This document shows positions 1 to 53,390 of a DNA stretch of 53,390 bases, piece by piece. A program made the translations under genes and the position numbers. Position 1 is the stretch's first letter. Each line of letters opens with the position of its first letter. The notes under the pieces were generated by a model. The model was not told the DNA's origin, made no database searches, and saw only the letters and a list, made by a program, of their open reading frames with translations. This DNA is from an uncultured Anaeroplasma sp. (GTDB lineage: Bacteria; Bacillota_I; Bacilli_A; Acholeplasmatales; Anaeroplasmataceae): the NCBI GenBank assembly GCA_934216145.1, contig CAKQBG010000006.1, positions 1 to 53,390 of the forward strand, in the 5' to 3' direction.

Positions 1-74
1 GCGCCGTATACGAGACCCGTACGTACGGTGCAATGGGAGGGACGAAAATATTATTTATTTTCTCTCTACCCTAT
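1..74 (+). ncRNA. 3' end of a group II intron (domains V and VI)
   Basis: The first 31 bases fold as a domain V hairpin. GCGCCGTA (1-8) pairs with TACGGTGC (24-31), with the usual two-base CG bulge at 22-23 and a short upper stem TAC/GTA. The triad region reads CGC, a known variant of AGC. A domain VI-like hairpin follows: GGGAGGGA at 35-42 against TCTCTCTACCC near 61-71. It ends CTACCCTAT at 66-74, the usual bacterial intron ending with an unpaired A. These bases are far more GC-rich than what follows. The intron-encoded reverse transcriptase would lie upstream, outside the window. The domain V upper loop is not a clean GNRA, so a degenerate copy is possible. Confidence 0.75.
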
Positions 75-171
75 TATTAAAGATAATTTACAAATTTGAA
101 AAAATGTAGAGTTATTATAACTTTAAACATTTTTTAAAACATTTGAACATAAAAATACCAATCTTCTATTC

Positions 172-199
172 TTGCTTTTATATCTAATTATGTTATAAT
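172..199 (+). promoter_or_regulatory. Promoter of marR-yfcE operon
   Basis: A -35-like TTGCTT (172-177) and a TATAAT -10 (194-199) are 16 bases apart, with an extended TG at 191-192. The predicted start leaves a short leader containing the AGAGG ribosome binding site. Confidence 0.6.
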
Positions 200-222
200 T
201 TCTCTAGAAGAGGATTGATTTT

Positions 223-669
223 ATGAGTAATATTGAAAACAACGTTGAAAATAGAAAACAAATAATAGAAATGCTTAAAAGCATTACTAATTATTTTAAT
301 GATATGAGAGATGTTCTATGTGCTCCTTATGGCTTATCTTCAATTCAAGCCATAATAGTTTTAGATATCTATCATCATCCTAATGAGACAAAAGTAACTG
401 ATATTTGTAAAAGATTAAATAAATCTACAAATACTATTTCCCCATTAATTAATAGATTAATTAAAAAGGAATTTTTATACAAGGAACAAAGTAAGGAAGA
501 CCAAAGAGTCTTTAATGTTCATTTAACTAAAAAAAGTGAAAAAATACTTAATGATATTGTAGTTGACGTTAATGACTTTACATGGCCTATTTTTGATTCA
601 TTTACAGATTCAGAATTTACTCAAATATATAATGCTTTATCAGTAATGAATGGAGTTGTTGAAAAATGA
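223..669 (+). CDS. MarR-family transcriptional regulator
   Basis: This 148-residue protein has the size and layout of a MarR winged-helix dimer. The HTH lies at about residues 50-75 (VTDICKRLNKSTNTISPLINRL). A charged wing follows (KEQSKEDQRVFNVHLTKKS), matching the family's DxR beta-hairpin with DQRV. N- and C-terminal helices would form the dimer interface. MarR proteins usually repress nearby genes in response to small ligands. The stop overlaps the next gene's ATG by 4 nt, so it is translated with the YfcE-like phosphodiesterase, an unusual partner; the targets cannot be read from the sequence. Start ATG 223 has an AGAGG site about 9 bases upstream. Confidence 0.85.
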   Translation: MSNIENNVENRKQIIEMLKSITNYFNDMRDVLCAPYGLSSIQAIIVLDIYHHPNETKVTDICKRLNKSTNTISPLINRLIKKEFLYKEQSKEDQRVFNVHLTKKSEKILNDIVVDVNDFTWPIFDSFTDSEFTQIYNALSVMNGVVEK

Positions 670-1193
670 AATATTTAATTGTATCTGATATTCATGGTTC
701 TAGTGATTCAGCAGCTAAAATTGTTGAAATCTTTAATAATGAAAAATGTGATCAAATACTATGCTTAGGTGATGTATTATATCATGGACCTAGAAATGAT
801 TTACCTTTATATTATGAACCTAAAAAGGTTATCGCTTTACTTAATCCCCTTAGTGATAAAATCATATGTATAAAGGGAAATTGCGAAGCTGAGGTTGACC
901 AAATGGTTTTAAATTTTAAAATCTATGATTATCTAGATTTAGATATTAATGGCTATAAGGCTCACCTTGAACATGGACATCATTTAGATCAATATAAGGG
1001 TACACCTGATGTAATTCTATCTGGACATACTCATGTTCCAGTATTAGCTAAGGAAAATAACGTTTTATATGTTAATCCTGGTAGTATCACTATTCCTAAA
1101 AATAATAGTGAAAGAGGCTATGCTATTTGGGATAATAATGTAATAACCCTATATAATCTATCTGGAAAAGAAATTTTAAGCTATAAATTATAA
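666..1193 (+). CDS. yfcE: YfcE-type metallophosphodiesterase
   Basis: This 175-residue calcineurin-like phosphoesterase has all the metal-binding motifs: DIHG (8-11), GDVLYHGPRN (about 35-44), GNCEAEVD (about 72-79), LEHGHH and SGHTHVP near residue 120, then NPGS. The long GDVLxHGPRN and GNCxxEVDQM strings are typical of E. coli YfcE rather than general MJ0936-like enzymes. The family hydrolyses phosphodiesters with Mn2+ in vitro; the physiological substrate is unknown. It overlaps the MarR gene by 4 nt (ATGA), so it belongs to that operon. No convincing terminator follows before comEA. Confidence 0.87.
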   Translation: MKYLIVSDIHGSSDSAAKIVEIFNNEKCDQILCLGDVLYHGPRNDLPLYYEPKKVIALLNPLSDKIICIKGNCEAEVDQMVLNFKIYDYLDLDINGYKAHLEHGHHLDQYKGTPDVILSGHTHVPVLAKENNVLYVNPGSITIPKNNSERGYAIWDNNVITLYNLSGKEILSYKL

Positions 1194-1248
1194 AAAAATG
1201 AAAAAAAAACAAAAAATCTTTCTATTATTATAATAGGAGGATTTTTTT

Positions 1249-1833
1249 ATGAAGAAAATATTTGAAATAATATTTATAGCTCTTATCGCTATAACAACAA
1301 TTACTCTAACAATAATATCCTATTTTCCCCATAATGCGGAAATAACTGATAAGACTGAAAATACTGCTATAAAAGATAACTACATAATTATAACAATAGA
1401 AGGAGAAATAAATGTTGATAAGCTAGAATTAAAAATACCTAAAGGCCAAACCTATAGATATATTATAAATTCAATAAAAGATAGTTATTTGAATGATTAT
1501 AGTATGCTTGATGATAATTATTCTAAACGCTATTATGAAAATGATACTATTATAATAGCTTCCCAGGATACCCATTCTATAAATAAAGATGAAATAATTA
1601 AAGACCCATCTATAACACCATCAACACCTTCCCTTCCTTCTAATAAAATAAATATAAATAAAGCTAGCTATTATGAATTAATTTCTTTATATGGAATAGG
1701 AGAAAAAAGAGCTAATAATATCCTAGATTATCTAATTGATAATAAATTCACATCATTTACTGAACTACAAAAATTTTTAGGAGTATCAGATGAGGTTATC
1801 AACCGTATTCAGGAACAAGCCATTCTTGAATGA
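1249..1833 (+). CDS. comEA: ComEA-type DNA receptor for competence
   Basis: A 194-residue protein with an N-terminal membrane anchor (residues 4-25, rich in I/A/T). A SLBB-like stretch follows (about 40-105), then a Pro/Ser/Thr linker (SITPSTPSLPS). The C-terminal helix-hairpin-helix domain reads KININKASYYELISLYGIGEKRAN and continues through the second hairpin. This is the classic ComEA order, in which the HhH domain binds incoming double-stranded DNA outside the membrane. AATAGGAGG lies 8 bases before the ATG. The 3' end overlaps comEC by 44 nt. Confidence 0.9.
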   Translation: MKKIFEIIFIALIAITTITLTIISYFPHNAEITDKTENTAIKDNYIIITIEGEINVDKLELKIPKGQTYRYIINSIKDSYLNDYSMLDDNYSKRYYENDTIIIASQDTHSINKDEIIKDPSITPSTPSLPSNKININKASYYELISLYGIGEKRANNILDYLIDNKFTSFTELQKFLGVSDEVINRIQEQAILE

Positions 1834-3904
1834 ACTTCATTATCCTGTATTAGGAATAATACTAGCTCTTTTAGCCTTACGTTATCCCTTTCTTTATTTA
1901 TTTTTAGGCTTTTTTTTGATTTTTATTATCAAAAGAAGGAAGATATTAATATTTACAATTATCCTATTAATTTTTTCAATTTTAAGAACAATACAAATTG
2001 ATTACACCCATCAAAATCTTATTGATGGAAATTATAATGGAATAGTTACTGATATTGAAAATGAAAATAGCTATATACTATTAACCAATAAAGGTAAAAT
2101 TAGAGTAACAAGCTATCAACATAATGAAAAGATAGGAAATAGAATAGAAGTAGAATTATTGATCACTGAAATAAGTGATAAATCCTATCAAGAGGATTTT
2201 AGTTATAAGGATTATTTATATTCAAAGGGTATTTATTATACTGCAAAAGAAATTAATATTATAAATAGTAATGAATGCTTTTATTTTAATAGTATTAAAT
2301 ATAATTTACTAAGCTTTTATAAGGATAAATTAAGTATAGAAAGCTATCAATATGTAAGTGCCTTAGTATTTGCTGATAACGTATTTTCTGATACTCTTAA
2401 GGATTGTTATTCAATGCTTGGAATATCTCATATTTTAGCTGTTAGTGGAATGCATATAATGCTTTTATATGGAATATTATGCTGTATTTTATTACATTTA
2501 TTTCATTATTATAAAAAAAACATTCCCTTAATAATTGTAGCTATTTATATAATACTTATTGGATGTCCTATATCAGCACTTAGAGCTTTATTATTTTTAA
2601 TATTATCTACTATTAATAAAAAGAGTAAGGTTAGCTATACAAGGCTTGATATTTTTTCAATATCATTTATATTAATGATTATTATTAATCCCTACCAGCT
2701 TTATTATATTGGCTTTATATTAAGCTATTTAGTAAGCTTTATATTGATCTATTCTATTGATTTATTAAAAGCTAAAACTAAGCTAAAAAGAAGCTATGAA
2801 AGCTATATCTTAATATATTTTACAACTCTACCATTTGTTAGTAGTATGAATAATCAAATAAGTATATTATCCTTTTTATTGTCTCCATTATTATCTATTA
2901 TATGTGGAATAATATTTATACCCTTAGCTTATTTAATTACGGTAATTCCAGCTTTAGATATATTAGCTAAGTATATATTTATATTTTTTAACCAATATGT
3001 TACGGTAATGGCTAATATAAGCCCTAAAATAAATATTAGAAGCTTTAATATTTATTTTGGTATTATTTATTATTTTCTATGGGGATTATATTTAATTGCT
3101 AGAATAAATAATAAATTTAAATTTAGAACAATTATTTCCTTTATTATTTTTTTATCAATTTATATAAATATAGATTATGCTAATTTTTATACTAGAATAA
3201 CTTTTATTGATGTAGGACAAGGAGATGGAGCGTTAATTAGATTAAAAAATAATAGTGGTATTATTGTTGTAGATTGTTATAAGTCAATGGATTATTTAAA
3301 AAATATGGGAATATCTAGAATTGATTATTTAATATTAACTCATTCTGATAATGATCATATAGCTGAATATAAGGAATGTATTGAATATTTTAATATAGGA
3401 AGTATTTTATATTCTAAATATGATAAGGTAATGGAAGATTATTTAAAGGATTATGATAATATCTATTCAATTAAAGGAGGAGTGAAGATTAATATTAATG
3501 AATATGAGCTTATGTTTTTAGGTCCTATAAATTGCTATAATGAAATTAACAGTAATAGTATTGTTTTTTCCTTTAATTATGATAATCATAGAGTATTATT
3601 TACTGGGGATATGACTATAGAAGAGGAAAATGATATCATTAGAAGCTATTCTAATTTTTTAGAAAGTGAAGTATTAAAAGTAGCTCATCATGGTTCTAAA
3701 ACTTCATCAAGTGATGAAATGTTAAATTTAATTAAGCCAAAATATTCAATTGTTTCGGTAGGGTTAAATAACAACTATGGTTTACCAGATGATGAGGTGA
3801 TTGAAAGATTAAGGTGTTATGGAGAGATCTATGAGACTAGATATACAGGAAATATAGAATTTAGCTTTTTTGGTAATAAATTGTTTATTCAAAAATATCG
3901 ATAA
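1790..3904 (+). CDS. comEC: ComEC/Rec2 DNA-uptake channel
   Basis: 704 residues, close to the usual family length. In order: an N-terminal membrane and OB-like region (DUF4131-like, to about 160); the Competence domain with many membrane helices, marked by GISHILAVSGMHIMLLYGIL near residue 215; and a C-terminal metallo-beta-lactamase domain with THSDNDH and AHHGSKTSSSDE. ComEC forms the channel for single-stranded DNA import, and its MBL domain is thought to degrade the other strand. ATG 1790 is chosen because TTAGGAG ends 6 bases upstream. A TTG at 1826 overlapping the comEA stop is the alternative. With comEA this suggests real or recent natural competence. Confidence 0.92.
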   Translation: MRLSTVFRNKPFLNELHYPVLGIILALLALRYPFLYLFLGFFLIFIIKRRKILIFTIILLIFSILRTIQIDYTHQNLIDGNYNGIVTDIENENSYILLTNKGKIRVTSYQHNEKIGNRIEVELLITEISDKSYQEDFSYKDYLYSKGIYYTAKEINIINSNECFYFNSIKYNLLSFYKDKLSIESYQYVSALVFADNVFSDTLKDCYSMLGISHILAVSGMHIMLLYGILCCILLHLFHYYKKNIPLIIVAIYIILIGCPISALRALLFLILSTINKKSKVSYTRLDIFSISFILMIIINPYQLYYIGFILSYLVSFILIYSIDLLKAKTKLKRSYESYILIYFTTLPFVSSMNNQISILSFLLSPLLSIICGIIFIPLAYLITVIPALDILAKYIFIFFNQYVTVMANISPKINIRSFNIYFGIIYYFLWGLYLIARINNKFKFRTIISFIIFLSIYINIDYANFYTRITFIDVGQGDGALIRLKNNSGIIVVDCYKSMDYLKNMGISRIDYLILTHSDNDHIAEYKECIEYFNIGSILYSKYDKVMEDYLKDYDNIYSIKGGVKININEYELMFLGPINCYNEINSNSIVFSFNYDNHRVLFTGDMTIEEENDIIRSYSNFLESEVLKVAHHGSKTSSSDEMLNLIKPKYSIVSVGLNNNYGLPDDEVIERLRCYGEIYETRYTGNIEFSFFGNKLFIQKYR

Positions 3905-3939
3905 TATGATAAAATATTATTGAGATTTGGAGGCAGCAT

Positions 3940-5154
3940 ATGAAGATTTATGAATGTGTAATAAATAATGTTAAAACTAAAGGTTCTTTTTTTAGTGATG
4001 ATGATTTTGGTTCTTTCTTTTTCACTGATAAAATAGATAATGAATTAGATTTTATGGAATATTCTAGCCTTAGTATTTCTAATGATTCTATTTTAATTAA
4101 TAGTAGTATGAGTGGATATAGGATCTTTAAGCTTTTAAGAAAAAAGAAATATGTTTACGCTATTGCGATAAATAATAAGGATGAATTTAATGTAGAATAT
4201 TTATCACTTGATGATTTATCTATTCAAAGTGATTTTAGTCTTTTTACAGGTGGAGATGTATTAGAGTATTTAGCTGATATTTGTGAGCTTCCTACTGGTA
4301 ATTTTATTGTTGGAAATGTTCAGGATTATATTTCTTCTATTGAAAAAATATTATCTGGATATACTGATAAAGAAGCTTTTTTTAGAGGTCATTATTATTA
4401 TAAATATGAATTAGTTCCTTCTTTGTATCGCAAAAAGAAGTATTATGAGAATGAATCTTTTATGTATATGGATTTTAAAACTCAGTTTTATAGAGAATTA
4501 TCAAATAAGAAATATATTGAAATATTAACAACTATGCAACATTATCGTATGCCTACAAGGCTATTAGATACTACCTCTAATCCTCTTGTTGCGTTATACA
4601 TGGCTTGTGATAAGCCTTATAATTTTAAAAGTAAGAATTATGGTATTGGTGAAGTTGTTCTTATGACTGAGGATAGAAGAAATATTAAATATTCTGATAG
4701 TAATGTTGTTTCGTTATTATCATGTCTTGCGGTATTAGAGACTAATTATAAACAAGAACTATATGAAAAGATTATGGAATCCTTAGAAAAGAAGGATCCT
4801 TCAATTTATCAGAATTCTATGGCCTATAAGAGATTTAAGGCAGAAGTTCAATCAGAGCTTCCTTATTTTGATGATTCATTTTTTACACCTGAGGTCTTAC
4901 TTCATCCTAAACATGTTAAGGTTGGCATGATTAATGATAGAATAATTGCTCAAAGTGGTTCTTTTATTTTATTTGGTCTTTGTAATTATTTAACTGGAGA
5001 ATATTGTCCTTTAACTACTGTTACTAAAGAGAGAATATTTATAGTTCATAGAGATTATATTACTAAGCAGCTTGAACTTTTAAATATTAATACTGGTACT
5101 ATGTATCCTGATAAGGATCATATGTCATCTATTATTACTAGAAGCTATGAGTAA
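3940..5154 (+). CDS. FRG-domain protein
   Basis: A 404-residue soluble protein. An FRG domain lies at about residues 135-280: FFRGHYYYKYELVPSLYRKK, then the strongly conserved TTMQHYRMPTRLLDTTSNP with LVALYMAC after it. FRG is named for its FRG motif and is found in many bacteria and phages, often beside defence or toxin genes; its biochemical role is not settled. The N-terminal 130 residues are not recognised. GGAGG sits 6 bases before the ATG, and asnB follows 50 nt later on the same strand. The family call is secure; the function is unknown. Confidence 0.8.
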   Translation: MKIYECVINNVKTKGSFFSDDDFGSFFFTDKIDNELDFMEYSSLSISNDSILINSSMSGYRIFKLLRKKKYVYAIAINNKDEFNVEYLSLDDLSIQSDFSLFTGGDVLEYLADICELPTGNFIVGNVQDYISSIEKILSGYTDKEAFFRGHYYYKYELVPSLYRKKKYYENESFMYMDFKTQFYRELSNKKYIEILTTMQHYRMPTRLLDTTSNPLVALYMACDKPYNFKSKNYGIGEVVLMTEDRRNIKYSDSNVVSLLSCLAVLETNYKQELYEKIMESLEKKDPSIYQNSMAYKRFKAEVQSELPYFDDSFFTPEVLLHPKHVKVGMINDRIIAQSGSFILFGLCNYLTGEYCPLTTVTKERIFIVHRDYITKQLELLNINTGTMYPDKDHMSSIITRSYE

Positions 5155-5204
5155 TTAGTAACATAGAAAATAATTCCTCATATTATAATAACGGAGTTGA
5201 GATA

Positions 5205-6998
5205 ATGTGTGGAATACTATATAAAAGTAGGCTTTATGGAGGAAATGATGAATCTTTATTCATTTCTGCATTAAGAACTATTAAACATAGAGGTCCTGAT
5301 GAAGAAGGTATTTTATTTACAAATAAGCATATGCTTGGGCATGAAAGACTGTCTATTGTAGATTTAAATTATGGTCATCAGCCAATGAGTATTATTAATA
5401 AGCATTTAATATATAATGGTGAGCTTTATAATTTAGATGAGCTTGAAAAAATATTAGATATTAATGATATTAATGGTGATACTAACATATTAATTGAGCT
5501 TTTAAATAAATATGGAATTGATATTTTAAATAAGCTTAATGGTATATACGGCTTTGTGTTTATAGATAATGATGTTGTTTATGCAGCTAGAGATCCCTTC
5601 GGTGTAAAGCCTCTTTTTTATTCTTTAATCGATAATGATATTATTATTTCCTCAGAGATCAAGGCTATATTAAAGCTAAAGGGTGAAGCTATTGTTGATA
5701 GTGAGGGACTTAAAGAGCTAATAGGTATGGGACCATCTCATAGTATTGGTAAGACTATTTATAAGGGTATTTATGAGCTTCCACCTGGTGCGTATTTAAA
5801 ATATCAGGATGGAAAATATGAGATTGTTAAATATTATACACTTCCTACCTATAAGCTTAATATAAGCTATGATGAAGCTAAAAATAAGGTTAGAGAGCTT
5901 TTATTAGATGCGATTAAAAGACAAATGATATCTGATGTAGATGTTGCGACATTTTTATCTGGCGGTTTAGATTCATCTATTATTTCTACTATTGTTGCTA
6001 AGAATAAGAAAAGCTTAGATTGCTATACTATTGATTATGAGGATAATGAAAAGGATTTTAAGCCTAATGAATTTGAAAGAAGTAGAGATTATGATTATGC
6101 TTTATTAGTTAGTAATGATATAAAGGCTAATTTACATAGAGCGTTAATTGATAATGATACCTTAATTAATAATTTAAAAAGAGCGGTTATTTGTAAGGAC
6201 GGACCAGGTATGACTGATATTGATTCATCAATGATTTATATTGCCGAAGAGATTTCTAAGAAGTATAAGGTTGCGTTATCTGGTGAATGTGCTGATGAGC
6301 TTTTTGGAGGGTATAGCTGGTTTTATACAAAGGCTAAGGAAAAGAACACTTTCCCTTGGATTAGGAACTTAAAAGATAGAGAGAATTTACTTAATGAGAA
6401 ATGGAAGAGAAAACTTAATATTAGTGAATATGTTAAGAATGAATATTTAATGTCCTTAAATGAAGCACCCATTTCTAATTTAGATAATCAATTAGAGATA
6501 AAGGATAGACAAATGACCTATTTAAATATTAGGTATTTCATGACTAATTTACTTGACCGTAAGGATAGAATGACTATGGGAGCTAATCCCCCATTAGAGG
6601 CAAGAGTGCCATTTTGTGACAAAAAGCTAGTTGAGTTTTTATATAATTTACCATTTAAATATAAGTATCGCTTTAAAACTGAAAAGAAGATTTTAAGAGA
6701 TGCTTTTAGTGGTTATGTGAATGATAGTGTTATTAATAGAAAGAAGAGTCCATATCCAAAGAGTAATTCAAAGGAATATGAGAAAAGAGTTAAAGAGCTT
6801 TTAAAAGAAGTTTTAAAGGATAAGAATAGTATTTTATATGAATTATTTGATATTGATAAGATAAATAGCTTAATAGAATCTAATGAAGAATTAAGTACTC
6901 CATGGTATGGTCAATTAATGAGAAAGACAGCTTTCTTTGCTTATTTATACCAAATTGATTATTGGTATAGAGAATATAATATAAGGATTGAGGATTAA
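5205..6998 (+). CDS. asnB: Asparagine synthase (glutamine-hydrolysing)
   Basis: 597 residues. Met1 is followed by Cys2 (MCGI), the N-terminal nucleophile of the Ntn glutaminase domain, with KHRGPDEEG near 25-33. The C-terminal synthetase has the PPi-loop SGGLDSS near residue 250 and further conserved text (ALSGECADELFGGY, LEARVPF). AsnB makes Asn from Asp, Gln and ATP. Related amidotransferases acting on peptidoglycan or sugar acids share this architecture, but nothing here favours those roles. GGAG lies about 9 nt before the ATG. The stop shares one base with the next ATG (TAATG), so the small GerW-like gene is translationally coupled. Confidence 0.93.
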   Translation: MCGILYKSRLYGGNDESLFISALRTIKHRGPDEEGILFTNKHMLGHERLSIVDLNYGHQPMSIINKHLIYNGELYNLDELEKILDINDINGDTNILIELLNKYGIDILNKLNGIYGFVFIDNDVVYAARDPFGVKPLFYSLIDNDIIISSEIKAILKLKGEAIVDSEGLKELIGMGPSHSIGKTIYKGIYELPPGAYLKYQDGKYEIVKYYTLPTYKLNISYDEAKNKVRELLLDAIKRQMISDVDVATFLSGGLDSSIISTIVAKNKKSLDCYTIDYEDNEKDFKPNEFERSRDYDYALLVSNDIKANLHRALIDNDTLINNLKRAVICKDGPGMTDIDSSMIYIAEEISKKYKVALSGECADELFGGYSWFYTKAKEKNTFPWIRNLKDRENLLNEKWKRKLNISEYVKNEYLMSLNEAPISNLDNQLEIKDRQMTYLNIRYFMTNLLDRKDRMTMGANPPLEARVPFCDKKLVEFLYNLPFKYKYRFKTEKKILRDAFSGYVNDSVINRKKSPYPKSNSKEYEKRVKELLKEVLKDKNSILYELFDIDKINSLIESNEELSTPWYGQLMRKTAFFAYLYQIDYWYREYNIRIED

Positions 6999-7327
6999 TG
7001 GAAAATTTTGATTTTATAAATAAGCTTCTAGATGGAAGAATTGTTTTTGGAGCTAAAGAAATGATTAATGAGAGAATAGGCTTAATTCCTGTTTATTCAA
7101 CTAAAATACAATTTTTTAATTTAAAAACAGATATTAAGAAAAATTTAGGTGATGGTGGAAGTGGAAGCTTAAGTATTAAGCCAATTTGTATTTTAAAGAT
7201 TAATGGAGATAGTGTTGATATTATATCGTTAACTGATGAGGTATCACATGAGGGGATACTTGATAATATTCCTTCCCTCTTTTCTAATGTAGATATCAAT
7301 AGTTTATTTAAAGGATTTAAATCATGA
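6998..7327 (+). CDS. Small GerW/YtfJ-like protein
   Basis: A 109-residue protein with a glycine-rich turn (LGDGGSGSLSIKPICILKI) resembling the GGGSGxGVSIxPVAFLVI core of GerW/YtfJ spore proteins. The ending (LDNIPSLFSNVDINSLF) also resembles the GerW C-terminus. The N-terminus is short for that family. GerW contributes to spore germination in Bacillus. Whether this organism sporulates cannot be judged here, and GerW-like proteins also occur in non-spore-formers. It overlaps asnB by one base and ends at a terminator. Confidence 0.5.
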   Translation: MENFDFINKLLDGRIVFGAKEMINERIGLIPVYSTKIQFFNLKTDIKKNLGDGGSGSLSIKPICILKINGDSVDIISLTDEVSHEGILDNIPSLFSNVDINSLFKGFKS

Positions 7328-7350
7328 TGAGCTTTTTAGCTCATTTTTTT
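7327..7350 (+). terminator. Terminator of the FRG-asnB-gerW-like unit
   Basis: ATGAGC (7327-7332) pairs with GCTCAT (7339-7344) around a TTTTTA loop, followed by a T run to 7350. Confidence 0.75.
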
Positions 7351-7361
7351 CATAATAAAAA

Positions 7362-7380
7362 GGAGCCGAAGCTCCATTTT
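7362..7380 (-). terminator. Terminator of the GH31 gene
   Basis: Read on the minus strand, GGAGC-TTCG-GCTCC is a stem with a stable UUCG tetraloop, followed by CTTTTTA. It lies just beyond the minus-strand stop codon. Confidence 0.75.
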
Positions 7381-7381
7381 A

Positions 7382-9649
7382 TTATAATGCTATATTTATA
7401 GTTGAATTAATTAGGTTAGTTAGATCGTCAATTAAATATTCCTTATTATTATATTTAATTATTATTTTATTATAAATTGGATAACCATTATGTAATAATT
7501 TAATTGAAACTAAATTATCATTATGCTTAAATTTATATAAATTATATTCGGATTTTTGATATTTAAAATCACTACCATTATCTTGATAATGAATATATTC
7601 TCCATTACCATTGAATATATTAAGAATTAAGGTATCCTCTTTATCATCAATATATTGTTTTAAAGGATATTCTGGAATTATGGCACCTTCTTTTATAAAA
7701 ATCGGCATTGAATCTAATGGGGCATCTACAATATGATAGCCTGCATTATATTTTTCTTTAGTAAAATAATTATACCAATTACCTTCAGGAAGATATACCA
7801 TTTTCTTTTTAGCACCCTGAGTTACTATAGGAGAAGCAATTAAGTATTTACCTAGCATTAATTCATCATTAAGCTCATAGGTATTAATATCATTTTCATA
7901 TTCTAATACTAATGGTCTAGCAACAGGAATACCAGTTTTTTCTGCTTCATAGAATAAATCATAAATATAGGGAATAATTCTATATCTAAAATTTACTGCT
8001 TTTCTATAAATATCTATCATCTCTTCATCATAGCACCAAGGCTCTTGACGTCTTGTTCCCATAGCGGAATGATTTCTAAATAGAGGGGTGACACTACCAA
8101 GCCATACCCATCTAGCTAATAGCTCTTTTGTACAATCACTACTGAAGCCACCTACATCACAGCCTGAAAATGCAAATCCAGAAAGCCCTAAATTTAAAAT
8201 AATAGGTATAGCCATTTCTAGATGCGCCCAAATACTATGATTATCTCCTGTCCAAACTGTTGAATATTTTTGAGTTCCACTATAAGCAGCACGAGTAATA
8301 ATATAAGGACGTCTTTTATCATATTCCTTTAAGCCCTGATATGTCGCGATTGCCATATAATGAGCATAAACATTATGTACCTCATCATGATAATGAATTT
8401 TGCCATTCTTACCTTTGAATTCAACATTATCAGGTAATGGTCCTTTAAAAGAAGCAGGTTCATTCATATCATTCCAAATGCCTCTAACTCCTAAATCAAC
8501 TAAAAATTTAGTATTATTACTCCACCATTTTTGAACATCAGGATTAATAAATGAAGGAAATATAGCTTCACCTGGCCAAACCTCATTAATATAGGTTTCT
8601 TTGTTTAATGTTGCCGCATAGTCATTTTTTATAGCTTCATCATATATTTTGTAGCCTACTTCCTTTTTAACACCTGGGTCAATTATAGTAACAACTTTAA
8701 ATCCCTCATTATTAAGCTTTTCTATAGTATCCTTTAAATTAGGGAAACTTTTTTCGCTATATGTAAAAACCTTATAATGATCCATATAATCAATATCTAA
8801 AAATAATGTATCACAAGGTATATTATTTTTTCTATATTCTTTAGCTATTAATAATAATTCATCCTTATTCATATAGCTCCATCTAGATTGTTGATGACCT
8901 AATGTGAATCTTTGTGGTAATGGAGCTCTGCCTGTAATACTAGTATATCCTTCAATAACGTCTTTAATAGTTTTACCACCAAAAAAGAAATAATTAATAT
9001 TACCCTTATCAAAGGCTATTTTAATATAATCTGTATTTTCTTTTCCTAAATCAAAATAGCTTTTATAGGTATTATCAAAGAAATATCCATAATTATATTC
9101 TTTATTATGAACTATAAAGAAAGGAATAGATTTATATAATGCTTTAAAGCAATCTACCTGTGGAGCAGGATTATCAGTGTTCCACATTTCATAATCATAG
9201 CTTCTTTTATTTAAAAAGCCTGTTTTTTCACCTAAGCCATAAATATAATCATCCTTATTTATTTTTTTATTCCAAACAAATTTATTCTTATTTTTCTTAT
9301 TAACACTATGACCCTCCTTTTCTAAAAGCTCATAGTTGATAGAATCAATATCACGTTCTAGAACGACATTATCACTAGATAATAAATTATCATTTTGATA
9401 TATATCAATCATAAAGTCATCCTTTATTACTACCTTATAAGAGGAGGTAACAATATTAATATTATCATTATCCCTATAGGTAATAAATTTAATATTATCT
9501 TTAGCTTCAATATTAAATTGTAAATCACTAATACTAGCTTCTCTAAAATTAAAGATAGTATCCCCTAAAACAGCTACTATTCTTTCATAGCCTTCAAATT
9601 CAATATGAATTTGATTTTGATTAATTGAATAATTTTTAATCTTGTTCAT
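7382..9649 (-). CDS. Glycoside hydrolase family 31 alpha-glucosidase
   Basis: 755 residues with the GH31 layout: N-terminal beta-sandwich (to about 230), a (beta/alpha)8 barrel and C-terminal beta domains. The nucleophile region is GIWNDMNEPASF near residue 393, and the acid/base region is WTGDNHS near residue 470. GYFFDNTY and GLGEKTG are also typical. GH31 enzymes release glucose from alpha-glucosides such as maltose and isomaltose; alpha-xylosidases share the fold. No signal peptide is visible, so it should act in the cytoplasm on imported oligosaccharides. AAGGAGC precedes the ATG. It is a single-gene unit, divergent from the murF-like gene, with a palindrome in its leader. Confidence 0.92.
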   Translation of the reverse strand: MNKIKNYSINQNQIHIEFEGYERIVAVLGDTIFNFREASISDLQFNIEAKDNIKFITYRDNDNINIVTSSYKVVIKDDFMIDIYQNDNLLSSDNVVLERDIDSINYELLEKEGHSVNKKNKNKFVWNKKINKDDYIYGLGEKTGFLNKRSYDYEMWNTDNPAPQVDCFKALYKSIPFFIVHNKEYNYGYFFDNTYKSYFDLGKENTDYIKIAFDKGNINYFFFGGKTIKDVIEGYTSITGRAPLPQRFTLGHQQSRWSYMNKDELLLIAKEYRKNNIPCDTLFLDIDYMDHYKVFTYSEKSFPNLKDTIEKLNNEGFKVVTIIDPGVKKEVGYKIYDEAIKNDYAATLNKETYINEVWPGEAIFPSFINPDVQKWWSNNTKFLVDLGVRGIWNDMNEPASFKGPLPDNVEFKGKNGKIHYHDEVHNVYAHYMAIATYQGLKEYDKRRPYIITRAAYSGTQKYSTVWTGDNHSIWAHLEMAIPIILNLGLSGFAFSGCDVGGFSSDCTKELLARWVWLGSVTPLFRNHSAMGTRRQEPWCYDEEMIDIYRKAVNFRYRIIPYIYDLFYEAEKTGIPVARPLVLEYENDINTYELNDELMLGKYLIASPIVTQGAKKKMVYLPEGNWYNYFTKEKYNAGYHIVDAPLDSMPIFIKEGAIIPEYPLKQYIDDKEDTLILNIFNGNGEYIHYQDNGSDFKYQKSEYNLYKFKHNDNLVSIKLLHNGYPIYNKIIIKYNNKEYLIDDLTNLINSTINIAL

Positions 9650-9662
9650 ATAATGCTCCTTA

Positions 9663-9701
9663 TTAATTTAGAATTGAATTATCTAAATTAATTCTATCAT
9701 A
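9663..9701 (-). promoter_or_regulatory. Inverted repeat and -10 region ahead of the GH31 gene
   Basis: TTAATTTAGA (9663-9672) and TCTAAATTAA (9682-9691) form a perfect 10-bp inverted repeat with a 9-nt centre. It starts 14 nt before the GH31 ATG, just downstream of a minus-strand TATGAT (9701-9696). This fits an operator at the transcription start, or a 5' UTR hairpin. Confidence 0.45.
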
Positions 9702-9758
9702 AATATAAATAAAAAAGAATAATATTTTTTATAAAACATAAGTTTAAATGGTGATTCT

Positions 9759-11171
9759 ATGCTTATAATAACAAAGTTATATTGTTCTTTAACAATCTTC
9801 CAGCAATCACATTACAATATAAAGAGTTATCTAAAATATTATTTAAATAATCTATTTTTTTATTTTATTATTCCTTTATATTTATCATTATTTTATTTTA
9901 TAAGTCCTTATTTATTTATAATATTAGATATCTATTCATTGTTATTTCTTCATTTAAAGGTTAAGCTAAAACCTACTAAAAGAATAATAAAAAATGTAAT
10001 CCTTTTTATTTTAATATTACCATTATTATTAATACCCTATTCATTCTTTATTTTTATCTTTTTAGAAATATTAATTATTCCAATCTATTTATTAGAAGAA
10101 GTAATAGAACTTCCTAAAAAAAGAAAAATACTAGTTAAAGCTAAAAATACTTTATTAGAATATAAAGGTAATATTATTGGCATAACTGGAAGTGCAGGTA
10201 AAACTACAGCAAAGAATTTCTTTTCTATTATATTTAATGCTTATAAAACTCCTAAAAGCTATAATACACCTTTAGGGATAGCTAATTCTATTAATAATAC
10301 AACTATTATTAATTATGATTACTTAATATTAGAAATGGGTGTAGCAAAAAAAGGTGATATGGAGGAATTATTAGCTTTAGTTAAACCTAATATAATGGTA
10401 TTAACAAATATATTACCTATGCATATAGATGGCTTAGGTAGTATTGATGGAGTATATAAGGAAAAGCTAAAGGCATTTAGAGATTGTGATATTAGTATTT
10501 GTAATTATGAGTCAGAATATATTAGAAATCATTTTAGTAATCCTACTATTACATATGGCTTTGATTATGGAATGTATCAAGCTAGAAATATAAATAATAA
10601 TACATTTGATTTATATTATAATGATACATTCCTAATGAATATTAATTCTAATTGTAGTAGTAAGCTTGAAATATTAGATCTATTAGCTCCATTAGGACTA
10701 TATCATTATTTAGGCTATGATTTATCTTTATTAAAGCTTAAGCTATTAAATCTACCACATGAGAAGAATAGAATTGAAATAAAGGGTAATGATAAGCACA
10801 TTATTTATGATGATTCTTATAATTCAAATATAGATGGGTTTAAGGAAGCATTAAGAATAAGCTATAGAAAGGATATTAGAAATTTTATTATTACACCTGG
10901 AATAGTAGAATTAGGTAAATATAAAACCAATATTAATAAAATTATTTCCTTTGAAATAGCATCCTATTGTGATGATGTTATATTAGTTGGAGGATTAGAG
11001 GTATTAGATTTATATTATGAAATTAAAAAATATCAAATTAGAGTTTATAGAGCGAACTCCTTTAAGGAGGGCTATAAAATATATAAAAGGCTTATAAAGA
11101 AGCTTGATAGTAGTGTTTTATTAATTGAGAATGATTTACCAGATATTTATAGGAGGAGATTATTTATATGA
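9759..11171 (+). CDS. Membrane-anchored MurF-like Mur ligase
   Basis: 470 residues. About 110 N-terminal residues form three or four hydrophobic segments and replace the normal MurF UDP-substrate domain. Then come the ATP-binding loop GITGSAGKTT (141-150), the family text YNTPLGIANSINN, the VLTNILPMHIDGLGS segment, and MurF-like IYDDSYNSNIDGFKEAL in the C-terminal domain. MurF adds D-Ala-D-Ala (or D-Ala-D-X) to the UDP-MurNAc peptide. GGTGAT precedes the ATG. The stop overlaps the Ddl-like gene by 4 nt, so ligase and dipeptide maker are coupled. It may be a second, specialised MurF rather than the housekeeping copy. Confidence 0.8.
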   Translation: MLIITKLYCSLTIFQQSHYNIKSYLKYYLNNLFFYFIIPLYLSLFYFISPYLFIILDIYSLLFLHLKVKLKPTKRIIKNVILFILILPLLLIPYSFFIFIFLEILIIPIYLLEEVIELPKKRKILVKAKNTLLEYKGNIIGITGSAGKTTAKNFFSIIFNAYKTPKSYNTPLGIANSINNTTIINYDYLILEMGVAKKGDMEELLALVKPNIMVLTNILPMHIDGLGSIDGVYKEKLKAFRDCDISICNYESEYIRNHFSNPTITYGFDYGMYQARNINNNTFDLYYNDTFLMNINSNCSSKLEILDLLAPLGLYHYLGYDLSLLKLKLLNLPHEKNRIEIKGNDKHIIYDDSYNSNIDGFKEALRISYRKDIRNFIITPGIVELGKYKTNINKIISFEIASYCDDVILVGGLEVLDLYYEIKKYQIRVYRANSFKEGYKIYKRLIKKLDSSVLLIENDLPDIYRRRLFI

Positions 11172-12151
11172 ATGTAGGAATTTTATTTGGTGGTAATTCA
11201 CTTGAACATGAAATATCTATTATTTCAGCATTTCAAGTTAAGAATAAAATAAAAGATAAATATAGGGTTATAATGGTTTATAGTGATTTTAATAGTAATA
11301 TATATGATGCGAGTAGATGTAAGCTTAATGATTTTAAGAAAAATAAGATTAAGGGCTTAAGAAAAACAATATTTAAAAGAAATGGTATTAAAAACAAAAA
11401 AATAGATGTAATGTTATTATTAGGACATGGAGAAAATAGTGAGGATGGAGTATTTCAAGGATTAATGAGATATTATGATATACCGTATGTTGGTTCTGAC
11501 TTATTCGCTTCAAGCTTAGCTATAGATAAATGGATGAGTTATTTATTTTTAAAGAATGATATAGCTATGCTAGATAAGATTATTTATAATGAAATAGATT
11601 TTTTAAATAATAAAAAAATAGAATATCCCTTAATGATTATTAAACCTAGATTTGGAGGCTCATCAATTGGAATAAGAATATGTAAAAATAATGAAGCTTA
11701 TCCGATATTAGGTAATCTTATTTATGAATATAAAGATGTTATTATAGAACCATTTATTAATGATGTATTAGAATATACTCAGGCTATTTCTAATAATTAC
11801 GTATCTAAAATAGAAGTGATTAAAAAGAATAATTTTTATGATTTTAATGAGAAATATTCTTCTGATAATAAAATGTTAGCTAAGGAATTTATTATAGATA
11901 ATGAATTAGATGGTATATCAAGAAGAATATATAAGCTTATTAATGCAAGTGGTATTATTAGAATAGATTATTTTAAAATTAATAATAAATATTATTTAAA
12001 TGAAATTAATACTTTACCTGGGGCAATGGGAAGCTATTTATTTGATAATTTTGATATTGTATTAGAGGATGAAATAAAAATAGCTTTAAATAATCGAATA
12101 AATAAATATGATTATACTGGCTTTTTAATGAAATCAAATATTGAAAAATAA
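11168..12151 (+). CDS. ddl: D-alanine--D-alanine (or D-X) ligase
   Basis: A 327-residue ATP-grasp enzyme. GGNSLEHEIS places the catalytic Glu at 13; the SEDGVFQGL motif is near 91-99; PRFGGSSIGI (160-169) is the ATP-grasp loop. FYDFNEKY (223-230) is the omega-loop, whose Tyr favours D-Ala rather than D-lactate as second substrate. The C-terminal motif is EINTLPGAMGSYLF, where typical Ddl reads NTLPGFT; variants of this kind occur in other Firmicute Ddl-like proteins. It is the second gene of a pair with the MurF-like ligase. The family is clear; the second substrate is not proven. Confidence 0.83.
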   Translation: MNVGILFGGNSLEHEISIISAFQVKNKIKDKYRVIMVYSDFNSNIYDASRCKLNDFKKNKIKGLRKTIFKRNGIKNKKIDVMLLLGHGENSEDGVFQGLMRYYDIPYVGSDLFASSLAIDKWMSYLFLKNDIAMLDKIIYNEIDFLNNKKIEYPLMIIKPRFGGSSIGIRICKNNEAYPILGNLIYEYKDVIIEPFINDVLEYTQAISNNYVSKIEVIKKNNFYDFNEKYSSDNKMLAKEFIIDNELDGISRRIYKLINASGIIRIDYFKINNKYYLNEINTLPGAMGSYLFDNFDIVLEDEIKIALNNRINKYDYTGFLMKSNIEK

Positions 12152-12153
12152 TG

Positions 12154-12182
12154 TTTACATAATTAATTATTTTTAGTATAAT
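12154..12182 (+). promoter_or_regulatory. Promoter of RDD-PucR-HTH operon
   Basis: TTTACA (12154-12159) and TATAAT (12177-12182) are separated by 17 bases. The -35 begins directly after the ddl stop codon. Confidence 0.7.
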
Positions 12183-12202
12183 TTCTCTAAGAAGGTGAAA
12201 CA

Positions 12203-12937
12203 ATGGATAGTAATAGAGGTGTCTCTAGTGGTAGGAGATTTTTAGTTTATTTTGTAGATTTTTTTATTGTAGGAGTTGTTACTTCTTTAGTAATGTTATT
12301 AGTTGAGTTAATACTAAAAAATATAATTACAAATTATGTACCATATGATACTGCTTATAATACTTTTTATAATGCATATTTGAATTATTTATTAGGTAAG
12401 ATTAATGATGAAACTTTATATCAATATATTAGTGCTACTTTACCATCAATTCTTACTTATTTAGGAATACAGCAGGTTTTAAATTTTATTCTAATGGCAA
12501 TTTATTTTGTTGTAATTCCAATTTGTAATAAGAAACATTTAACATTAGGTAGATTATTATGTAAGACTAAAGTTATATCATTAAAGTATGGTGATATGAG
12601 AAAGCAGGATATAATTGTTCGTGAGCTTTTAAGCTATTTATTCTATCAGCTAGTACCAATAGCTGGCTTTATTAGTGCGATTTTCGCAATTGCTAAGGGA
12701 GATTCATTGGTTGATATTGCTAGTAAGACTAGAATGATTTATGATGATCCTAATTTCGTAAATAATAATGATTCTAATAATAATGACTATAGTAAAAATG
12801 ATAATAGCTTTAATGATGATTATATTGACGCGAAGGTCAATGTTGTTGATGATAATGTAAATAACTATAACACAAATAATAATTCAGATAATAATTTAAA
12901 TAATAATAATTCAGATGATGAATATAGAACATTCTAG
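12203..12937 (+). CDS. RDD-family membrane protein with Asn-rich tail
   Basis: 244 residues. The N-terminus SGRRFLVYFVDFFIVG is the R..D signature of the first RDD helix. Three hydrophobic segments follow (about 12-40, 85-110, 145-165). RDD proteins are small integral membrane proteins of mostly unknown role; some are implicated in Na+/H+ exchange. From about residue 183 the protein becomes a hydrophilic tail dominated by Asn, Asp and Ser, encoded by AAT/GAT-like triplets. That tail looks slippage-prone and disordered. AAGGTG lies before the ATG. The next gene starts 8 nt after the stop. Confidence 0.75.
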   Translation: MDSNRGVSSGRRFLVYFVDFFIVGVVTSLVMLLVELILKNIITNYVPYDTAYNTFYNAYLNYLLGKINDETLYQYISATLPSILTYLGIQQVLNFILMAIYFVVIPICNKKHLTLGRLLCKTKVISLKYGDMRKQDIIVRELLSYLFYQLVPIAGFISAIFAIAKGDSLVDIASKTRMIYDDPNFVNNNDSNNNDYSKNDNSFNDDYIDAKVNVVDDNVNNYNTNNNSDNNLNNNNSDDEYRTF

Positions 12938-12945
12938 GTGATTAT

Positions 12946-13494
12946 ATGTACGCAGTAGGCTTATATATAAAGGATAATGATGCTAAAAAGGAAATATTTG
13001 ATGTGTTATTATCCTTAATTGGTAATCACGCAAGTAAAGAAGAGGTTAATGGCTTTGATGTTTTTTATCACAATTATGAAAATTGTGAGGAAATTAAACA
13101 GTTAATTTTATCTATTTCAACTGAATTTATGATTCCTATTAGAGGCTATATAAGCGCTAATAATACAAAAGAAAGTCTTGAAGAGGAATTAGGACTTGTT
13201 ACTGAGGCGTTATTGAATATGGGTAATGATATTTATACTCTTAAGGAGGTTATTCCATATGTTAATAATAGTATCCTTAGAAAGAAGCTTTTAGATTATA
13301 TTTTAGATGGAACAGGAATTACTACTGATTTTATTAGAGAATTTGCTTTAAGTGATTTAAATGTCAGCTTGGCTAGTAAAAGGATGTTTATTCATAGAAA
13401 TACTATGATTTATAAGCTTGATAAATTCTTTGAAATGACAGGATTTGATTTAAGACATTTTATTGATTGCCATTTGTTATATTGCTTAATATAA
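12946..13494 (+). CDS. PucR/CdaR-type helix-turn-helix protein
   Basis: 182 residues. The C-terminal 50 residues are a PucR-type HTH (SDLNVSLASKRMFIHRNTM, then IYKLDKF), where the RNT(M/L)xYRL core is diagnostic. The N-terminal part is short and lacks the usual sensory domain; residues 15-100 may be a reduced GGDEF-like (CdaR) fold. PucR/CdaR proteins regulate sugar-acid, purine or related catabolic operons. It is cotranscribed with the RDD gene, and an MsmX-type ATPase follows behind a terminator and a 15-bp palindrome that this protein might bind. Confidence 0.72.
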   Translation: MYAVGLYIKDNDAKKEIFDVLLSLIGNHASKEEVNGFDVFYHNYENCEEIKQLILSISTEFMIPIRGYISANNTKESLEEELGLVTEALLNMGNDIYTLKEVIPYVNNSILRKKLLDYILDGTGITTDFIREFALSDLNVSLASKRMFIHRNTMIYKLDKFFEMTGFDLRHFIDCHLLYCLI

Positions 13495-13516
13495 AGGTCA
13501 TTTATATGGCCTTTTT
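13494..13516 (+). terminator. Terminator after the PucR-type gene
   Basis: AAGGTCAT (13494-13501) pairs with ATGGCCTT (13506-13513), with one G-T pair and a TTAT loop, then T residues to 13516. It begins on the last base of the stop codon. Confidence 0.65.
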
Positions 13517-13521
13517 ATTTT

Positions 13522-13565
13522 TGTGCAATTTGCACATAGAATGCGTTTACATTTTAGAGTATAAT
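13522..13565 (+). promoter_or_regulatory. Palindromic operator and -10 box ahead of msmX-like gene
   Basis: TGTGCAA-T-TTGCACA (13522-13536) is a perfect 7-1-7 inverted repeat. A TATAAT -10 lies at 13560-13565 with no good -35 at the right distance. An activator bound to the palindrome, about 24 bases upstream of the -10, would fit. The binding protein is unknown; the PucR-type protein just upstream is a candidate. Confidence 0.5.
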
Positions 13566-13596
13566 TTCTTTAGAATTAAATGGAGGAAATATAATT

Positions 13597-14748
13597 ATGG
13601 CAACTTTAGATTTAAATCATATTAATAAAATTTACCCTAATGGTGTTCAAGCAGTATTTGATTTTAACCTACATATTGATAATAAGGAATTTATCATTTT
13701 CGTAGGTCCTTCTGGATGTGGTAAGTCTACTACATTAAGAATGATTGCTGGACTTGAGGACATTTCAAGTGGTGATTTCTATATTAACGATGTAAGAATG
13801 AATGATGTATCACCTAAGGATCGTGGTATCGCAATGGTATTCCAAAGCTATGCACTATATCCACATATGACAGTTTATGATAACATGGCATTCGGTTTAC
13901 AATTACGTCGTGTTCCTAGAGAGGAAATTGCACAACGTGTTATGAAGGCAGCTAAGATTTTAGGTCTTGAGCCTTTTATTAGACGTTATCCTCGTCAATT
14001 ATCAGGTGGTCAATGTCAACGTGTTGCGTTAGGACGTGCTATTGTTCGTAACGCTGATGTATTCTTACTAGATGAACCACTATCTAACCTAGATGCTAAG
14101 CTACGTGTTACAATGCGTGGTGAGTTAACTAAGCTTCATCGTCAATTAGGCTGTACTTCAATTTATGTAACACATGACCAAATTGAAGCGATGACAATGG
14201 CTGATAGAATTGTAGTTATGCGTGATGGTAGAATTCAACAGGTTGGTACTCCAAGAGAGATTTATGATGCGCCAGCTAACGTATTCGTTGGTGGATTCAT
14301 TGGTACACCTCCTATGAACTTTATCCATGGTACATTAAATGATAATGGTACTTTTGTATCCTCTAAGGGCAATTATACAATTCGTATTCCTGAAGGAAAG
14401 CTTAAGTATGCTAGAGAATTAGGATATGAGAATAGAGAAATTATTTTCGGTATTCGTCCTGAGGATATTTATGATGAGCAAAATCCAGTTATGATGCAAG
14501 CTTATCCTGGTTCAATTGTTGATATCACAGTTGAAATTTCTGAGCTTTTAGGTGCTGAAACTAATATTTATACATCAATTGATGGTGACCCAATTATTGC
14601 GGCTGTACCATCTCGTGATGATTTAGCTCCTGGTCAACCATTAAAGCTTGTTATGGACTTAAATCATTGTCATTTATTTGATGCTGATACAGAGGAAATA
14701 ATTAACCAAAATACAAAGCCAGCATCTCATGATGATTTAGATATTTAA
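13597..14748 (+). CDS. msmX: Sugar ABC transporter ATPase, MsmX/UgpC type
   Basis: 383 residues. Walker A is GPSGCGKSTT (near 38-47), the signature is LSGGQCQRVALGRAI, and Walker B with the D-loop is VFLLDEPLSNLDAKLR. The switch His is in THDQIEAMTMADRI. A C-terminal OB/TOBE regulatory domain follows (about 240-370). This is the shared ATPase that powers several carbohydrate ABC importers. No permease or binding protein lies nearby, consistent with a free-standing MsmX serving systems elsewhere. Codons differ from the neighbours (many CGT Arg and C-ending codons), which suggests high expression. GGAGG precedes the ATG. Confidence 0.92.
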   Translation: MATLDLNHINKIYPNGVQAVFDFNLHIDNKEFIIFVGPSGCGKSTTLRMIAGLEDISSGDFYINDVRMNDVSPKDRGIAMVFQSYALYPHMTVYDNMAFGLQLRRVPREEIAQRVMKAAKILGLEPFIRRYPRQLSGGQCQRVALGRAIVRNADVFLLDEPLSNLDAKLRVTMRGELTKLHRQLGCTSIYVTHDQIEAMTMADRIVVMRDGRIQQVGTPREIYDAPANVFVGGFIGTPPMNFIHGTLNDNGTFVSSKGNYTIRIPEGKLKYARELGYENREIIFGIRPEDIYDEQNPVMMQAYPGSIVDITVEISELLGAETNIYTSIDGDPIIAAVPSRDDLAPGQPLKLVMDLNHCHLFDADTEEIINQNTKPASHDDLDI

Positions 14749-14761
14749 TATTATTAAAATT

Positions 14762-14790
14762 CATCTCTAGTTATACTGGAGATGTTTTTT
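14762..14790 (+). terminator. Terminator of the msmX-like gene
   Basis: CATCTCTAGT (14762-14771) pairs with ACTGGAGATG (14775-14784), one G-T pair, around a TAT loop, then six T residues. Confidence 0.8.
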
Positions 14791-14815
14791 GGTACATTAA
14801 AAGAAGAGTGGTATA

Positions 14816-15796
14816 TTGAAAAAAATAGTTGTTGATTTAGATGGTAGTGATTCTTTAGCTAGAAATTTAATAGCTGGGGCAATTAAAGCTATTAATGAAT
14901 ACAATGATTTATATTTAATAATTGTTACTAGTGATAAAAATATTAAGGAATCTATTTATGATGATTATAACAAGGATCGAATTGAATTTGTTTATACCTC
15001 ATCAGCTATAACTAATAATGATAATCCAATATTATCCTTTAGAGATAAGAGTGATTCAAGCTTAGTTAGAGGATTAAAAATAGCAAATGATGATAAAGAT
15101 GTTATAGGCTTTGTAACCCTTGGGGCAACTGGTGCTATTTTAGTTTCAAGCTATTTAGTATTAGGTAAAATTTCAAAGGCTAGACCATCCTTAGCTTCTA
15201 CATTATTATCTAAAAACGGTAATCCATTTTTAATAATTGATAGTGGTTCTAATATTGATTGTAGACCTAAGATGCTTTATAATTTTGCGAAAATGGGGTC
15301 TATATTTATGGAAGCTGCTTGTAATATTAATAATCCTAGAATAGCTTTATTATCTAATGGTAGCGAGGATTCAAAGGGAACTGATTTAGTTAAAAATACT
15401 AATAATATATTAAAAAATAGTAATCTTAACTTCATTGGTAACATTGAACCAAAGGATTGCTTAATGGATAAAGCTGATGTCATTGTATGTGATGGATTCA
15501 GTGGTAATATTGTTTTAAAAACTATTGAGGGTACTGCTAAAGCGGTAGTAGAGGAAATTAATGAATATATTGATAAATCCTTAGATAAGGAAAGAATTAT
15601 TTCTGTTACTAAATCAATTTTAGAAAAGTATGATTACAATACTAAGGGTGGAGGAGTTTTGCTAGGTGTCAATAAGCTTGTTGTAAAGGGACATGGAGCA
15701 GGGGATTCTGAAACTATATATAACACAATAAAGATTGTTATAGATTTAAATAATAAAAATTTAATAACAAAGCTTAAATATATGCTAGAAAATTAA
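14816..15796 (+). CDS. plsX: Phosphate acyltransferase PlsX
   Basis: 326 residues, TTG start at 14816 with AAGAAGAG upstream. The N-terminus KKIVVDLDGSDS matches the DxxGGDxxP start of PlsX in degenerate form. GFVTLGATGAILVSSYL, the RPSLASTL segment, LIIDSGSNIDCRP and VIVCDGFSGNIVLKT are family landmarks. PlsX interconverts acyl-ACP and acyl-phosphate, the donor for PlsY in phospholipid synthesis. Several motifs are looser than in Bacillus (DSGSNID for DAGANxD). acpP and fab genes are absent nearby. Instead a FakA-like fragment follows, and fatty-acid kinase also makes acyl-phosphate. Confidence 0.85.
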   Translation: MKKIVVDLDGSDSLARNLIAGAIKAINEYNDLYLIIVTSDKNIKESIYDDYNKDRIEFVYTSSAITNNDNPILSFRDKSDSSLVRGLKIANDDKDVIGFVTLGATGAILVSSYLVLGKISKARPSLASTLLSKNGNPFLIIDSGSNIDCRPKMLYNFAKMGSIFMEAACNINNPRIALLSNGSEDSKGTDLVKNTNNILKNSNLNFIGNIEPKDCLMDKADVIVCDGFSGNIVLKTIEGTAKAVVEEINEYIDKSLDKERIISVTKSILEKYDYNTKGGGVLLGVNKLVVKGHGAGDSETIYNTIKIVIDLNNKNLITKLKYMLEN

Positions 15797-15820
15797 CAAA
15801 AGTGCATAGGAAGTTTAATA

Positions 15821-15849
15821 TTTACTTTTTTACACTTGTAGTATATAAT
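15821..15849 (+). promoter_or_regulatory. Promoter of the FakA-C-like gene
   Basis: TTTACT (15821-15826) and TATAAT (15844-15849) are 17 bases apart. AAAGGAGG follows shortly before the ATG at 15870. Confidence 0.6.
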
Positions 15850-15869
15850 TATTCTAAAGGAGGAGTATA

Positions 15870-16121
15870 ATGTTAAAGTATGTATTTGATACACAGCTTT
15901 TAATTGCTGGTGAAAATTTAAGTGAAGATGATATTATTGATTATATTACTGCTAATATTGAAGGGGATTGCTTATTAGCTGTTGGTGATGAAGATTTAAT
16001 AAAAATTCATTTTCACACTAATACACCATGGAAGGTATTAGAATATGCCTCATCTCTTGGTGAAATTTATGATGTAGTTGTCGAAAATATGGACCGTCAA
16101 GAACGTGGATTAAAGGGATAG
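15870..16121 (+). CDS. Stand-alone FakA C-terminal-like protein
   Basis: Only 83 residues. The core GDCLLAVGDEDLIKIHFHTNTP, followed by WKVLEYASSLGEIYDVVVENM, matches the C-terminal part of FakA/YloV (DAK2 fusion proteins), where the text reads GDSxVVVGDDxLIKVHVHTxxP. The DhaL-like ATP domain and middle region are absent. It has its own promoter, an excellent AAAGGAGG site and a terminator, so it is a complete gene and not debris. Similar short proteins are often annotated as kinase to dihydroxyacetone kinase. Proximity to plsX hints at acyl-phosphate or fatty-acid handling, but no activity can be inferred without the kinase domain. Confidence 0.7.
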   Translation: MLKYVFDTQLLIAGENLSEDDIIDYITANIEGDCLLAVGDEDLIKIHFHTNTPWKVLEYASSLGEIYDVVVENMDRQERGLKG

Positions 16122-16128
16122 AATGATT

Positions 16129-16157
16129 GACCATTGGATTAATTCTGATGGTCTTTT
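16129..16157 (+). terminator. Terminator of the FakA-C-like gene
   Basis: GACCAT (16129-16134) pairs with ATGGTC (16148-16153), followed by TTTT. The 13-nt loop makes it moderate in strength. Confidence 0.55.
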
Positions 16158-16229
16158 AATTTGACAAAAATAGCCTTTATTTTTCATTTAAAATTCTTAA
16201 TTTATGTTTTTTATAAGTTTTTATTAAAA

Positions 16230-16258
16230 TTGACAAAAAAACGCTTTTATGATATACT
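16230..16258 (+). promoter_or_regulatory. Promoter of the GGDEF gene
   Basis: A consensus TTGACA (16230-16235) and TATACT (16253-16258) with a 17-base spacer; one of the best sigma-A promoters in the window. Confidence 0.75.
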
Positions 16259-16282
16259 TTCTTAGAAGGGAAGTAGAGAAAA

Positions 16283-17338
16283 ATGAAGGATTTCAAAAGC
16301 ATTGAATGTTTAAAAAATGAAAATCCAGATATTATTTTTGATTTTTTAACTAAAACATTAAATAAAGAATATTTATTTGAATATTTAAATGATTTAATTT
16401 ATAAAAAAACTCCATTTTCACTTTACTTTTTTGATGTTGATGAGTTTAAGAAAATCAATGATACCTATGGACATTCATTTGGTGATTATATTCTTGAAAA
16501 TATAACTAGTGTTATTTCAGACACAATTGGTACTAGAGCTATTATCGGTAGATTTGGCGGAGATGAATTTATAATTGTGGCTGAAGGAATAGTTAGCTAT
16601 GATGATGTTTGGGGTATGGGAAGAGATATTTCAAAGGCTGTAAGAGATTTTTCTAGTTTAGAGGCTAAGAATATTGAGAACTTTTTTACGTCTATCACAA
16701 TTGGCATTTCTAGATTCCCAAATGATTCTAATAATTTAGATGGATTACTATCTTTAGCTGATAAGGCTTTATATAGAGGTAAGAAAAAGGGAAGAAATTG
16801 TTTTATAATTTATAATCCAATTCTTCATGGCCAAATATCAACTAAAGCTAATTCTACTCTCGATACTATTTCTATAATTCAATATGCCTATAATGAACTA
16901 TTAGATGATAATAAGACTTTGAGAAAAAGACTTGAGAATTTGTCATTGTTCCTTTCTAATAATTATTTTTTAGATTCTATTGCGATAAATGATCCTAAAA
17001 AGAAATCACTTACCTATTTTTATCATAAAAAGAGCTTACCATCTTTTGATTCATTACCTGATGATTTCTATAATGGATTATTTACGGATAATAATTTATG
17101 TATAATAAATACTAGAAAATATTTATATGATAAATTTTCTTTAATATATAATTGCTTTTTAAAAGAAGAAATAAGAGCTTCAATGATTATTAGATTAAAA
17201 ATTAATTCTACTGATTATATTTATGTTCATATAAATGTTCATAGAGCTAGAGCTTGGTCTCATGAGGAAAAGAATGTAATGCTATCAATATTCCAAATGT
17301 TTGGTGCATTAGTATATGATAGAAATTTAGATTTTTAG
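16283..17338 (+). CDS. Diguanylate cyclase (GGDEF) with C-terminal GAF-like region
   Basis: 351 residues. The GGDEF domain occupies about 28-180, with FFDVDEFKKINDTYGHSFGD (Mg/substrate half) and the active site GRFGGDEF near residues 88-95. The catalytic motif is intact, so c-di-GMP synthesis is likely. No RxxD inhibitory site is seen five residues ahead (the text is RAII), so product feedback is probably absent. The C-terminal 150 residues, after a short coiled stretch, resemble a GAF sensory domain. The sensor-last order is unusual. No membrane segments are visible. The stop codon lies one base before the fluoride aptamer. Confidence 0.88.
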   Translation: MKDFKSIECLKNENPDIIFDFLTKTLNKEYLFEYLNDLIYKKTPFSLYFFDVDEFKKINDTYGHSFGDYILENITSVISDTIGTRAIIGRFGGDEFIIVAEGIVSYDDVWGMGRDISKAVRDFSSLEAKNIENFFTSITIGISRFPNDSNNLDGLLSLADKALYRGKKKGRNCFIIYNPILHGQISTKANSTLDTISIIQYAYNELLDDNKTLRKRLENLSLFLSNNYFLDSIAINDPKKKSLTYFYHKKSLPSFDSLPDDFYNGLFTDNNLCIINTRKYLYDKFSLIYNCFLKEEIRASMIIRLKINSTDYIYVHINVHRARAWSHEEKNVMLSIFQMFGALVYDRNLDF

Positions 17339-17339
17339 T

Positions 17340-17423
17340 GGGAATGATGTCTCCCTTGTTTATACAAAACCGCTTAATAAGCTAATGACGTCTATGGTGT
17401 AGTGCCATAGGTGTCTTTTTTTT
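17340..17423 (+). promoter_or_regulatory. Fluoride riboswitch with transcription terminator
   Basis: P1 is GGGA (17340-17343) with TCCC (17352-17355). The P1 loop GATGTC (17346-17351) can form a six-pair pseudoknot with GACGTC (17387-17392). P3 is GCTT/AAGC (17372-17382) inside the conserved AACCGCTT...AAGCTAATGAC. The expression platform is a terminator: GACGTCTATGG (17387-17397) pairs with CCATAGGTGTC (17405-17415), then eight T residues. Terminator and pseudoknot share GACGTC, so bound fluoride should prevent termination and switch the downstream genes on. The layout closely parallels the Bacillus cereus crcB riboswitch. Confidence 0.92.
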
Positions 17424-17440
17424 GATAGGAGAGGATATTA

Positions 17441-18628
17441 ATGTTTTTAAGCTTATTTATTATTTTAATTTTAGGAGTATTTGGTGGATTATTATTTGAA
17501 AAAATAAGATTACCTAAGCTTGTATGGTATATTATATTAGGTATATTAATTAGTCCATCTGTATTTAATATTATTGATTCTGAATTATTAAATATATCTA
17601 GCTATTTAAGACAAATAGCCTTAGTTATAATTTTGACTAGATCTGGTTTATCATTAAATATTGAGGGATTAAAGAAAATCGGAAGACCAGCAATATTAAT
17701 GTGCTTTCTTCCAGCAACATTTGAAATAATAGGTGTTAGTATTTTTGGCCCAATGATTTTAAAAATATCTATTACTGAATCATTATTATTAGGTAGTGTT
17801 CTTGCTGCTGTATCACCTGCTATAGTAGCTCCTAGAATGATTAATTTTATTGAGAAGGGATATGGAAAAGAAAGAAATGTTCCCATTTTAATATTAGCGG
17901 GAGCTAGCTGTGATGATATTTATGTTATTGTCTTATTTTATGCTTTTAAGAATTTAGTAGTTACTAATAGCTTTGATTTCGTTTCTATATTACAAATACC
18001 ATTAAGCATTATCTTAGGTATATTATTAGGAATAATTGCGGGAATGTTTTTATTAATAATAATGAAGCGTATCAAGCTAAATATTGTTTTAAAAGTTGTA
18101 ATTATGCTTGGATTATCATTTGGTATGATTACATTAGAAAATATATTAAAGCCATATTTTTCTATTTCAGCATTATTAGGAATAATTGTAATGGCTTTGA
18201 TTGTTTCCTATAAAAGACATGATGATTGTATTCAAATTCAAAAAAGCTATAATTCATTATGGCAATTTTTTGAGATATTATTATTTGTTTTAGTAGGTGC
18301 TTCAATTAATATTAATTATGCCTTTTCTATAGAAGGTCTATTATTAATAGGAGTTGTTTTTATTGGATTGATATTTAGAACTATAGGTGTTATATTATCT
18401 ATATTGTTTACTAGCTACAAAATAAAAGAAAAAATATTTATTATTATTTCTTATTTACCTAAGGCTACAGTTCAAGCTTCTATTGGTGGTATAGCATTAA
18501 TGGAAGGATTAGCAGTAGGAGAGGTAATTTTAACGGCAGCAGTTATTTCAATTTTAATAACTGCACCACTTGGGGCAATTTTAATTGATAATTTATATAA
18601 GAAGCTTTTGGAGGTTAAGGATGATTAG
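17441..18628 (+). CDS. CPA-family cation:proton antiporter under fluoride control
   Basis: 395 residues with about 12 membrane helices. Features include LGILISPSVFN, the GSVLAAVSPAIVAP discontinuous helix and a GASCDDIYVIVLFY motif whose paired Asp residues are typical of electrogenic Na+(cation)/H+ exchangers. No cytosolic C-terminal domain. Fluoride riboswitches are known upstream of crcB/Fluc, EriC-F and CPA antiporters, so this is a recognised but less common partner. It probably helps with pH or ion balance, or F- efflux, during fluoride stress. AGGAGAGG lies 7-8 bases before the ATG. The end overlaps the next gene by 8 nt. Confidence 0.87.
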   Translation: MFLSLFIILILGVFGGLLFEKIRLPKLVWYIILGILISPSVFNIIDSELLNISSYLRQIALVIILTRSGLSLNIEGLKKIGRPAILMCFLPATFEIIGVSIFGPMILKISITESLLLGSVLAAVSPAIVAPRMINFIEKGYGKERNVPILILAGASCDDIYVIVLFYAFKNLVVTNSFDFVSILQIPLSIILGILLGIIAGMFLLIIMKRIKLNIVLKVVIMLGLSFGMITLENILKPYFSISALLGIIVMALIVSYKRHDDCIQIQKSYNSLWQFFEILLFVLVGASININYAFSIEGLLLIGVVFIGLIFRTIGVILSILFTSYKIKEKIFIIISYLPKATVQASIGGIALMEGLAVGEVILTAAVISILITAPLGAILIDNLYKKLLEVKDD

Positions 18629-19190
18629 AAAATATAATGATAGTGATTTTTTAGATGTTAGAAATATCACATATAATTATTGGTCAAATGAGGTGGAAAT
18701 GGATTTGAGCCTTAAATCCTTTATATATACATTTTTAGTTAAATATTATTTATCAAATTACGATTATTCATATGTATCTATAGATGATAATTTGAATGCC
18801 TTTTTATTAGCTTCATTAAAAAATGATTCTAATAATTCTATTAATTATTTTAATGATGAAATTAATAAATTAGATAATAAAAATAAAACTTTAGCCTTAG
18901 AATATTTAGATTATTTAGAATACAATCATAATAAGGTTTTATCATATATGAATAATAATGATATTTATTTAGCTTTAATTGCGAGTATTAAGCATCATAA
19001 AGGCTTTGAGCTTATAGAAGAATTAATTAAAGCAGGAAGAAATAATAATAACGAGTATTTATATTTATGGACTGATGAGACCTGTAATTATGGATATTAT
19101 AGTAATATTGGCTTTGAAAAGGTAGAAGAATATATAGTAACCTTATATAATATAACACTTAAAACATTCATTTATAGATTTAAGCTATAG
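18621..19190 (+). CDS. GNAT-like acetyltransferase
   Basis: 189 residues from ATG 18621, chosen because GGAGG (18610-18614) lies 6 bases ahead; an upstream ATG at 18585 has no such site. The N-terminus IRKYNDSDFLDVRNI resembles the first strand and helix of GNAT proteins. The C-terminal part (IEELIKAGRNNNNEYLYLWTDET, then GYYSNIGFEKVEEY) matches the acetyl-CoA fold's last motif, with the G-F-E-x-V hallmark. The middle is divergent. It overlaps the antiporter by 8 nt and so shares the fluoride riboswitch. The substrate is unknown. Confidence 0.65.
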   Translation: MIRKYNDSDFLDVRNITYNYWSNEVEMDLSLKSFIYTFLVKYYLSNYDYSYVSIDDNLNAFLLASLKNDSNNSINYFNDEINKLDNKNKTLALEYLDYLEYNHNKVLSYMNNNDIYLALIASIKHHKGFELIEELIKAGRNNNNEYLYLWTDETCNYGYYSNIGFEKVEEYIVTLYNITLKTFIYRFKL

Positions 19191-19226
19191 TATTTAAAAA
19201 AGTATTTTTTTGATTATTTAATGTTA

Positions 19227-19255
19227 TTGACAGTGTATAAAAAAATAGTTATAAT
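19227..19255 (+). promoter_or_regulatory. Promoter of tcdA
   Basis: Perfect TTGACA (19227-19232) and TATAAT (19250-19255) with a 17-base spacer. Confidence 0.8.
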
Positions 19256-19287
19256 AACTTGAAAATTTATGAATAGTGAGTGATAAA

Positions 19288-20040
19288 ATGTTAAATCAAT
19301 TTTCAAGAACACAATTAATATATGGACCTGAAGCAATGGAAAAACTTAAAAATAGTAGAGTTGCGGTATTTGGAGTAGGTGGCGTTGGTGGATATGTTGT
19401 TGAAGCCTTAGCTCGTAGTGGAGTTGGAGCCTTTGATTTAATTGATGATGATAAAATATGCTTAACTAATATAAATAGACAAATTATTGCGACTCTAGAT
19501 ACAGTTGGAAAATATAAGGTTGATGTTTTAAAGGAACGTATTCTTTCTATTAATCCTTTATGTAAGGTTGAAACCTATAAATGCTTTTTTCTACCTAGTA
19601 ATCAAGATGAATTTGATTTTACTAAATATGATTATGTTGTTGACGCAATAGATACAGTTTCTGCTAAAATAGCAATAGTATTAAAAGCTCAAAAGGAAAA
19701 GACACTTATAATTTCAAGTATGGGAGCAGGAAATAAAATTGATCCGCAAGCCTTTAAGGTTACAGATATTTATAAGACAAGTATTGATCCATTAGCTAGA
19801 GTAATGAGATATGAGCTTAAGAAAAGAAGAGTAAAAAAATTAAAGGTTGTATATTCAACAGAATATCCTTTAAAACCACTTGAGGATATGTCAATTAGTT
19901 GTAGAAAGCATTGCGTTTGTCCTCCTGGTACTCGTAAATGTACTGTAAGAAGAGATATACCTGGTTCAAATGCGTTTGTTCCTGCATCTTGTGGATTATT
20001 AATCGCATCTGAGGTTATAAAGGATTTAATTAAGAAATAG
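19288..20040 (+). CDS. tcdA: tRNA threonylcarbamoyladenosine dehydratase
   Basis: 250 residues from ATG 19288. The family normally begins MLNQFSR, and the GTG at 19276 lacks a ribosome binding site. It is an E1/ThiF-like enzyme: the nucleotide loop is VFGVGGVGGYV (28-38), followed by DDDKICLTNINRQ and VVDAIDTVSAKIAIV. Near the C-terminus is the Cys cluster CRKHCVCPPGTRKC. TcdA uses ATP to cyclise t6A37 to ct6A in tRNAs reading ANN codons. It is monocistronic with a consensus promoter. Confidence 0.9.
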   Translation: MLNQFSRTQLIYGPEAMEKLKNSRVAVFGVGGVGGYVVEALARSGVGAFDLIDDDKICLTNINRQIIATLDTVGKYKVDVLKERILSINPLCKVETYKCFFLPSNQDEFDFTKYDYVVDAIDTVSAKIAIVLKAQKEKTLIISSMGAGNKIDPQAFKVTDIYKTSIDPLARVMRYELKKRRVKKLKVVYSTEYPLKPLEDMSISCRKHCVCPPGTRKCTVRRDIPGSNAFVPASCGLLIASEVIKDLIKK

Positions 20041-20043
20041 TCG

Positions 20044-20070
20044 AGCTAGTCTTGGCTTTTTCTTTTTTTT
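20044..20070 (+). terminator. Probable terminator of tcdA
   Basis: AGCTA and TGGCT form a weak five-pair stem (one G-T) just after the stop, followed by TTTTCTTTTTTTT to 20070. Confidence 0.45.
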
Positions 20071-20081
20071 AAAAAAAGAAA

Positions 20082-20120
20082 TGCAACTCAGTTGCAAATT
20101 AATAAAAAATATGCTAGAAT
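20082..20120 (+). promoter_or_regulatory. Fur-family operator overlapping the promoter of fur-permease operon
   Basis: TGCAACT-C-AGTTGCA (20082-20096) is a perfect 7-1-7 palindrome. The -35 TTGCAA (20092-20097) lies inside it and is 17 bases from TAGAAT (20115-20120), which also has an extended TG. A repressor bound here would block RNA polymerase. The next gene encodes a Fur-family protein, so autorepression is the simplest reading. Confidence 0.65.
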
Positions 20121-20151
20121 AACTTGGATTTTAAATGGAGTGTGATTTTTT

Positions 20152-20529
20152 ATGTATAAAACAGATCATAAGAAGGAATTAATTTCTGTATTTGAGAATA
20201 ATAAGGATAGAACATTTTCTGCAGTTGATTTAGTTGAAGAGTTCAAGGAGAAAATGAATAAAACAACTATTTATAGGCAATTAAAATCATTAGAGGATAA
20301 TAGTACTATTAGAAGAGTCTATAATCCTAAAACTGAAGGATATGAATATCAGTATTCTAATGGCTGTAATAGTCATCTTCATTTAAAGTGTAAAAAGTGT
20401 GGAAAGGTTATTCATTTAAGCTGTAAGGATGCTGAAATATTTATGAATCATATCTATGAAACACATGGATTTAAAATTGATAATTTATCAACAACGATAT
20501 TTGGAATATGTAAGGAGTGTATGAAATGA
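20152..20529 (+). CDS. Fur-family metal-responsive repressor
   Basis: 125 residues. The winged helix occupies about 1-65 (KTTIYRQLKSLEDN is the recognition region). The dimer domain carries HLHLKCKKC (75-83) and the second pair CKEC (120-123), giving the four-Cys structural zinc site, with H75/H77 near the sensory site. The N-terminus is a little shorter than in Fur/PerR, as in Zur-like members. Metal specificity cannot be read from sequence. The partner permease has a His-rich loop, which points to Zn, Mn or another divalent metal. It overlaps the permease ATG by 4 nt. Confidence 0.85.
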   Translation: MYKTDHKKELISVFENNKDRTFSAVDLVEEFKEKMNKTTIYRQLKSLEDNSTIRRVYNPKTEGYEYQYSNGCNSHLHLKCKKCGKVIHLSCKDAEIFMNHIYETHGFKIDNLSTTIFGICKECMK

Positions 20530-21380
20530 TTGATGTATTGCTAGATGCTTTAATTGATTCTTTAAAGGTCTTTGGATTTGCGTTAATTTTATATATAATA
20601 TTTTCTTTTGTAGAGGAAAAAATAACTAGACTATTAGAGCGTCATAAAAAAACATCACCAATTATTGGCTCTTTATGTGGTTTAATACCTCAATGTGGTA
20701 CTAGTGTAGTAGCTTCTGATTTATATTTGAAGAATCATATTAGTATGGGCTGTTTAGTTTCGGTATTTTTTGCCTGTTCTGATGAGGCTTTACCTATTTT
20801 ACTTTCTGATCATACTAAGGCATTATCAGTTATACCATTACTATTAATCAAGCTTGTTGTAGGCTTTATGTTAGGATATTTAGTGGATTTATTTATTAAA
20901 AGAGATTATAATGAGGAACCAATTAGTAATGATCATATTGGCTGTTGTCATCATCATATTGATAATGACGATAATAAGCTTGAAGAACATTTACTTCATC
21001 CTTTATTACATTCTTTAAAAATATTTTTATATGTATTGGTAGTTAATTGTGTTTTTGGTTTAGTTATATATTATATTGGAGGAGAAGATGTATTAGCTTC
21101 CTTCCTATTACAAAATAAGTATTTAACCCCTTTATTTGCGACTATAGTAGGGGTAATTCCTAATTGTGCTTCATCAGTATTAATTTCAGAATTGTATTTA
21201 TTAAATAGTATTTCTTTTGCTGCATTAGTATCAGGGTTATGTATGAATGCTGGATTAGGCTTTGTTTATTTATTAAAGAATAAAAAGACTTTAAAGGATG
21301 TTTTAATAATGTTTTTAATATTATTTACTGCATCATTAGCTACAGGCTATATTATTATGGGAATAATGAGTTTATTTTAA
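20526..21380 (+). CDS. Putative metal permease with His-rich loop (ArsP_2-like)
   Basis: 284 residues from ATG 20526 (AAGGAG ends 8 bases upstream; overlaps the fur stop as ATGA). Two homologous halves of about five membrane helices each carry a GLIPQCGTSVVASDLYL / GVIPNCASSVLISELYLLN repeat. The cytosolic linker between them is rich in His and acids (GCCHHHIDNDDN). This matches the family annotated as putative manganese or heavy-metal transporter (ArsP_2, 10 TM). Conserved Cys in the repeats may contact metal. Regulation by the adjoining Fur-type protein is likely. Direction of transport is unproven. Confidence 0.75.
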   Translation: MIDVLLDALIDSLKVFGFALILYIIFSFVEEKITRLLERHKKTSPIIGSLCGLIPQCGTSVVASDLYLKNHISMGCLVSVFFACSDEALPILLSDHTKALSVIPLLLIKLVVGFMLGYLVDLFIKRDYNEEPISNDHIGCCHHHIDNDDNKLEEHLLHPLLHSLKIFLYVLVVNCVFGLVIYYIGGEDVLASFLLQNKYLTPLFATIVGVIPNCASSVLISELYLLNSISFAALVSGLCMNAGLGFVYLLKNKKTLKDVLIMFLILFTASLATGYIIMGIMSLF

Positions 21381-21388
21381 AATAGTTA

Positions 21389-21482
21389 TTGAATCTATTT
21401 TGAATTTATGCTATCATCTTTCTGTCAATAAGGCTATAGATTTTATTGTTTCTGAGAAAAACAGTGTCTATAGCCTTTTTTT
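21389..21482 (+). promoter_or_regulatory. Promoter and terminator-like leader hairpin of the MATE gene
   Basis: TTGAAT (21389-21394) and TATCAT (21412-21417, extended TG) form a promoter whose start near 21424 is just upstream of a long hairpin. AAGGCTATAGA (21430-21440) pairs perfectly with TCTATAGCCTT (21467-21477), with an inner TGTTT/AAACA stem. Seven T residues (21476-21482) follow and run straight into the GGGGAGGA ribosome binding site. This looks like a 5' UTR attenuator, or else the terminator of the preceding permease. Confidence 0.6.
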
Positions 21483-21493
21483 GGGGAGGATTT

Positions 21494-22828
21494 ATGGAAG
21501 AGAAGCTAAAAAATAATTCAATTTTAAAAACTATACTAATAATGGGATTACCTCCTATTATTTCAATGCTTATCCAATCTTTATATTCAATAGTAGATGG
21601 TATATTTGTTGCTGGAGTAAGTGATAATGCTTTTAACGCAATATCATATGCTTATCCTATTACTAATTTAACATTAGCACTAGCTGTAGGCTTTGGAGTA
21701 GGATTAAATTCAGTTATATCTAGAGCGTTAGGGGCTAATGATCTAGAGAGGGTTAAAAGAACAACTGATCACTTTTTTGTTTTTTCATTTGTTCATTATT
21801 TTATATTTATATTATTAGGTTTAACCTTAACTCCTTTTTTCTTTGGCTTTTTTACTGATAATAAAGAAATTATAGAGGATGGTAAGCTATATTTAAATAT
21901 CTTATTATTTACATGTATAGGTCAATTACTTCATATTGCAATAGAGAAAATATTCCAAGCTTATGGGAAAATGCTTATACCTATGATAGCTCAAGGCTTA
22001 GGCTGTATTGTTAATATTGTATTAGATGCGATAATGATTTATGTATTTAAATGGGGAATTATGGGAGCTGCTATTGCGACTGTAATAGGTCAATTTTCTT
22101 CATTTATTTATATATTTATAATGGCATTAAAATATAAATATATTTCTATTAATAAGGATATATTTAAGCTTGATAGAATCATTATTAAAGATATTTATAG
22201 AGTTGGAATTCCTTCAACTATTATGAGTGCGTTAGTATCAATATTAACATTAATATTAAACTTTATATTAAAGAATTATGGTGATGATTATGTTCAAATA
22301 TTAGGAGCCTATTTCAAGCTTCAAGCATTTATTTATATGCCAGCTAATGGTATGATTCAGGGTATTAGACCAATATTCGGCTTTTTATATGGTGAGGGTA
22401 ATTCTAAAAAGCTTCATGAGGCAATTAAGGGTGGTATATTAATAATGCTAGTATTTACCTTAATAGGTACTATTTTATTTTTGGTTATTCCTAAGTATTT
22501 AATGATGCCATTTGCGAATAAGAATGAGGTTGTTACTAATGGCGCTATTGCGTTAAGAATAATATGTATTGGGTTTATTCCTTCAAGTTTAAGCCTTGTT
22601 TTTATGGCATTATATGAAAGTATAGGCTATGGTAAGGAAAGCTTAATTATTTCTTTATCTAGACAATTAATATTACCAATTTTATATATTATGATTGGTA
22701 TTTATGCTTTTAAGGGAGATTATTTAGAGGTATGGATTTCTTTTCCTTTTGCTGAAGTATTAACAACATTAGTTAGCTTCTTAATTTATAAATTAACTTT
22801 AAAGAAGGATGAAATCTTATCTTTATAA
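21494..22828 (+). CDS. MATE-family efflux transporter
   Basis: 444 residues from ATG 21494 (GGGGAGGA ends 3 bases ahead; upstream in-frame codons at 21446 onward lie inside the leader hairpin). Twelve hydrophobic segments form two similar halves. The text MGLPPIISMLIQSLYSIVDGIFVA and the region around GVGLNSVISRALGAND are typical of NorM/DinF-like MATE proteins. They export drugs or metabolites against Na+ or H+. The substrate cannot be predicted. The hairpin leader suggests inducible expression. Confidence 0.88.
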   Translation: MEEKLKNNSILKTILIMGLPPIISMLIQSLYSIVDGIFVAGVSDNAFNAISYAYPITNLTLALAVGFGVGLNSVISRALGANDLERVKRTTDHFFVFSFVHYFIFILLGLTLTPFFFGFFTDNKEIIEDGKLYLNILLFTCIGQLLHIAIEKIFQAYGKMLIPMIAQGLGCIVNIVLDAIMIYVFKWGIMGAAIATVIGQFSSFIYIFIMALKYKYISINKDIFKLDRIIIKDIYRVGIPSTIMSALVSILTLILNFILKNYGDDYVQILGAYFKLQAFIYMPANGMIQGIRPIFGFLYGEGNSKKLHEAIKGGILIMLVFTLIGTILFLVIPKYLMMPFANKNEVVTNGAIALRIICIGFIPSSLSLVFMALYESIGYGKESLIISLSRQLILPILYIMIGIYAFKGDYLEVWISFPFAEVLTTLVSFLIYKLTLKKDEILSL

Positions 22829-22886
22829 TATTGTATTTTGTGTTCATAAATATTAAAATATAGATATGTAAGGAGGATTTTTTATA

Positions 22887-23444
22887 ATGAGAAAAAATTT
22901 TGGAACTAAAACATTTTTATATCCACAGCCAGTCTTAATTATCGCTAGCTATGATGAAAATGGAAAGCCAAACGCAATGAATGCAGCATGGGGTGGAGTT
23001 TCTGATTTTAATCAGATTTCTATTTCCTTAGCTAAGCATAAAACAACAACTAATATTTTAAAAAATAAAGCATTTACAGTTTCAATTGGTACATCTAAAA
23101 TGTTAACGAGTTGTGATTATGTTGGATTGGTTTCTCAAAATGATGTGCCTGATAAGTTTGAAAAATCAGGATTTACAGCTACTAAATCAGAATTAATTAA
23201 TGCCCCAATTATTAATGAGTTACCTTTAGCTTTAGAGTGTGAGGTAGTTGAATTTGATGAGGTTAAGGAAATATTAGTAGGTAAAATTGTTAATGTTTCT
23301 GTAGATGAGAGTGTTTTAGTAAATGGTGAGATTGACTCTAGTAAGCTTGATGCGATAGTATATGATCCTATTAATCATAATTATGTAGCATTAGGTGATG
23401 CTGTAGGTCAAGCCTTTAAAGCAGGTAAGAGTCTAATTAAATAA
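22887..23444 (+). CDS. Flavin reductase-like FMN-binding protein
   Basis: 185 residues with the flavin reductase-like (split-barrel) domain through most of the length: YPQPVLIIASYDENGKPNAM, NAAWGGVSDFNQISISLAKH, then TTNILKNKAFTVSIGT. KSELINAPIINELPLALECEV is also typical. Members bind FMN and often serve as electron carriers or reductases in anaerobes (High-Molecular-Weight rubredoxin or FlaRed type). The partner is not evident here. AAGGAGG precedes the ATG, and a strong terminator follows, so it is a single-gene unit. Confidence 0.85.
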   Translation: MRKNFGTKTFLYPQPVLIIASYDENGKPNAMNAAWGGVSDFNQISISLAKHKTTTNILKNKAFTVSIGTSKMLTSCDYVGLVSQNDVPDKFEKSGFTATKSELINAPIINELPLALECEVVEFDEVKEILVGKIVNVSVDESVLVNGEIDSSKLDAIVYDPINHNYVALGDAVGQAFKAGKSLIK

Positions 23445-23454
23445 ATTTTTACAT

Positions 23455-23490
23455 ATAAGACAAAACGATTAAGCGTTTTGTCTTATTTTT
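23455..23490 (+). terminator. Terminator of flavin reductase-like gene
   Basis: ATAAGACAAAACG (23455-23467) pairs with CGTTTTGTCTTAT (23474-23486), a perfect 13-bp stem, followed by T residues. Confidence 0.85.
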
Positions 23491-23510
23491 AGAATAGGAT
23501 GTTTTATATA

Positions 23511-23551
23511 AAATTAAAAGGCATGACTCCAATCAATTTGGAAATCATGCC
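23511..23551 (-). terminator. Terminator of the MBL lipoprotein unit
   Basis: GGCATGA (23520-23526) pairs with TCATGCC (23545-23551), with an inner TCCAA/TTGGA stem. On the minus strand it is followed by TTTTAATTTT. Confidence 0.65.
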
Positions 23552-23576
23552 AATCTTAAGTTATTACTTAAATATT

Positions 23577-23990
23577 TTATTTTAGCTCAAATGATATTTT
23601 ATTAGCTTTATTATATAAATCACTATTATCATCAATAAAGCTTTTTATATCCTCTATATTACCATATTCAATATTTTGAATAAGCATAGAGAAATACTTA
23701 GTATTAACCTCTTGATAATTTTTATTAATAGCTAATTCTAAAAATTCTCTATCATTAGAATCTATATCTTCATTTTCTAATAATTCATTTTTTAAATCAT
23801 CGTCAATAGTTATATTTAATCTCTTTTCAAAAGCTTGAGAAGTATTTAAAAATAATTCATTTGGTAAATCTATTAAACCTAATTCATTTGCGAAATGAAC
23901 AAAGGGAACCTCATAGAAGCCTCTAGGATCAAATTCCTCTTTTAATAATATATTTTTGTTTGAATCAATAAGCTTAATTTCTAATTTCAT
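23577..23990 (-). CDS. Hypothetical acidic protein
   Basis: 137 residues from the ATG at 23990; the alternative ATG at 24002 overlaps the upstream stop region, and GGGGAT sits 6 bases before 23990. Not recognised. It is acidic, with a beta-strand-like start (KLEIKLIDSNKNILLKEEF), many Asn/Asp/Glu, and helical text after residue 60. No signal peptide or membrane segment, so cytosolic. It starts 2 nt after the lipoprotein stop and is certainly cotranscribed with it. A role linked to that secreted MBL protein is only inference. Confidence 0.6.
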   Translation of the reverse strand: MKLEIKLIDSNKNILLKEEFDPRGFYEVPFVHFANELGLIDLPNELFLNTSQAFEKRLNITIDDDLKNELLENEDIDSNDREFLELAINKNYQEVNTKYFSMLIQNIEYGNIEDIKSFIDDNSDLYNKANKISFELK

Positions 23991-23992
23991 AA

Positions 23993-25297
23993 TTATCCCC
24001 ATATTCTCATTGGTCTTTCAATACCATCTAATACTATTTTAGTATTGAACCATTCTGAATCCTTTAGCTTTGTAAGATTATTACTAGCTGAAAGACCGAT
24101 TCCTTCACTTGAACAAGAAACAATAACATTTCCATTCATTGCTTTATATCCAGATGTAGAAATATAATTTCCCCCAACCTTTACACCAGTTGTAGCTGAT
24201 ACTGGATTACCATCCTTATCCACCTTAGGATTACCATCCTTATCCACTGCTTGAACTGCTGTTTCAATTGTATAAGATTCATAAATTGATGTAACATAAA
24301 CATTATCAGTATAATTTGATATTCTACTAATAAATTGTTGAGTTGGGAATTGATTATCAGTTATAGCTGTATATTCATTAGTTCCGCAACAACAAGAAAC
24401 AACACACATTTTTGGTTTAATTAATGAAAGCAGACAATCATTAGATGATGTTTTAGAACCATGATGTCCAGCTTTAAATAATTCAACCTCTGGTAATGTT
24501 TTATCACTTGATGATTTATCATAATATGAGGCCATTTTTTCTTCGCCTTCCTTTTCTAAATCACCAGTAAACATAAAATTATATTTATCAGTACCATTAT
24601 CATATGTAAACATTGTACAAACAGAATAATTATTTTCATCACTACCTGTATTAAAGTAATAATAATTATAAAGAATAGACATTGTTACCTTATCTGATAA
24701 TTGATATTCTTTTTTAGCTCCATTTTGATTAGTAAAACAATCGCCTGCATAATAATGCTTAGTACCCTTAGCTTCTAGTGAATCACGTAGTGTTAGATAT
24801 TTCTTATATGTAGAAGTAGTTTTAGTTGTATATTGATTATCAATAATTGTATCAATCTTATATGAGCTTAATATACCTTTATTATTAGTAGTATCAGTAA
24901 ATCCATCAACATGATCCTGATCTCCATGTGTTAATATTACATATTCAATTTTATTATCAGCAATATATTGGTTCATATATTCTTTTGTTGTTACAGTAGA
25001 TTGTTGTCTACTTCCAGCATCTATAATAACATCAGTGTCTCCTGCCTTTATATAAATAGAATCTCCTGCTTTATCATTTCCTAGCATCATAAAATGAATT
25101 TGGAAATCATCATAGATTATACCTTCATTTTTTATTTCATTTGTTTTAGTTGTAGAAGTGGCTGTAGTAGTTGTCTTAATTTCAGTTGGCTTTGATGATG
25201 GTTTTAATAAATCATTAATTAAGTCGCAAGATACTAAAGATAATGACGCTCCTCCTACTAATAGTGCAATTAATCCGAACTTTAGCTTTCTTTTCAT
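23993..25297 (-). CDS. Secreted ComEC-like metallo-beta-lactamase lipoprotein
   Basis: 434 residues from the ATG at 25297 (GGGAGG 7 bases ahead; the ATG two codons upstream is too close). A lipoprotein signal ends in LVSC (Cys24). A Thr-rich linker (about 40-55) leads to a metallo-beta-lactamase domain with THGDQDHVDGF and AGHHGSKTSSND, the same variant motifs as the C-terminal domain of ComEC. Such stand-alone domains are predicted surface nucleases or phosphodiesterases. Near the C-terminus a tandem KDGNP repeat is encoded by direct DNA repeats, and a Cys-rich VVSCCCGT lies in the domain. The substrate is unknown. Confidence 0.8.
   Translation of the reverse strand: MKRKLKFGLIALLVGGASLSLVSCDLINDLLKPSSKPTEIKTTTTATSTTKTNEIKNEGIIYDDFQIHFMMLGNDKAGDSIYIKAGDTDVIIDAGSRQQSTVTTKEYMNQYIADNKIEYVILTHGDQDHVDGFTDTTNNKGILSSYKIDTIIDNQYTTKTTSTYKKYLTLRDSLEAKGTKHYYAGDCFTNQNGAKKEYQLSDKVTMSILYNYYYFNTGSDENNYSVCTMFTYDNGTDKYNFMFTGDLEKEGEEKMASYYDKSSSDKTLPEVELFKAGHHGSKTSSNDCLLSLIKPKMCVVSCCCGTNEYTAITDNQFPTQQFISRISNYTDNVYVTSIYESYTIETAVQAVDKDGNPKVDKDGNPVSATTGVKVGGNYISTSGYKAMNGNVIVSCSSEGIGLSASNNLTKLKDSEWFNTKIVLDGIERPMRIWG
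24204..24247 (-). repeat. 24-nt tandem direct repeat in the MBL lipoprotein gene
   Basis: GGATTACCATCCTTATCCAC occurs at 24204-24223 and again at 24228-24247, an offset of 24 nt. It encodes two DKDGNP-type units, a small in-frame duplication or slippage site. Confidence 0.8.
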
Positions 25298-25507
25298 ATA
25301 CATTCCTCCCTTGTTATATTATATATATTAAAAAAAAATAAATAAAGACTTGAAATAAATATTTTAAAAAATATTGGAAAAATAATAATTTTATGATATA
25401 AATTAAAAAAAGTAGATAATAATATTATCAAAAAATTGTATCTTATATAAAATCTTGTCATACATTATTATTATTTATAATAAAAAGAAAAAAAGGAGGA
25501 GAGTAAA

Positions 25508-25927
25508 ATGAAGGCTATAAATGGGTTTTCAATTTTATCTATTTTAAAGTTTGCTTTATTATTAGCAGGATGGTTATTAATTGGCTATTTTATTTTTAAT
25601 ACTAAGCTTGAAGAAACAGGTGGAATTACAGCTATGGAATATCTTCAAAAAATAGCTGATGGTACTATCACAACACCGACTGATTCATTTAAAGATATTA
25701 CTAGAGAAAATGCTCAAGCAATTATTGTTGGATGGAATGTTTTTAGTACTACAATTATTATTTATTTAGTAATTGGAATTGGACTTAATATCATTTCTAT
25801 GATTTTTATTAATATCACAAAGAGTAGTGTCCTTGCTGTTATTTTTGGATTAATTAAACTTATTAGTGGTTCATTTATTTCAGCTATTGTATATTTTGTA
25901 CAATCAGGAAAATTGCAAAAAAATTAA
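25508..25927 (+). CDS. Small membrane protein of unknown function
   Basis: 139 residues with three hydrophobic segments (about 11-30, 78-102, 105-130) and a polar extracytoplasmic stretch between the first two (KLEETGGITAMEYLQKIADG onward, rich in Thr/Asp). Not recognised as a known family. AAAGGAGGAG lies about 8 bases before the ATG. It is divergent from the MBL lipoprotein unit and convergent with the GLUG-repeat gene, bounded by terminators, so it is its own transcription unit. Confidence 0.6.
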   Translation: MKAINGFSILSILKFALLLAGWLLIGYFIFNTKLEETGGITAMEYLQKIADGTITTPTDSFKDITRENAQAIIVGWNVFSTTIIIYLVIGIGLNIISMIFINITKSSVLAVIFGLIKLISGSFISAIVYFVQSGKLQKN

Positions 25928-25932
25928 AAAAA

Positions 25933-25955
25933 GACTATGAATTTTTATCATAGTC
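25933..25955 (-). terminator. Terminator of the MMPL-GLUG operon
   Basis: GACTATGA (25933-25940) pairs with TCATAGTC (25948-25955). On the minus strand seven T residues follow directly, placing the terminator beyond the GLUG gene stop. Confidence 0.7.
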
Positions 25956-25963
25956 AATATTGT

Positions 25964-25996
25964 ATAAGGGGCTATATTTTAGCCCCTTATATTTTT
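25964..25996 (+). terminator. Terminator of the small membrane protein gene
   Basis: ATAAGGGGCTA (25964-25974) pairs perfectly with TAGCCCCTTAT (25980-25990), then ATTTTT. Confidence 0.75.
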
Positions 25997-26003
25997 AAGC
26001 TTT

Positions 26004-29000
26004 TTAAGCTTTTTTCTTGTTAGTTTTAGAAATAATTAAAATAATAATTACTCCAATTAATATTCCACCTAAAGCAGAAAGAGAAATTATTGCCCATAAA
26101 GGGAATGAATTAACTACTTCAGTTAAAATAATTCTTTGATTTGAATTATTCATTTGAATTACTACATAATCACCATATTGAGTTGTATCTAATGCACTAT
26201 CAGAATCACTATATGTAATCTTATAGCTCTTATTATCTTTATTCTTCATTTTAATAACAAAATTATCTATTTCAATAATTTCATTATTATATTTGAATTC
26301 GGCATATAAAGTATTACCATATTTATAAATCTTAACAGTTGTACCTTCCTTGAAGCTACCCTCAATTAGATAGTTCTCATAGCTTAATGTTGTAATAATT
26401 TGAGTATATGAAGCATAAACATTTTGATTTACAAAATCATAAGTATTATTATCCCAATTAACAATATAATTACCAGAATCAGTTTTATATATGTATTGGT
26501 TATTAATTAATTCGGCATATTGGAACTTAGGATATAGTTTAATTTCATCATTATAGTAGAATCTATAAGTATCAATTAATTCATATTTTTCCTTTTCATC
26601 AATATCTCCACTATCCTGATTCCATTCAAAGAAATTAATTTGAATAGAAATACAAGCATATTTATCCTCTAAATCAAAGAATTTTCTATGATATTTATTA
26701 AATAATTCTTCCATATCATAATCAACATCTTTGAAATTATCATTTTCTTTATAAAATTCAAATTCTCTTAAATATGGATATGAATATTCATTCTTACCAC
26801 CAATGAAGCCATCTTGTGCGAAATCTATATCTAAATAAGGAGATAGAATATCCTTACTAGCTAGCTCATTAGATTCTAGCTTTTTTGCCATATCTAAAGA
26901 ATCAGCACCAAAGTTGTATTTATAAATACCATTATATTCAGAACCAATAAAATAATTATATTTAATATTATCATTTTTTGTATCAGCAAAAGGTAAGCCA
27001 TCAACATAGCCTATAACATATCCAACATATTCAGTAGCTTCATTCTTTTCCATAATTAGAGTATTAGAAATTGAAGATATTAATTTACCACTAGATGTCA
27101 TATATCCAATAATACCACCAATATAATCATTACCAATTAGATTAGTAGTAGAATAAGCATATCTAACAGTACCACCATTATATCCAATAATACCACCAAC
27201 ATATTTACCCTGATTAACACCAGATGCTTTAATTGTAAAAGTAGCAAATACTGATTCAGCTGTACCAGATGTTAAATAACCAATAATACCACCAGCATAT
27301 GAACCATTTTTTGCTTCAACATTACCACTAGAAATAGCGTTCTTTAGATTTAATCCTGTACTAGTAACTAAACCAATAATACCTGCAATATCATTTGAAC
27401 CATAAATATTACCTGTATTATATAAATATGTTAAATAATGCTTATTTAAATCAGTTTCCTCTGTATATTCAGAATAATCATTTTCATCTCTTAAAGAGCC
27501 ATAACAACCTATAATACCTCCAACATAGCTTAAGCCATTGATATTACCATTATTGAAATCATAATAATACATACCAGTAGATAGACCACAAATACCACCC
27601 ACAAAGTTTCCGATATCCTTATATCCTACAATGTTATTATTTGTACATTCAGCAATAATGCCAGTTGAATAACCACAAATACCACCGATTCCTTCAATTG
27701 TTTTAGTAGAAGAATATGATTTATTATTTATTTCACCATTATTTGTACATTCATAAATCTTTCCACCATTAAATCCGGCAATACCACCAATATATCTTTC
27801 ACCATAAATATTACATTCGTTTACTACATCAGTAATAGTACCATATCCATAATTCTTATTAGATTCAACAACCTGATCATCATTCTCAAGCTTATAATTA
27901 GCATTATATCCAACTATACTACCAACATGATCTAGTCCCTTAACTAACCCTGAAATCTTGATATTAGAAATTGTACCATAGTTATAGCCTACAAATCCTA
28001 CATTACTAGCTTTATCAGCTGTGATAGTGATACTTACATTAAGTCTCTTTATTACCGCATTTTTTCCTAATACTCTAAAGAAGGCAATATTTGTTAATGA
28101 ATCATCTGTATTAAGATTTATATTTAATAATGAATGATAATTGCCATCAAATGTACCGTAGAAGGTATTAATCATTAAATTATCTTCTTTAACTTTAATA
28201 TCATTTGTTAAATAGAAATATTTATTGATAGAATATTCAGGATTTTCATTACAATTATTAATCATTGTAATAAAATCATCATAGCTTTCAATCTTTATTT
28301 CCTCATATTTAATATCATCGCGCTCTAGGCTATATTTGAAATATTGGTTTCTACCATATAAATGAGAATCACTAAATAAAATCTCATATGTACCAGCCAC
28401 ATTAAATGTAATATATTTTGTACCATTCTTATAGAAACTTAATCCATCTGTAATATATAAATCAGTATTTAATAAATCGTTATTAATAGTAATAAATAAT
28501 CTATATTGATCATAATCCTTATTATAGTCATCATCATCAGAATCAAGCTTAATGAATTTATAATCATCACTTAAATTAGTACTACCAAATTCAGTATATA
28601 AATAATTATTTTCCTCTGAAGCTAAATAGTAATTACCAAAATTCTTATCCTGAATATCTATTTTAGATGCATATACACCATTAACCTCAGTTAATGATAA
28701 TGTATACCATCCTATATAGCTACTTGTAAGCTTTGAAACAGTAGTATCATCATCATTATCATCATCAATAAGAATATAATCAGCAGGTCCCTTTAAATAG
28801 ATTGCATATTCAAGCTTAAAATCTATTACATTAATGAAGAATGATTCGGTTTTATAAATATTATCATTTGGATGATTTAAATCCTTTTGTAAAGGATATA
28901 AATTTTCACCATTATATTCTATAGGAGTAGCTTTATCATAATTAACATTTTTGAAGGATATGAAATATTCCTCTTCAATTTCAGGATATATTTGATAAAT

Positions 29001-29663
29001 ATAATCATCTCCAGAACCATATTCTCCATCCTCATTGAATTGATATGTTTTACCATCAGTTACTTTAGCAGGAGTATAGATAATATGATATTTACCAGTA
29101 GTTTTAATTGTATAGCTAGCTAATACATTTTCATCCTTACCTAATACCTCTATTACTTGATTTTCAGTTAATTCAACATTAGATGCTTCAAAGCTATCAT
29201 ATTTCTTTTGATAGGCATTGAATTCAAGAGTAATATTATTATCATCATCAAGCTTTAATGTATAGCTTCCCTTATTATATAAAGCATATGTATAATGACA
29301 ATCTGAAACATACATACCATCACTTACATGCTCATTATCATAATTAAAATCCTTTGAAAAGAAGATTGTATATGCTAGTGATGTTGATTCTTCAACTCTC
29401 ATTTCACTATTACTTTTAGAATAATACTTTTCACCCTTGCCATTAGTGATATAAAAAGCATCAATCTTACTTAATGTTACATTTTCTAAATAGAAGGTAT
29501 TATTATCTTCATTTTTTAACATTATATTTTTATTTTTTATTGCATAGTTTTCACTTTGGAAGCAAACATAATATGAATCTTCATTAGCTAAAACCTTAGT
29601 AGGAATAAAAAGTAAACTAAATATAAATAATAGACTAACTAAATATTTAAATATTTTTTTCAT
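26004..29663 (-). CDS. Large GLUG-repeat surface protein
   Basis: 1219 residues. An N-terminal signal peptide ends near VLANEDS (about residue 26), and a C-terminal membrane anchor (WAIISLSALGGILIGVIIILI) ends with KTNKKKA. From about residue 550 to 980 it carries at least eight GLUG-type repeats such as YIGGIAGFNGGKIYECTNNG and YVGGIIGYNGGTVRYAYS, predicted to stack as a beta-helix. The N-terminal half is beta-rich and resembles no domain I recognise. No LPxTG is seen; the end looks like a membrane anchor. AAGGAG is 8 bases ahead of the ATG. It overlaps the MMPL gene by 17 nt. Probably surface display, adhesion or polymer binding. Confidence 0.82.
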   Translation of the reverse strand: MKKIFKYLVSLLFIFSLLFIPTKVLANEDSYYVCFQSENYAIKNKNIMLKNEDNNTFYLENVTLSKIDAFYITNGKGEKYYSKSNSEMRVEESTSLAYTIFFSKDFNYDNEHVSDGMYVSDCHYTYALYNKGSYTLKLDDDNNITLEFNAYQKKYDSFEASNVELTENQVIEVLGKDENVLASYTIKTTGKYHIIYTPAKVTDGKTYQFNEDGEYGSGDDYIYQIYPEIEEEYFISFKNVNYDKATPIEYNGENLYPLQKDLNHPNDNIYKTESFFINVIDFKLEYAIYLKGPADYILIDDDNDDDTTVSKLTSSYIGWYTLSLTEVNGVYASKIDIQDKNFGNYYLASEENNYLYTEFGSTNLSDDYKFIKLDSDDDDYNKDYDQYRLFITINNDLLNTDLYITDGLSFYKNGTKYITFNVAGTYEILFSDSHLYGRNQYFKYSLERDDIKYEEIKIESYDDFITMINNCNENPEYSINKYFYLTNDIKVKEDNLMINTFYGTFDGNYHSLLNINLNTDDSLTNIAFFRVLGKNAVIKRLNVSITITADKASNVGFVGYNYGTISNIKISGLVKGLDHVGSIVGYNANYKLENDDQVVESNKNYGYGTITDVVNECNIYGERYIGGIAGFNGGKIYECTNNGEINNKSYSSTKTIEGIGGICGYSTGIIAECTNNNIVGYKDIGNFVGGICGLSTGMYYYDFNNGNINGLSYVGGIIGCYGSLRDENDYSEYTEETDLNKHYLTYLYNTGNIYGSNDIAGIIGLVTSTGLNLKNAISSGNVEAKNGSYAGGIIGYLTSGTAESVFATFTIKASGVNQGKYVGGIIGYNGGTVRYAYSTTNLIGNDYIGGIIGYMTSSGKLISSISNTLIMEKNEATEYVGYVIGYVDGLPFADTKNDNIKYNYFIGSEYNGIYKYNFGADSLDMAKKLESNELASKDILSPYLDIDFAQDGFIGGKNEYSYPYLREFEFYKENDNFKDVDYDMEELFNKYHRKFFDLEDKYACISIQINFFEWNQDSGDIDEKEKYELIDTYRFYYNDEIKLYPKFQYAELINNQYIYKTDSGNYIVNWDNNTYDFVNQNVYASYTQIITTLSYENYLIEGSFKEGTTVKIYKYGNTLYAEFKYNNEIIEIDNFVIKMKNKDNKSYKITYSDSDSALDTTQYGDYVVIQMNNSNQRIILTEVVNSFPLWAIISLSALGGILIGVIIILIISKTNKKKA

Positions 29664-31983
29664 TTTTCTTCTCCTTTATTTTATTAAATAATATATCCAT
29701 TTTATTTGATTTAGGTAAATCAGTCTTCTTAAGCTTATCATAGAAGAAATATAGTAATAATGGTAATACACACATTACTGATAATATTGAAATTATTGTA
29801 CCTCTACCTAATGCTAAGCCTAATGTAGAAATTAATGGATCTGATACTAAGAAATTAATTAAGAAGCCAGCAAATGAAAGAATTACACCTGATGTAATAA
29901 TTGTTGGGAATACCTGATTTAAGGTTTCTATTACAGCCGTCTTCTTATCCATTGTTTGTACTAAATCCTGATATCTTGTTGTAGAAACTATTGCGTAATC
30001 TATTGTCGCACCCATTTGAATAGCTGAAACTATTAAATAAACGAAGAAATATAAATTTGTATTAGTTAATACTGGTATAGAAAAATTAATGAATATTGCA
30101 CCTTGTATAGTGGCAACAAGAAGGATAGGAATTCCCCAGTTCTTCAATGTGAAAATTAGAATAATATATACAAAGACAATAGTTAATATTGAGATTAATA
30201 GGTTATCTGTAGAGAATGATGAATTTAAGTCATATGCACTCATAGATTCTCCAGCAAATATAGCACCATTAACTTCAGTTTTAATGTTCTTATCTAATCT
30301 TTCGATTAAAGCAAATGTTTCTTTTGCTTCAACCTCAGTTGTAATATTACATACAACTCTAGTATAGTTAATACCTATTAGTTGATCCTCAGCATCATTA
30401 ATTTGTTCCTTTATATCATGATAATTATCTAATGCATCAAGATCATCTCCTAATGCTGCTTCAATAAAATCATTATATTTAAAAGCACAATCTGCTAAAT
30501 TTAAAATACTACATGTATATTTATCAGGATTAGCTTCAAATACGGCAAGCTCTGTTAATCCATCCTTTGATTTATCAGAATTGAAATAGCAATACGCTCT
30601 AAAGATTGTTTTAGCTGTATCATAATCAGTACCAACAAAATGAGCTAAATCTTTATAATTGATTTCTTCAATTAAGGAATGTGTTTCTCCATTAGCATTT
30701 AGTTTAACATTACTAATGGATGTTATCTCATTAATATTTGCTTCCTTTTCAAGATTCTCTACAACCTTCATTTCATTTTTATAGTTATTATCCTTTGGAA
30801 CTAATATAACAAATTGATTTTTAGAACCAAATATTCTATTTATTTCTTTATTAGCTATCATTGCTTCTGTTGGATTTGAGGTATCAATTGAATCTTGAGC
30901 ATATACATAATTAACATTAAATGATAAAACACCACAAACACATACTAAAGCTAAGAAGATAACAGGTAGAACAAATCTAAGCTTTAATATAGCCTTACCA
31001 AAGAAAGAAATCTTTGGTACTAAATTCTTATGACTTGTTTTATCAATAGCCTTAGAGAATAACAGCATTAATGCTGGCATTAATAGGAATACAGTAAGCA
31101 TTGAACAAACAATACTCTTTGCTAGAACTAATCCTAAATCAGCACCAAGCTTTAATGTCATACAGCATAAGGCTAATAGACCTGAAATAGTAGTTAATGA
31201 AGAACCAAATATTTCTGATATAGCTTTAGCTAATGCTTCAATCATTGCATCCTCACTATTATTTGCATGCATCTTTTCTTCTGCAAAACGATGAGAAAGA
31301 ATAATTGCATAATCAATTGCAAGTGCGAGCTGTAAAATAACACAAACTGAATTTGAAATGAAGCTTATCGTTCCAAACCAATAGTTTGTTCCCATATTTA
31401 GTAGTGCTGCAACTCCAAACACTATTAAGAATACTAATACTTCAGCAACACTATTAGATGTAAATAGTAATACTATTATAATAATTATGATTACATAAAT
31501 TAATATCTTATTTATATCTGATTGTAACTGATCAGCATAATTATCTACTAGTCTTGCCGCAACTAACGCATCATATCCTTTAACCTTTTCTATTACCTCA
31601 TTATAAGCATTTATTGAAGTTTGGTCTTCATCATCACCTGTATAGGTAATTGAGAAAAGGGCAGTTGATTCTTTATAATAATCTTCAGTGTTTTCGAATT
31701 TTAATTCCTTAACACCTTCTATATCAACAATTTCCTCTTTAAGCTTATATGCGTCCTCATATGTTATATTTCTTATTAGAATTGTTGATGTGCCATAGGT
31801 TACAAATTCATCATCCATTATATCTAGGGCCTTTTTAGTATCTGTTTCTATCGGTAGATAGGAAGTAACAGAGTACTCAATATTTACCTTATTAATAGAT
31901 AAGATACTGTAAACTATCAGTGCTGCGAAAAGCACAAGTATTATTTTTGAGTATTTAACAATAAAACTAGATATCTTTTTCAC
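29647..31983 (-). CDS. MMPL/RND-family transporter
   Basis: 778 residues, GTG start at 31983 with GAGGGG about 5 bases ahead. Two similar halves each begin with one membrane helix, then a large extracytoplasmic domain (about 35-165, 365-565) and five helices. Conserved Asp within helices (LALAIDYAIILSHRFAEE; MGATIDYAIVSTTRYQD) is the proton-relay signature of MMPL proteins. These export lipids or other hydrophobic molecules. The first gene of a two-gene operon with the GLUG surface protein, transcribed away from a TetR regulator, so export and surface assembly may be linked. Confidence 0.88.
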   Translation of the reverse strand: MKKISSFIVKYSKIILVLFAALIVYSILSINKVNIEYSVTSYLPIETDTKKALDIMDDEFVTYGTSTILIRNITYEDAYKLKEEIVDIEGVKELKFENTEDYYKESTALFSITYTGDDEDQTSINAYNEVIEKVKGYDALVAARLVDNYADQLQSDINKILIYVIIIIIIVLLFTSNSVAEVLVFLIVFGVAALLNMGTNYWFGTISFISNSVCVILQLALAIDYAIILSHRFAEEKMHANNSEDAMIEALAKAISEIFGSSLTTISGLLALCCMTLKLGADLGLVLAKSIVCSMLTVFLLMPALMLLFSKAIDKTSHKNLVPKISFFGKAILKLRFVLPVIFLALVCVCGVLSFNVNYVYAQDSIDTSNPTEAMIANKEINRIFGSKNQFVILVPKDNNYKNEMKVVENLEKEANINEITSISNVKLNANGETHSLIEEINYKDLAHFVGTDYDTAKTIFRAYCYFNSDKSKDGLTELAVFEANPDKYTCSILNLADCAFKYNDFIEAALGDDLDALDNYHDIKEQINDAEDQLIGINYTRVVCNITTEVEAKETFALIERLDKNIKTEVNGAIFAGESMSAYDLNSSFSTDNLLISILTIVFVYIILIFTLKNWGIPILLVATIQGAIFINFSIPVLTNTNLYFFVYLIVSAIQMGATIDYAIVSTTRYQDLVQTMDKKTAVIETLNQVFPTIITSGVILSFAGFLINFLVSDPLISTLGLALGRGTIISILSVMCVLPLLLYFFYDKLKKTDLPKSNKMDILFNKIKEKKNEKNI

Positions 31984-32020
31984 TTTTACCCCTCTTTACT
32001 AAAAAAAATAAAATAACATT

Positions 32021-32047
32021 TGTAAAATAATTTACATGTGTTATAAT
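32021..32047 (+). promoter_or_regulatory. Candidate TetR operator between MMPL and tetR
   Basis: TGTAAA-ATAA-TTTACA (32021-32036) is a 6-4-6 palindrome just upstream of a plus-strand TATAAT (32042-32047). Two further TGTAAA half-sites occur at 32060 and 32090, so cooperative binding over the divergent region is possible. Confidence 0.5.
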
Positions 32048-32125
32048 AACTATATGAATGTAAAGAATCAATTACAATTTGTTATAAAATGTAAATTATT
32101 AAACAAAAAATAAGGACGTGTAAAA

Positions 32126-32719
32126 ATGAAAACAGATTTAAGAGTTTTAAAAACAAAGAAGGCATTAAAAAAATCATTAGAGGAATTATTACAAAATGAA
32201 TCATTTGATAAATTAACTGTATCTGAGATATGTGAAAATGCGTTTGTTAATAGAGTGACTTTCTATTGTCATTATCAGGATAAGTATGAACTATTACAGG
32301 ATTTTATTGATGATATAAAGAATAAGGTAATAGAAAGAACCTTAGCTGATTTTACTGATAAAAAAGCTATTAAGAATAATATTGAAAGATTTTGTATAGC
32401 TTTAACTAATAATATAATAGATATTACTGTTGAGAATAAGTCTATATTAAGAGCTTTTACTAATGAGGGTAATCAGGTAGCTATTTATATGATTGAGGAT
32501 TTCGCTATAAAGGAATTAAGTAAGCTTTATGATGAAATTGCGAAATTTAATGCTGATGATAATACATATCTTATTCCTTTTATTGTAGGAGGAGCTTCTA
32601 AAATTATCAATGAATGGTTAAATCGTGGTGGTTCAAAAAGAGATGTTGAATTATTTAAGACTAAAGCTGTTAAGCTAATTCATGACGGACTTTTAATATT
32701 TAATGAAACTCGCAAGTAA
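32126..32719 (+). CDS. TetR-family regulator
   Basis: 197 residues. The N-terminal HTH fits TetR/AcrR: RVLKTKKALKKSLEELLQNE, then FDKLTVSEICENAFVNRVTF and YCHYQDKYELL, with the recognition helix near residues 40-50. The rest is an all-helical ligand domain without recognisable specificity. Divergent from the MMPL-GLUG operon across 142 nt containing a palindrome, so it most likely represses that operon and itself. Many TetR proteins next to MMPL/RND pumps respond to the exported compound. Confidence 0.87.
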   Translation: MKTDLRVLKTKKALKKSLEELLQNESFDKLTVSEICENAFVNRVTFYCHYQDKYELLQDFIDDIKNKVIERTLADFTDKKAIKNNIERFCIALTNNIIDITVENKSILRAFTNEGNQVAIYMIEDFAIKELSKLYDEIAKFNADDNTYLIPFIVGGASKIINEWLNRGGSKRDVELFKTKAVKLIHDGLLIFNETRK

Positions 32720-32807
32720 TATATAATTGTTTAATATAAAAATTCAATTTTATAATAAATTTATTTAAAAATATGATAAAATTATGTCATAAAGGAGTAA
32801 TGATATT

Positions 32808-33347
32808 ATGGATATGAAGGAAAAAAGAATTTCTGGTGAAACTATTTTTGAAGGACATGTTGTTAAGTTAATAAAGGATAAGGTTTTATGTCCTAATGGT
32901 ATGGAGTCTTATAGAGAAATAGTTAAGCATAATGGAGGAGCTGCAATATTATGTATTAATAAGAACGAAGAGGTTCTATTAATTCGTCAATTTAGATATG
33001 CTTATGATGAGGTTATGTATGAAATACCTGCTGGTAAGCTTGAGAAGGGTGAAAATCCATATGATGCAGCAATGAGAGAATTTGAAGAGGAAACTGGTAA
33101 TAAAGCTTCTCATTTAGATTCTTTAGGAGTTATTTATCCTACATGTGGATATTCATCTGAAAAGATTTATTTATATTTAGCATTAGATTATGAAGCATCA
33201 CATACTCATTTTGATGAGGATGAGGTTATTGTTTCAGCTTTTGTACCACTTACTAAGGTTAAGGAAATGATTTTAAGTGGTGAAATTAAGGATGCTAAAA
33301 CTATTTGTGCGGTAAATTATTATTTAATGAAATACAATAAAATTTAA
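32808..33347 (+). CDS. nudF: Nudix hydrolase, ADP-ribose pyrophosphatase type
   Basis: 179 residues with a complete Nudix box: GKLEKGENPYDAAMREFEEE then TGN (Gx5Ex7REUxEExGU) at about 75-97. The N-terminal swapped-dimer strands (KRISGETIFEGHVVKLIKD) and the LIRQFRYAYDEVMYEIPAG segment are typical of ADP-ribose pyrophosphatase NudF. It hydrolyses ADP-ribose to AMP and ribose-5-phosphate with Mg2+. AGGAG lies 10 bases before the ATG; an ATG two codons later is an alternative. It is followed by a separate promoter for the next gene. Confidence 0.9.
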   Translation: MDMKEKRISGETIFEGHVVKLIKDKVLCPNGMESYREIVKHNGGAAILCINKNEEVLLIRQFRYAYDEVMYEIPAGKLEKGENPYDAAMREFEEETGNKASHLDSLGVIYPTCGYSSEKIYLYLALDYEASHTHFDEDEVIVSAFVPLTKVKEMILSGEIKDAKTICAVNYYLMKYNKI

Positions 33348-33397
33348 TTATTATTTAATTTCTTGTCGAATTATGTTTTAAAAACAAATTTTGATGC

Positions 33398-33403
33398 TAT
33401 AAT
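33398..33403 (+). promoter_or_regulatory. Extended -10 ahead of the Sel1-repeat gene
   Basis: TGC-TATAAT is present with the hexamer at 33398-33403 and no clear -35. GGGAGG and ATG 33426 follow closely. Confidence 0.45.
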
Positions 33404-33425
33404 TATAGGAAAGGGAGGATTTTAT

Positions 33426-35690
33426 ATGTCTAAAACAGTTAATATTTTATATACTAATAAGGATTTAAATGAATTAAATATATGGGAAGATAAATTAGCT
33501 ATTGATTCTATTTCTCTTAAATTAAATGATATTTCTGATAATTCTAATAAAATTTCAGCTAGAGTTACATTAATTAGAAGTGATTTCGTTATATTCTTTA
33601 TTTCTGAAAATATATTAAAGGATGAACTATTTTATTCTTTAATTAATGAATTTAATGATACTAATAAAAAATATGATAAGCCTATATTATTTATAGCTAA
33701 TAATAGTATTGATAATTTATTTGATGATGTCTATAAGGATGAAGAGATTAGTGATGAAGTAGTTATTAAAGCTGATGATTTTAAGAACTATTTAAGTAAT
33801 ACTAATGTATTTTATAATGTAGATGATTTATTAAGTTTTTTAGGCTTAGAATCTACTCCTAAAAAAGAAGAAATTATTGAAGAAATAGAAACTAATGATG
33901 TTAAAGAGGAGATGCCTTTGGTTAAGGTTATTGTTAATAATAGAGTTAATGAAGCTATTTTAAAGGATGCTATTAAAAAATATAATGATAAGGAATATGA
34001 AGAGGCATTCTCTTTATTTGAATCTATTAGTATTGATGGAGAGGCATCTCGGTATTTAGGATATATGTATTTTAATGGAATAGGTACTACTAAAGATTAT
34101 AAAGAGGCTTTTAAATGCTATTTAAATGCCTGTAATTCTAATGTTAAGGAATGCTATCCTAATTTAGCTGATTGTTATTACTATGGCTTAGGTACTACAA
34201 AGGATGATAAAAGTGCTATTTATTATTATGATTTAGCAAGTAAGGAAGGAGATAAGGATTCCTTATATCATTTAGCTGATTGCTATTTTTATGGTAGTGA
34301 TGAGGTTAGAGATTATCCTAAAGCTTATAAAATTTATGAGGAATTTAAGGATAGTAAGCCAATAGCTAAACATAATTTGGCTTATATGCTATTAAATGGT
34401 TATGGAGTTGAAAAAAACTATGAGCTTGCTTATGAGTATTTAACTGATCTTGCTGAATTAGGTAATGCTGAAGCTATTAATGATTTAGGTGTAATGTATT
34501 TATATGGATATTATGTAGCAGTTGATTATGCAAAGGCTATTAAGAGTTTTAAGGATGCAGCCCTATTAGGAGAAGCAATGGCCTATGTTAATTTAGGTGA
34601 ATGCTATCAATTAGGTAAGGGAGTTAAGGTTGATTATAAAAAAGCAATGCAACAATTTAAAAAGGCTCAAGCCTTAGGTAATACCGAAGGAATGTATCGA
34701 ATTGGATTGTTATATGATAAGGGGCTTGGAGTTGATTTATCATATGATGAAGCTTTAAAGTGCTATAAAAAGGCTGCACTTGAGGGTAATAGTAATGCCC
34801 AATTTGAGCTTGGTGAGCATTATTATTATGGATATGGTTTAAATAAGAGTGATACTGAGGCATTTAATTGGTATAAGAAGTCTGGTACGCAAAATAATTT
34901 AGCGGCTTTATTTAATCTTTATAGATGCTATCAAAATGGTGTTGGTACTAAAAAGGATATTAATTTAGCAATTGCTACATTATATCGACTTGATCAATTG
35001 AATTATTCAAAGGGCGTTACTGAGCTTGGTAATTGCTATTACCATGGTGAAGGTGTAGCACTAGATTATGAGAAGGCTGTTAAGTGCTATCAAAAGGCTA
35101 TTAGCCTTAATGATAGTGAAGCATATTATGCATTAGGTAAATGCTATCAGTTTGGTTATGGAGTAGAGCTTGATTTAAATAAATCATTTGAATGCTACAT
35201 GAATGGTAGTAAAGAAAATAATTTAAATTCAATTCTTGCTTTAGCTGATTCATATTATTATGGAACTGGTATAGCTATTAATTATAAAGAGGCTTTAAAG
35301 CTTTATAAGAAGGCTACAAAAGAGGATTCTATGTATGCCTATTATATGATTGGTATGTGCTATTTAAATGGTAATGGTGTTACTAAATCTAGTAAGGAAG
35401 CATTAAAGTATTTTGATGAGGCTGCAACTAATGGCTTAGATCTTGCTGAATATGAGCTAGGCTTATATTATTATAATCCAGAGAATCCAGATTATAATTT
35501 AGTTAAAGCCTTTGGTTATTTTGAATTTGCTAGTAACCAGGATTTCCCTCCTGCTGTTTTAAAACTAAGTGAATGCTATTTATTTGGTAATGGTATTGAA
35601 AAAAATCAAGATTATGCTAAGGAATTAGCTAAAAAGGCTATTAGCTTAAATGCCTTTGGTAGTAAGGAATTCCTAAAAAATAATTTTTAA
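33426..35690 (+). CDS. Sel1-repeat (SLR) protein with possible TIR-like N-terminus
   Basis: 754 residues from ATG 33426 (GGGAGG upstream; the earlier in-frame start at 33363 is in the promoter region). Residues 1-140 are alpha/beta with a TIR-like outline: VNILYTNKDL as first strand, SDFVIFFISENILKDELFYS in the position of a TIR strand and helix, and KPILFIANNSI as a later strand. An acidic linker follows. From about 180 to the end run some 14 SLR motifs of about 36 residues (LGxxYxxGxGVxxDYxKAxxxYxKA). No signal peptide. SLR solenoids bind proteins. The TIR assignment is tentative. Confidence 0.75.
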   Translation: MSKTVNILYTNKDLNELNIWEDKLAIDSISLKLNDISDNSNKISARVTLIRSDFVIFFISENILKDELFYSLINEFNDTNKKYDKPILFIANNSIDNLFDDVYKDEEISDEVVIKADDFKNYLSNTNVFYNVDDLLSFLGLESTPKKEEIIEEIETNDVKEEMPLVKVIVNNRVNEAILKDAIKKYNDKEYEEAFSLFESISIDGEASRYLGYMYFNGIGTTKDYKEAFKCYLNACNSNVKECYPNLADCYYYGLGTTKDDKSAIYYYDLASKEGDKDSLYHLADCYFYGSDEVRDYPKAYKIYEEFKDSKPIAKHNLAYMLLNGYGVEKNYELAYEYLTDLAELGNAEAINDLGVMYLYGYYVAVDYAKAIKSFKDAALLGEAMAYVNLGECYQLGKGVKVDYKKAMQQFKKAQALGNTEGMYRIGLLYDKGLGVDLSYDEALKCYKKAALEGNSNAQFELGEHYYYGYGLNKSDTEAFNWYKKSGTQNNLAALFNLYRCYQNGVGTKKDINLAIATLYRLDQLNYSKGVTELGNCYYHGEGVALDYEKAVKCYQKAISLNDSEAYYALGKCYQFGYGVELDLNKSFECYMNGSKENNLNSILALADSYYYGTGIAINYKEALKLYKKATKEDSMYAYYMIGMCYLNGNGVTKSSKEALKYFDEAATNGLDLAEYELGLYYYNPENPDYNLVKAFGYFEFASNQDFPPAVLKLSECYLFGNGIEKNQDYAKELAKKAISLNAFGSKEFLKNNF

Positions 35691-35783
35691 TTCAAAAAAT
35701 ATAGAAAAAATTTATTATTTTAAGTATTAATAATAGTTATTATTAATGACTTGAGACAAATTTTAAAAAGTAGTTATTTTTAC

Positions 35784-35950
35784 TTGAAATAAGTATTAAA
35801 AATGCTATACTGAATTTAAATTAGATTGATTTCTAATCGGATTTTAGTATAGCTCTTTTTTATTTCAAGAGAAAACTCTAAAAAAAAGTTGTTAATTAAT
35901 TATTTAAATGCTATAATTAGGTAGAGATTCCTAAGAAAATTTATCTTAGG
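35784..35950 (+). promoter_or_regulatory. Two tandem promoters and hairpins in the nusB leader
   Basis: The 287-nt gap before nusB holds promoter 1, TTGAAA (35784-35789) with TATACT (35806-35811, extended TG, 16-base spacer), and promoter 2, TTGTTA (35889-35894) with TATAAT (35912-35917, extended TG, 17-base spacer). Small hairpins follow each: ATTAGA/TCTAAT near 35820-35840, and CCTAAGA/TCTTAGG (35930-35950), the latter about 27 nt before the nusB ATG. No known riboswitch was recognised. The rest of the gap is plain AT-rich DNA. Confidence 0.5.
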
Positions 35951-35977
35951 CTAAGTGTTTTTATTTGGAGTGATATA

Positions 35978-36364
35978 ATGAACAGAAGAGAAGCTAGAAA
36001 GTTAGCAATGACAATTATATATACAGCTGATTTCAATACTATTTCTATTGAAAATGCAGCTAAGATGGTTTTAGAAAATGAGGATCAAACTATTGATTAT
36101 TTCTTAGACTGTGTTAAGGATAATTTAACTAAGATTGATGAATTAATAACTATATCATTAACAAACTATAGTATTGGAAGATTAAATCTTGTTGATAAAG
36201 CTATTATTAGATTAGCAACAGGTGAAATGTTAAAGGGCGATACAGATAGAAAGATTATTATTAATGAGGCCTTAGAATTAACAAAGGAATATAGTGATCA
36301 GGGTGATCATAAGGCTGTTTCCTTTAATAATCGTTTATTAGATTCAATTAGTAAAAATATTTAA
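35978..36364 (+). CDS. nusB: Transcription antitermination factor NusB
   Basis: 128 residues, all-helical. MNRREARKLAMTIIYTADF is the family N-terminus, where Arg-rich helix 1 contacts BoxA RNA. VDKAIIRLATGEML and IIINEALELTKEYSDQGDHK match the conserved C-terminal helices. NusB with NusE antiterminates rRNA operons. TTGGAGTG lies before the ATG. It heads a tight cluster with xseA, xseB, tlyA and recN, a standard Firmicute neighbourhood here lacking folD, ispA, dxs and argR. Confidence 0.92.
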   Translation: MNRREARKLAMTIIYTADFNTISIENAAKMVLENEDQTIDYFLDCVKDNLTKIDELITISLTNYSIGRLNLVDKAIIRLATGEMLKGDTDRKIIINEALELTKEYSDQGDHKAVSFNNRLLDSISKNI

Positions 36365-36378
36365 TATTGAGGTGTTTT

Positions 36379-37587
36379 ATGGAGGAACGTTATTTAACGG
36401 TAACGGCTCTTACAAAATATATCAAGTATAAATTTGACCACGATCATCATTTAGATGAAGTTTTGCTAGAAGGAGAGATTTCTAATTTCAAGCATCACTC
36501 TCGTGGGCATTTTTATTTTACGCTGAAGGATGAAAATGCACAAATTTCAGCTATGATGTTTGCGAGAGACGCATCAACTGTAAAATTTGATGTTAGAGAT
36601 GGTATGAAGGTGTTTGTAAAGGGGAGAGTTACTGTTTATGAACCATCTGGTAGCTATCAAATAAATGTAACTGAATTAAAGAGTGATGGTATTGGTGATT
36701 TATATTTAGCTTATGAAAAGCTAAAAGGTGAGCTCGAAAAGGAAGGATTATTTGATCCTTTACATAAAAAGCCTATTCCTAGATTTCCTAAGGCTATTGG
36801 TGTTATAACGTCTCCAACAGGAGCGGCTATAAGAGATATTATTAATACTATCAATAGAAGATATCCCTTAGCACATATGATATTATATCCTGCAATTGTA
36901 CAGGGGGTTGATGCGAAAGACGATATAACAAGGCAAATTAAAAATGCTAATAGGGATGGACTTGTTGATGTTTTAATTGTTGGCCGTGGTGGTGGATCTA
37001 TAGAGGATTTATGGGCATTTAATGAAAGAGTAGTAGCTATGGCTATTTATAATAGTGATATTCCTGTTATTTCAGCTGTTGGTCATGAGATTGATTTTAC
37101 TATTGCTGATTTTGTTGCGGATATGAGAGCTGCAACTCCTACGGCAGCTGCAGAGCTAGCTACACCTAATATTGATGTATTAAGAAAAAATGTTGATTAT
37201 TATTTAGATACAATGAATAAGAAGATATCTTATATATTCAATGATTATAAAATGCGTTTAGCTCAATTAGATAAAAGATTAGATATTAATAATCCTATTG
37301 AGACTTTAAAAAGAGAAAGAAATTCTATTGATGTTAGTGTTAAAAGATTAAATAACGCTATTAATAATATTATAGATTCTAAAAGATATTTATTTGATCG
37401 TTATAGAGCGTTATTAGAAGAAAAGAATCCTTTAGCTATTATGTCTAAGGGATATTCTATAAATAGTATTAATGGAGAAATAATTACAGATGTTAATAAG
37501 GCTAAAAAGGGTGACTTATTAACTACTGAAATGAAGAATGGTAAAATTATCAGTGAGGTTGTAGAGGTGATAGCTAATGGAAAATAA
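36379..37587 (+). CDS. xseA: Exodeoxyribonuclease VII large subunit
   Basis: 402 residues from ATG 36379 (GAGGTG ahead; an in-frame TTG at 36367 is less likely). The N-terminal OB domain is LTVTALTKYIKYKF...GEISNFKHHSRGHFYFTLKD. The catalytic core contains IGVITSPTGAAIRDI, then VLIVGRGGGSIEDLWAFNE and PVISAVGHEIDFTI, all hallmark residues. A coiled coil follows, with the typical ENPLAIMSKGYSI-like end. With XseB it degrades single-stranded DNA from both ends. The 3' end overlaps xseB by 11 nt. Confidence 0.95.
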   Translation: MEERYLTVTALTKYIKYKFDHDHHLDEVLLEGEISNFKHHSRGHFYFTLKDENAQISAMMFARDASTVKFDVRDGMKVFVKGRVTVYEPSGSYQINVTELKSDGIGDLYLAYEKLKGELEKEGLFDPLHKKPIPRFPKAIGVITSPTGAAIRDIINTINRRYPLAHMILYPAIVQGVDAKDDITRQIKNANRDGLVDVLIVGRGGGSIEDLWAFNERVVAMAIYNSDIPVISAVGHEIDFTIADFVADMRAATPTAAAELATPNIDVLRKNVDYYLDTMNKKISYIFNDYKMRLAQLDKRLDINNPIETLKRERNSIDVSVKRLNNAINNIIDSKRYLFDRYRALLEEKNPLAIMSKGYSINSINGEIITDVNKAKKGDLLTTEMKNGKIISEVVEVIANGK

Positions 37588-37801
37588 AGAATTATCATTT
37601 GAGGATTATATGAGTGAACTTGAAAATGTTTTAAGAGCTCTTGAAAATAAGGATATATCCCTTGAGGATGCAGTTAAGGCCTATACAAAGGGACTTGAAA
37701 TGTCTAAGAAGTGTTATGAGATTTTAAATACTAGTGAGTCTTTAGTTACACAAAAAATGACTGAATCTGGACTTGTTGATTTTAAAAAGGATTCACTATG
37801 A
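37577..37801 (+). CDS. xseB: Exodeoxyribonuclease VII small subunit
   Basis: 74 residues. LSFEDYMSELENVLRALENK, then DISLEDAVKAYTKGLEMSKKCYEIL, is the two-helix XseB signature (normally LExIVxxLExGxxxLExxxxxxxxG). It binds the XseA coiled coil. GAGG overlaps the end of xseA, the ATG is inside xseA, and the gene ends on tlyA's ATG (4-nt overlap). Placement and sequence agree. Confidence 0.93.
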   Translation: MENKELSFEDYMSELENVLRALENKDISLEDAVKAYTKGLEMSKKCYEILNTSESLVTQKMTESGLVDFKKDSL

Positions 37802-38556
37802 GACTGGATTTATATTTAGTAGAAAATAATTTTTTTAAAACTCGTAATAAGGCTAAGCAAGCTATAGATGATAAGGCTATTTATGTTGATGATAAGCTTA
37901 TTACTAAAGCGAGCTTTGATGTTTTACCTGATTCTAAGGTTGAAATTAGAGGAGATATTTGTCCTTTTGTTTCACGTGGTGGTTATAAGCTACTTGGGGC
38001 AATAAAGGCCTTTAATTTAGATTTTAAAGATAAGGTTATTGTTGATATAGGCTCATCAACAGGAGGCTTTACTGATTGTAGCCTTCAAAATGGTGCTAAA
38101 AGGGTATACGCAATAGATGTTGGTACTAACCAATTAGATGAAAAGCTTAGAAATGATTCTAGGGTTATTTCTATGGAAAATACTAATGTATTAGATGTAG
38201 TAAGCTTTGATAGCGAAATTGATTATTTAGTAATGGATGTTTCTTTTGTTTCTATTGAATATTTATTACCTGGTATTAATAAGCTTATTAATGATAATAA
38301 TAGTCTTGTTTGTTTAATTAAGCCTCAATTTGAATTAGGTAAGGCTTATATAAAAAATGGAATTGTTAAGGATAGAAATCTCCATATTAAGGTTTTAAAG
38401 CAGGTTAGTGAAGCTTTAGAGATTTATAATTTAGGAATTAAAAAGCTAATTCCTTCACCTATTTTAGGTGGTAGTGGTAATAAAGAATTTTTAGCTTTAA
38501 TTGAAAGAAATGTTAAATCAAATATTAATTTTATTGATGTTTGTAGTAAGGAGTAA
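37798..38556 (+). CDS. tlyA: TlyA-family rRNA 2'-O-methyltransferase / hemolysin-like
   Basis: 252 residues. An S4 RNA-binding domain (MRLDLYLVENNFFKTRNKAKQAI, about 1-60) precedes an FtsJ-like methyltransferase domain with FVSRGGYKL, VIVDIGSSTGGFTDC (SAM loop near 80-93) and DYLVMDVSFVSI. The later motifs are KPQFELG and SPILGGSGNKEFL. TlyA methylates 16S and/or 23S rRNA; it is often called hemolysin A, but lytic action is doubtful. It overlaps xseB and lies 2 nt before recN, its usual partner in Firmicutes. Confidence 0.92.
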   Translation: MRLDLYLVENNFFKTRNKAKQAIDDKAIYVDDKLITKASFDVLPDSKVEIRGDICPFVSRGGYKLLGAIKAFNLDFKDKVIVDIGSSTGGFTDCSLQNGAKRVYAIDVGTNQLDEKLRNDSRVISMENTNVLDVVSFDSEIDYLVMDVSFVSIEYLLPGINKLINDNNSLVCLIKPQFELGKAYIKNGIVKDRNLHIKVLKQVSEALEIYNLGIKKLIPSPILGGSGNKEFLALIERNVKSNINFIDVCSKE

Positions 38557-38558
38557 AA

Positions 38559-40253
38559 ATGCTTGAATCATTATCTGTAAAGAATTTCGCAATAATTGAA
38601 GATATTAGAGTTGATTTTAAGTCTGGTATGACAGTATTAACTGGTGAAACTGGAGCTGGAAAATCATTAATAATTGATACTATTTCCCTTTTATTAGGCT
38701 CTAGGGCAGATAGTGATATGATTAGATATAATGAGGATCACGCGAGCATTACAGGTGTATTTAGCTATACCTCTTTACTTGATGATTTATTTAATAAATA
38801 TTCTATTCCTAAGGATGATAAAATAACTCTACATAGAGAAATTTGGAATTCCTCTAAAAATGTTATTAAAATTAATAATGTATCAGTTAATCTTGCGGTA
38901 TTAAAGAATGTTTCAGCTTTATTAGCTGATATACATGTTCAAAATGATACCTTTAAGCTATTTAATCCTGATAATTATTTATCTTTTATTGATCCTAAGG
39001 ATGATAATAAATTTGATAATTTAATGGGTAATTATTCAAAACAATTATTCATTTATAAAGAGAAGCTTGATAAATATAATAAAATAGCTTTAGGTCAAAA
39101 GAATACATTAGAAAGATTAGAATTCTTAGAATATGAAAAAAATGAGCTATCCGGATTGAATCTATATGAAGGTATAGATACTGAGCTTGAAGAAAAAATA
39201 GCTAAGCTTTCTAATTATGACAAAATATATACTAGCCTTAATGAAACAATGGGCTATCTAGATGGTGATAATTCGGCAATAGATTCTATTTATAATGCCT
39301 CAAGTATTCTTAGTAGTATATCTGAATTTGATCTTGAATATAGTGTTGGTAGTGATAAGCTTAATGATTGTTATTACACATTATTAGAAATTAAGGATAA
39401 TATATCTCATCAATTAAGAGACTTTGATTTTGATGAGAATGAATTAAATTCTTTAATTGATTCTTTAAATGAGATTAATAAGATAAAAGATAAATATAAA
39501 AAATCTGTTTCAGAATTAATTAAGGAATTAGAAGAAATTACTCTTGAAATAGAAATGGCTACTAATTATGATTCAGTATTAGATCAAGCTTTAGAAGAGC
39601 TAAATAAAGCTTATTATGATTCAAAGGATATATCTATTAAGCTTTCTGATTATAGAAAGAAAAAGGCAGTTAGTATTGAAAAAGAAATTATTAAGGAATG
39701 TAAGGATTTAGATTTAGATAATGTTGAATTTAAAATTATCTTTGATGATGTAACATTTTCTGATTCTAAAAATCATTCTATTTTTAAGGATAATGGTATT
39801 GATAATGTTAATTTTATGATTAGCTTTAATAAGGGTGAACCACTTAAAGCCTTATACAAGGTTGCCTCTGGTGGTGAAATGAGTAGAATTATGTTAGCAT
39901 TTAAGAGCTATTTATCTAAAACAGCTAATAATTCTTTAATGGTATTTGATGAAATTGATACAGGTGTATCAGGAGCAACAGCGAAGAAAATTGCCTTAAA
40001 GATGCATGAAATTTCTTTAAATACTCAAATATTATGTATAACACATCTTCCTCAGGTTGCGTCTATCGGTGATTATCATAAGCATATCTATAAGGTTTTA
40101 GATAATGGTAGAACTGAAACTAAAATCAAAGATTTAAGCTATGATGAAAGAGTTGAGGAGATTGCGTTAATGTTATCAGGTGACAAATTAAGTTTGTATG
40201 CCCTTGAACACGCTAAAAGTTTACTAAAGGAGAATAATAATGAAAATATATGA
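38559..40253 (+). CDS. recN: DNA repair ATPase RecN
   Basis: 564 residues of SMC-like layout. Walker A is GETGAGKS (29-36) near the start, long helices fill the middle (about 150-370), and the C-terminal half has the signature SGGEMSRIMLAFKSYL with Walker B LMVFDEIDTGVSGATAKK and ILCITHLPQVAS. RecN acts early in double-strand break repair, holding ends together. AAGGAG is 6 bases before the ATG. The 3' end overlaps the next gene by 14 nt. Confidence 0.95.
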   Translation: MLESLSVKNFAIIEDIRVDFKSGMTVLTGETGAGKSLIIDTISLLLGSRADSDMIRYNEDHASITGVFSYTSLLDDLFNKYSIPKDDKITLHREIWNSSKNVIKINNVSVNLAVLKNVSALLADIHVQNDTFKLFNPDNYLSFIDPKDDNKFDNLMGNYSKQLFIYKEKLDKYNKIALGQKNTLERLEFLEYEKNELSGLNLYEGIDTELEEKIAKLSNYDKIYTSLNETMGYLDGDNSAIDSIYNASSILSSISEFDLEYSVGSDKLNDCYYTLLEIKDNISHQLRDFDFDENELNSLIDSLNEINKIKDKYKKSVSELIKELEEITLEIEMATNYDSVLDQALEELNKAYYDSKDISIKLSDYRKKKAVSIEKEIIKECKDLDLDNVEFKIIFDDVTFSDSKNHSIFKDNGIDNVNFMISFNKGEPLKALYKVASGGEMSRIMLAFKSYLSKTANNSLMVFDEIDTGVSGATAKKIALKMHEISLNTQILCITHLPQVASIGDYHKHIYKVLDNGRTETKIKDLSYDERVEEIALMLSGDKLSLYALEHAKSLLKENNNENI

Positions 40254-40860
40254 TAATTCTATATTTGAAGCTGAATCAAATAAAAGGTTTATTGATTTAA
40301 TTATTTTTATTTTATTAGATGTAATATTAATAGGTACTGGCTTATGTTTAATATTTTCTGAAAAAAATAGTTATATAGCTTGGATATTTTTAGGATTAGG
40401 AATATTTATTCTTATTTTGACAATATTTTATATTATTATTAAAAATAAAGAAGAAAAGAAAAGGCTTGATACTACCTTTGGTAAAATATTACATGATATT
40501 GAATCAAAAAATATTAAGAATATTTTAACTAATATGGGTGTAGATGTATCAAAATGTGACTGCCGTATTTTAAAAAGAGAAGCTTTACTTTCAATTGGTA
40601 TTGCTTATAATGATTATTGTTATAGTGAGGTTTTATTAACTAAAGATAATTATTATTATAGTGTTGAACCTATGGAGGAATATTTTCATTTAGTTTCAAT
40701 GCTTCCTAATGATGTAAAAGAGTTAATTGGTAGTGATAATAAGCTTTATTATGATAATATTACTAAAGAAGATATTTATAATAATTGGCTAAAGTTTACT
40801 AAAGAAAATGAAGATAATGCCTCTTTAATTGAAAAAACTTTAAAAAAATTAACTGAATAA
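40240..40860 (+). CDS. Two-helix membrane protein of unknown function
   Basis: 206 residues with two adjacent membrane helices (about 18-42 and 46-68). A cytosolic domain of some 135 residues follows (KRLDTTFGKILHDIESKNIK, then YSEVLLTKDNYYYSVEPMEE). Not recognised. AAAGGAG lies 8 bases before the ATG inside recN. It is the last gene of the nusB-recN operon and ends at a terminator. Confidence 0.65.
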   Translation: MKIYDNSIFEAESNKRFIDLIIFILLDVILIGTGLCLIFSEKNSYIAWIFLGLGIFILILTIFYIIIKNKEEKKRLDTTFGKILHDIESKNIKNILTNMGVDVSKCDCRILKREALLSIGIAYNDYCYSEVLLTKDNYYYSVEPMEEYFHLVSMLPNDVKELIGSDNKLYYDNITKEDIYNNWLKFTKENEDNASLIEKTLKKLTE

Positions 40861-40866
40861 TTTTTA

Positions 40867-40898
40867 AATCCTTTAGTCATTGATTAAAGGATTTTTTT
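40867..40898 (+). terminator. Terminator of the nusB-recN operon
   Basis: AATCCTTTA (40867-40875) pairs with TAAAGGATT (40885-40893), then T residues to 40898. Confidence 0.75.
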
Positions 40899-40987
40899 AA
40901 ATTTTAATATAAATAATAATTGAATATTTTTACACTATATATTTACAATAACTTTATAAATAAATATTATATTTTGGAGACATAATA

Positions 40988-41029
40988 ATGAATCTATTAG
41001 AATTAAAGGAGAAGAAAAGATATGTTTAA
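40988..41029 (+). CDS. Possible 13-codon upstream ORF 1
   Basis: ATG 40988 follows a TTGGAG-like site at 40974-40979 and encodes MNLLELKEKKRYV before TAA. Its end overlaps a second small ORF. It could be a leader peptide or a decayed gene start. Not conserved as far as I can tell. Confidence 0.25.
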   Translation: MNLLELKEKKRYV

Positions 41030-41072
41030 TTTCCTTTTAATATGGTATAAAGAAGAAGGAATATATAAATGA
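41022..41072 (+). CDS. Possible 16-codon upstream ORF 2, coupled to the lipoprotein
   Basis: ATG 41022 has AAAGGAG about 10 bases ahead and encodes MFNFLLIWYKEEGIYK. The TGA overlaps the lipoprotein ATG (ATGA, 4 nt), an arrangement typical of translational coupling. The AAGAAGGA inside its 3' part doubles as the lipoprotein's ribosome binding site, so it could be chance. Confidence 0.35.
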   Translation: MFNFLLIWYKEEGIYK

Positions 41073-41548
41073 AAAATTTAAGAAAAATATTATCATTAGC
41101 TTTCATATTTGTTTTTTCAGTGTTTAGTTTAGTAGCTTGTAGTAGCTCTTCAACAAGTGATTCAATATTTTATAAAGGATCATATAGTGATGGATCTTAT
41201 GTTACTACATTAAAAGATGAAAGTGGAAATGATGAAAGAAATGTTTATCAGGTAATAGTTCAAGTATCAAATGAAGGCTCAAGTTATAGCGTTAACGCTA
41301 GTGATTTTACTATTAAGGTTCTGAATGAAACGTATATTTGTGAATTTTTCATTTTATCATCAAAGCTCTCATCAACTACTGTTAATGGAATAACTAAAAA
41401 GATTACTTTAGTGATATCTAAAGCTGAAACTTATAACATTGCTAGTAAAGAAGATTCCATTCAAATGATTTATTGTGCATTTTTAGTTAATCCAACTGAA
41501 AACTTTAATATTTATTATAAAGGATCTTTATTAGGTTCTTTAGCTTAA
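41069..41548 (+). CDS. Small lipoprotein
   Basis: 159 residues. A lipoprotein signal ends in LVAC with Cys24, followed by SSSSTSDS. The mature part is beta-rich and about 135 residues long (VYQVIVQVSNEGSSYSVNAS; TVNGITKKITLVISKAE). It resembles small DUF-type lipoproteins with an immunoglobulin-like fold (DUF4352-like), but I cannot assign a family. AAGAAGGA precedes the ATG. It has its own terminator. Expected to sit on the outer face of the membrane. Confidence 0.72.
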   Translation: MKNLRKILSLAFIFVFSVFSLVACSSSSTSDSIFYKGSYSDGSYVTTLKDESGNDERNVYQVIVQVSNEGSSYSVNASDFTIKVLNETYICEFFILSSKLSSTTVNGITKKITLVISKAETYNIASKEDSIQMIYCAFLVNPTENFNIYYKGSLLGSLA

Positions 41549-41566
41549 AAAGTATTATTACTTTTT
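41547..41566 (+). terminator. Terminator of the small lipoprotein gene
   Basis: AAAAAGTA (41547-41554) and TACTTTTT (41559-41566) pair perfectly around TTAT. The stem starts within the stop codon. Confidence 0.65.
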
Positions 41567-41611
41567 AGATATATAAATAAAAATATATTCATATAATCAT
41601 ATGGTGATAGT

Positions 41612-42325
41612 ATGAATATATTAATAGATGATATCAATATTAATTATGAAATGATAGGCTATGGCGAGCCTATCATTTTTCTTCATGGTTGGGAAGCTAA
41701 TCATAATACCTTTAATTCTTTAATTAATAAAATAAGTAATAATTATCAATTATATTTATTAGATCTACCAGGATTTGGTGAAAGTAAAATAGATAGAGCT
41801 CTAAATGTATATGAAGTAGCAGACATTATTAATAAATTTGTTATTAAATTAAATCTAAGAAATCCTATAATTATAGGTCATTCCTATGGAGGAAGAATAG
41901 GCATTATATATTCAAGTAAATATAATGTAAAAGGCTTAATATTGATTTCATCTCATGGTGTTAAGCTTAAAAAAAGTGGATTAAAGAAAATTAAAATATA
42001 TATTTATAAAAAAATTAAAAAATTAGGTATTAATTTAAATATAGGTTCAAGTGATTATAAGAATAGTAGTGGTATAAAAAGAAAAATGCTAGTAGATACA
42101 GTGAATAGAGATTTAACTAAGGAAATGGAAACTATTAATATACCTACATTATTAATATATGGTAGTAATGATAATGATACTCCTATAAAGGGAGTAGGAG
42201 ATTATATTAATAATCATATTAAAAACAGTGTATTAATAACTATAGATGATTCTAGTCACTTTGTTTATCTAGAGAAGCCTTTAATTGTATCATTAATTAT
42301 TAATTCCTTTTTAGAGGGAATATAG
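41612..42325 (+). CDS. Alpha/beta hydrolase
   Basis: 237 residues. GYGEPIIFLHGWEANHN carries the HGW oxyanion-region motif. LLDLPGFGES and the nucleophile elbow GHSYGGRIG (Ser near 93) are family hallmarks. TLLIYGSNDNDTP holds the acid Asp and DSSHFVYLEKP the catalytic His, so the triad looks complete. Esterase, lipase-like or C-C hydrolase activity is possible; no specific substrate can be named. A perfect terminator-like hairpin lies in codons 13-23. Confidence 0.87.
   Translation: MNILIDDININYEMIGYGEPIIFLHGWEANHNTFNSLINKISNNYQLYLLDLPGFGESKIDRALNVYEVADIINKFVIKLNLRNPIIIGHSYGGRIGIIYSSKYNVKGLILISSHGVKLKKSGLKKIKIYIYKKIKKLGINLNIGSSDYKNSSGIKRKMLVDTVNRDLTKEMETINIPTLLIYGSNDNDTPIKGVGDYINNHIKNSVLITIDDSSHFVYLEKPLIVSLIINSFLEGI
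41650..41680 (+). terminator. Terminator-like hairpin inside the hydrolase gene
   Basis: AATGATAGGCT (41650-41660) pairs perfectly with AGCCTATCATT (41667-41677) around ATGGCG, followed by five T (41676-41680). It lies only 38 nt after the ATG. It looks like an intrinsic terminator, but the same bases encode the conserved GxGEPIIFLHG motif. Confidence 0.45.
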
Positions 42326-42425
42326 AATAAAAGAATATAATTAATATTTAAATAAAAATATCGTTTTAAATAATTTTGAATGTAATCTAATTTTATGAAT
42401 GCTTGATATATCTTAAGAATGAAAT

Positions 42426-42495
42426 AAAAGTAATCAAAATCTCTAGTAATAAGCAATTATGCTTATTATTAAAATGAGCCTATTGATTACTTTTT
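42426..42495 (+). terminator. Large two-part hairpin with T run before the ABC operon
   Basis: Outer arms AAAAGTAATCAA (42426-42437) and TTGATTACTTTT (42483-42494) make 12 pairs. An inner hairpin TAATAAGCA/TGCTTATTA (42447-42468) makes nine more. TTTTTATTTTTTT follows. Probably the hydrolase terminator, but its size and 95-nt distance from the next ATG leave a regulatory leader possible. The rest of 42326-42589 is AT-rich with no gene seen. Confidence 0.6.
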
Positions 42496-42589
42496 ATTTT
42501 TTTAAAATTTACTAAAATTTTACAATTTTTTACAGGTTTATGAAATATTTTGTTATTTATTTTTTCTAAAATATTAATGGTGAAGTTAA

Positions 42590-43567
42590 ATGAAGATAGT
42601 ATTTAAGGATATTTGTAAATCCTTCGGTGAATTTAAAATTGAAAATTTAAATATAGTTATAAATGATAATTCATTTTTTACATTATTAGGACCATCTGGT
42701 TGCGGAAAGACCACAATATTAAGAATGATATCTGGACTTGAAACTCCTGATAGTGGTGAAATATATTTTGATGATGAATGTGTTTTTTCTAAGGAAAAGA
42801 AAATTAATAAGCCTGTTGAAAAAAGAAATTTAGGCTTTGTGTTTCAAGATTTTGCCTTATGGCCTCATATGACAGTATTTGAAAATGTAGCTTTTCCACT
42901 TAAAGCTAGAAAGGATAAAGAGAATCTAAATAAAAGAGTAGAGGATGTTTTAAAAATAGTAGAACTAGCTGGTTATGAGAAAAGATATCCATCAGAGCTT
43001 TCTGGCGGACAGATGCAAAGAGTATCCTTAGCTAGAGCGATTATAGCTAATCCTAGGTGTATATTATTTGATGAACCATTATCAGCACTTGATGCGATAT
43101 TAAGGGATGAGATGAGAGCGTCTATTAAAAGAATTATAACTAATTATAATATGACTGCTGTATTTGTTACACATGATCAGTTTGAAGCAATGAGCTTAAG
43201 CGATGAAATATTAGTTTTAAATCAAGGAAGGGTAATGCAATTAGATAATCCTATAAATTTATATAATAATCCTAATAATAAATTTGTTGCTAAATTCATA
43301 GGTAAGTCAAATTGGATTGATAATAATACCTTCTTTAGACCTGAGGATTTATCATTTGATTATATTAATAATTCTGAGGTTTTTCAGTGTATTATTACAT
43401 CATTTATTTTTATTGGTGAAAGATATCAAATGGAACTTAGATATGAAAATCAAAAATGGATAGCCTTTTCTAATGAAAAATTTGGATATAATCAGAAAAT
43501 TTCTGTTTATATAGATAAAAATAAAATAATAAAATTTGGAGGAGAAAATGAAAAAATTATTGTTTAG
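42590..43567 (+). CDS. ABC transporter ATPase, Fe3+/phosphonate (FbpC-like) type
   Basis: 325 residues. Walker A is GPSGCGKTTILRM (about 34-46), the Q-loop VFQDFALWPHMTV, the signature LSGGQMQRVSLARAI and Walker B ILFDEPLSALDA. The switch is VTHDQFEAMSLSDEI. The C-terminal OB region is short. This CUT-like subfamily pairs with Fe3+, 2-aminoethylphosphonate, thiamine or spermidine importers. It starts an operon with the binding protein (20-nt overlap) and a fused permease. GGTGAAG precedes the ATG. Confidence 0.88.
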   Translation: MKIVFKDICKSFGEFKIENLNIVINDNSFFTLLGPSGCGKTTILRMISGLETPDSGEIYFDDECVFSKEKKINKPVEKRNLGFVFQDFALWPHMTVFENVAFPLKARKDKENLNKRVEDVLKIVELAGYEKRYPSELSGGQMQRVSLARAIIANPRCILFDEPLSALDAILRDEMRASIKRIITNYNMTAVFVTHDQFEAMSLSDEILVLNQGRVMQLDNPINLYNNPNNKFVAKFIGKSNWIDNNTFFRPEDLSFDYINNSEVFQCIITSFIFIGERYQMELRYENQKWIAFSNEKFGYNQKISVYIDKNKIIKFGGENEKIIV

Positions 43568-44540
43568 TTTTGGTGGTGTAATGCTTGTAGGATTAATGCT
43601 TGCATCATGTAAAAATGAATCGAAGGAGGTTAATGTATATATGCCTAGTCCTTCATCATTGAATGAAAAATATATTCAACAGTTTGAGGATAAAACAGGT
43701 ATAACTGTTAATTACTTTGAGGGTACAACCGGTGAAATATTAGCTAAGCTTGAAAGTGAAAAGAGTAATCCGATTGCGGATGTTGTTGTTTTAGCATCAT
43801 GGAGTGATGGCTTGAATTATGCTGAGAATAATGAATTATTAAGTTTTACGCCTTTAAATAGTGATAAGCTATATAGTGGCTGGAAGAATGATGATAATAC
43901 ATTATTTGGAACATCAGCTTCAGCATTAGGTGTTATTTATAATACAAATCAAATAGAATCTCTTGATGCAGATTGGAAGGATTTTACTAAGGCTGAATAC
44001 AAGGATTTAGTATGTATTCCTAATGGTGCTAAATCAGGATCATTTAAGGATTTTATGGCTGGATATATGTATTCATTTAGTAGTGATAAAGCTAATTTAG
44101 ATTATTCTACATGGGAAGGTATAGCTAATAATGGATTATCAATTCCAGGTGCTAATAAGGCTGCACTTCAGGCTGTAATATCAGGTGAAAAGGCTATATT
44201 AATTGGTGGAGTTGATTATAATGCTTATACTAGTATTGCTAAAAAGGAAGCTATAAAGATTTATTATCCAAAGAGTGGAACTTTAATTAACCCAAGACCA
44301 GCAATGGTATTAAAGAGTAGTAAAAATCAAGAAAATGCTAAAAAATTTGTTGAATATCTATTAAGTGATGATGCTCAAAAGCTTGTTAGTAATGCTTATT
44401 TATTACCTGGTAGAAGTGATATAACTTGTACTAATAGAACTAATGTTTCTGATATTCCTCAATTTAGTACTGATTGGGAATGGATGAGAAAAAATTCTGA
44501 TACAATAATAAAGAAAATAAATAGTCTTTGTACAAAGTAG
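43548..44540 (+). CDS. ABC transporter solute-binding lipoprotein (FbpA/PhnS-like)
   Basis: 330 residues from ATG 43548 (TTGGAGGAG ahead; located inside the ATPase gene). A lipoprotein signal ends LASC (Cys21). The mature part reads NEKYIQQFEDKTGITVNYFE, then GTTGEILAKLESEKSNPIADVV, the FbpA-like type 2 periplasmic fold. FLVEYLLSDDA-type text near the end also fits. The Fe3+-binding Tyr pair is not obvious by eye, so another oxyanion or phosphonate ligand is possible. The permease starts 9 nt after the stop. Confidence 0.83.
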   Translation: MKKLLFSFGGVMLVGLMLASCKNESKEVNVYMPSPSSLNEKYIQQFEDKTGITVNYFEGTTGEILAKLESEKSNPIADVVVLASWSDGLNYAENNELLSFTPLNSDKLYSGWKNDDNTLFGTSASALGVIYNTNQIESLDADWKDFTKAEYKDLVCIPNGAKSGSFKDFMAGYMYSFSSDKANLDYSTWEGIANNGLSIPGANKAALQAVISGEKAILIGGVDYNAYTSIAKKEAIKIYYPKSGTLINPRPAMVLKSSKNQENAKKFVEYLLSDDAQKLVSNAYLLPGRSDITCTNRTNVSDIPQFSTDWEWMRKNSDTIIKKINSLCTK

Positions 44541-44549
44541 GATAAATAT

Positions 44550-46217
44550 ATGGAGGTATCAAAATTTAGAAATATCACTAAGATATTAATTATAGTAGTA
44601 GCTTTAATAATACTAATCATACTTCCAGTCATTTCAGTATTTTCTAAAGCGGTCATCATTGATGGTCATTTTAGTTTATCTTTATTCTTTGAAGCTTTAT
44701 TTAAGCTTGAAAATTTAAAGACAATTGGTAATTCATTACTATTAGGTCTTTTAGTAGCTTTATTATCTACACTAATTGCTACACCATTAGCCTTCATCCT
44801 ATCTAGGACTAAATATAGTAAATCTAAAGCATTAGATATAATATTATTAATTCCTTTTATGACTCCACCTTATATATCATCAATGGGATGGATTTCATTT
44901 ATTCAGAGAAATGGCTTGTTTGAACAACTAATTCCTTTTACAGGTCATTCTATTGAGGGATTGTTTTCATTGTTTGGACTTGTATTAATAATGAGCCTTC
45001 ATGTTTTTCCTTTTCTTACAACTCTTTTAAAGAATGCTATTTTAAATATAGGACCTAGTATCGATGAAAGTGCTAAGGTGTGTGGAGGAGGATTTTTCTA
45101 TAGATTAAGAAGAATAACCTTTCCATTATTAACAGGAAACTACGCAATTGGCTTATTATTAGTATTTATTAAAACATTATCAGAATATGGTACTCCAGCT
45201 ACATTTGGATATCGTATAGGCTTTAAGGTTTTTACTACTGATATTCATGATTATGCTACTATTGCGCCTATTAATTTTTCACTTGCTTCAAGTCTATCTA
45301 GTGTTTTAGTAATTATATGTATGATTTTATGGTTAGTTCAATCTAAAATTACTGAGAAAAAAACATATAAGCTATTAGGTGGTAAAGGTGCTAAAAGGAC
45401 TATTTATAATAATAAAATAGTTAATATATTAAGTACCATTTATTTAATAATTATAATAATTTTAGCTATTGTAATTCCTTATTTTTCTATAATATCAACA
45501 TCATTAATTAATGTTAAAACATCTGGATTAAGATTTGACAATTTAACATTTGATAATTATATTTATTTATTTAATTCTAGAGGTTCTTTAAATGCGATTA
45601 AAACTAGTACCCTAATGGCTTTAATCTCAGCTACTATTTCATCATTATTTGCTTTAATATTAGTGTTATTACTAAGAAAGAATAAAAAAATTAAAAAGCC
45701 ATTGATGGCTATTGCGACATTACCAGAAATGATACCTAATATTGTATTAGTATTAGGATTGATGATATTTTGGAATACTATTTATAATATAATACCAGTA
45801 TATAATACAAATATATTTATGGCATTAGTATATATAGTTATGTTTTTACCATATGGTATTCAATATATATCTAATTCATTTATGCAAATAAATGATTCAT
45901 TATTTAATGCTGGAAGAGTGTGTGGTGCTAAAAAGTTTTATTTAACTATTAAAATAATTCTTCCTTTAATTTTTAAAGGTATATTATTTGGTTGGATGAT
46001 GATTTTTATAATAGTATTTAGAGAGCTAGTTGCCTCAAGCTTAGTATCTCCTTTAGGAACTAGAACTATATCGACTTACATTGTTAGTCAATTTAACCAA
46101 GGAGAAGTAGGAGTAGGAATGGCTATGGCTGTAGTTTGTGTTTTGATTTCAACTTCTGCATTAATTTTATTAAATATATTTTCTAATAAGAGTGTTAAAT
46201 ATGAAAAAAATAAATGA
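44550..46217 (+). CDS. Fused ABC permease (FbpB-like, two halves)
   Basis: 555 residues with about 12 hydrophobic segments, twice the size of a single permease. Each half has an EAA-type loop (VCGGGFFYRLRRITFPLLTG near 175, VCGAKKFYLTIKIILPLIFK near 473) that docks on the ATPase. The fused layout is typical of Fe3+ and 2-aminoethylphosphonate importers (FbpB/PhnV). ATATGGAGG overlaps the start region. The 3' end overlaps the HD gene by 17 nt. Confidence 0.87.
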   Translation: MEVSKFRNITKILIIVVALIILIILPVISVFSKAVIIDGHFSLSLFFEALFKLENLKTIGNSLLLGLLVALLSTLIATPLAFILSRTKYSKSKALDIILLIPFMTPPYISSMGWISFIQRNGLFEQLIPFTGHSIEGLFSLFGLVLIMSLHVFPFLTTLLKNAILNIGPSIDESAKVCGGGFFYRLRRITFPLLTGNYAIGLLLVFIKTLSEYGTPATFGYRIGFKVFTTDIHDYATIAPINFSLASSLSSVLVIICMILWLVQSKITEKKTYKLLGGKGAKRTIYNNKIVNILSTIYLIIIIILAIVIPYFSIISTSLINVKTSGLRFDNLTFDNYIYLFNSRGSLNAIKTSTLMALISATISSLFALILVLLLRKNKKIKKPLMAIATLPEMIPNIVLVLGLMIFWNTIYNIIPVYNTNIFMALVYIVMFLPYGIQYISNSFMQINDSLFNAGRVCGAKKFYLTIKIILPLIFKGILFGWMMIFIIVFRELVASSLVSPLGTRTISTYIVSQFNQGEVGVGMAMAVVCVLISTSALILLNIFSNKSVKYEKNK

Positions 46218-46758
46218 AATTGAAAATATTGTTATTAATTCTAATGAATATTGGGCAATTCATAGTAGACTTGTTTCTATAAATGCTAAAACACTTGCAG
46301 AAATGTTAGGCTTAGATTCTAAAAGAGCTTATTATTATGGATTGTTCCATGATATAGGAAGAATGTATCATTTAGATGATTTCTCACATTTATATAAAGG
46401 CTTCGATTTTTTATTCCATAATCTAGGCTTTAGCTATGCAAGAATTTGTATTACACATGCCTTTCCTATTAAAAATGTTTTATCCTTTAATGGTGAAATA
46501 ACTAATAATGATATGAAAGAATTTATTATTAATTTTCTAAATGAAATTAATTATGATATATATGATTTATTGATTCAATTATGTGATTCTATTTCCGTAG
46601 ATAAAACTATTACTATCGAAAAAAGATATGAGCTTCTTAAGCTTAAAAATAAATGGAATGAATATACTAATGATAAAATTAATAGATTGAATGATATTAA
46701 AAGCTATTTTGATAAATTATTAGGTAATGATATTTATAAAATATTAAATATAAAATAA
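46201..46758 (+). CDS. HD-domain protein
   Basis: 185 residues from ATG 46201 (the upstream ATG at 46192 lacks a better site). The HD motif is in YYYGLFHDIGRMYH (His-Asp near 53-54); IHSRLVSINAKTLAEML precedes it, and later ICITHAFPI and QLCDSIS supply further metal ligands. HD proteins are metal-dependent phosphohydrolases. PhnZ-type HD oxygenases act on phosphonates, but this one shows no clear relation to PhnZ. Overlap with the permease by 17 nt places it in the ABC operon, suggesting it works on the imported compound or on signalling. Confidence 0.72.
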   Translation: MKKINEIENIVINSNEYWAIHSRLVSINAKTLAEMLGLDSKRAYYYGLFHDIGRMYHLDDFSHLYKGFDFLFHNLGFSYARICITHAFPIKNVLSFNGEITNNDMKEFIINFLNEINYDIYDLLIQLCDSISVDKTITIEKRYELLKLKNKWNEYTNDKINRLNDIKSYFDKLLGNDIYKILNIK

Positions 46759-46904
46759 TGATTAGGTATATAATTTGAGTTTATATTAGTTTACTATTTT
46801 CTAATTATATATTTAAAATATATTTTTATAAATCAGTATTATTGAATTTTCTTATTATAGATTTATAATATTATCAAAAGATATATTTTTAAGTTGGAGG
46901 ATAT

Positions 46905-47228
46905 ATGGATAGATTAGAGGAATTACTTAAAAGAATAGATAAATTTAATAAGGATAGAGATTGGGATCAATTTCATTCTCCTGTTAATTTAGCTAAAAGT
47001 ATCTCAATAGAAGCTAATGAACTATTAGAATGCTATCAATGGAGTGATAATGCTAATATTGAAGAAGTTAAAGAGGAATTAGCTGATGTAATGAATTATT
47101 GCTTACAAATGGCTATTTCATTAAATATTGATCCTATTGATATTATTAATAAAAAAATGGATAAAAATGAAAAGAAATATCCTGTAGAAAAGGCTAAAGG
47201 TGTTTCTACGAAATATAATAAGCTTTAA
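46905..47228 (+). CDS. MazG-like nucleotide pyrophosphohydrolase
   Basis: 107 residues, a single all-helical MazG/RS21-C6 fold. The metal-binding acids are in SIEANELLECYQW and EVKEELADVMNYCLQM (EExxE and ExxD). MENE-like DRDWDQFHSPVNLAKSI is the usual start. These enzymes hydrolyse (d)NTPs to monophosphates and are thought to clean the nucleotide pool. AGTTGGAGG precedes the ATG. It is convergent with the WYL gene, sharing a terminator. Confidence 0.85.
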   Translation: MDRLEELLKRIDKFNKDRDWDQFHSPVNLAKSISIEANELLECYQWSDNANIEEVKEELADVMNYCLQMAISLNIDPIDIINKKMDKNEKKYPVEKAKGVSTKYNKL

Positions 47229-47250
47229 AATATAATGATTATAATGAATT

Positions 47251-47284
47251 AAAAAATTCCTAGATATAATTCTAGGATTTTTTA
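47251..47284. terminator. Bidirectional terminator between mazG-like and WYL genes
   Basis: ATTCCTAGA (47256-47264) pairs with TCTAGGAT (47271-47278) with AAAAAA on one side and TTTTTT on the other, so it serves both strands. It overlaps the last codon of the WYL gene. Confidence 0.75.
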
Positions 47285-48267
47285 TATACTTCTAACGTTT
47301 CTGTTAAAGTCTTGATAATTTTATTTTTAAGACTAAATGGTTCTATTATTTCGAAAAATTCAATATATTGTAATAGCCAATAAAATAATGCATCTTCATC
47401 AGTTTTAATTATTGCATAAGATTTATTATCTTCTGTAATAATTCTTGCATTAGAACCAAACCAATCATAAATATAGGTAATGCCATTTCTTTCTTTATTA
47501 GGTTTGATTAAAATTTTAGCTGTAATAACATCTCCTCCAAATAAATAAATATGCTCATTAATATATTTGTTAATATTAAAATTATTACCTAATGATTCTA
47601 TTTCTTCAATTGGTTTTATTGCTTGATTTATTATTTCTATATTAGTTAAATAATCTAATCTATAGATAACATGATTATTATAATTATTATTTGAAGCTAC
47701 TAAATAATATTTACCAAAGTTATTTATTAAATAATAGGGAGAAACAATATATTTATATCCATTCTTTCTCATTTTAATAGCACCATTTATATCATAATAA
47801 ATATAATTAAAGGTTATTTTTTTCTTTGATTTTATTGCTTCTGTAATTAAATCAATATTATAAAAGAAGTTTTTATTATTTGTTCTTGTTATTTCAGTAG
47901 ATTTATAAATATAAGTATAGTCCTTTTTTTGATATTTAGATAATGAGGAATATAATTTAGTAGCTAATTCCTTAGCTTGAGATGCCGTAATAGATTTAGA
48001 GGAATAGATGGCATCTATTAGAAATTTTATTTCAGTTTCATCAAATTCTCTTTCATTTAAATAACAACCATTTGTAGTTTTAATAATATCATAATCTAAA
48101 GAAATTAATAAATCTATTGATGATGAAATTGTTTTTCTTTCAATATCTATCATATAGATTTGTTTTAGCTTTTCTATTATTTCTTTTTGAGTTAAGGGAT
48201 GATATTCATCAGAATATTCTTTTAATATATTTAAAATATAAAATATTGAAGCCTTTTTATCATACAT
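47272..48267 (-). CDS. WYL-domain transcriptional regulator
   Basis: 331 residues. An N-terminal winged HTH (about 1-75; YHPLTQKEIIEKLKQIYMID then RKTISSSIDLL) is followed by a WYL domain (about 140-220: KKITFNYIYYDINGA; YIVSPYYLINNFGKYYLVAS; YRLDYLTNIEI). A WCX-like C-terminal part completes it. WYL domains sense nucleotides or other ligands and often repress defence or stress genes. GGTGAT lies 7 bases before the ATG. It is divergent from the 76-residue protein across a shared palindrome and so probably controls both. Confidence 0.87.
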   Translation of the reverse strand: MYDKKASIFYILNILKEYSDEYHPLTQKEIIEKLKQIYMIDIERKTISSSIDLLISLDYDIIKTTNGCYLNEREFDETEIKFLIDAIYSSKSITASQAKELATKLYSSLSKYQKKDYTYIYKSTEITRTNNKNFFYNIDLITEAIKSKKKITFNYIYYDINGAIKMRKNGYKYIVSPYYLINNFGKYYLVASNNNYNNHVIYRLDYLTNIEIINQAIKPIEEIESLGNNFNINKYINEHIYLFGGDVITAKILIKPNKERNGITYIYDWFGSNARIITEDNKSYAIIKTDEDALFYWLLQYIEFFEIIEPFSLKNKIIKTLTETLEVYKKS

Positions 48268-48287
48268 ATAATTATCACCGTAGGAAT

Positions 48288-48344
48288 ATTATATAGTAAA
48301 TAATAGCTTATGTCCATTTTTTGGGACATAGTTTTTGTTATAAT
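48288..48344. promoter_or_regulatory. Divergent promoters with a shared palindrome
   Basis: TATGTCC (48309-48315) and GGACATA (48324-48330) form a 7-8-7 inverted repeat. The minus-strand -35 TGGACA (48316-48311) lies in it, 17 bases from TATAAT (48293-48288) for the WYL gene. The plus-strand -10 TATAAT (48339-48344) for the small gene is 9 bases beyond it. A bound WYL protein would cover both promoters. Confidence 0.6.
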
Positions 48345-48370
48345 CAAATTAGTTAAAGGAGGATACATTT

Positions 48371-48601
48371 ATGACAATTGAAGAGGTATTAGTTAAATAT
48401 TATGGTGAGGAAGCTCAATATGTAGTAGGTAGACTATATAAGATTGGAGATAAAAAGGTATTTTATTCTTTAGGAAAGCCTTCACAGGTAGGTAATGATA
48501 AAATTGAATTTATAGATGGTAAGCTTTATAGGATTGGAAAGAATATCGTTAAATATCGAAGATCTAATGTTTTAGCTATAGGTAATGTTAAAATTAAATA
48601 G
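48371..48601 (+). CDS. Small beta-repeat protein divergent from WYL regulator
   Basis: 76 residues with four short similar units: LYKIGDKKVFYS, SQVGNDKIEFIDG, LYRIGKNIVKYR and VLAIGNVKI. Each has an IG or VG turn followed by a strand, so an all-beta fold is likely. No known family recognised. AAAGGAGG lies 8 bases before the ATG. It is the only gene facing the WYL regulator and its probable target. The N-terminal 15 residues are helical (TIEEVLVKYYGEEA). Function unknown. Confidence 0.6.
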   Translation: MTIEEVLVKYYGEEAQYVVGRLYKIGDKKVFYSLGKPSQVGNDKIEFIDGKLYRIGKNIVKYRRSNVLAIGNVKIK

Positions 48602-48637
48602 AGTTATCAATATTAATAGTATTTAATAATAAAATGT

Positions 48638-48804
48638 TATACTAAAGAATTGATAATTATAAAAAGCTAGATTAGTTTTCTAATTTGAATGGAATTTATA
48701 AGTATGTAGTTATCTTTTAAGCTAGATATTTATTAGTTAGGATTAACTACTTAATTAATAATTATGAGTCAAATATTGATTTTTTCTTATTAATATGTTA
48801 TATT
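48638..48804 (+). promoter_or_regulatory. Region ahead of scfA with a promoter
   Basis: The 245-nt gap 48602-48846 contains an extended -10 (TGT-TATACT, hexamer 48638-48643) of unknown use, a few small hairpins (TAGTTA-GGAT-TAACTA) and, nearest the gene, TTGATT (48776-48781) with TATATT (48799-48804, extended TG, 17-base spacer). The last is the likely scfA promoter. I recognise no RNA family here. Confidence 0.5.
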
Positions 48805-48846
48805 TAATTGTACAAATTTTTATATATAAAAATAGGAGGAATTGTT

Positions 48847-49002
48847 ATGAAACATATTAATACAATTAAAACTCGTAATCTTTGTTCTAGCGCTAAGAAC
48901 GGTGGATGTGGTGAATGCCAAACTTCTTGCCAATCTGCTTGTAAGACAAGTTGTGGTATTGCAAACCAAAAGTGCGAAAATAAAAAAGAGATTAGAAAGT
49001 AA
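48847..49002 (+). CDS. scfA: SCIFF peptide precursor (seven-Cys variant)
   Basis: 51 residues from ATG 48847 (AGGAGG 7 bases ahead; an upstream in-frame start at 48808 is in the promoter region). MKHINTIKTRN, then GGCGECQTSCQSACKTSC and NQKCE, is the near-invariant SCIFF (six cysteines in forty-five) precursor: Cys21, 24, 28, 32, 36 and 43. The maturase gene follows, and makes Cys-to-Thr thioether links in relatives. Unlike the usual six, this one has a seventh at Cys13 in the leader and a longer charged tail (KKEIRK). Its biological role is unknown in any organism. Confidence 0.95.
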   Translation: MKHINTIKTRNLCSSAKNGGCGECQTSCQSACKTSCGIANQKCENKKEIRK

Positions 49003-49015
49003 TCTTTGAAAGAAT

Positions 49016-49037
49016 GCCGCCTATATGGCGGCTTTTT
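49016..49037 (+). terminator. GC hairpin between scfA and scfB
   Basis: GCCGCC (49016-49021) pairs with GGCGGC (49027-49032), loop TATAT, followed by TTTTT. A partial terminator here would let the peptide be made in excess over the maturase. Confidence 0.75.
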
Positions 49038-49061
49038 CAGTGATTAGAAATGAGGTAGAAA

Positions 49062-50453
49062 ATGATTCATCAATATAAATTAAATGGATATAATATAGTT
49101 TTAGATATCAATTCAGGCTCTGTTCATGTTGTCGATGATGTTGCGTATGATATTATAGCTTTATTTGAAAATAATAATAAGAATGAAATTGTCCAAGAAA
49201 TAGAGGAAAAATATAGTAATACCTTAGGCGTTTCTAGGGAAGAAATTGAACAATGTTATGATGAGGTTAATGAATTAAAGGAATCTGGTCAATTGTTTAC
49301 TGAGGATGTTTTTAAGCCTATTGCTAAAGAATTAAAGAAAAGAACATCTGGTGTTGTTAAGGCTTTATGCTTACATGTAGCTCATACTTGTAATTTAAAT
49401 TGCTCATATTGCTTTGCAAGTCAAGGTAAATATAATGGTGATAGAGCTGTTATGTCATTTGAGGTTGGTAAGCAGGCATTAGATTATTTAGTTCTTCATT
49501 CTGGAACTAGAAGAAACTTAGAGGTTGATTTCTTTGGTGGAGAGCCTTTATTAAATTTTGATGTTGTTAAGGATCTTGTAAAATATGCTAGAAGTATAGA
49601 AAAAGAAGCTAATAAGAATTTTAGATTTACATTAACTACTAATGGTATGTTAATTGATGATGATGTTATTGATTTTGCGAATAAGGAAATGAGTAATGTT
49701 GTATTAAGTCTAGATGGAAGAAAGGCAATTCATGATAGATTCCGTGTTGATTATAAGGGTAAAGGAAGCTTTGATACTATTGTTCCTAAATTCCAAAAGC
49801 TAGTAAAAGCTCGTGAAGGTAAGAATTATTATATGAGAGGTACATTCACTCATGCTAACCCTGACTTTTTAGAGGATATTAAGACAATGCTAGATTTAGG
49901 CTTTAATGAATTAAGTATGGAGCCTGTAGTATGTAGTAAGGATGATCCTTCTCATTTAACGGATGAAGATATAGAAATTGTTTTAAAGCAATATGAGGAT
50001 TTAGCTAAGCTTATGATTGAGCGTAGAAGAGAGGGAAGACCATTTACCTTCTATCATTATATGATTGATTTAAGTGGTGGTCCTTGTATTTATAAGAGAA
50101 TTTCTGGATGTGGTTCTGGTACTGAATATATGGCTGTAACTCCTTGGGGTGATTTATATCCATGTCATCAGTTTGTTGGTGATGAGAAGTTTAAGCTTGG
50201 TAATATTTGGGATGGTGTAACAAATACTGATATTCAAAATGAATTTGCTTCTTGTAATGTTTATGCAAGAGAAAAGTGTAATGACTGCTGGGCTAGATTA
50301 TATTGTTCAGGTGGATGTAGCGCTAATGCTTATCACGCAACAGGTAGTATTACTGGAGTATATGAGAGCGGATGTGAATTATTTAGAAAGAGAATAGAAT
50401 GTGCAATTATGGTTGCAATTTCTGAAATGGATGATGAAAACGCCAATAATTGA
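49062..50453 (+). CDS. scfB: Radical SAM SCIFF maturase
   Basis: 463 residues. The N-terminal 90 residues look like an RRE-type peptide-binding domain. The radical SAM cluster is CNLNCSYC (Cys110, 114, 117), followed by FFGGEP. The C-terminal SPASM region is Cys-rich (GPCIYKRISGCGSG; YPCHQF; CNVYAREKCNDCWARLYCSGGCSANA), binding auxiliary [4Fe-4S] clusters. It makes thioether crosslinks in the SCIFF peptide (CteB type). TGAGG sits upstream of the ATG. The 3' end overlaps the decarboxylase by 20 nt. Confidence 0.95.
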   Translation: MIHQYKLNGYNIVLDINSGSVHVVDDVAYDIIALFENNNKNEIVQEIEEKYSNTLGVSREEIEQCYDEVNELKESGQLFTEDVFKPIAKELKKRTSGVVKALCLHVAHTCNLNCSYCFASQGKYNGDRAVMSFEVGKQALDYLVLHSGTRRNLEVDFFGGEPLLNFDVVKDLVKYARSIEKEANKNFRFTLTTNGMLIDDDVIDFANKEMSNVVLSLDGRKAIHDRFRVDYKGKGSFDTIVPKFQKLVKAREGKNYYMRGTFTHANPDFLEDIKTMLDLGFNELSMEPVVCSKDDPSHLTDEDIEIVLKQYEDLAKLMIERRREGRPFTFYHYMIDLSGGPCIYKRISGCGSGTEYMAVTPWGDLYPCHQFVGDEKFKLGNIWDGVTNTDIQNEFASCNVYAREKCNDCWARLYCSGGCSANAYHATGSITGVYESGCELFRKRIECAIMVAISEMDDENANN

Positions 50454-51771
50454 TTTTGTTAGAGAATATAATGATAAGAAAGCTATTCGTCTTCATATGC
50501 CAGGCCATAAGGGAAAAAATCTTTTAGGCTTTGAGGAATATGATATTACAGAAATTGATGGGGCTGATGTTTTATATCATTCTGATGGAATTATATTAGA
50601 AAGTGAAAAAAATGCTTCGGAGATTTTTGAATCTAATACCTTTTATTCAGCTGAAGGATCATCTTTATGTATTAGGGCAATGCTATTTTTATCTATGAGT
50701 AAAAATAAGAGTAAAAGACCTTATGTTTTAGCAGCTAGAAATGTACATAAAACATTTGTTACTGCAGCTAGTTTATTAGATTTTGATGTTAAATGGCTTT
50801 ATTCAAAGGATAATTTATCTTATCATTCTTGTCATATAACAAAAGAAATGGTTGAAAATGAATTAAGTAGTGCTAAGGAATTACCATTTGCAGTATATTT
50901 AACAAGTCCTGATTATTTAGGCTATATAGCTGATATTAAGGGTATAGCTTTGGTATGTAGGAAGTATAATGTTTTATTATTAGTAGATAACGCCCATGGT
51001 GCGTATTTAAAGTTTTTAGAAAAATCATATCATCCTATAGATTTAGGTGCTGATATGTGCTGTGATTCAGCTCATAAAACACTGCCTGCTGTAACAGGTG
51101 CGGCTTATTTACATATTTCTAAAAATATTGATAGCTATTATTCACTTCACGCTAAAGAGGCTTTAGGCTTATTTGCATCAACTAGTCCTTCATATTTGAT
51201 ATTACAATCTTTAGATTATGTTAATTTATATATAGCTAATAATAGAAATATATATATTGATTTTTGTAATAAACTAAAAGAAGTAAGAAAGCAATTAATT
51301 GATAATGGCTTTATTCTTTTAGGGGATGAGGATATGAAGCTTACAATTGATGCGAAAAAATATGGCTATACTGGTAATGAAATGTCTGATTATTTATTAA
51401 AAAATAATATTGTATCAGAATTTCATGATGAGGATTATCTTGTTTTAATGCTTACACCAGAAAATACTGATAGTGAGCTATTAAAATTAAAAGATGTTTT
51501 ATTAGCTCTTCCTAAAAGGAAAGAGCTTAATAGAGTTGAATTTATTCCTAAGAAAAAGGAAACCATTATGTCTATTAGAGAAGCAACATTCTCTTTAAGA
51601 GAAAGGGTTAAGGTAGAGGATGCCATAAATCAAATATTAGCTGATACACAAGTATCATGTCCTCCTGCTATACCTATTGTTGTTTCAGGAGAAAGAATAG
51701 ATATAAGTGATGTAGAAATGTTTAAATATTATGGAGTTGATGAATGCTCCATCGTAAAAAATGATATTTAA
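50434..51771 (+). CDS. Orn/Lys/Arg decarboxylase (PLP fold, short form)
   Basis: 445 residues from ATG 50434, which gives the usual MxTPIxDFV start; no clear Shine-Dalgarno site, so coupling to scfB (20-nt overlap) is likely. RLHMPGHKGKN is the family N-terminal motif. The PLP lysine is in DSAHKTLPAVTG near residue 220. The C-terminal domain has RVEFIPKKKE and CPPAIPIVVSGE. This short form (as in Bacillus YaaO/SpeA) decarboxylates Lys, Orn or Arg; the substrate is not readable. Located upstream of efp, it may supply a C4/C5 amine. Confidence 0.88.
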   Translation: MKTPIIDFVREYNDKKAIRLHMPGHKGKNLLGFEEYDITEIDGADVLYHSDGIILESEKNASEIFESNTFYSAEGSSLCIRAMLFLSMSKNKSKRPYVLAARNVHKTFVTAASLLDFDVKWLYSKDNLSYHSCHITKEMVENELSSAKELPFAVYLTSPDYLGYIADIKGIALVCRKYNVLLLVDNAHGAYLKFLEKSYHPIDLGADMCCDSAHKTLPAVTGAAYLHISKNIDSYYSLHAKEALGLFASTSPSYLILQSLDYVNLYIANNRNIYIDFCNKLKEVRKQLIDNGFILLGDEDMKLTIDAKKYGYTGNEMSDYLLKNNIVSEFHDEDYLVLMLTPENTDSELLKLKDVLLALPKRKELNRVEFIPKKKETIMSIREATFSLRERVKVEDAINQILADTQVSCPPAIPIVVSGERIDISDVEMFKYYGVDECSIVKNDI

Positions 51772-51774
51772 TTT

Positions 51775-51817
51775 ATGTAATTAATAGTTAAAATAGTAAA
51801 ATATATTACATTTTTTT
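51775..51817 (+). terminator. Possible terminator of the scf-decarboxylase operon
   Basis: ATGTAAT (51775-51781) pairs with ATTACAT (51805-51811), with a 23-nt loop, then seven T. A second weak hairpin (51822-51842) follows. Both are AT-rich, so read-through to efp is possible. Confidence 0.4.
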
Positions 51818-51846
51818 CAATATCAAAGATAAAAATCTTGATTTTA

Positions 51847-51874
51847 TTTACATATAAAGATAAAATTATATTAT
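51847..51874 (+). promoter_or_regulatory. Candidate promoter of efp
   Basis: TTTACA (51847-51852) and TATTAT (51869-51874) with a 16-base spacer. AAAAGGAG and ATG 51904 follow. Confidence 0.45.
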
Positions 51875-51903
51875 ATTAGTTATAAAAAAAGGAGAATTTA
51901 TAT

Positions 51904-52461
51904 ATGGCAATTGAAGCTGGAGATTTTAGAAACGGATTAACATTAATTATTGATGGTAAATTATATGTTGTACTTGAATTTATGCATGTAAAACCTGGTA
52001 AGGGTGCTGCAATTCTTAAGACAAAGCTTAAGGATTTAAGAACTGGTACAGTATTAGAAAGAAACTTCAACACAAATACAAAGTTTGAACAAGCAATGAT
52101 TGAAACTAAGCCTGTTCAATATTCATATGAGGCTGGCGGAACATATTTCTTTATGGACATGGAAACATTTGAGACTTATGAGTTATCTGCAGATGCTGTT
52201 GGTGATAATAAGTATTATTTACTAGAAGGTATGGAAATTAGCTTACGTTTCTTTGAGACTGAGGTATTAGGTATTGTTATGCCTGATAAGGTTACTTTAG
52301 TAGTTACTGAAACTACAGATGCTGCACCGGGTGCTTCATCTACATCTACAAAGGATGCAGTATTAGAGACTGGCTTAAGATTAAGAGTACCTCAATTCAT
52401 TAAGCAAGGCGAGAAGATTATTGTTTCAACTCTTGATGGATCTTATTCAAGTAGAGCTTAA
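51904..52461 (+). CDS. efp: Elongation factor P
   Basis: 185 residues, three beta-barrel domains. Domain I holds the tip loop KPGKGAA with Lys33, the site that other bacteria modify. Domain II begins near TKPVQYSYEAGG, and domain III ends with LRLRVPQFIKQGEKIIVST. EF-P relieves ribosome stalling at polyproline. The loop is the Bacillus-like KPGKGAA type, so the modification may be 5-aminopentanol rather than lysyl or rhamnosyl. GGAG lies 9 bases before the ATG. Its stop is 3 nt before the SDR start. Confidence 0.95.
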   Translation: MAIEAGDFRNGLTLIIDGKLYVVLEFMHVKPGKGAAILKTKLKDLRTGTVLERNFNTNTKFEQAMIETKPVQYSYEAGGTYFFMDMETFETYELSADAVGDNKYYLLEGMEISLRFFETEVLGIVMPDKVTLVVTETTDAAPGASSTSTKDAVLETGLRLRVPQFIKQGEKIIVSTLDGSYSSRA

Positions 52462-52464
52462 TCA

Positions 52465-53208
52465 ATGGCAAAGGTTGCATTAGTTACAGGCAGTGCTAAG
52501 GGTATTGGTGCTGCAATTATCGAGGAATTAGCTTTAAGTGGCTATGATTGTGTAATTAATTATAATACTTCTAGGGATTTAGCTTATAAGCTTTATTATA
52601 AAATAAAAGACTATGGTATTAGAGCTTTAGTTATTAAATGTGATGTTAGTGATGAAGCTTCAGTTAATGAAATGTTTAATGAAATTGAGTCTAAACTTGG
52701 TGGAGTTGATATTCTAGTTAATAATGCCGCAGTTGATATTCCTGAACTTTTTAGTAGAAAAAAAGTTGAGGATTTTAGAAAAACCTTAGATGTTAATTTA
52801 ATTGGAGCCTTTTTAACAGCTAAAAGAGCTGAAAGACATATGCTTGATAATAAATGGGGACGTGTAATTAACATTTCCTCAACTAATGGGATGAATACAT
52901 ATTATCCTATGGGTATAGAATATGATGCTTCTAAGGCAGCATTAAATTCTTTAACTCATAATCTTGCAATAGAATTCGCACCATATGTAACAGTTAACGC
53001 AGTTGCTCCAGGATTGATAGGTACTGAGTCTGAAATAGCTGATTATGATGATGAATTTATGCAAATGGAGCTAGATAAAATTCTAGTAAGAAGAATTGGA
53101 GAAGCAAAAGAGGTAGCTAAGCTTGTTAAATTTTTAGTTAGTGATGATGCTTCATATATTAATAATTCAATTATTAGAATTGATGGTGGACAATATAGTA
53201 GTAATTAG
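52465..53208 (+). CDS. SDR reductase downstream of efp (YmfI-like or FabG-like)
   Basis: 247 residues, classical short-chain dehydrogenase. TGSAKGIG (8-15) is the NAD(P) loop, NNAAVD follows, INISSTNG supplies Ser near 138 and YDASKAA the Tyr-x3-Lys near 153. VTVNAVAPGLIGT and INNSIIRIDGGQYS complete it. Sequence alone resembles FabG. Genomic position (3 nt after efp, no fab genes nearby) supports an EF-P 5-aminopentanone reductase of the YmfI type. No ribosome binding site beyond the efp tail, so translation is probably coupled. Confidence 0.87.
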   Translation: MAKVALVTGSAKGIGAAIIEELALSGYDCVINYNTSRDLAYKLYYKIKDYGIRALVIKCDVSDEASVNEMFNEIESKLGGVDILVNNAAVDIPELFSRKKVEDFRKTLDVNLIGAFLTAKRAERHMLDNKWGRVINISSTNGMNTYYPMGIEYDASKAALNSLTHNLAIEFAPYVTVNAVAPGLIGTESEIADYDDEFMQMELDKILVRRIGEAKEVAKLVKFLVSDDASYINNSIIRIDGGQYSSN

Positions 53209-53214
53209 ATATAG

Positions 53215-53242
53215 AAGGATGTTAAATGACATCCTTTTTTTT
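53215..53242 (+). terminator. Terminator of the efp-SDR operon
   Basis: AAGGATGT (53215-53222) pairs with ACATCCTT (53229-53236), loop TAAATG, then T residues to 53242. Confidence 0.85.
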
Positions 53243-53244
53243 AT

Positions 53245-53269
53245 AAAAAAAAGAGGACTAAGTCCTCTT
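53245..53269 (-). terminator. Minus-strand terminator at the right edge
   Basis: AAGAGGACT (53251-53259) and AGTCCTCTT (53261-53269) form a hairpin; on the minus strand a run of T residues follows. It implies a gene entering from the right. Confidence 0.65.
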
Positions 53270-53278
53270 AATAATTTG

Positions 53279-53390
53279 CTAAAAGAATAGGTTCTTTAAA
53301 TTCTGAGGTAGGTAGGTAGTTACCCTCTTAAAAATTGAGGTAGGCAATGATTTAATACCTCTTTTCCATTTTAAGGTAGTTATGTATACA
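53279..53390 (-). CDS. Possible 3' end of a minus-strand gene
   Basis: From the window edge one minus-strand frame stays open for 36 codons and stops at TAG (53281-53279), 10 nt before the minus-strand terminator. The text (SLPTSIFKRVTTYLPQNLKN) is not recognised. The DNA here has GGTAG-type repeats (near 53306-53320 and 53373-53380), so it could also be non-coding repeat DNA. Only the placement next to the terminator supports a gene. Confidence 0.3.
   Translation of the reverse strand, partial: VYITTLKWKRGIKSLPTSIFKRVTTYLPQNLKNLFF

Follow-up and report, generated by a model that had tools for sequence, protein, structure and literature searches.

An efp-SDR gene pair as the probable center of a compact gene module for EF-P modification beside a SCIFF cluster in an uncultured Anaeroplasma

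Near the end of a 53,390-nucleotide stretch of an uncultured Anaeroplasma sp. (contig CAKQBG010000006.1; the whole stretch is hereafter the window), genes for a decarboxylase, elongation factor P (EF-P) and an SDR reductase follow one another, raising the question of whether they form a single locus for EF-P modification. EF-P modifications vary among bacteria. In Bacillus subtilis, 5-aminopentanol modification of EF-P requires YnbB and YmfI, with GsaB strictly required and YaaO, YfkA and YwlG accessory (PMC5885033). YaaO, which belongs to the decarboxylase family, increases how much EF-P is modified, and YfkA also influences modification (PMC5885033); a passage of PMC8503589 gives YaaO's own activity as still to be determined. 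We consider it probable that a compact module for modifying EF-P is built around efp and the SDR gene, seen in relatives as an efp-SDR pair facing ynbB, and that the decarboxylase belongs mainly to a neighboring SCIFF system.

The three genes that the earlier note had joined into one candidate locus are in place (Table 1), with PF01276 and TIGR00038 matches above cut-off for the decarboxylase and EF-P, and rechecked coordinates give the gaps it reported: 132 nt between the decarboxylase gene and efp, and 3 nt between efp and the SDR gene. The EF-P loop reads KPGKGAA with Lys33, again as described, providing a modifiable lysine in a KPGKG loop as in the B. subtilis-type pathway. A search for ynbB within the window (tblastn, and Pfam on 40 ORFs) found none; the window stops 182 nt past the SDR gene. 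The earlier note is silent on scfA and scfB, which lie just upstream of the decarboxylase gene. The SCIFF precursor and ScfB are adjacent and both score above cut-off; scfA precedes scfB, and the start of the decarboxylase gene overlaps the end of scfB by 20 nt.

Table 1. Features at the end of the window, with the basis for each assignment.
Feature	Position	Strand	Basis
scfA, SCIFF six-cysteine ranthipeptide precursor, 51 aa	48847..49002	+	PF13165 80.7 bits; TIGR03973 78.3 bits, cut-off 50
Terminator-like hairpin, scfA/scfB gap	49016..49032	+	6 G-C pairs then T run
scfB, radical SAM/SPASM SCIFF maturase, 463 aa	49062..50453	+	TIGR03974 777.5 bits, cut-off 425
Short Orn/Lys/Arg-decarboxylase-family PLP enzyme, 445 aa from ATG	50434..51771	+	PF01276 106.7 bits, cut-off 27
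Promoter-like site TTTACA-16-TATTAT, just 5' of efp	51847..51874	+	10/12 match, joint best of region; suggestive only
efp, elongation factor P	51904..52461	+	TIGR00038 214 bits, cut-off 185.8
Lys33 codon, presumed modified residue	52000..52002	+	Sequence; equivalence to B. subtilis Lys32 presumed from loop position
SDR reductase, EF-P-linked clade	52465..53208	+	PF13561/PF00106; alignment; tree clade
Terminator-like hairpin 3' of the SDR gene	53213..53238	+	Scan of 48300-53390

The pairing of efp with this SDR gene is far beyond chance. At 79 of 80 SDR loci, from 59 distinct genomes, efp lies immediately 5' on the same strand, and the sequence of the sole exception (L201) begins 130 bases before the SDR gene. 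The KPGKGAAIL(K/R)T loop is kept in all 45 SDR-linked EF-Ps compared, the window's own included, and a second EF-P in five genomes (G001, G123, G124, G147 and G148) is without KPGKG. A decarboxylase gene near efp is rare: efp and the SDR gene appear together in the fetched flank of just one of 80 decarboxylase loci, though flanks under 8 kb are common (32 loci upstream and 29 downstream).

The SDR is also tied to a YnbB-family enzyme. Across 244 genomes of the Erysipelatoclostridium order, which includes G002, the SDR was found in 107 and YnbB in 109, with both in 107 and the SDR alone in none (raw counts, kinship ignored). The SDR and ynbB genes of these 107 carriers lie within 300 bp of each other in 74 cases, all convergent; 27 further pairs are more distant on one contig and six are on different contigs. 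In the order of G001, five of 160 genomes encode the SDR and four of these five encode YnbB; the contig of the fifth (G123) stops 60 bases beyond the SDR gene. Because the efp-SDR unit is linked by both location and co-inheritance to this family, a role for the SDR in EF-P modification is likely, and the near-perfect co-occurrence, together with the need for YnbB in B. subtilis, makes an EF-P modification module the most likely function of efp-SDR-(ynbB).

The window's SDR carries the classical SDR motif, TGxxxGIG with an N-S-YxxxK active site, and the active-site residues N111, S139, Y153 and K157 are invariant in the alignment. A role in EF-P modification finds support, and orthology to YmfI does not: the SDR scores 157.7 bits against the YmfI model NF047420 (cut-off 238), no protein in the 244 Erysipelatoclostridium-order genomes exceeds that cut-off, and in the tree (18 of 80 SDR loci, L320 as a partial sequence) the EF-P-linked SDRs sit on a long stem and form a clade of their own (100/100 support), to which neither YmfI nor FabG belongs. 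The residues before the catalytic Tyr also differ, STNGxNTYYPM in the SDR vs SMWGxxGASCE in, for instance, L081 and L082. We therefore reject the SDR as a YmfI ortholog. A metabolic reductase of the FabG kind, cotranscribed with efp by chance, would fit the best NCBIfam scores, which are to FabG models (200.3 and 197.8 bits), yet both are under cut-off (297.75 for TIGR01830, which gave 197.8 bits). The earlier note had named a grouping with true FabG as an outcome against its proposal; in the tree, the SDR falls outside the FabG proteins with fab neighbors, one of which (L086) comes from a genome (G002) that also carries the SDR. The fab neighbors of the FabG comparators were assigned by simple motifs. 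Identity with FabG was rejected on these scores and the tree, and, with YnbB co-inherited in every one of the 107 carriers, an ordinary metabolic role appears improbable.

The decarboxylase keeps different company. Just upstream of its gene lies scfB in 77 of 80 relatives; all three exceptions are near contig ends. In a tree of 27 of the 80 loci, the enzyme falls in a SCIFF-associated clade with 100/100 support, apart from the SpeA/YaaO-type decarboxylases. Thus, its gene takes third place in a SCIFF ranthipeptide cluster, after scfA and scfB, and its associations suggest that it mostly serves that system, which resembles known SCIFF systems (TIGR03973/TIGR03974) in having scfA and scfB and differs in this conserved short decarboxylase. 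Passages on SCIFF in PMC5300114, PMC8326336 and PMC12703449 do not mention this gene, and among the matches listed from the open-licence PMC literature, no title or abstract beginning describes a SCIFF decarboxylase. A motif search for tmk or spe genes beside the decarboxylases gave nothing useful.

The S. aureus YaaO homolog 2X3L belongs to the same family and matches the decarboxylase over nearly its full length (E 1.6e-36), but with 28.5% identity, and it groups with the SpeA/YaaO-type enzymes, outside the SCIFF-linked clade, as a single YaaO anchor on a long branch. On this placement, we rejected the decarboxylase as an ortholog of 2X3L. With the window's protein as query (E 1e-10), 86 of the 107 SDR carriers have no Orn/Lys/Arg decarboxylase match. 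Elsewhere, G148 has no PF01276 match, and G123 and G124 encode another decarboxylase of 480-odd aa that belongs to the SpeA/YaaO-type group. Since its partner is scfB and most SDR carriers are without a match, the decarboxylase was also rejected as a core EF-P gene.

The SCIFF-decarboxylase cluster does adjoin the EF-P module more than once. The window has the order scfA-scfB-decarboxylase-efp-SDR. In G002 and G169, efp-SDR is followed by the decarboxylase gene, scfB and ynbB in the opposite orientation, so that the decarboxylase gene and scfB separate ynbB from the SDR gene. In G001, efp-SDR and a reversed ynbB are followed by scfA-scfB-decarboxylase, spread over two contigs. Among Clostridia, L003 has ynbB directly 3' of the decarboxylase gene, and L034 has it 5' of scfA. 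These several arrangements could reflect one larger EF-P pathway in which the SCIFF peptide, ScfB and the decarboxylase, where present, supply or carry a precursor for efp-SDR-ynbB. A simple Poisson count expects about 0.05-0.09 such neighborhoods by chance for the 12 genomes of G002's order that carry this decarboxylase type. YfkA, a radical SAM protein, also affects modification in B. subtilis. However, G002 and G169 have common flanks and count as one case; in 10 of the 12 carriers, the decarboxylase gene is not beside the SDR gene as assembled (eight on another contig, one more than 1 Mb away, one without the SDR); and in Clostridia, YnbB is encoded in 45 of 50 genomes with this decarboxylase (a count covering 50 of the 80 decarboxylase loci) but lies in the fetched flank of only two. 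The SDR-ynbB junction also accepts many unrelated inserts, of which 15 proteins were scanned. Because flanks are shared and junctions are insertion-prone, we did not accept a SCIFF-to-EF-P link from the Poisson count, and we assign the larger pathway a low probability. The compact-module reading treats the three arrangements (window, G001 and G002/G169) as coincidence.

Least probable is the original single locus, in which the decarboxylase would make cadaverine from lysine for attachment to EF-P Lys33 and reduction by the SDR: the shared strand and short gap to efp, the effect of YaaO in B. subtilis, the recurrent adjacency just described, the presence of the SDR in 11 of the 12 carriers of this decarboxylase type and the longest contigs of the two nearest relatives, which have the same lengths for decarboxylase and SDR (68739 and 103845) and so probably carry the two genes together, are outweighed by the scfB partnership, the many SDR carriers without a decarboxylase match, the position of 2X3L, and the failure of cadaverine feeding to restore modification in B. 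subtilis (PMC5885033). With no decarboxylase match in most carriers and a module that differs in detail from that of B. subtilis, cadaverine supply and the decarboxylase as source of the C5 amine are both unsupported.

As in the B. subtilis pathway, the proposed efp-SDR-ynbB module has a KPGKG-loop EF-P to which an SDR and, in relatives, a PLP enzyme of the YnbB family are tied. It differs in that the genes cluster with efp, that the SDR belongs to another clade than YmfI, and that most carriers are without the decarboxylase and without a strong GsaB/HemL-like protein. Among these relatives, TIGR00713, a model that cannot separate GsaB from HemL, reaches at least 460 bits in four of the 107 SDR carriers; G392 and G402 score 256-260 bits, and none of the five SDR carriers in the order of G001 exceeds 141 bits. 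As GsaB is required in B. subtilis and mostly missing here, the B. subtilis chemistry is not simply transferable. We suggest that the YnbB-type enzyme may build or attach on Lys33 a short carbon chain that bears a carbonyl, and that the SDR would act last, reducing the carbonyl to an alcohol; it would thereby take on the final reduction of YmfI, also a classical SDR, without orthology to it. With the GsaB-like aminotransferase and the lysine/arginine decarboxylase missing in most carriers, the final group on Lys33 may differ from 5-aminopentanol. More tentatively, efp-SDR-ynbB could be a portable, GsaB-free cassette that puts a chemically new group on Lys33, made by the YnbB-type PLP enzyme and finished by a reductase of an origin separate from that of YmfI; the Anaeroplasma group would have gained it, and the older EF-P there would then have lost its modifiable loop. 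This is a possibility on which we place less weight.

Co-inherited in more than 100 genomes, mostly without GsaB and YmfI, the three-gene module places EF-P beside its likely modifying enzymes and offers a small, testable set for finding the role of YnbB and the group that is made. No title or abstract beginning among the matches listed from the open-licence PMC literature describes an efp-SDR-YnbB cluster. The decarboxylase question is now separate from that of EF-P, and the SCIFF system is revealed to have a conserved third gene.

Regarding candidate transcription signals in positions 48300-53390, terminator-like sites number nine, against 1.4 expected, and promoter-like sites number 21, below the shuffled level of 31.1.

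We regard it as likely that efp, the SDR gene and ynbB, which encodes a YnbB-family PLP enzyme, form a module, and that the neighboring decarboxylase gene belongs to the SCIFF cluster. An earlier note had read the decarboxylase, efp and SDR as one candidate EF-P modification locus. Its coordinates and spacings hold in the window, as does the KPGKGAA loop with Lys33, and the proposed efp-SDR pairing is borne out by a survey of SDR loci. The efp gene lies directly upstream of the SDR gene on the same strand in 79 of 80 SDR loci (59 distinct genomes), and the sole locus with no efp seen, L201, begins 130 bases ahead of the SDR gene. The gap is 3 nt in the window and in all five SDR-carrying genomes from the order of G001 (Anaeroplasma sp. 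SUG234, the genome of locus L001). Anaeroplasma and Anaeroplasmataceae records are the nearest named relatives.

Features of the window and of related loci
Feature	Position	Strand	Remark
scfA, SCIFF peptide gene	48847-49002	+	upstream of scfB
scfB, SCIFF maturase	49062-50453	+	TIGR03974 777.5 bits
Decarboxylase (Orn/Lys/Arg-decarboxylase family)	50434-51771	+	SCIFF-associated type
efp	51904-52461	+	TIGR00038 214 bits vs cut-off 185.8
Lys33 codon of efp	52000-52002		
SDR	52465-53208	+	EF-P-linked clade
Second EF-P genes	L321:1070-1627, L322:1109-1666, L323:1000-1578, L324:1038-1601, L325:968-1537		beside aroK/aroQ-like genes (named by eye)
EF-P-like gene, genome G322	L294:564-1121	-	adjoins ynbB

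The third partner is ynbB. Its family, PF06838, was detected in four of 160 genomes from the order of G001, and these four all carry the SDR; the one other SDR carrier, G123, has a contig that stops 60 bases beyond the SDR gene. In G124, G147 and G148, ynbB faces the SDR gene directly, and G148 has an additional partial PF06838 copy at another site. The ynbB of G001 is in two fragments with a 47-residue overlap, at the ends of contigs C71 (past the SDR gene) and C95 (ahead of scfA). These are most likely one gene split at a contig end, and the arrangement pieced together from the two contigs is most likely efp-SDR, ynbB reversed, then scfA-scfB-decarboxylase. In the window, which stops 182 nt past the SDR gene after a terminator-like hairpin, ynbB was not seen. 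Co-inheritance was sampled in 244 genomes from the order of G002 (Erysipelatoclostridium sp. An173, the genome of locus L026), which we take to be Erysipelotrichales. The SDR occurs in 107, YnbB in 109, both in 107 and the SDR alone in none, with YnbB lacking the SDR in G227 and G328 (Fisher's P = 2.6e-68, kinship ignored). The two genes lie within 300 bp in 74 of the 107, convergent in all 74; another 27 have them farther apart on one contig and six on separate contigs. A gene family just 5' of efp (L297:816-2039 and 28 further loci) accompanies most module loci in this order, and two scanned members match the PnuC-like NMN transporter family PF04973. Genome G322 carries a normal efp-SDR pair and also a protein that resembles EF-P at 40% identity but lacks the KPGKG loop.

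In B. subtilis, 5-aminopentanol on EF-P depends on YnbB and YmfI (PMC5885033). That a YnbB-family enzyme and an SDR both travel with efp therefore points to EF-P modification. From location, co-inheritance and clades, all directly observed, we infer that Lys33 would most likely be worked on first by the YnbB-type enzyme and then by the SDR, whose reduction of a carbonyl would be the final step. Each of the 45 SDR-linked EF-Ps examined, including that of the window, has the motif KPGKGAAIL(K/R)T, and SDR-linked EF-Ps form one clade (100/100). A second EF-P in G001, G123, G124, G147 and G148 lies on the opposite side of the tree and, by its sequence (HVLQNKVA vs HVKPGKGAA), seems to have lost the modifiable loop.

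The module resembles the pathway of B. subtilis but departs from it in two tested defining features, a YmfI ortholog and GsaB (the latter tested in relatives). The window SDR scores 157.7 bits against YmfI (cut-off 238) and 197.8 against the FabG equivalog (cut-off 297.75). Its clade (100/100, long stem) leaves out four Clostridia proteins above the YmfI cut-off and FabG proteins with fab neighbors. We therefore rejected it both as a YmfI ortholog, none of the 244 genomes from the order of G002 having YmfI above cut-off, and as a true FabG, a grouping that the earlier note had named as a refutation. Near-YmfI matches in these genomes number 29, with fab-like neighbors, judged by simple motifs, at 11 of 12 loci examined. 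HemL/GsaB-like proteins of at least 460 bits, scored with a model that does not separate the two, occur in 16 of the 244 and four of the 107 SDR carriers; five more carriers have weaker matches (157-260 bits), and scores reach at most 141 bits in all five carriers from the order of G001. B. subtilis GsaB is 48% identical to HemL, according to a passage of PMC6522883. We found no paper describing an efp-SDR-YnbB cluster in the open-licence PMC literature.

The proposal that the decarboxylase supplies the C5 amine fared poorly. Any Orn/Lys/Arg decarboxylase was detected in 42 of the 244 genomes and 21 of the 107 SDR carriers, leaving 86 without a match (E 1e-10, window protein as query; many draft genomes), and feeding cadaverine and 5-aminolevulinate to B. 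subtilis yaaO and gsaB mutants restored no modification (PMC5885033). Excerpts elsewhere describe YaaO's activity as yet to be determined (PMC8503589), its role as remaining to be elucidated (PMC6522883) or as indirect (PMC11381351). Of the five SDR carriers from the order of G001, G001 itself has the SCIFF type, while G123 and G124 each have a protein of the SpeA/YaaO type; PF01276 gave a single weak match in G147, under the cut-off, and nothing in G148.

The decarboxylase keeps company with scfB, whose end overlaps its start by 20 nt in the window, an overlap absent from the earlier note. A genome-contig scan confirmed 385 relatives, of which the best 80 were kept. In 77 of these, scfB sits upstream in the same orientation, never more than 948 nt away and no more than 124 nt away in 75 cases. 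The three loci without scfB (L037, L055, L080) have under 700 bases ahead of the match, and scfA is present in 73 of the 80. Downstream genes differ between genomes. Both efp and the SDR gene fell inside the fetched flank of one locus, L026; the upstream flank measures under 8 kb at 32 of the 80 loci and the downstream flank at 29. SCIFF-associated decarboxylases form a single clade (100/100), separate from longer SpeA/YaaO-type proteins; both kinds occur in G002 and G003. A YaaO homologue from S. aureus, 2X3L, with 28.5% identity, is placed outside the SCIFF clade on a long branch. In S. aureus, yaaO precedes tmk, as an extract of PMC8503589 reports. The scfA peptide, ScfB and the short decarboxylase (window 48847-51771; L001-L080) make up a conserved set, mostly in Clostridia.

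Besides the window, the SCIFF cluster adjoins EF-P genes in G001 and in the related genomes G002 and G169; in the latter two it sits between SDR and ynbB (L303, L304). A functional link might be read from the order of G002, in which 12 of 244 genomes have a SCIFF-type decarboxylase (>340 bits) and 11 of these carry the SDR (Fisher P 0.0006, kinship ignored), with 0.05-0.09 neighborhoods expected among the 12 by a simple Poisson estimate. Against this, many unrelated insertions are seen between the SDR gene and ynbB: 10 of 15 scanned insert proteins had Pfam matches (HTH, IS110 transposase, FtsX, Ig-like, MFS, FAD oxidoreductase, ABC-type membrane protein, family 4 glycosyl hydrolase, carboxylesterase, ABC ATPase) and five had none. 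In this order scfB adjoins the decarboxylase in nine of 11 genomes examined and is absent at L331 and L332. Shared flanks suggest one event for G002 and G169; the Anaeroplasma-group decarboxylase does not cluster with theirs in trees, which makes separate origins probable for the two placements. Among Clostridia decarboxylase genomes, 45 of 50 have ynbB, inside the fetched flank only at L003 and L034.

Elsewhere in the window, a 1219-aa protein (26004-29663, minus strand) that matched nothing in Pfam at E 1e-6 adjoins an MMPL-family protein, and an ABC transporter (42590-46758; ATPase, binding protein and fused permease, the last nearest the 2-aminoethylphosphonate type at a score below cut-off) is followed by an HD-domain protein.
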